DNA from: Candidatus Saccharimonadota bacterium
Lineage (GTDB): Bacteria; Patescibacteriota; Saccharimonadia; Saccharimonadales; UBA4665
Assembly (NCBI GenBank): GCA_028289265.1
Contig: JAQGGU010000017.1
Coordinates: forward strand, 1-13,338
DNA: 13,338 bases
Direction of reading: 5' to 3'
Position 1 is the first letter of the stretch. Every line of letters starts with the position of its first letter. Position numbers and translations under genes: made by a program. The notes below the pieces were generated by a model. The model was not told the origin of the DNA. It saw only the letters and a list, made by a program, of their open reading frames with translations, and made no database searches. Positions 1 to 13,338 of this stretch are shown here, in pieces.

Positions 1-749
1 TTCCATTTGCTGACAACACAGCATTTAAGATTCCTGACGAAGTCGATGATGAATCAGCGGTGTTCGCGTCGGACTCAGCACCAACCGGCTGGATGGGGGC
101 AGACTTAGGTGGCGTAAAGCCGGCCGATGTCGTAGCAGTATGGGGCTGCGGAGCTGTAGGTCAGATGGCAGCCCAAGCAGCCATGGTACTCGGCGCAGAC
201 AGAGTCATTGCAATCGATAGGTACGAATACCGTTTAGCACAAATGCGCGATATAATAGGCGCCGAAGTCATCAATTACGAAAAAACAGACGTGCAGGCAG
301 AGCTGCGTGAACGAAGTGGGGGCAGGGGACCTGACGTATGTATTGAAGCCATCGGCATGGAAGCGCACTCATCTGGCCCACAGTATAGAATTGAACAAGC
401 CAAGCAACAGACGCGTGTACTGCAAACTGACCGCGGCCACGCTCTACGCGAAGCTATCATTGCTTGCCGTAAAGGCGGTACTGTATTTGACCTTGGAGTG
501 TTTGTTGGACTACTCGATAAATTCCCGATGGGAGCACTTATGAATAAAGGCCTCACGCTAAGAGGCGCCCAACAACACGGTGAGCGCTATATTCCCATGC
601 TTTTGGAGCGTTTAGCCCGCGGAGAAATAAAAACATCTCATCTTATGACTCACACATTGTCACTGGAGCAAGGTGCTTTAGGATACGACTTGTTCAAAAA
701 CAAAAAAGATAACTGCGTCCGTGCAGTCTTTAGTCCTGGGACTACATAG
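1..749 (+). CDS. Zinc-dependent alcohol/formaldehyde dehydrogenase-like protein, 5'-truncated
   Basis: This is the C-terminal part of a medium-chain dehydrogenase; the gene begins before the window and its first whole codon here is at base 3. What is visible is the cofactor domain: a Rossmann glycine motif GCGAVG, then IAIDR, whose Asp at the end of the second strand usually means NAD(H) preference. Further on come TDRGHALREAIIACRKGGTV and DKFPMGALMNKGLTLRGAQQ, which match the glutathione-independent formaldehyde dehydrogenase-like branch of the family, where this extra segment is characteristic. The catalytic domain carrying the zinc ligands lies outside the window, so substrate and activity cannot be judged. 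The 60-nt ORF start (a GTG) is internal, because the reading frame is open and family-like upstream of it. It ends in TAG, 85 bases before the DoxX-like gene on the same strand; co-transcription is possible. Confidence 0.9.
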   Translation, partial: PFADNTAFKIPDEVDDESAVFASDSAPTGWMGADLGGVKPADVVAVWGCGAVGQMAAQAAMVLGADRVIAIDRYEYRLAQMRDIIGAEVINYEKTDVQAELRERSGGRGPDVCIEAIGMEAHSSGPQYRIEQAKQQTRVLQTDRGHALREAIIACRKGGTVFDLGVFVGLLDKFPMGALMNKGLTLRGAQQHGERYIPMLLERLARGEIKTSHLMTHTLSLEQGALGYDLFKNKKDNCVRAVFSPGTT

Positions 750-834
750 CCACCGCACGTCCCTAAGATCATAGACAAAATCTCAAGCATCAGTACACTA
801 GTAGCTAGATCCAGTAATCTACGGAGATACACCC

Positions 835-1185
835 ATGCAGGACATAGACACAGCCAGCTTATTAATACGCCTTGGCGTCGGCATAGTGATGATTATATTC
901 GGTATAAGTCAGATAAAATCTCCAACCAACTGGTTAAAGTATATGCCTGGAATCGTACGGTTCCTGATGCCCGTGAAGCCTTCTTCATTTATGAGAGTGC
1001 ATGGTATAGGTAATCTAGCTTTAGGCATATTACTCGTTAGCGGCCTGTTCCAACCTGTGTCAATATGGCTGGCACTACTATGGTGGGCCTGGGTTTCACC
1101 CTTCGCGTTTTATTATGAATTTACAGTCGGATTGCGTGATCTGGCAATCATCATGGCTCTTATCAGTCTTCTCATACTAGGTTAG
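835..1185 (+). CDS. DoxX-like small integral membrane protein
   Basis: The product is 116 residues with about four hydrophobic segments (roughly 7-25, 55-74, 75-92 and 97-115). The pattern of a first helix ending in FGISQIKSP, a mid-protein G.G.L.LG...L.SG, and the closing GLRDLAIIMALISL resembles the DoxX/DoxD-like superfamily. Members are small quinone- or redox-associated membrane proteins, often of unknown role, so no reaction is assigned. GGAG lies at 823-826, eight bases before the ATG, which supports this start. A hairpin follows 18 bases after the TAG stop. It sits downstream of the dehydrogenase fragment on the same strand and converges with the 707-aa surface-protein gene. Length is normal for the family, and no truncation is visible. 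Confidence 0.75.
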   Translation: MQDIDTASLLIRLGVGIVMIIFGISQIKSPTNWLKYMPGIVRFLMPVKPSSFMRVHGIGNLALGILLVSGLFQPVSIWLALLWWAWVSPFAFYYEFTVGLRDLAIIMALISLLILG

Positions 1186-1203
1186 ATATATATTAGCCAT
1201 ATA

Positions 1204-1239
1204 AATATAGCCTGCAGCTGTGCGGCCACAGGCTATATT
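1204..1239. terminator. Hairpin between convergent genes, probable bidirectional terminator
   Basis: An 11-bp perfect stem (1204-1214 with 1229-1239, AATATAGCCTG/CAGGCTATATT) with a 14-base loop lies between the DoxX-like gene stop (1185) and the converging 707-aa gene stop (1258). Flanks on both sides are A/T-rich but lack a long uninterrupted T tract, so termination efficiency is uncertain. Its position suits transcription from either side. Confidence 0.6.
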
Positions 1240-1257
1240 AGTACTGTCCCCTAAGTT

Positions 1258-3381
1258 CTACCTTTGGTAGCGGGTACGAATTGAGGACCGGATCCGCTCT
1301 ACGGCAACTAGGCCTAGTCCAGCCGAACCGACAGTCATGAGCGCAATACTTAGCATGCTCATGCTACCGTCGGTAGCTTGCTTATTGACAGACGTATTTG
1401 GCTTGAGTGCATTGTTACGGCTAGAGCCGATGACTGCGCCCGCTTGGCGGACCACATCACTGGAACCGGAGCCGCCGCCAGTAGTACTAGAGGATGTTGA
1501 ACCGACAGGCGTCAAGGTAAGTTTCTCTTTATGAGAGCTGTGTGATCTATTTGAACCGCCAGAACCCGCGCTCGTAGGCACGAAGGCGAACACTTTCGCA
1601 TTTTTGAATGCTTGCTCAACCCCGCCGCCTTGGCCAGGTATAGCTGCCCCTGATGTAATCGGCGCCACTACTGGCGGTTTAACGACACCGAAGTTACCAT
1701 GCCAGGCGCCAAATACGTTGATGAAGAGTACACCGAACCAGTTGGACAGACTAAAGTTGCTATTAATAAGATTTGCGATATTGGCGCTCGCCGTAGCATT
1801 TCCGGTGGCTACACTGCCTACGTCATCATTATTAGTAGCTGCCGCATTACCACTGGTAGCGCGGGCAGTAATGTTATTAGTAATACCGTAGTTTTCATTA
1901 TTTGTACTAGTAGAACTATTCGCGAGGGCCGCATTACTCGAGACGCCACCGCCAAGTGCCGCCGAAGTCGTACCTGCAGGCGCATCCATAATCAGACCCA
2001 CCCATGTACCAAGGACATTTACAAATACCAGCAGACTGTTAGCGGCAACGACTTGGCGTCCCGTGAGATTGAGGATGGTCAAATTCGTAAGTCCGTCACC
2101 CGTAGTGACACTTCCAACATCATCATTGTTGTAAGCGGTAGCACTACCGGAAGCTGCGGCAAGATCTACATTATTTGAGACATTGGCATTAAGGTTATTG
2201 GTGGTATTGGAAGTTGTATGCGCAGATGTATTCGCGGCATCAGCAGTTGCAAGTAATGCGTTTAATGAATCAGCTGGCATTAGAATATTTCCCGTATAGT
2301 CACCATATATATTAATGACGCCCAAAAAGGACTGGTTGGCTGCCACAACAGAATTAATCATATTTACCACATCGGCTACTGCATTCGCATTGCCAGTGGA
2401 CACACTGAGGACGTCGTCATTATCCTCGGCTGTAGCGTTACCGCTTGTCGCTGTCAGATTGATATCATTTCTAATCGTTCCATGTGTTTGATTATTTACA
2501 GTAGCGTTAGCAAGGTTAGCCGTGTTCGCGGCAGCTGGCTGCATGAGTGTAGCCGGATCTATCAACAGATCTCCGGAAACATTACCCTGGATGTTTTGAG
2601 TAAAAGTCGCAAGACCTGTACCCGTAAATGAGGCCTGGGACTGGAGCATGTTAACGATATTTGCCATAGCGTCCGCATTACCGGTACTGACGCCGCCTAC
2701 ATCATCATTGCTTATAGCCTGGGTGTTGCCACTTTTGGCCACTGATAGCAGCTGGTTGTCCATGCCTACTTTAGTGGTAGTGTCTACATTCGAATTGTTT
2801 CTATTATTTTGATTTTCCTGGTGATTGGCTCCGGACAACCCGTCAGTACCGCTACTCCCGTCACTAGGTTGCGGAGGTGAAGAAATCTGATCGGTATTCG
2901 TATCTGACTTTGGTGATGTCTCACCCATAACATCCTCTGGCGATATTGCAGGCGTATCGTTATTATCGGTCGCAGCAGGACCCCCATGCGTAATCGCACC
3001 TGCTGGGGGCGTTGAAACCGCGACAGGAGTCTGCTCATATGCACTATGGGATGCAACGTACATCCATATGGTTGTATCCCACAATCCTGTGGCCGGATTG
3101 TAAGTATATTCCACTGGAACTTTTGGGGTGGTTTCCCTAGTGGAAGGATCAAACGTATAATAATCGTTTTCCCAAAGCCCTGTACTTTGATTGTAGTGAT
3201 AAGTTACCGAATCTGACCCGGTAGGGCCGTTTTCCGGACTTGATTCCGACGTAGAGGCTGTTCCTTCTGCGTTCTGTGTCGTTTCATTCTGCGCCATTAC
3301 TGGGGCTGGCGTCGCACCGACGAGCATAAGTACGGCTATAACCGTAAAACTTCGTTTCAGCATCTCTCTGATCTTATTCAT
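1258..3381 (-). CDS. Large secreted, membrane-anchored repeat protein with four NDDV beta-repeats
   Basis: No named function recognised; a cell-surface structural or adhesive protein is inferred. Residues 1-31 form a signal peptide: basic start, hydrophobic core, cleavage likely after APVMA. At about 58-120 there are two copies of an aromatic unit containing Y.YN..TGLW (61-70, 92-101). A Ser/Pro/Asn/Asp-rich linker runs to about 195. Four repeats follow, each with the pattern SGNA.A..NDDV.SV.TGNA.A.AN, a stretch like NLINS, then F.GV..I.V.G.W.GN. The conserved Asn of NDDV falls at 225, 321, 419 and 518, a spacing of 96, 98 and 99 residues. A Gly/Ser linker (about 585-640) leads to a C-terminal hydrophobic helix (about 674-692) and a basic tail RIRSSIRTRYQR, a typical outward-facing anchor. 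GGGAG precedes the ATG by about seven bases. It is the last of three minus-strand surface-protein genes; no promoter is obvious in the 130-base gap before it, so co-transcription with the 200-aa gene is plausible. Confidence 0.85.
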   Translation of the reverse strand: MNKIREMLKRSFTVIAVLMLVGATPAPVMAQNETTQNAEGTASTSESSPENGPTGSDSVTYHYNQSTGLWENDYYTFDPSTRETTPKVPVEYTYNPATGLWDTTIWMYVASHSAYEQTPVAVSTPPAGAITHGGPAATDNNDTPAISPEDVMGETSPKSDTNTDQISSPPQPSDGSSGTDGLSGANHQENQNNRNNSNVDTTTKVGMDNQLLSVAKSGNTQAISNDDVGGVSTGNADAMANIVNMLQSQASFTGTGLATFTQNIQGNVSGDLLIDPATLMQPAAANTANLANATVNNQTHGTIRNDINLTATSGNATAEDNDDVLSVSTGNANAVADVVNMINSVVAANQSFLGVINIYGDYTGNILMPADSLNALLATADAANTSAHTTSNTTNNLNANVSNNVDLAAASGSATAYNNDDVGSVTTGDGLTNLTILNLTGRQVVAANSLLVFVNVLGTWVGLIMDAPAGTTSAALGGGVSSNAALANSSTSTNNENYGITNNITARATSGNAAATNNDDVGSVATGNATASANIANLINSNFSLSNWFGVLFINVFGAWHGNFGVVKPPVVAPITSGAAIPGQGGGVEQAFKNAKVFAFVPTSAGSGGSNRSHSSHKEKLTLTPVGSTSSSTTGGGSGSSDVVRQAGAVIGSSRNNALKPNTSVNKQATDGSMSMLSIALMTVGSAGLGLVAVERIRSSIRTRYQR

Positions 3382-3425
3382 ACCATCTCCCTTCGGTCAC
3401 TTCTGATTCAGTCACTAATCACTGG

Positions 3426-3462
3426 TGTCGGAGGAGCCTCAAATGCCGTGACTCCTCCGACA
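3426..3462 (-). terminator. Strong 11-bp hairpin between the 200-aa and 707-aa genes
   Basis: Bases 3426-3436 (TGTCGGAGGAG) and 3452-3462 (CTCCTCCGACA) pair perfectly around a 15-base loop. On the minus strand this lies 49 bases after the stop of the 200-aa gene and 44 bases before the start of the 707-aa gene. There is no T tract after it in either direction, so it may be a partial terminator, an mRNA processing or stabilising element, or a 5' leader structure of the 707-aa gene rather than a simple intrinsic terminator. Confidence 0.5.
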
Positions 3463-3511
3463 TGCGTATTACCTGATTTGGGCAAAACGCTTAGCAATCA
3501 ACCTTATCTTC

Positions 3512-4114
3512 TTAGTTTGAAACACTAACGTCAAAGACTGATGTATTGGTGTTTGAAGCGTCACCACTAGTGATGTTTCCACTGACATCATCGTTGTCTT
3601 CTACGCGAACATCGCCGCTCTCCGCACTTTGGTGCGTGGAGTTACTGACATATACATTGGTATTATTTCGGACCTCTGTGTTGTTCGAGTTTGAGTGACT
3701 AATCCGGTTGTATGAGTTGCGGCCCGAATCGTTTATAGAAGCGTCGCCCCAATCATTACCACCGCCAGAACCGCTACCATGGAACGCACTGTTGCTAGAT
3801 GATGAATTATCTACGTCGACACTAGCTTCCGTCCAGTTGTCATTAGTAGCATCACCGCTCGTAACATCGGCATCAACGTCATCATTGTCTTCGACCTTCA
3901 CGTTACCTGAATCGGCCCGCTGTGAAGTGTGATTGTTTAATTTGACACTGGTATCATTGCGCACTTCTGTCCGGTTGCGATTCCTATATTCGATGACGTT
4001 TCTAGAGTTTCGACCTGAGTCATCAATTGATGCGGCACCCGCGATACCAGTGAAGCCGGCTACAAGAGCTATAGAAGATGCTACAGTTGCTGAAATTCGT
4101 GTAAGTTTGTTCAT
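3512..4114 (-). CDS. Small secreted protein made of two 97-residue NDDV repeats
   Basis: No named family recognised. The 200-residue product has a signal peptide (about 1-27, cleavage near GIAGA-A). The rest consists almost entirely of two tandem repeats. Repeat A starts at residue 28 (ASIDDSGRNS) and repeat B at 125 (ASINDSGRNS), exactly 97 residues apart; the NDDV cores at 77-80 and 174-177 are also 97 apart. Each unit runs SGRNS, then TEVRN.T.V, then SG.V.VEDNDDV, then TSGDA. Alternating polar/hydrophobic residues suggest short beta-strands. Composition is extremely rich in Asn, Asp and Ser, with a Gly/Ser hinge (about 112-120). It lacks a C-terminal anchor. The two copies differ at many synonymous codon positions while keeping the same residues, so the duplication is old and the protein sequence is held. 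A strong AAAGGAG lies six bases before the ATG. The unit resembles that of the adjacent 707-aa protein, suggesting related or co-assembling surface components. Confidence 0.85.
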   Translation of the reverse strand: MNKLTRISATVASSIALVAGFTGIAGAASIDDSGRNSRNVIEYRNRNRTEVRNDTSVKLNNHTSQRADSGNVKVEDNDDVDADVTSGDATNDNWTEASVDVDNSSSSNSAFHGSGSGGGNDWGDASINDSGRNSYNRISHSNSNNTEVRNNTNVYVSNSTHQSAESGDVRVEDNDDVSGNITSGDASNTNTSVFDVSVSN

Positions 4115-4120
4115 AATGAA

Positions 4121-4143
4121 CTCCTTTCAACATTAAGTGTTGA
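4121..4143 (-). promoter_or_regulatory. Shine-Dalgarno of the 200-aa gene abutting a small hairpin
   Basis: On the minus strand AAAGGAG (complement of 4121-4127) is a near-ideal ribosome site for the ATG ending at 4114. Directly upstream, TCAACA/TGTTGA (4127-4132 with 4138-4143, 5-base loop) can form a 6-bp stem whose edge touches the SD. This could modulate ribosome access; no effect is demonstrated. Confidence 0.5.
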
Positions 4144-4274
4144 GTTGATTGGTAATTTGGTTCCAAGTGACCGCCTGATAGTTTAGCGTCAAGTTAGGTA
4201 ATGGCCATCGACCTCGGGGGACCAAGGTCAGGACCCTAAGATACATATCTGCGGCACAATTTTCATATGTGAAT

Positions 4275-4790
4275 TTAATGATTGTTAGTACTCGAGGAAT
4301 GCATACGTACGTGAAGACTACTGCTGTGGCTTTCCGACTGGTTGTCGGAGCTGATGGATGTGTCGGTACTGTTCTGTATTGACACATCTGTGCGCGTACT
4401 GTTATTTTCATTCTCCGAAGTATACGTTTTATCAAAGGACTCATTTGGACCCACTGTTTGTTCCTCGCCATTCACAGTCACAGTTGTGCCTGTATTATCC
4501 GAGGATACTGATGCGTGGTATTCATTTGAGACATCTTCATTCGGAGTCGTGTTATTCATCGTTTCCGTACCTCCTGGCTCGTCGACTTCAAGGGCATTGT
4601 TCTGCGCAGAGGACGGCGTACTTACCTCTGAGCGCACGGGCTTCACGGCATATACTATCCATGCAGCGGCGATAATCGCCGCGACCGCAATATATATGAC
4701 CGACAGCCGGACGTGTCGCAGCATAGTGAATATAGGTGAAGGAAGATGTTCACCTATCACCGTAAATCGTGCGCGAATTCCTCTTGTCAT
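4275..4790 (-). CDS. Type II membrane-anchored Ser/Thr/Asn-rich surface protein
   Basis: Function is not recognised. The 171-residue product has a basic N-terminus (Arg at 4, 6, 8, 25, 28), then one hydrophobic helix at about 30-48 without a convincing cleavage site. By the positive-inside rule the remaining 120 residues face outward. That part is low-complexity, rich in Ser, Thr, Asn, Asp and Glu, with alternating patterns such as TVTVNGEEQTV and RTDVSIQNSTDTSISS. These loosely echo the TEVRNNTNVYVSNST stretches of the neighbouring 200-aa protein, but without a clear NDDV repeat (only NEDV at 84-87). AGAGAGG sits six bases before the ATG and decides this start over the internal Met23. It is the first of three minus-strand surface genes; a 160-base gap separates it from the next. 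It might anchor or assemble its neighbours, but this is context-based inference only. Confidence 0.75.
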   Translation of the reverse strand: MTRGIRARFTVIGEHLPSPIFTMLRHVRLSVIYIAVAAIIAAAWIVYAVKPVRSEVSTPSSAQNNALEVDEPGGTETMNNTTPNEDVSNEYHASVSSDNTGTTVTVNGEEQTVGPNESFDKTYTSENENNSTRTDVSIQNSTDTSISSDNQSESHSSSLHVRMHSSSTNNH

Positions 4791-4813
4791 GCATTGCCTC
4801 TCTATTATTTTCT

Positions 4814-4834
4814 GACTAGTGGACTAGTAGATTA
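4814..4834 (-). promoter_or_regulatory. Candidate promoter -10 and ACTAGTC direct repeat upstream of the 171-aa gene
   Basis: Reading the minus strand, TAATCT (4834-4829) is followed immediately by two copies of ACTAGTC (complement of 4822-4828 and 4814-4820) separated by one base, in the expected transcription-start region. This would leave a leader of about 30 bases containing the AGAGAGG ribosome site. A repeat at the start point could bind a repressor; no -35 is convincing. Confidence 0.35.
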
Positions 4835-5093
4835 CGCCGTAACCTAGTGGCTAGCCATAGCCAGCATATACGAATGAAGTGATACCGTGGCTGTGGTGAG
4901 ATAGGACAGGGAAGCTAGAATGTCGTTGATATGCAGAGATCGTTGCAACCATTTACACCCCCTCTATTAGCTCAGCTATATTTCGGCCGACTGGTTATAC
5001 TGTCACTATAAGCCCTTGCTAGGGATGGTCAGTAAGAATTTTCATAAGCATGTTTATTGCCATAAGCGCAATCATATGTAACATATAAAATCA

Positions 5094-5110
5094 CCGCCTA
5101 TAGGTGGCGG
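5094..5110 (-). terminator. Intrinsic terminator-like hairpin after the 29-codon ORF
   Basis: On the minus strand CCGCC (5110-5106) pairs with GGCGG (5098-5094) around a 7-base loop, followed by TGATTTTATATG. A G/C stem plus T-rich tail ten bases after the small ORF's TAA is what an intrinsic terminator should look like, although the stem is short and the T run is interrupted. Confidence 0.55.
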
Positions 5111-5120
5111 CCATTGTAGG

Positions 5121-5210
5121 TTATACTCCCCATTTAGCATAAAAGCGTTTAAGTTTCATTTTTTGGTGCTGTTCATATGCTTCTACTAGTCTGGTCATGC
5201 GGTGTGTCAT
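5121..5210 (-). CDS. Putative 29-residue basic small protein
   Basis: This short ORF reads ATG to TAA on the minus strand. Its product begins MTHRMTRLVEAYEQHQ and ends KMKLKRFYAKWGV. It is basic overall (four Lys and three Arg against two Glu) with no hydrophobic segment, so a cytosolic nucleic-acid or ribosome-associated role is imaginable but not shown. Support comes from signals rather than homology: a consensus AGGAGGGG ends six bases before the ATG, and a terminator-like hairpin lies ten bases after the stop. It is upstream of, and on the same strand as, the three surface-protein genes, but the hairpin and about 330 bases separate it from them, so it is probably its own transcript. A leader peptide or chance ORF remains possible. 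Confidence 0.5.
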   Translation of the reverse strand: MTHRMTRLVEAYEQHQKMKLKRFYAKWGV

Positions 5211-5318
5211 AATATCCCCTCCTGAGTCACGATATAATTCTTACGCTTCTACCGGCTAACGGCTATAAAATATCCCACAATACTATGGGCAGCATTAGGA
5301 CTTTTAGTCTAACATTTG

Positions 5319-5330
5319 TATAGTTATAGT
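5319..5330 (+). promoter_or_regulatory. Tandem TATAGT -10 boxes abutting the 5336 start
   Basis: TATAGT occurs twice in a row (5319-5324, 5325-5330). The second ends five bases before the ATG at 5336, placing the expected transcription start at or next to the A of the start codon. There is no Shine-Dalgarno in the preceding bases, so a leaderless mRNA is likely. A clear -35 is not seen. Confidence 0.5.
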
Positions 5331-5335
5331 TATCC

Positions 5336-5998
5336 ATGAGCGGCTACTTCCGTAATCAACATCACGAATTTGATCCAGTATGGCATGTGCAGGTCGCAAT
5401 GTTGCTAGCCTTAAGCCTCCAACTACTGCTTCCCGACACTTTTACCTTTGGTCTCCACTATATCCTTCCTTGGGTAGAAGGATTGCTTATCATAAGCCTA
5501 TCACTAACGACGCCTCGCGCACGTACTTTTAAATCTTTGCGTCGTCGCATAAACGTCATCACTTTAATAGCAACTATAACTGTCGCCAATATATATTCAC
5601 TCATTGTTATAGCCGATCACTTACTTCGACCTGGCATCATCTCTGATGGCAAGCCATTAATCCTAAGCGCTATCAATATATTCATGACCAATATAATTAT
5701 ATTTGCGCTTTGGTACTGGGAAATGGACGGTGGTGGTCCAGGCGAACGTATGGAAATAGAAAAGCATGACCAGGATTTTCTGTTCGCGCAGCATCGAAAC
5801 GAGCTATACAAGCACCCGAAATGGAAGCCGGCATTTGCCGACTATTTGTACATTTCTGCGGTTAACGCTATGTCGTTCAGCCCCGGTGATGCTTTGCCCC
5901 TTAGCCGGCGGGCTAAGATGTTGATGCTGTCGCAAGCTATCGTCTCGCTTGTCACCATATTCTTGGTCGCAGCCCGCGCAGTCGGTATACTGTCCTAG
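5336..5998 (+). CDS. Multi-pass membrane protein, channel-like (DUF1345-like)
   Basis: The product has 220 residues. Hydrophobic segments lie at about 17-33, 40-57, 72-94, 107-126 and 193-215, with a soluble acidic/basic loop (about 129-165, EMDGGGPGERMEIEKHDQ) between the fourth and the C-terminal module. That module, ADYLYISAVNAMSFSPGDAL then PLSRRAKMLMLSQ and a final helix, has the layout of a pore-helix/turn/last-helix unit as in small potassium-channel (Ion_trans_2) proteins and in DUF1345 membrane proteins. The SFSPGD turn is not the TVGYG selectivity filter, so potassium transport is not claimed. Actinobacteria carry similar uncharacterised proteins, as far as I recall. The ATG is chosen because TATAGT sits just before it and no upstream in-frame extension is likely. 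The next gene starts 27 bases downstream on the same strand. Confidence 0.7.
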   Translation: MSGYFRNQHHEFDPVWHVQVAMLLALSLQLLLPDTFTFGLHYILPWVEGLLIISLSLTTPRARTFKSLRRRINVITLIATITVANIYSLIVIADHLLRPGIISDGKPLILSAINIFMTNIIIFALWYWEMDGGGPGERMEIEKHDQDFLFAQHRNELYKHPKWKPAFADYLYISAVNAMSFSPGDALPLSRRAKMLMLSQAIVSLVTIFLVAARAVGILS

Positions 5999-6025
5999 TA
6001 CCTCATAGAGTAATCTTATAAAACT

Positions 6026-6883
6026 ATGGACAAAGTCAAAACATTTACCCGTAAAATTGATGCCTTCCAACGTTCGCACACAGCGTTAGCTTTCCCAGTA
6101 GCCGTAGTGAAACGTTACGGTGACGAGGAGGCCGGCAAGCAAGCTGCGCTCGTTACTTACTATGCATTTCTATCAGTATTCCCATTGCTTTTGATCTTCA
6201 TTACCGTGCTTGGTATTGTCGTTTCCAGCAATCCTGAACTTGAGGCTCGCATCACAGAAAACGTCTTCCACCTATTTCCTGCACTTAGCCGTGACCTCCA
6301 GGATAATGTACATACCCTGAAAAGTAGTGGACCAGCGCTGGCACTACAAGCGCTTGTACTACTGTATGGTGCGCGCGGACTTGCTAGTATACTGCAAGAT
6401 ACGTTTAATAATCTTTGGCATATCGCTAAAGAGCACCGTCCCGGCATACTTGGCGACTATGCTCGTAGCTTCGGGATGATGATCGCCGTAGGACTGGGCA
6501 TGATTCTCGGATCGGTCCTCAGCTTTGTACTGACTAGCGTTATACACCTGGGAATTATCGGGGTTATATTCATCAATCTAGTTAACGTTGCTGTAACTTT
6601 CGGACTCATACTCCTGGTTTTTAGGCTGGGGACGTCAAATAAGATCAGCCTAAAGAAACTGATACTGGGCGCGGGTATCGCTACCATCGGTCTGATAATA
6701 GTCCAAATTCTCGGAGGCTACATCATGTCCGAGCACTTACCTAAACTTGAAGGCTCATACGGCTCATTTGCCATCACGCTCGGTCTGCTATTTTGGATAT
6801 ATCTACAAGCACAAGTCCTCCTATACGCCATAGTAACTACAGTCGTACGCACTGAAAAAGATTGGCCTAAGAAGCTTTTTTAG
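6026..6883 (+). CDS. YihY/BrkB family inner-membrane protein
   Basis: The product has 285 residues, the usual size for the YihY/virulence factor BrkB family, polytopic proteins of uncertain function (once misnamed RNase BN). Six hydrophobic segments lie at about 41-67, 103-120, 149-170, 173-199, 211-233 and 247-272. Family hallmarks seen are AALVTYYAFLSVFPLLL near the start, a central ILQDTFNNLWH, and YGSFAITLGLLFWIYLQAQ near the end, followed by a short basic tail (TEKDWPKKLF). No SD precedes the ATG; TATAAA at 6017-6022 (or TAATCT at 6011-6016) lies a few bases upstream. It may be translated from a leaderless mRNA or from a transcript of the gene 27 bases upstream. Its last 17 bases overlap the end of mscL on the other strand. 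Confidence 0.9.
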   Translation: MDKVKTFTRKIDAFQRSHTALAFPVAVVKRYGDEEAGKQAALVTYYAFLSVFPLLLIFITVLGIVVSSNPELEARITENVFHLFPALSRDLQDNVHTLKSSGPALALQALVLLYGARGLASILQDTFNNLWHIAKEHRPGILGDYARSFGMMIAVGLGMILGSVLSFVLTSVIHLGIIGVIFINLVNVAVTFGLILLVFRLGTSNKISLKKLILGAGIATIGLIIVQILGGYIMSEHLPKLEGSYGSFAITLGLLFWIYLQAQVLLYAIVTTVVRTEKDWPKKLF

Positions 6884-7292
6884 CAGTAGGCTGCACCTTT
6901 GTCGTGCAATACATACAGCGCGTAGCAGCAATAGGAATTTCGCCCAAACATTCAGGGCACTTATGAGTTGTGGGGTCGGGCGTTGGCTTCTTTTTACGCG
7001 CCAGTTCCATAAGTCGATTCAAGGGCTGTACTACCAGGAAGAATACCACCGCGGCAGTCAGTAAAAAGGTAATGAGGGTATTCAGGAAGTCGCCGTACGG
7101 GAATGCTACTCCGTTGAGCTCAAATGCATACTTTGAAAACTCACGGTCGCCTTGGACGGCCGCAATAAGAGGCGTCAAAAAGTCCTTAACAAAAGCAGTC
7201 ACTACGCTAGTAAATGCAGCACCAATAACTACCGCAACCGCCAAGTCGACAACATTACCGCGCAGGATGAATTTCTTAAACTCCTGTAACAT
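6867..7292 (-). CDS. mscL: Large-conductance mechanosensitive channel MscL with C-terminal zinc ribbon
   Basis: MscL forms a homopentameric membrane pore that opens under membrane tension and releases solutes on hypo-osmotic shock. The 141-residue product opens with MLQEFKKFILRGNVVDLAVA, the classical N-terminal helix and TM1 (about 15-43); TM2 is at about 68-90 (NTLITFLLTAAVVFFLVV). Instead of a plain cytoplasmic helix the C-terminus has two CxxC pairs (Cys112/115 and 126/129), a zinc-ribbon tail found in a subset of MscL proteins. AAGGAG lies eight bases before the ATG. A possible promoter (TTGAAA, 17 bases, AATAGT) overlaps the 3' end of the upstream flippase-like gene. Its end overlaps the converging YihY-family gene by 17 bp. 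Confidence 0.95.
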   Translation of the reverse strand: MLQEFKKFILRGNVVDLAVAVVIGAAFTSVVTAFVKDFLTPLIAAVQGDREFSKYAFELNGVAFPYGDFLNTLITFLLTAAVVFFLVVQPLNRLMELARKKKPTPDPTTHKCPECLGEIPIAATRCMYCTTKVQPTAKKAS

Positions 7293-7317
7293 ACTCGTTT
7301 CTCCTTATTACAAAGCC

Positions 7318-7346
7318 ACTATTTTACTACAAATAGCGTTTTTCAA
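7318..7346 (-). promoter_or_regulatory. Candidate mscL promoter
   Basis: On the minus strand TTGAAA (7346-7341) and AATAGT (7323-7318) are separated by 17 bases. Transcription would start near 7311 and give a leader of about 18 bases containing AAGGAG. The -35 lies inside the last codons of the upstream gene. Confidence 0.45.
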
Positions 7347-8295
7347 CTACGCGAAGCGCCAGATAGCCAGGCACAAGCGGCAGCCAGTACGTCAATCCGC
7401 GATAGACAAGTGCCGCCGCCACGGCTATGCCGGATGTGACGTCAAATGCAAGCAATATCGCGACAATACCTGCCTCGGCACCACCTAGTCCGCCCGGGGT
7501 CGGAATAGCCGCTCCCGCGAGCGCACCGCTTGATATAGCGAGCAGGCTTACCGGCCACGGTAGCTCCACGCCGACTGCTAGCAGTACGGCATACATTGCG
7601 GTTGCGTGCAGTGCAGTTAGCGCACACGAACTAAGTAAAGCCGCAGAGGTTCGACGCGGACGGCGGGCTGACAGTAGAATATATTGCCACATTTGACGTA
7701 AGGATCGCACCATTAGTCCGGTTATAGCTTGATGGGCGCGAATATAGAGTATAAGTGCTACCAGCATCACGCTACCCAGCGCGTATATCTGCCAGGCAAC
7801 ACTTAGTTTAGGCAGGGCAGGGAATGTGGCAGGGAAGAACGCCCCCACACCTAGGATAAGCAACACGTTACCTACAAGGCCCAGAAGGTTATTAGTAGCA
7901 ACGATAGTCATGGCTTCAGGCAGGGAATGACCGCATTTTTTCAAATAATAAGCGTTGATGCCAAGTCCGCCCAGACCGCCGGGCAATAATCTGTTTACCA
8001 GACCTCCTGATATCTGCACGAGCAATGTAGGGCCAAATCGCAGCCGCCGTACGGCGAGCAGTATGTATGTCATCGCGGCCAATACGTAGCTTAAAGCGAC
8101 TGTGACCGCCGCTACAGCCAGTAAGAGCGGATCGGCTGATCGAATAGCGTCCATACTTAGACGCAGTCCCCCGATACCTATCGCAACGACATAGAGTATT
8201 ATGCCGAGTAGTAGCAACTGTACCACCGTTCGACGCTTGAGAAGCTTGGCGTACGACCGGGGATGACGTTTTGGCCGATTTGAAGAGTTTAGCAT
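7327..8295 (-). CDS. Flippase-like membrane protein (LPG synthase TM / UPF0104 family), paralogue 1
   Basis: The protein has 322 residues with about eight transmembrane segments. It belongs to the lysylphosphatidylglycerol synthase transmembrane (UPF0104) family, whose members are linked to movement or modification of lipid-linked molecules. Visible hallmarks are NRLLPGGLGGLGINAYYL (101-118), PTPGGLGGAEAG (265-276) and YRGLTYWLPL (288-297). There is no C-terminal aminoacyl-transfer domain, so it is not a complete MprF. I chose the ATG at 8295 rather than a TTG 57 bases further upstream: TATACT (complement of 8305-8310) lies nine bases before this ATG, so the TTG would lie upstream of transcription, and the extra residues are not hydrophobic. 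It is divergent from the GT2 gene, with mscL following 34 bases downstream. Confidence 0.85.
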   Translation of the reverse strand: MLNSSNRPKRHPRSYAKLLKRRTVVQLLLLGIILYVVAIGIGGLRLSMDAIRSADPLLLAVAAVTVALSYVLAAMTYILLAVRRLRFGPTLLVQISGGLVNRLLPGGLGGLGINAYYLKKCGHSLPEAMTIVATNNLLGLVGNVLLILGVGAFFPATFPALPKLSVAWQIYALGSVMLVALILYIRAHQAITGLMVRSLRQMWQYILLSARRPRRTSAALLSSCALTALHATAMYAVLLAVGVELPWPVSLLAISSGALAGAAIPTPGGLGGAEAGIVAILLAFDVTSGIAVAAALVYRGLTYWLPLVPGYLALRVVEKRYL

Positions 8296-8304
8296 ATGAC
8301 TTAT

Positions 8305-8310
8305 AGTATA
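8305..8310 (-). promoter_or_regulatory. TATACT -10 box for the 8295 gene
   Basis: TATACT on the minus strand ends nine bases before the ATG at 8295. Transcription would begin within about three bases of the start codon, with no room for an SD. It forms a divergent pair with the TATACT at 8371. Confidence 0.5.
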
Positions 8311-8370
8311 CGTGCTTATGCTTTCCGCGCCACACAAGTTGTCCGTAAGCAATTCTTAAGGTAGGTGAGG

Positions 8371-8376
8371 TATACT
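8371..8376 (+). promoter_or_regulatory. TATACT -10 box for the GT2 gene
   Basis: The -10-like TATACT predicts a transcript start near 8383. That lies downstream of the ATG at 8380 and leaves a leader of about 18 bases before the ATG at 8401, with AGGA at 8392-8395. This helps decide the start of the glycosyltransferase. Confidence 0.5.
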
Positions 8377-8400
8377 GATATGGATAATAGTAGGAAAATT

Positions 8401-9348
8401 ATGAAACTAGTTGTTCAGATCCCATGTCTCAATGAAGAGGCCACATTGCCGCTTGTACTTGCAACCATTCCAGAAAAAATTCCAAATGTAGACGAAATTG
8501 TCATTGTAGTAATCGACGATGGCTCGACCGACAAAACCATTGAAGTCGCCAAGAAATTAGGCGTTAAGCATTTTGTCCACCACTCCAAGACACAATACCT
8601 GGCACGCTCATTCCATGATGGCGTAAATTACGCGCTTAAGATTGGTGCTGACATCGTGGTAAATACGGATGGCGACAATCAATACCCCCAGGAGCGTATC
8701 GGTGATCTCGTACAGCCAATCATTGAGGGCAAAGCCGATATTGTTATTGCTGATCGTCAGACCCAAAAGATTGCTGAATTTTCTGGCACCAAAAAGTTTT
8801 TACAGCGTTTTGGTAGTGCGGTCGTGAACAAAGCAGCCGGAACTAATTTGCCGGATGCAGTCAGCGGCTTTCGTGCCTACTCGCGCGAATCGCTGATGCG
8901 CATAAATACGGTGACCCGTTTTAGCTACACGACTGAAACAATAATTCAGGCCGGACAGAAGCACCTCGCTATCGCTAGTTTACCTATCGTAACCAATGCT
9001 AAAACTCGGGAATCTCGACTATTCAAATCAATTCAACAAATGGTCTTTAAACAAGGCGTCACCATTATCCGGGCTTTCATTATGTATCGACCGCATATTG
9101 TCTTCGGCACCCTTGGCTATATTTTATTAGCACTAGGACTGGTGCCTTTCATTCGTTACCTATACTTTGTCCTCGTGGACCACGCCGGGGGCGGCCACCT
9201 ACAATCACTCGTTCTCGGTTCAGTTCTGCTCACGGGTGCGTTTATGTGTCTCGTCATGAATATTATTGCCGACCTTATACGTATCAATCGTATTCTTATA
9301 GAAGACAATCTCGAACACTCCAAGCGCATGCGCTTCGACAACAAGTAA
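8401..9348 (+). CDS. GT2 family glycosyltransferase, polyprenyl-phosphate (DPM1/GtrB) type
   Basis: This enzyme probably transfers a sugar from a nucleotide donor to a lipid phosphate carrier at the inner face of the membrane. The 315-residue protein starts MKLVVQIPCLNEEATLP, as GT-A fold family 2 enzymes do. It has DDGSTD at 39-44 (nucleotide binding), a metal-binding DGD at 90-92 within NTDGDNQYP, and VSGFRAYSRESL (154-165), typical of dolichol-phosphate mannosyltransferase-like enzymes. Two C-terminal hydrophobic helices lie at about 225-250 and 270-292, then a basic tail. The longer GTG start at 8365 and the ATG at 8380 are less likely, given the -10 at 8371 and the family's usual first residues. 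The donor sugar cannot be read from the sequence. The divergent neighbour is a flippase-like protein; the convergent neighbour seven bases away is a GT-C-like protein. Confidence 0.9.
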   Translation: MKLVVQIPCLNEEATLPLVLATIPEKIPNVDEIVIVVIDDGSTDKTIEVAKKLGVKHFVHHSKTQYLARSFHDGVNYALKIGADIVVNTDGDNQYPQERIGDLVQPIIEGKADIVIADRQTQKIAEFSGTKKFLQRFGSAVVNKAAGTNLPDAVSGFRAYSRESLMRINTVTRFSYTTETIIQAGQKHLAIASLPIVTNAKTRESRLFKSIQQMVFKQGVTIIRAFIMYRPHIVFGTLGYILLALGLVPFIRYLYFVLVDHAGGGHLQSLVLGSVLLTGAFMCLVMNIIADLIRINRILIEDNLEHSKRMRFDNK

Positions 9349-9355
9349 GTAGCAG

Positions 9356-10906
9356 CTACGGAATAATGACGCGGTGCAGAACGCCTTGCACCATATGGTT
9401 GATCTGATACGCCGGTGACGACGTATCACTCGACCAGTACCAACGCGGCTCGCTCCGGTACAGCCACGCTATAAGCCCCACACCATGAACAAGCAAGACA
9501 AGGGTTATGACAACAAGCCACGTTTTTGCTTCCGGCCGTCGCCACTTATCTATTGCCCAGGCAAAGGGAAGCGCCAACGCGGCATACAAAATAGGATAGA
9601 CGGGCACAAGGTATCGACCGTGAATAGCCATTGCCTCACCGGTATGCAGGTACATCGAGAGGTTCTTTATGAATAGCACAGCCGTATAAAAAGCGATAGC
9701 GAGCAGTAGAAGACGGAGATACGTAAGCCGCCACAGCCGCTGTATATAATATACAGCCAGACCAGCGCCCGTGATGACGATCGTCCAGGCGGTATAGTTC
9801 GCGACCGTCAGCGGCGGCGCTGGAATATACTCTACTGTTCCATTTGGTATGAAGCGGCTTGAAATCACGAACATAGTTTCAAAGACCATGCGGTGCACCC
9901 ACACGAACGGATAGACGATCAAGCCCCACGTAGAAGGCTTTGGTTGACTCTGAGCGTATAAGTGATCGCGAGCCCAAGGAGAATACGACTGGCATTGTTC
10001 GATAGTCAGTACCTTGGCACAGTCTGGGACAGGACCGTGATACGCGGCAAGATTAACCGCGTAGCGCTCCGCGAATAACCCGCCGAACCCGAGAAGCAGC
10101 ACGGTAAAACCAATTATCACGCTTCTGCGAGGCCATGCCAGAGCGTTCAACAGAGTTATTTCATGCTTGCGAATCTGTCTGACAGTTACAGTAGCCAGTA
10201 TTACTGCTAACGCCAGAGAAAGTGGGGTGGAAGTGTACTTAACGACAGCCGTGAACAATATATAGAAGACGATGAGCAGTAACGATGTAACATCAATTAC
10301 TCCCGTACTATATAGGCGCCGCATATAACGTATGGCGTACAGAAAGAGCAGGGCAGTCAACATAAATATAAGATTGTCGTAATTTATCTGTGCTGCCAAC
10401 AACGGTACTACAGGGGTCAAGACAAAGAATAGTAGTACTACATGCATCAAACGCCGTGAAATGCCTAATTCAAGAAGTACCTTTCGATACACCAAAAGCC
10501 CACCTACGAACATCCCTATATTCAGCAATCGCAGCACAATAACCTGCACTGCCAAGCTGTCAGTAATGCCGGCAACCACTTGGTACGGTAGGCTCAATAA
10601 ATAGTGAAAAAGGTAGGACGGGTCGCGCGACACCGCTCCATAGACCTCGGCGCCAGCCGGATGTGCGGTAAAAAAGGGCAGCCACTGCTGGGCATGTAAT
10701 TGTATAAGCCCAAAATGATAATTCTCATCGAACGCCTGGGGATAGACAGCTGAAAGCGCTATCCATAAGCTTTGGAAAACAAGCAATCCTAGAATGACAT
10801 AAAAAAAAGGCCGGGCGTCTAACCAGCTATACACTGTGCGCTGTATTTTTTGTAATAATACATTTTTCTTAAGCCGGCCGACTGATGCTGACATCTTGTG
10901 AAACAT
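9356..10906 (-). CDS. Polytopic GT-C-like membrane glycosyltransferase (DUF2142-like)
   Basis: The 516-residue integral membrane protein has about 11-13 hydrophobic segments. After the first helix comes QAFDENYHFG (about 58-66); an acidic pair in the first outward loop is the usual metal/donor site of GT-C fold enzymes, which use lipid-phosphate sugars. LLAAQINYDNLIFMLTALLF in the middle and IHGRYLVPVYPILYAALALP near the end resemble DUF2142-like predicted membrane glycosyltransferases. The substrate is unknown; a natural partner would be the adjacent GT2 enzyme, which could supply the lipid-linked sugar. TATACT (complement of 10913-10918) lies exactly six bases before the ATG and no SD is present, so the mRNA is probably leaderless; an alternative ATG is at codon 5. 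It shares a short divergent promoter region with the second flippase-like gene. Confidence 0.75.
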   Translation of the reverse strand: MFHKMSASVGRLKKNVLLQKIQRTVYSWLDARPFFYVILGLLVFQSLWIALSAVYPQAFDENYHFGLIQLHAQQWLPFFTAHPAGAEVYGAVSRDPSYLFHYLLSLPYQVVAGITDSLAVQVIVLRLLNIGMFVGGLLVYRKVLLELGISRRLMHVVLLFFVLTPVVPLLAAQINYDNLIFMLTALLFLYAIRYMRRLYSTGVIDVTSLLLIVFYILFTAVVKYTSTPLSLALAVILATVTVRQIRKHEITLLNALAWPRRSVIIGFTVLLLGFGGLFAERYAVNLAAYHGPVPDCAKVLTIEQCQSYSPWARDHLYAQSQPKPSTWGLIVYPFVWVHRMVFETMFVISSRFIPNGTVEYIPAPPLTVANYTAWTIVITGAGLAVYYIQRLWRLTYLRLLLLAIAFYTAVLFIKNLSMYLHTGEAMAIHGRYLVPVYPILYAALALPFAWAIDKWRRPEAKTWLVVITLVLLVHGVGLIAWLYRSEPRWYWSSDTSSPAYQINHMVQGVLHRVIIP

Positions 10907-10912
10907 TATAAC

Positions 10913-10918
10913 AGTATA
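10913..10918 (-). promoter_or_regulatory. TATACT -10 box abutting the 10906 start
   Basis: TATACT on the minus strand is followed by GTTATA and then ATG, so the expected transcription start coincides with the A of the start codon. No SD is present. This is the clearest leaderless arrangement in the window. Confidence 0.55.
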
Positions 10919-10940
10919 GTGCGGCTCACTGAGCCAAAGC

Positions 10941-10969
10941 TTAAACCATTTAGCTGAATAGAGTACAAT
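10941..10969 (+). promoter_or_regulatory. Promoter abutting the 10976 start
   Basis: TACAAT (10964-10969) is six bases before the ATG at 10976. TTAAAC (10941-10946) lies 17 bases further upstream as a weak -35. There is no SD between them and the ATG, so a leaderless mRNA is likely. Confidence 0.5.
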
Positions 10970-10975
10970 GTCCGT

Positions 10976-11854
10976 ATGTCAAAGAAAACGCTTCGCACTA
11001 TGATTGCCGTCTTTGTGCTCGTAGCAACCATCATTGCTTTCACTGTATATTTCATTAAGCATCCGGAGATCATTACCACACTTCAGGCGGTTTCTCTCCT
11101 TACTATCACTAAATTATTTGTACTTTACTGCGTATTCATTGCCACGCTCGTCTGGATTCAAAGGGCGACATTGTCACTCTGCGAACTCACCCTTGGCCGC
11201 AAAGAAAGTGCACTGCTTGTTATGTACTCATCAATCATTAACTTTTTCGGGCCCCTACAGAGTGGTCCGGGCTTCCGGGCAGCGTATTTGAAAAAGAAAC
11301 ATAACGTCAGTCTCAAAAAGTACACTTTAGCGACACTCGTCTATTACGGGCTGTACGCGCTTTTCAGTGGACTACTCCTTTTGTCGTTTTTTGTTGGCTG
11401 GTGGATCGGGGCAGTCTGCATACTTGCCCTCGCGGCCACGCCGATCATGCTTCGCCTAAAAAAGTTTAAAAGCCTTAAACTGCGCGGTGTATTGAGTCTC
11501 GCCCTAGCCACGCTAGCGCAAGTGGTCGTGCTGACAGTTATTTATTTCGTTGAGTTATACAGCCTGCTGCCACAAGTCAGTTATCTACAAAGCCTGGCAT
11601 ACACAGGAGCTGCTAACTTCGCATTATTTGTGTCTCTGACGCCTGGAGCAATAGGATTCCGTGAATCATTCTTGCTGTTTTCACAAAAACTCCATGACAT
11701 TGGTGTCGACACTATTGCTGCGGCAAGTGTTATTGACCGTAGTATCTATATCGTATTCTTGCTTATAATGGCAGCCGGTATTTTTGGATTGCATGCCAAT
11801 GACTATTTCAAGACGAATCGCACTGAAAGCGACAAGCAAGAATCTAAGGCATAG
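10976..11854 (+). CDS. Flippase-like membrane protein (LPG synthase TM / UPF0104 family), paralogue 2
   Basis: The product has 292 residues and about seven to eight hydrophobic segments. It belongs to the same broad family as the 7327-8295 gene but is strongly diverged. Conserved points are NFFGPLQSGPGFRAAYL (89-105), aligning in role with NRLLPGG.G of paralogue 1, and LTPGAIGFRES (221-231), the counterpart of TPGGLGG.E. The tail is hydrophilic and charged (NRTESDKQESKA). Members are thought to act on lipid-linked substrates; no catalytic aminoacyltransferase domain is attached. It is divergent from the GT-C-like gene with only 69 bases between starts, and precedes the two-component genes by 61 bases on the same strand. 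Its ATG is preceded by a -10-like TACAAT and no SD. Confidence 0.8.
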   Translation: MSKKTLRTMIAVFVLVATIIAFTVYFIKHPEIITTLQAVSLLTITKLFVLYCVFIATLVWIQRATLSLCELTLGRKESALLVMYSSIINFFGPLQSGPGFRAAYLKKKHNVSLKKYTLATLVYYGLYALFSGLLLLSFFVGWWIGAVCILALAATPIMLRLKKFKSLKLRGVLSLALATLAQVVVLTVIYFVELYSLLPQVSYLQSLAYTGAANFALFVSLTPGAIGFRESFLLFSQKLHDIGVDTIAAASVIDRSIYIVFLLIMAAGIFGLHANDYFKTNRTESDKQESKA

Positions 11855-11874
11855 TTCCTGCAACAGTGGAACTA
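11852..11874 (+). terminator. 7-bp hairpin overlapping the stop of the 10976 gene
   Basis: TAGTTCC (11852-11858) pairs with GGAACTA (11868-11874) around a 9-base loop and includes the TAG stop. No T tract follows, so it may be only a weak terminator or mRNA 3' structure. Confidence 0.35.
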
Positions 11875-11898
11875 CAGTACATTCTCAACCAAAAGACT

Positions 11899-11904
11899 TA
11901 TACT
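11899..11904 (+). promoter_or_regulatory. TATACT -10 box for the two-component operon
   Basis: TATACT lies 11 bases before the response-regulator ATG. The intervening bases contain AAAGG (11905-11909), but transcription should start near 11911, so the mRNA leader would be very short and that SD-like run may not be transcribed. Confidence 0.45.
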
Positions 11905-11915
11905 AAAGGTACTAT

Positions 11916-12596
11916 ATGCGCATACTTGTTATAGAAGATGAAGTCAAAATCGCATCCGCAATCAAGCGCGGACTAGCCCTGCATGGTCATGCAGTCGATA
12001 CCGTACATGATGCCGACACCGGTTACTCCTACGCCGTAGATCCGGACTATGACCTTATTATCCTGGATCGTATGCTTCCTGGAAGCATAGATGGCACCGA
12101 ACTCTGCCAGAAGATTCGAGACGAAGGAGTACACACGCCAGTCCTAATGTTAACCGCACGCGGCACCATAGGTGACAAGGTGGAAGGTCTCAATAGTGGG
12201 GCGGATGATTATTTAGTGAAACCGTTTTCATTTGATGAGCTGACCGCACGAGTGCGCGCACTTCTAAGGCGCCCAAAGGCCACTACTGGGACAATACTCA
12301 AAACAGGAACCCTTGAACTAGACCCTGTTGGTTATACCGTCACACGAAACGGGACAGCTATAAAGCTTTCTCACAAAGAATTTCAGGTCCTTGAGTACCT
12401 GATGCACCATGCAGGACAGATTATTCCTAAAGAGACCCTTATAGCTCATGTCTGGAATGAAGAGGCCGACGTATTGCCCAATACCGTAGAGGTATATATA
12501 GGATATCTACGCGCCAAAATTGATCGGCCTTTCGCGGACGAAAAACCTTTGATTCATACTGCCCGCGGATTTGGTTATCGGTTAGGGGAAAAATAA
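11916..12596 (+). CDS. OmpR/PhoB-family response regulator
   Basis: The DNA-binding output protein of a two-component system has 226 residues, the normal length. Its receiver domain (1-118) has the acidic pair Glu7-Asp8, the phospho-acceptor Asp51 in LIILDRMLPG, the switch Thr80 in LMLTARG and Lys102 in LVKPFSFDEL. A winged-helix domain (about 128-224) follows, with LSHKEFQVLEYLMHHAG, a recognition-helix segment NTVEVYIGYLRAKID, and the closing TARGFGYRL. All key residues are present, so it should be functional. It is followed after three bases by the histidine kinase on the same strand, forming an operon. Its targets are unknown; nearby envelope genes are candidates only because of proximity. 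Confidence 0.95.
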   Translation: MRILVIEDEVKIASAIKRGLALHGHAVDTVHDADTGYSYAVDPDYDLIILDRMLPGSIDGTELCQKIRDEGVHTPVLMLTARGTIGDKVEGLNSGADDYLVKPFSFDELTARVRALLRRPKATTGTILKTGTLELDPVGYTVTRNGTAIKLSHKEFQVLEYLMHHAGQIIPKETLIAHVWNEEADVLPNTVEVYIGYLRAKIDRPFADEKPLIHTARGFGYRLGEK

Positions 12597-12599
12597 GTA

Positions 12600-13338
12600 A
12601 TGAACTCTATGGGTTCAATGTTCAGGTCGGCTCTCTTCAAATTGACGGCAGCATATGTGACGATTGTCATGGCTATCAGCCTTACTTTTAGCGTGATCCT
12701 ATACAACCTTGCTGTTACCGAATTACAGACTGGCTTTCAAAACCAGTACGTCCGCTGGCTTACTGAATACCAGCCATACGGGTTGCGTCAACCGGGCGAT
12801 CCCGCTTCCGAGCTAGCGGCCAGGGCTAATCATATATATGCACAACTGGTGTATTTCAATATCCTGGTATTTATCGTCATTGCCGGCGCCTCCTATTGGC
12901 TTGCGCGCCGAACCCTCAGACCCATCGAACGGGCGCACGAGCAGCAAAAACGTTTTACGGCAGACGTCAGCCATGAACTTCGCACACCGCTCACAGCACT
13001 CAAAATGGATACCGAAGTGACCTTACTTAATAAGAAAGCGACAATCAAAGAGTTACGGCAGACTCTTGAAGGGAACCTGGATGAAACGCAGCGAATGGAA
13101 AACCTCGTCAACAATCTACTGCAACTCACGAGCCTAGAAGCGAATCAACTACGCGGTGATTTTTCTCGAGTCAATATCAAAGAACTAGTGGCAAGTGCAC
13201 TGGAAATCGTACATCGCTACGCCCATAGTAAGCACATTACGATCGAGAGCACATTGCGTGATGGTTATGTTGTCGGTGACCGTTCCAGCCTGACGCAGCT
13301 ATGCATAATCTTGCTCGAAAACGCTATAAAATACAGCC
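12600..13338 (+). CDS. Sensor histidine kinase, 3'-truncated
   Basis: The frame is open from the ATG at 12600 to the window end (246 codons seen); the rest of the ATP-binding domain lies outside. TM1 is at about 15-37, then a short outward loop (about 38-82, with a Gln/Tyr/Pro-rich middle), and TM2 at about 83-102. Only about 20 residues separate TM2 from the H-box FTADVSHELRTPLTALKMD, with phospho-acceptor His125, so there is no full-length HAMP domain. The dimerisation helices continue through NNLLQLTSLEA. The N-box start, LLENAIKYS (Asn241), is the last thing visible. An AGGGG about 11 bases upstream gives weak support for this ATG; Met4 and Met7 are alternatives. It is the obvious partner of the regulator three bases upstream. 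The small loop suggests sensing of a membrane or envelope cue rather than a large ligand. Confidence 0.9.
   Translation, partial: MNSMGSMFRSALFKLTAAYVTIVMAISLTFSVILYNLAVTELQTGFQNQYVRWLTEYQPYGLRQPGDPASELAARANHIYAQLVYFNILVFIVIAGASYWLARRTLRPIERAHEQQKRFTADVSHELRTPLTALKMDTEVTLLNKKATIKELRQTLEGNLDETQRMENLVNNLLQLTSLEANQLRGDFSRVNIKELVASALEIVHRYAHSKHITIESTLRDGYVVGDRSSLTQLCIILLENAIKYS

What the first reader, a model, noticed from the sequence alone, without database searches (positions are those of the whole stretch)
1258..4114. Two neighbouring exported proteins share a roughly 97-residue NDDV beta-repeat
The NDDV core recurs in the 707-aa protein at 225, 321, 419 and 518 (steps 96, 98, 99), and in the 200-aa protein at 77 and 174 (step 97). 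Each core sits between an SGN/SGD box and a TGN/TSGD box. The same period in two proteins of very different size and composition, encoded side by side, points to a common structural module, perhaps a beta-solenoid coil or strand pack. A free subunit (200 aa, no anchor) and an anchored multi-repeat protein (707 aa) could co-assemble into a surface layer or fibre. I do not recognise a named family for it.
Basis: partly seen in the sequence, partly recalled or inferred. Interest (0 to 1): 0.8.

Follow-up and report, generated by a model that had tools for sequence, protein, structure and literature searches.

The report
Paired stacking-repeat surface proteins in Patescibacteria
Two neighbouring genes in a tiny bacterium encode one free and one membrane-anchored exported protein built from the same repeat; related genomes across its phylum keep the pair side by side and change the same repeat positions in both, which suggests that the two stack together into a surface fibre or coat.

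Summary
Protein A (707 aa) has four copies, and protein B (200 aa) two copies, of one ~52-residue repeat core (hhalign 96.9%). NDDV is a lineage spelling of a wider signature, SG[ND]A.V..NT..G...[ST]G[ND]A. The order B-then-A is kept: 21 of 21 sampled relatives with a strong A, and 28 of the 31 genomes with a B-profile match in a 379-genome phylum sample, one more weakly. B has 2 to 4 detected repeats and no membrane helix; A ends in one. A strong RNA hairpin lies between the genes. Across 69 loci A- and B-repeats covary at equal columns only (0 of 5000 permutations); the D after N is in both or in neither in 19 of 19 contig-matched pairs, and the majority letter agrees in 66 of 75 pairs (expected 46.7). 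AlphaFold2 models resemble FapC only weakly. Best reading: a surface fibre or coat of in-register stacked rungs, B the subunit and A the anchor or nucleator, like chaplins or curli, but without a Pfam or NCBIfam model. Fibre formation is inferred, not shown.

The parts
3512..4114 (-). Protein B, 200 aa: signal peptide (by eye), two repeats, no C-terminal membrane helix
   Evidence: ORF list; sequence; homologs
3809..4003 (-). B repeat 1 core (residues 38-102), NDDV at 77
   Evidence: strands E38-68, E72-75, E79-85, E89-102 in a low-confidence model; columns; profile
3518..3712 (-). B repeat 2 core (residues 135-199), NDDV at 174
   Evidence: strands E135-165, E169-172, E176-182, E186-199
3382..3511 (-). 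130-nt B-A gap with a strong RNA stem-loop (13-bp stem at about 3426-3462), no T tract after it
   Evidence: MFE -42.7 kcal/mol, z -3.30, 0 of 200 shuffles as good; hairpins in the gap of other loci
1258..3381 (-). Protein A, 707 aa: signal peptide, N-terminal beta domain, four repeats, low-confidence stretch, C-terminal membrane helix
2977..3228 (-). A residues 52-135: N-terminal beta domain with repeated Y.YN..TGLW motifs
   Evidence: pLDDT block means 91-96 over residues 51-130; no Pfam match for the window stretch; weak pointers to DUF3836/4r03 and OCRE
2635..2793 (-). A repeat 1 core (residues 197-249)
   Evidence: DSSP strands, central pLDDT blocks 95-97
2347..2505 (-). A repeat 2 core (residues 293-345)
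   Evidence: central pLDDT blocks 93-98
2062..2208 (-). A repeat 3 core (residues 392-440)
   Evidence: central pLDDT blocks 96-97
1765..1911 (-). A repeat 4 core (residues 491-539)
   Evidence: central pLDDT blocks 97-98
1264..1356 (-). A C-terminal membrane helix (residues 676-706) with basic tail
   Evidence: helix H676-706, pLDDT block means 75-83; a C-terminal hydrophobic stretch also in most A-type relatives printed
4275..4790 (-). Protein C, up to 171 aa: N-terminal membrane segment, T/S/N-rich tail with a VNG core; conserved gene upstream of B
   Evidence: matches the profile of the upstream neighbour family at 54 bits; that family lies upstream of A and B on the same strand in 34 of 75 loci

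Best explanation
B and A are the free and the anchored component of one cell-surface assembly. Each ~52-residue repeat core folds into a beta-arch or Greek-key-like rung with the SG[ND] and [ST]G[ND] boxes as turns, and rungs stack in register into a beta-solenoid while the linkers loop out. B (two rungs here, three or four detected in other classes) is exported by its signal peptide and, having no membrane helix, polymerises end to end. A (four rungs plus an N-terminal domain, held by a C-terminal helix) carries the same rung and seeds or anchors the stack on the membrane. A separate repeat protein with an LPxTG-like signal, encoded beside a sortase in many relatives, would tie the assembly to the wall. 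Shown here: shared module, conserved pair and order, anchor asymmetry, hairpin, same-column covariation. Inferred: the stacking, the polymer, the roles of anchor and subunit, and that the hairpin raises B over A.
For: Same module: hhalign 96.9%, E 1.7e-10; each A repeat alone 96.0-96.7% against the B repeats. Pair kept: 21 of 21 relatives with A at E<1e-90 have B directly upstream on the same strand (G052); 51 of 53 genome-contig loci (L036 lacks B, L050 is cut off); phylum sample: of 31 genomes with a B-profile match 28 show the pair, one weakly, two not. Architecture: B-type proteins with 2, 3 or 4 detected repeats and no C-terminal membrane helix next to A-type proteins that mostly have one. 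Covariation: same-column mean 0.0754 against permutation sd 0.0073, 0 of 5000 reach it; offsets 1-4 give -0.004 to 0.010; within L001-L053 z 8.8, among 15 distant loci z 6.3. First D of NDDV: of 19 pairs, 7 all-D in both proteins, 11 no D in either, 1 D/E mix in both. On a tree built from A with its repeats masked, this column changes 11 times in A and 11 in B; in six independent pairs on supported branches B goes the same way in 5.5 on average and the opposite way in 0. Stacking: alternate-residue conservation with conserved Asn; the five Foldseek hits of B are FapC twice, SufB, CsgA and SufD, all solenoids to my knowledge; VIA aligns A with 4qrk (first to last aligned residue 204-538, 87 residues) and with FapC (199-559, 120 residues). 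FapC itself is repeats-as-layers with loop linkers and Asn/Gln arrays (PMC12392863). Hairpin in the B-A gap: mean z -3.0, 49 of 67 below -2, versus -0.72 and 12 of 66 in control gaps.
Confidence: 0.55

Rival explanations
1. A and B form a fixed-stoichiometry surface complex or S-layer-like coat, not a polymerising fibre: B caps or decorates A through the shared rung.
For: The pair conservation and covariation would also follow from a fixed complex.
Against: B varies in repeat number (2, 3, 4 detected) while remaining next to A; the stable hairpin after B suggests unequal amounts (inference); no S-layer domain among Pfam hits of A or B.
Confidence: 0.22
2. A and B do not touch; both bind the same partner (a glycan, ion or host surface), and the shared columns follow that partner.
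For: The covarying columns cluster round one turn (22, 24, 28, 33); D at the turn could hold a cation; D, T, N, R/K or Y/M states recur in both proteins of a pair.
Against: Columns 22, 24 and 33 are mostly A/V, which look buried rather than ligand-facing (inference).
Confidence: 0.13
3. The repeats in A and B are kept alike by gene conversion, so the covariation says nothing about assembly.
For: Repeats in neighbouring genes can recombine (general knowledge).
Against: The six NDDV copies of the window use six different codon strings, and over the 15 repeat pairs identical residues share the codon in 12-62% of cases; A and B keep fixed differences at other columns, e.g. Q in 74 of 75 B against mostly L/S/A in A at column 15.
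Confidence: 0.04
4. A compositional artefact: two N/S/T-rich exported proteins that resemble each other by low complexity.
For: Both are rich in N, S, T and G.
Against: 0 of 3653 shuffled ORFs hit the repeat profile against 175 real ones; invariant or nearly invariant G and N columns in both alignments; central pLDDT of the A repeats 93-98.
Confidence: 0.02

Closest known systems
Fap system of Pseudomonas (FapC fibre subunit, FapB nucleator)
   Different: No significant sequence or fold match; the SG-to-SG distance here is 16-17 residues, shorter in the printed FapC motif; A carries a membrane helix. The Fap export genes were not searched for.
Chaplins of Streptomyces
   Same: Short free and long anchored proteins share one domain, and co-assembly is proposed to tether an amyloid layer to the cell by sortase (PMC5618241, passages).
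   Different: No chaplin domain; the anchor of A is a membrane helix; the sortase-type repeat protein is a further component.
Curli (CsgA subunit, CsgB nucleator)
   Same: Repeats as stacked in-register solenoid rungs, with a minor subunit as nucleator (PMC10192328 and PMC12822426, passages).
   Different: Curlin repeats are ~23 residues; PF07012 touches 1 of 54 aligned B proteins, at E 0.032. CsgG was not searched for.

Membership tests
Curli | Curlin repeat PF07012, ~23 residues | tested here: not met
   0 families for window A and B at E up to 1; 1 of 54 aligned B proteins at E 0.032
Curli | CsgG-type secretion channel | not tested
   no search for CsgG was made
Fap | FapBC repeat sequence | tested here: not met
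   B profile finds no PDB chain at E up to 10, while a query written from the published FapC motif finds 9u4u and 9nqd
Fap | Greek-key layers stacked in register | tested here: inconclusive
   [not shown]
Fap | fapA, fapD, fapE, fapF in the operon | not tested
   not searched for
Chaplins | Chaplin domain (PF03777) | tested here: not met
   no Pfam family for A or B at E up to 1
Sortase-polymerised pili | LPXTG-type signal on the free subunit | tested here: not met
   window B ends ...VFDVSVSN; none of the B-type tails printed shows LPxTG with a membrane helix
S-layer proteins with SLH anchors | SLH domain | tested here: not met
   no Pfam family for A or B at E up to 1
Functional amyloid (any) | Cross-beta fibrils formed by the purified protein | not testable with these tools
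   needs an experiment

The most novel reading that the evidence does not exclude
An undescribed functional-amyloid-like surface fibre system spread through many classes of Patescibacteria: B polymerises on membrane-held A (and sortase-held cousins) by in-register stacking, and the ladder residues (the NDDV column and its neighbours) switch together in the rungs of both proteins, so that a lineage has its own stacking code.
Probability: 0.45. Interest if true: 0.87.

Novelty: new variant of a known kind. Interest (0 to 1): 0.72.

Why it matters
How ultrasmall Patescibacteria build their surface and hold on to hosts is little known beyond type IV pili. A conserved, unnamed gene pair (profile matches in 31 to 34 of 379 sampled genomes of the phylum) gives a concrete candidate for a second surface filament or coat, and the coordinated column changes predict which A pairs with which B.

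Full report
Observation. The window lies on contig C75 of an 896-kb, 83%-complete genome; the named records that hold a relative of A are mostly titled Candidatus Saccharibacteria. B lies upstream of A, both on the minus strand, with a 130-nt gap. Both begin with signal peptides by eye; A ends in a hydrophobic helix with a basic tail, B ends in its repeat.

What the repeat is. In alignments of 96 A rows and 54 B rows, the window included, the six repeats line up column by column: N at -16, I/V (A) or N (B) at -14, A at -10, G at -7 in every row, A at -5, V at -3, N at 0, T at +1, G at +4, G at +9/+10, A two later. Alternate positions are conserved, as in a beta strand with one buried face. NDDV is a variant: D at +1 is found in 9-11% (A repeats) and 29% (B repeats). 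Profile-profile comparison finds one module in both proteins (96.9%); shuffled proteins do not match (0 of 3653). Pfam and NCBIfam gave no model over its cut-off.

Conservation of the pair. A has 1418 homologs at E<=1e-3 among 7995 scored candidates, a capped set, and B 55 among 511. Of 98 genomes searched, the own one included, 21 have A at E<1e-90; all 21 have B directly upstream on the same strand, 20 (G055 weakly, 22.6 bits) and G052 (32.7 bits). Of 53 genome-contig loci, 51 have B directly upstream; L036 has none and L050 is cut at the contig end. In a phylum sample of 379 genomes, 31 match the B profile and 34 the A profile. For the 31: 28 show B then A on one strand (G103 with about 1 kb between and no C-terminal helix found in its A-type protein), G384 only weakly (B 17.5 bits), G009 and G073 not. 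In these distant classes B has 2 to 4 detected repeats and A mostly 2 to 4 (six in L132), with a C-terminal hydrophobic helix in most A-type proteins. At least six distant B-type proteins end in a hydrophobic non-repeat tail. Homolog lengths of B gather near 195 and 290.

Neighbours. Upstream of B lies a third conserved gene, a ~180-aa protein with an N-terminal membrane segment: 34 of 75 loci by clustering, all on the strand of A, median offset -2.0 kb from A, and 47 of 85 loci by profile, position not tested; the window's ORF 4275-4790 belongs to it (54 bits). A second neighbour family, 27 ORFs in 25 of 75 loci, is sortase: 4 of 4 members tested match PF04203 over its cut-off, and 24 of 27 lie within 800 nt of a further same-strand repeat protein; by eye 20 of these 24 carry LPxT[GAS] before a C-terminal helix, three LAxT[GS] and one neither. 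The window's genome has four sortases, one next to a single-repeat protein on contig C28, not on the window's contig.

Gap between B and A. The window's gap folds at -42.7 kcal/mol, z -3.30. Across 67 other gaps the mean z is -3.0 with 49 below -2; 66 same-strand control gaps from the same loci give -0.72 and 12. No Rfam family matches, and there is no T tract in the window. A stable stem after the gene of a major subunit can keep its message abundant (general knowledge, not tested here).

Do A and B stack together? Across 69 loci holding both, the composition of column i in A repeats covaries with column i of B repeats far more than with other columns (mean 0.0754; permutation sd 0.0073; 0 of 5000), and only at offset zero. 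It holds within L001-L053 (51 loci, z 8.8) and among 15 distant loci (z 6.3). In 75 pairs the majority letter at that column agrees in 66 (expected 46.7) and differs in 9; in L023 and L043 only one protein has D. On a tree of A with its repeats masked, that column changes 11 times in each protein, and in six independent pairs on supported branches B follows A in 5.5 on average and opposes in none (median p 0.031, range 0.031-0.125). Columns 22, 24, 28 and 33 carry this signal (18.5 same way, 0 other way); the other 46 are balanced (39.6 against 39.7). These four were picked after the fact. Gene conversion is unlikely: the six NDDV copies have six different codon strings. In-register stacking of A rungs on B rungs explains this most simply; a shared ligand could too.

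Verdict. The shared module and the conserved pair are secure. Co-assembly by stacking is supported but indirect, and a polymer is the likeliest outcome, unproven. It may work like chaplins, curli or Fap, and by the sequence tests made it is a member of none of them.

Noticed in passing
window 6867-7292 (-): MscL mechanosensitive channel (126 bits) followed by a C-terminal four-cysteine stretch that weakly resembles zinc ribbons (UPF0547, DZR; below cut-off).
   Followed up: no
[not shown]
   Followed up: partly
L021 (JAODAV010000056.1) and L023 (CAJCIR010000050.1): Records titled Rhodoglobus sp. and Chlamydiae bacterium carry the pair; probably misbinned contigs: L023 gives the same ORF lengths and scores as L064 of the sampled relative G026.
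   Followed up: no
P0036: 1155-aa A homolog in which a long block, repeats included, occurs twice almost unchanged; real duplication or assembly artefact.
   Followed up: no
L156 (G000:C28) and L157 (G000:C62): Two further repeat proteins in the window's own genome: a 232-aa single-repeat protein with C-terminal helix near a sortase, and a 117-aa ORF with NDDV and one detected repeat.
   Followed up: partly
L142, L160, L140, mostly upstream of B: A ~240-aa conserved protein with one membrane segment by eye (8 of 75 loci; 7 of 8 upstream); only a sub-threshold DUF4830 match for the member tested.
   Followed up: no
near A in 19 of 75 loci: A family that is a Crp-type regulator by the member tested (L035); 14 of 19 on the strand of A, mostly just downstream.
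   Followed up: no
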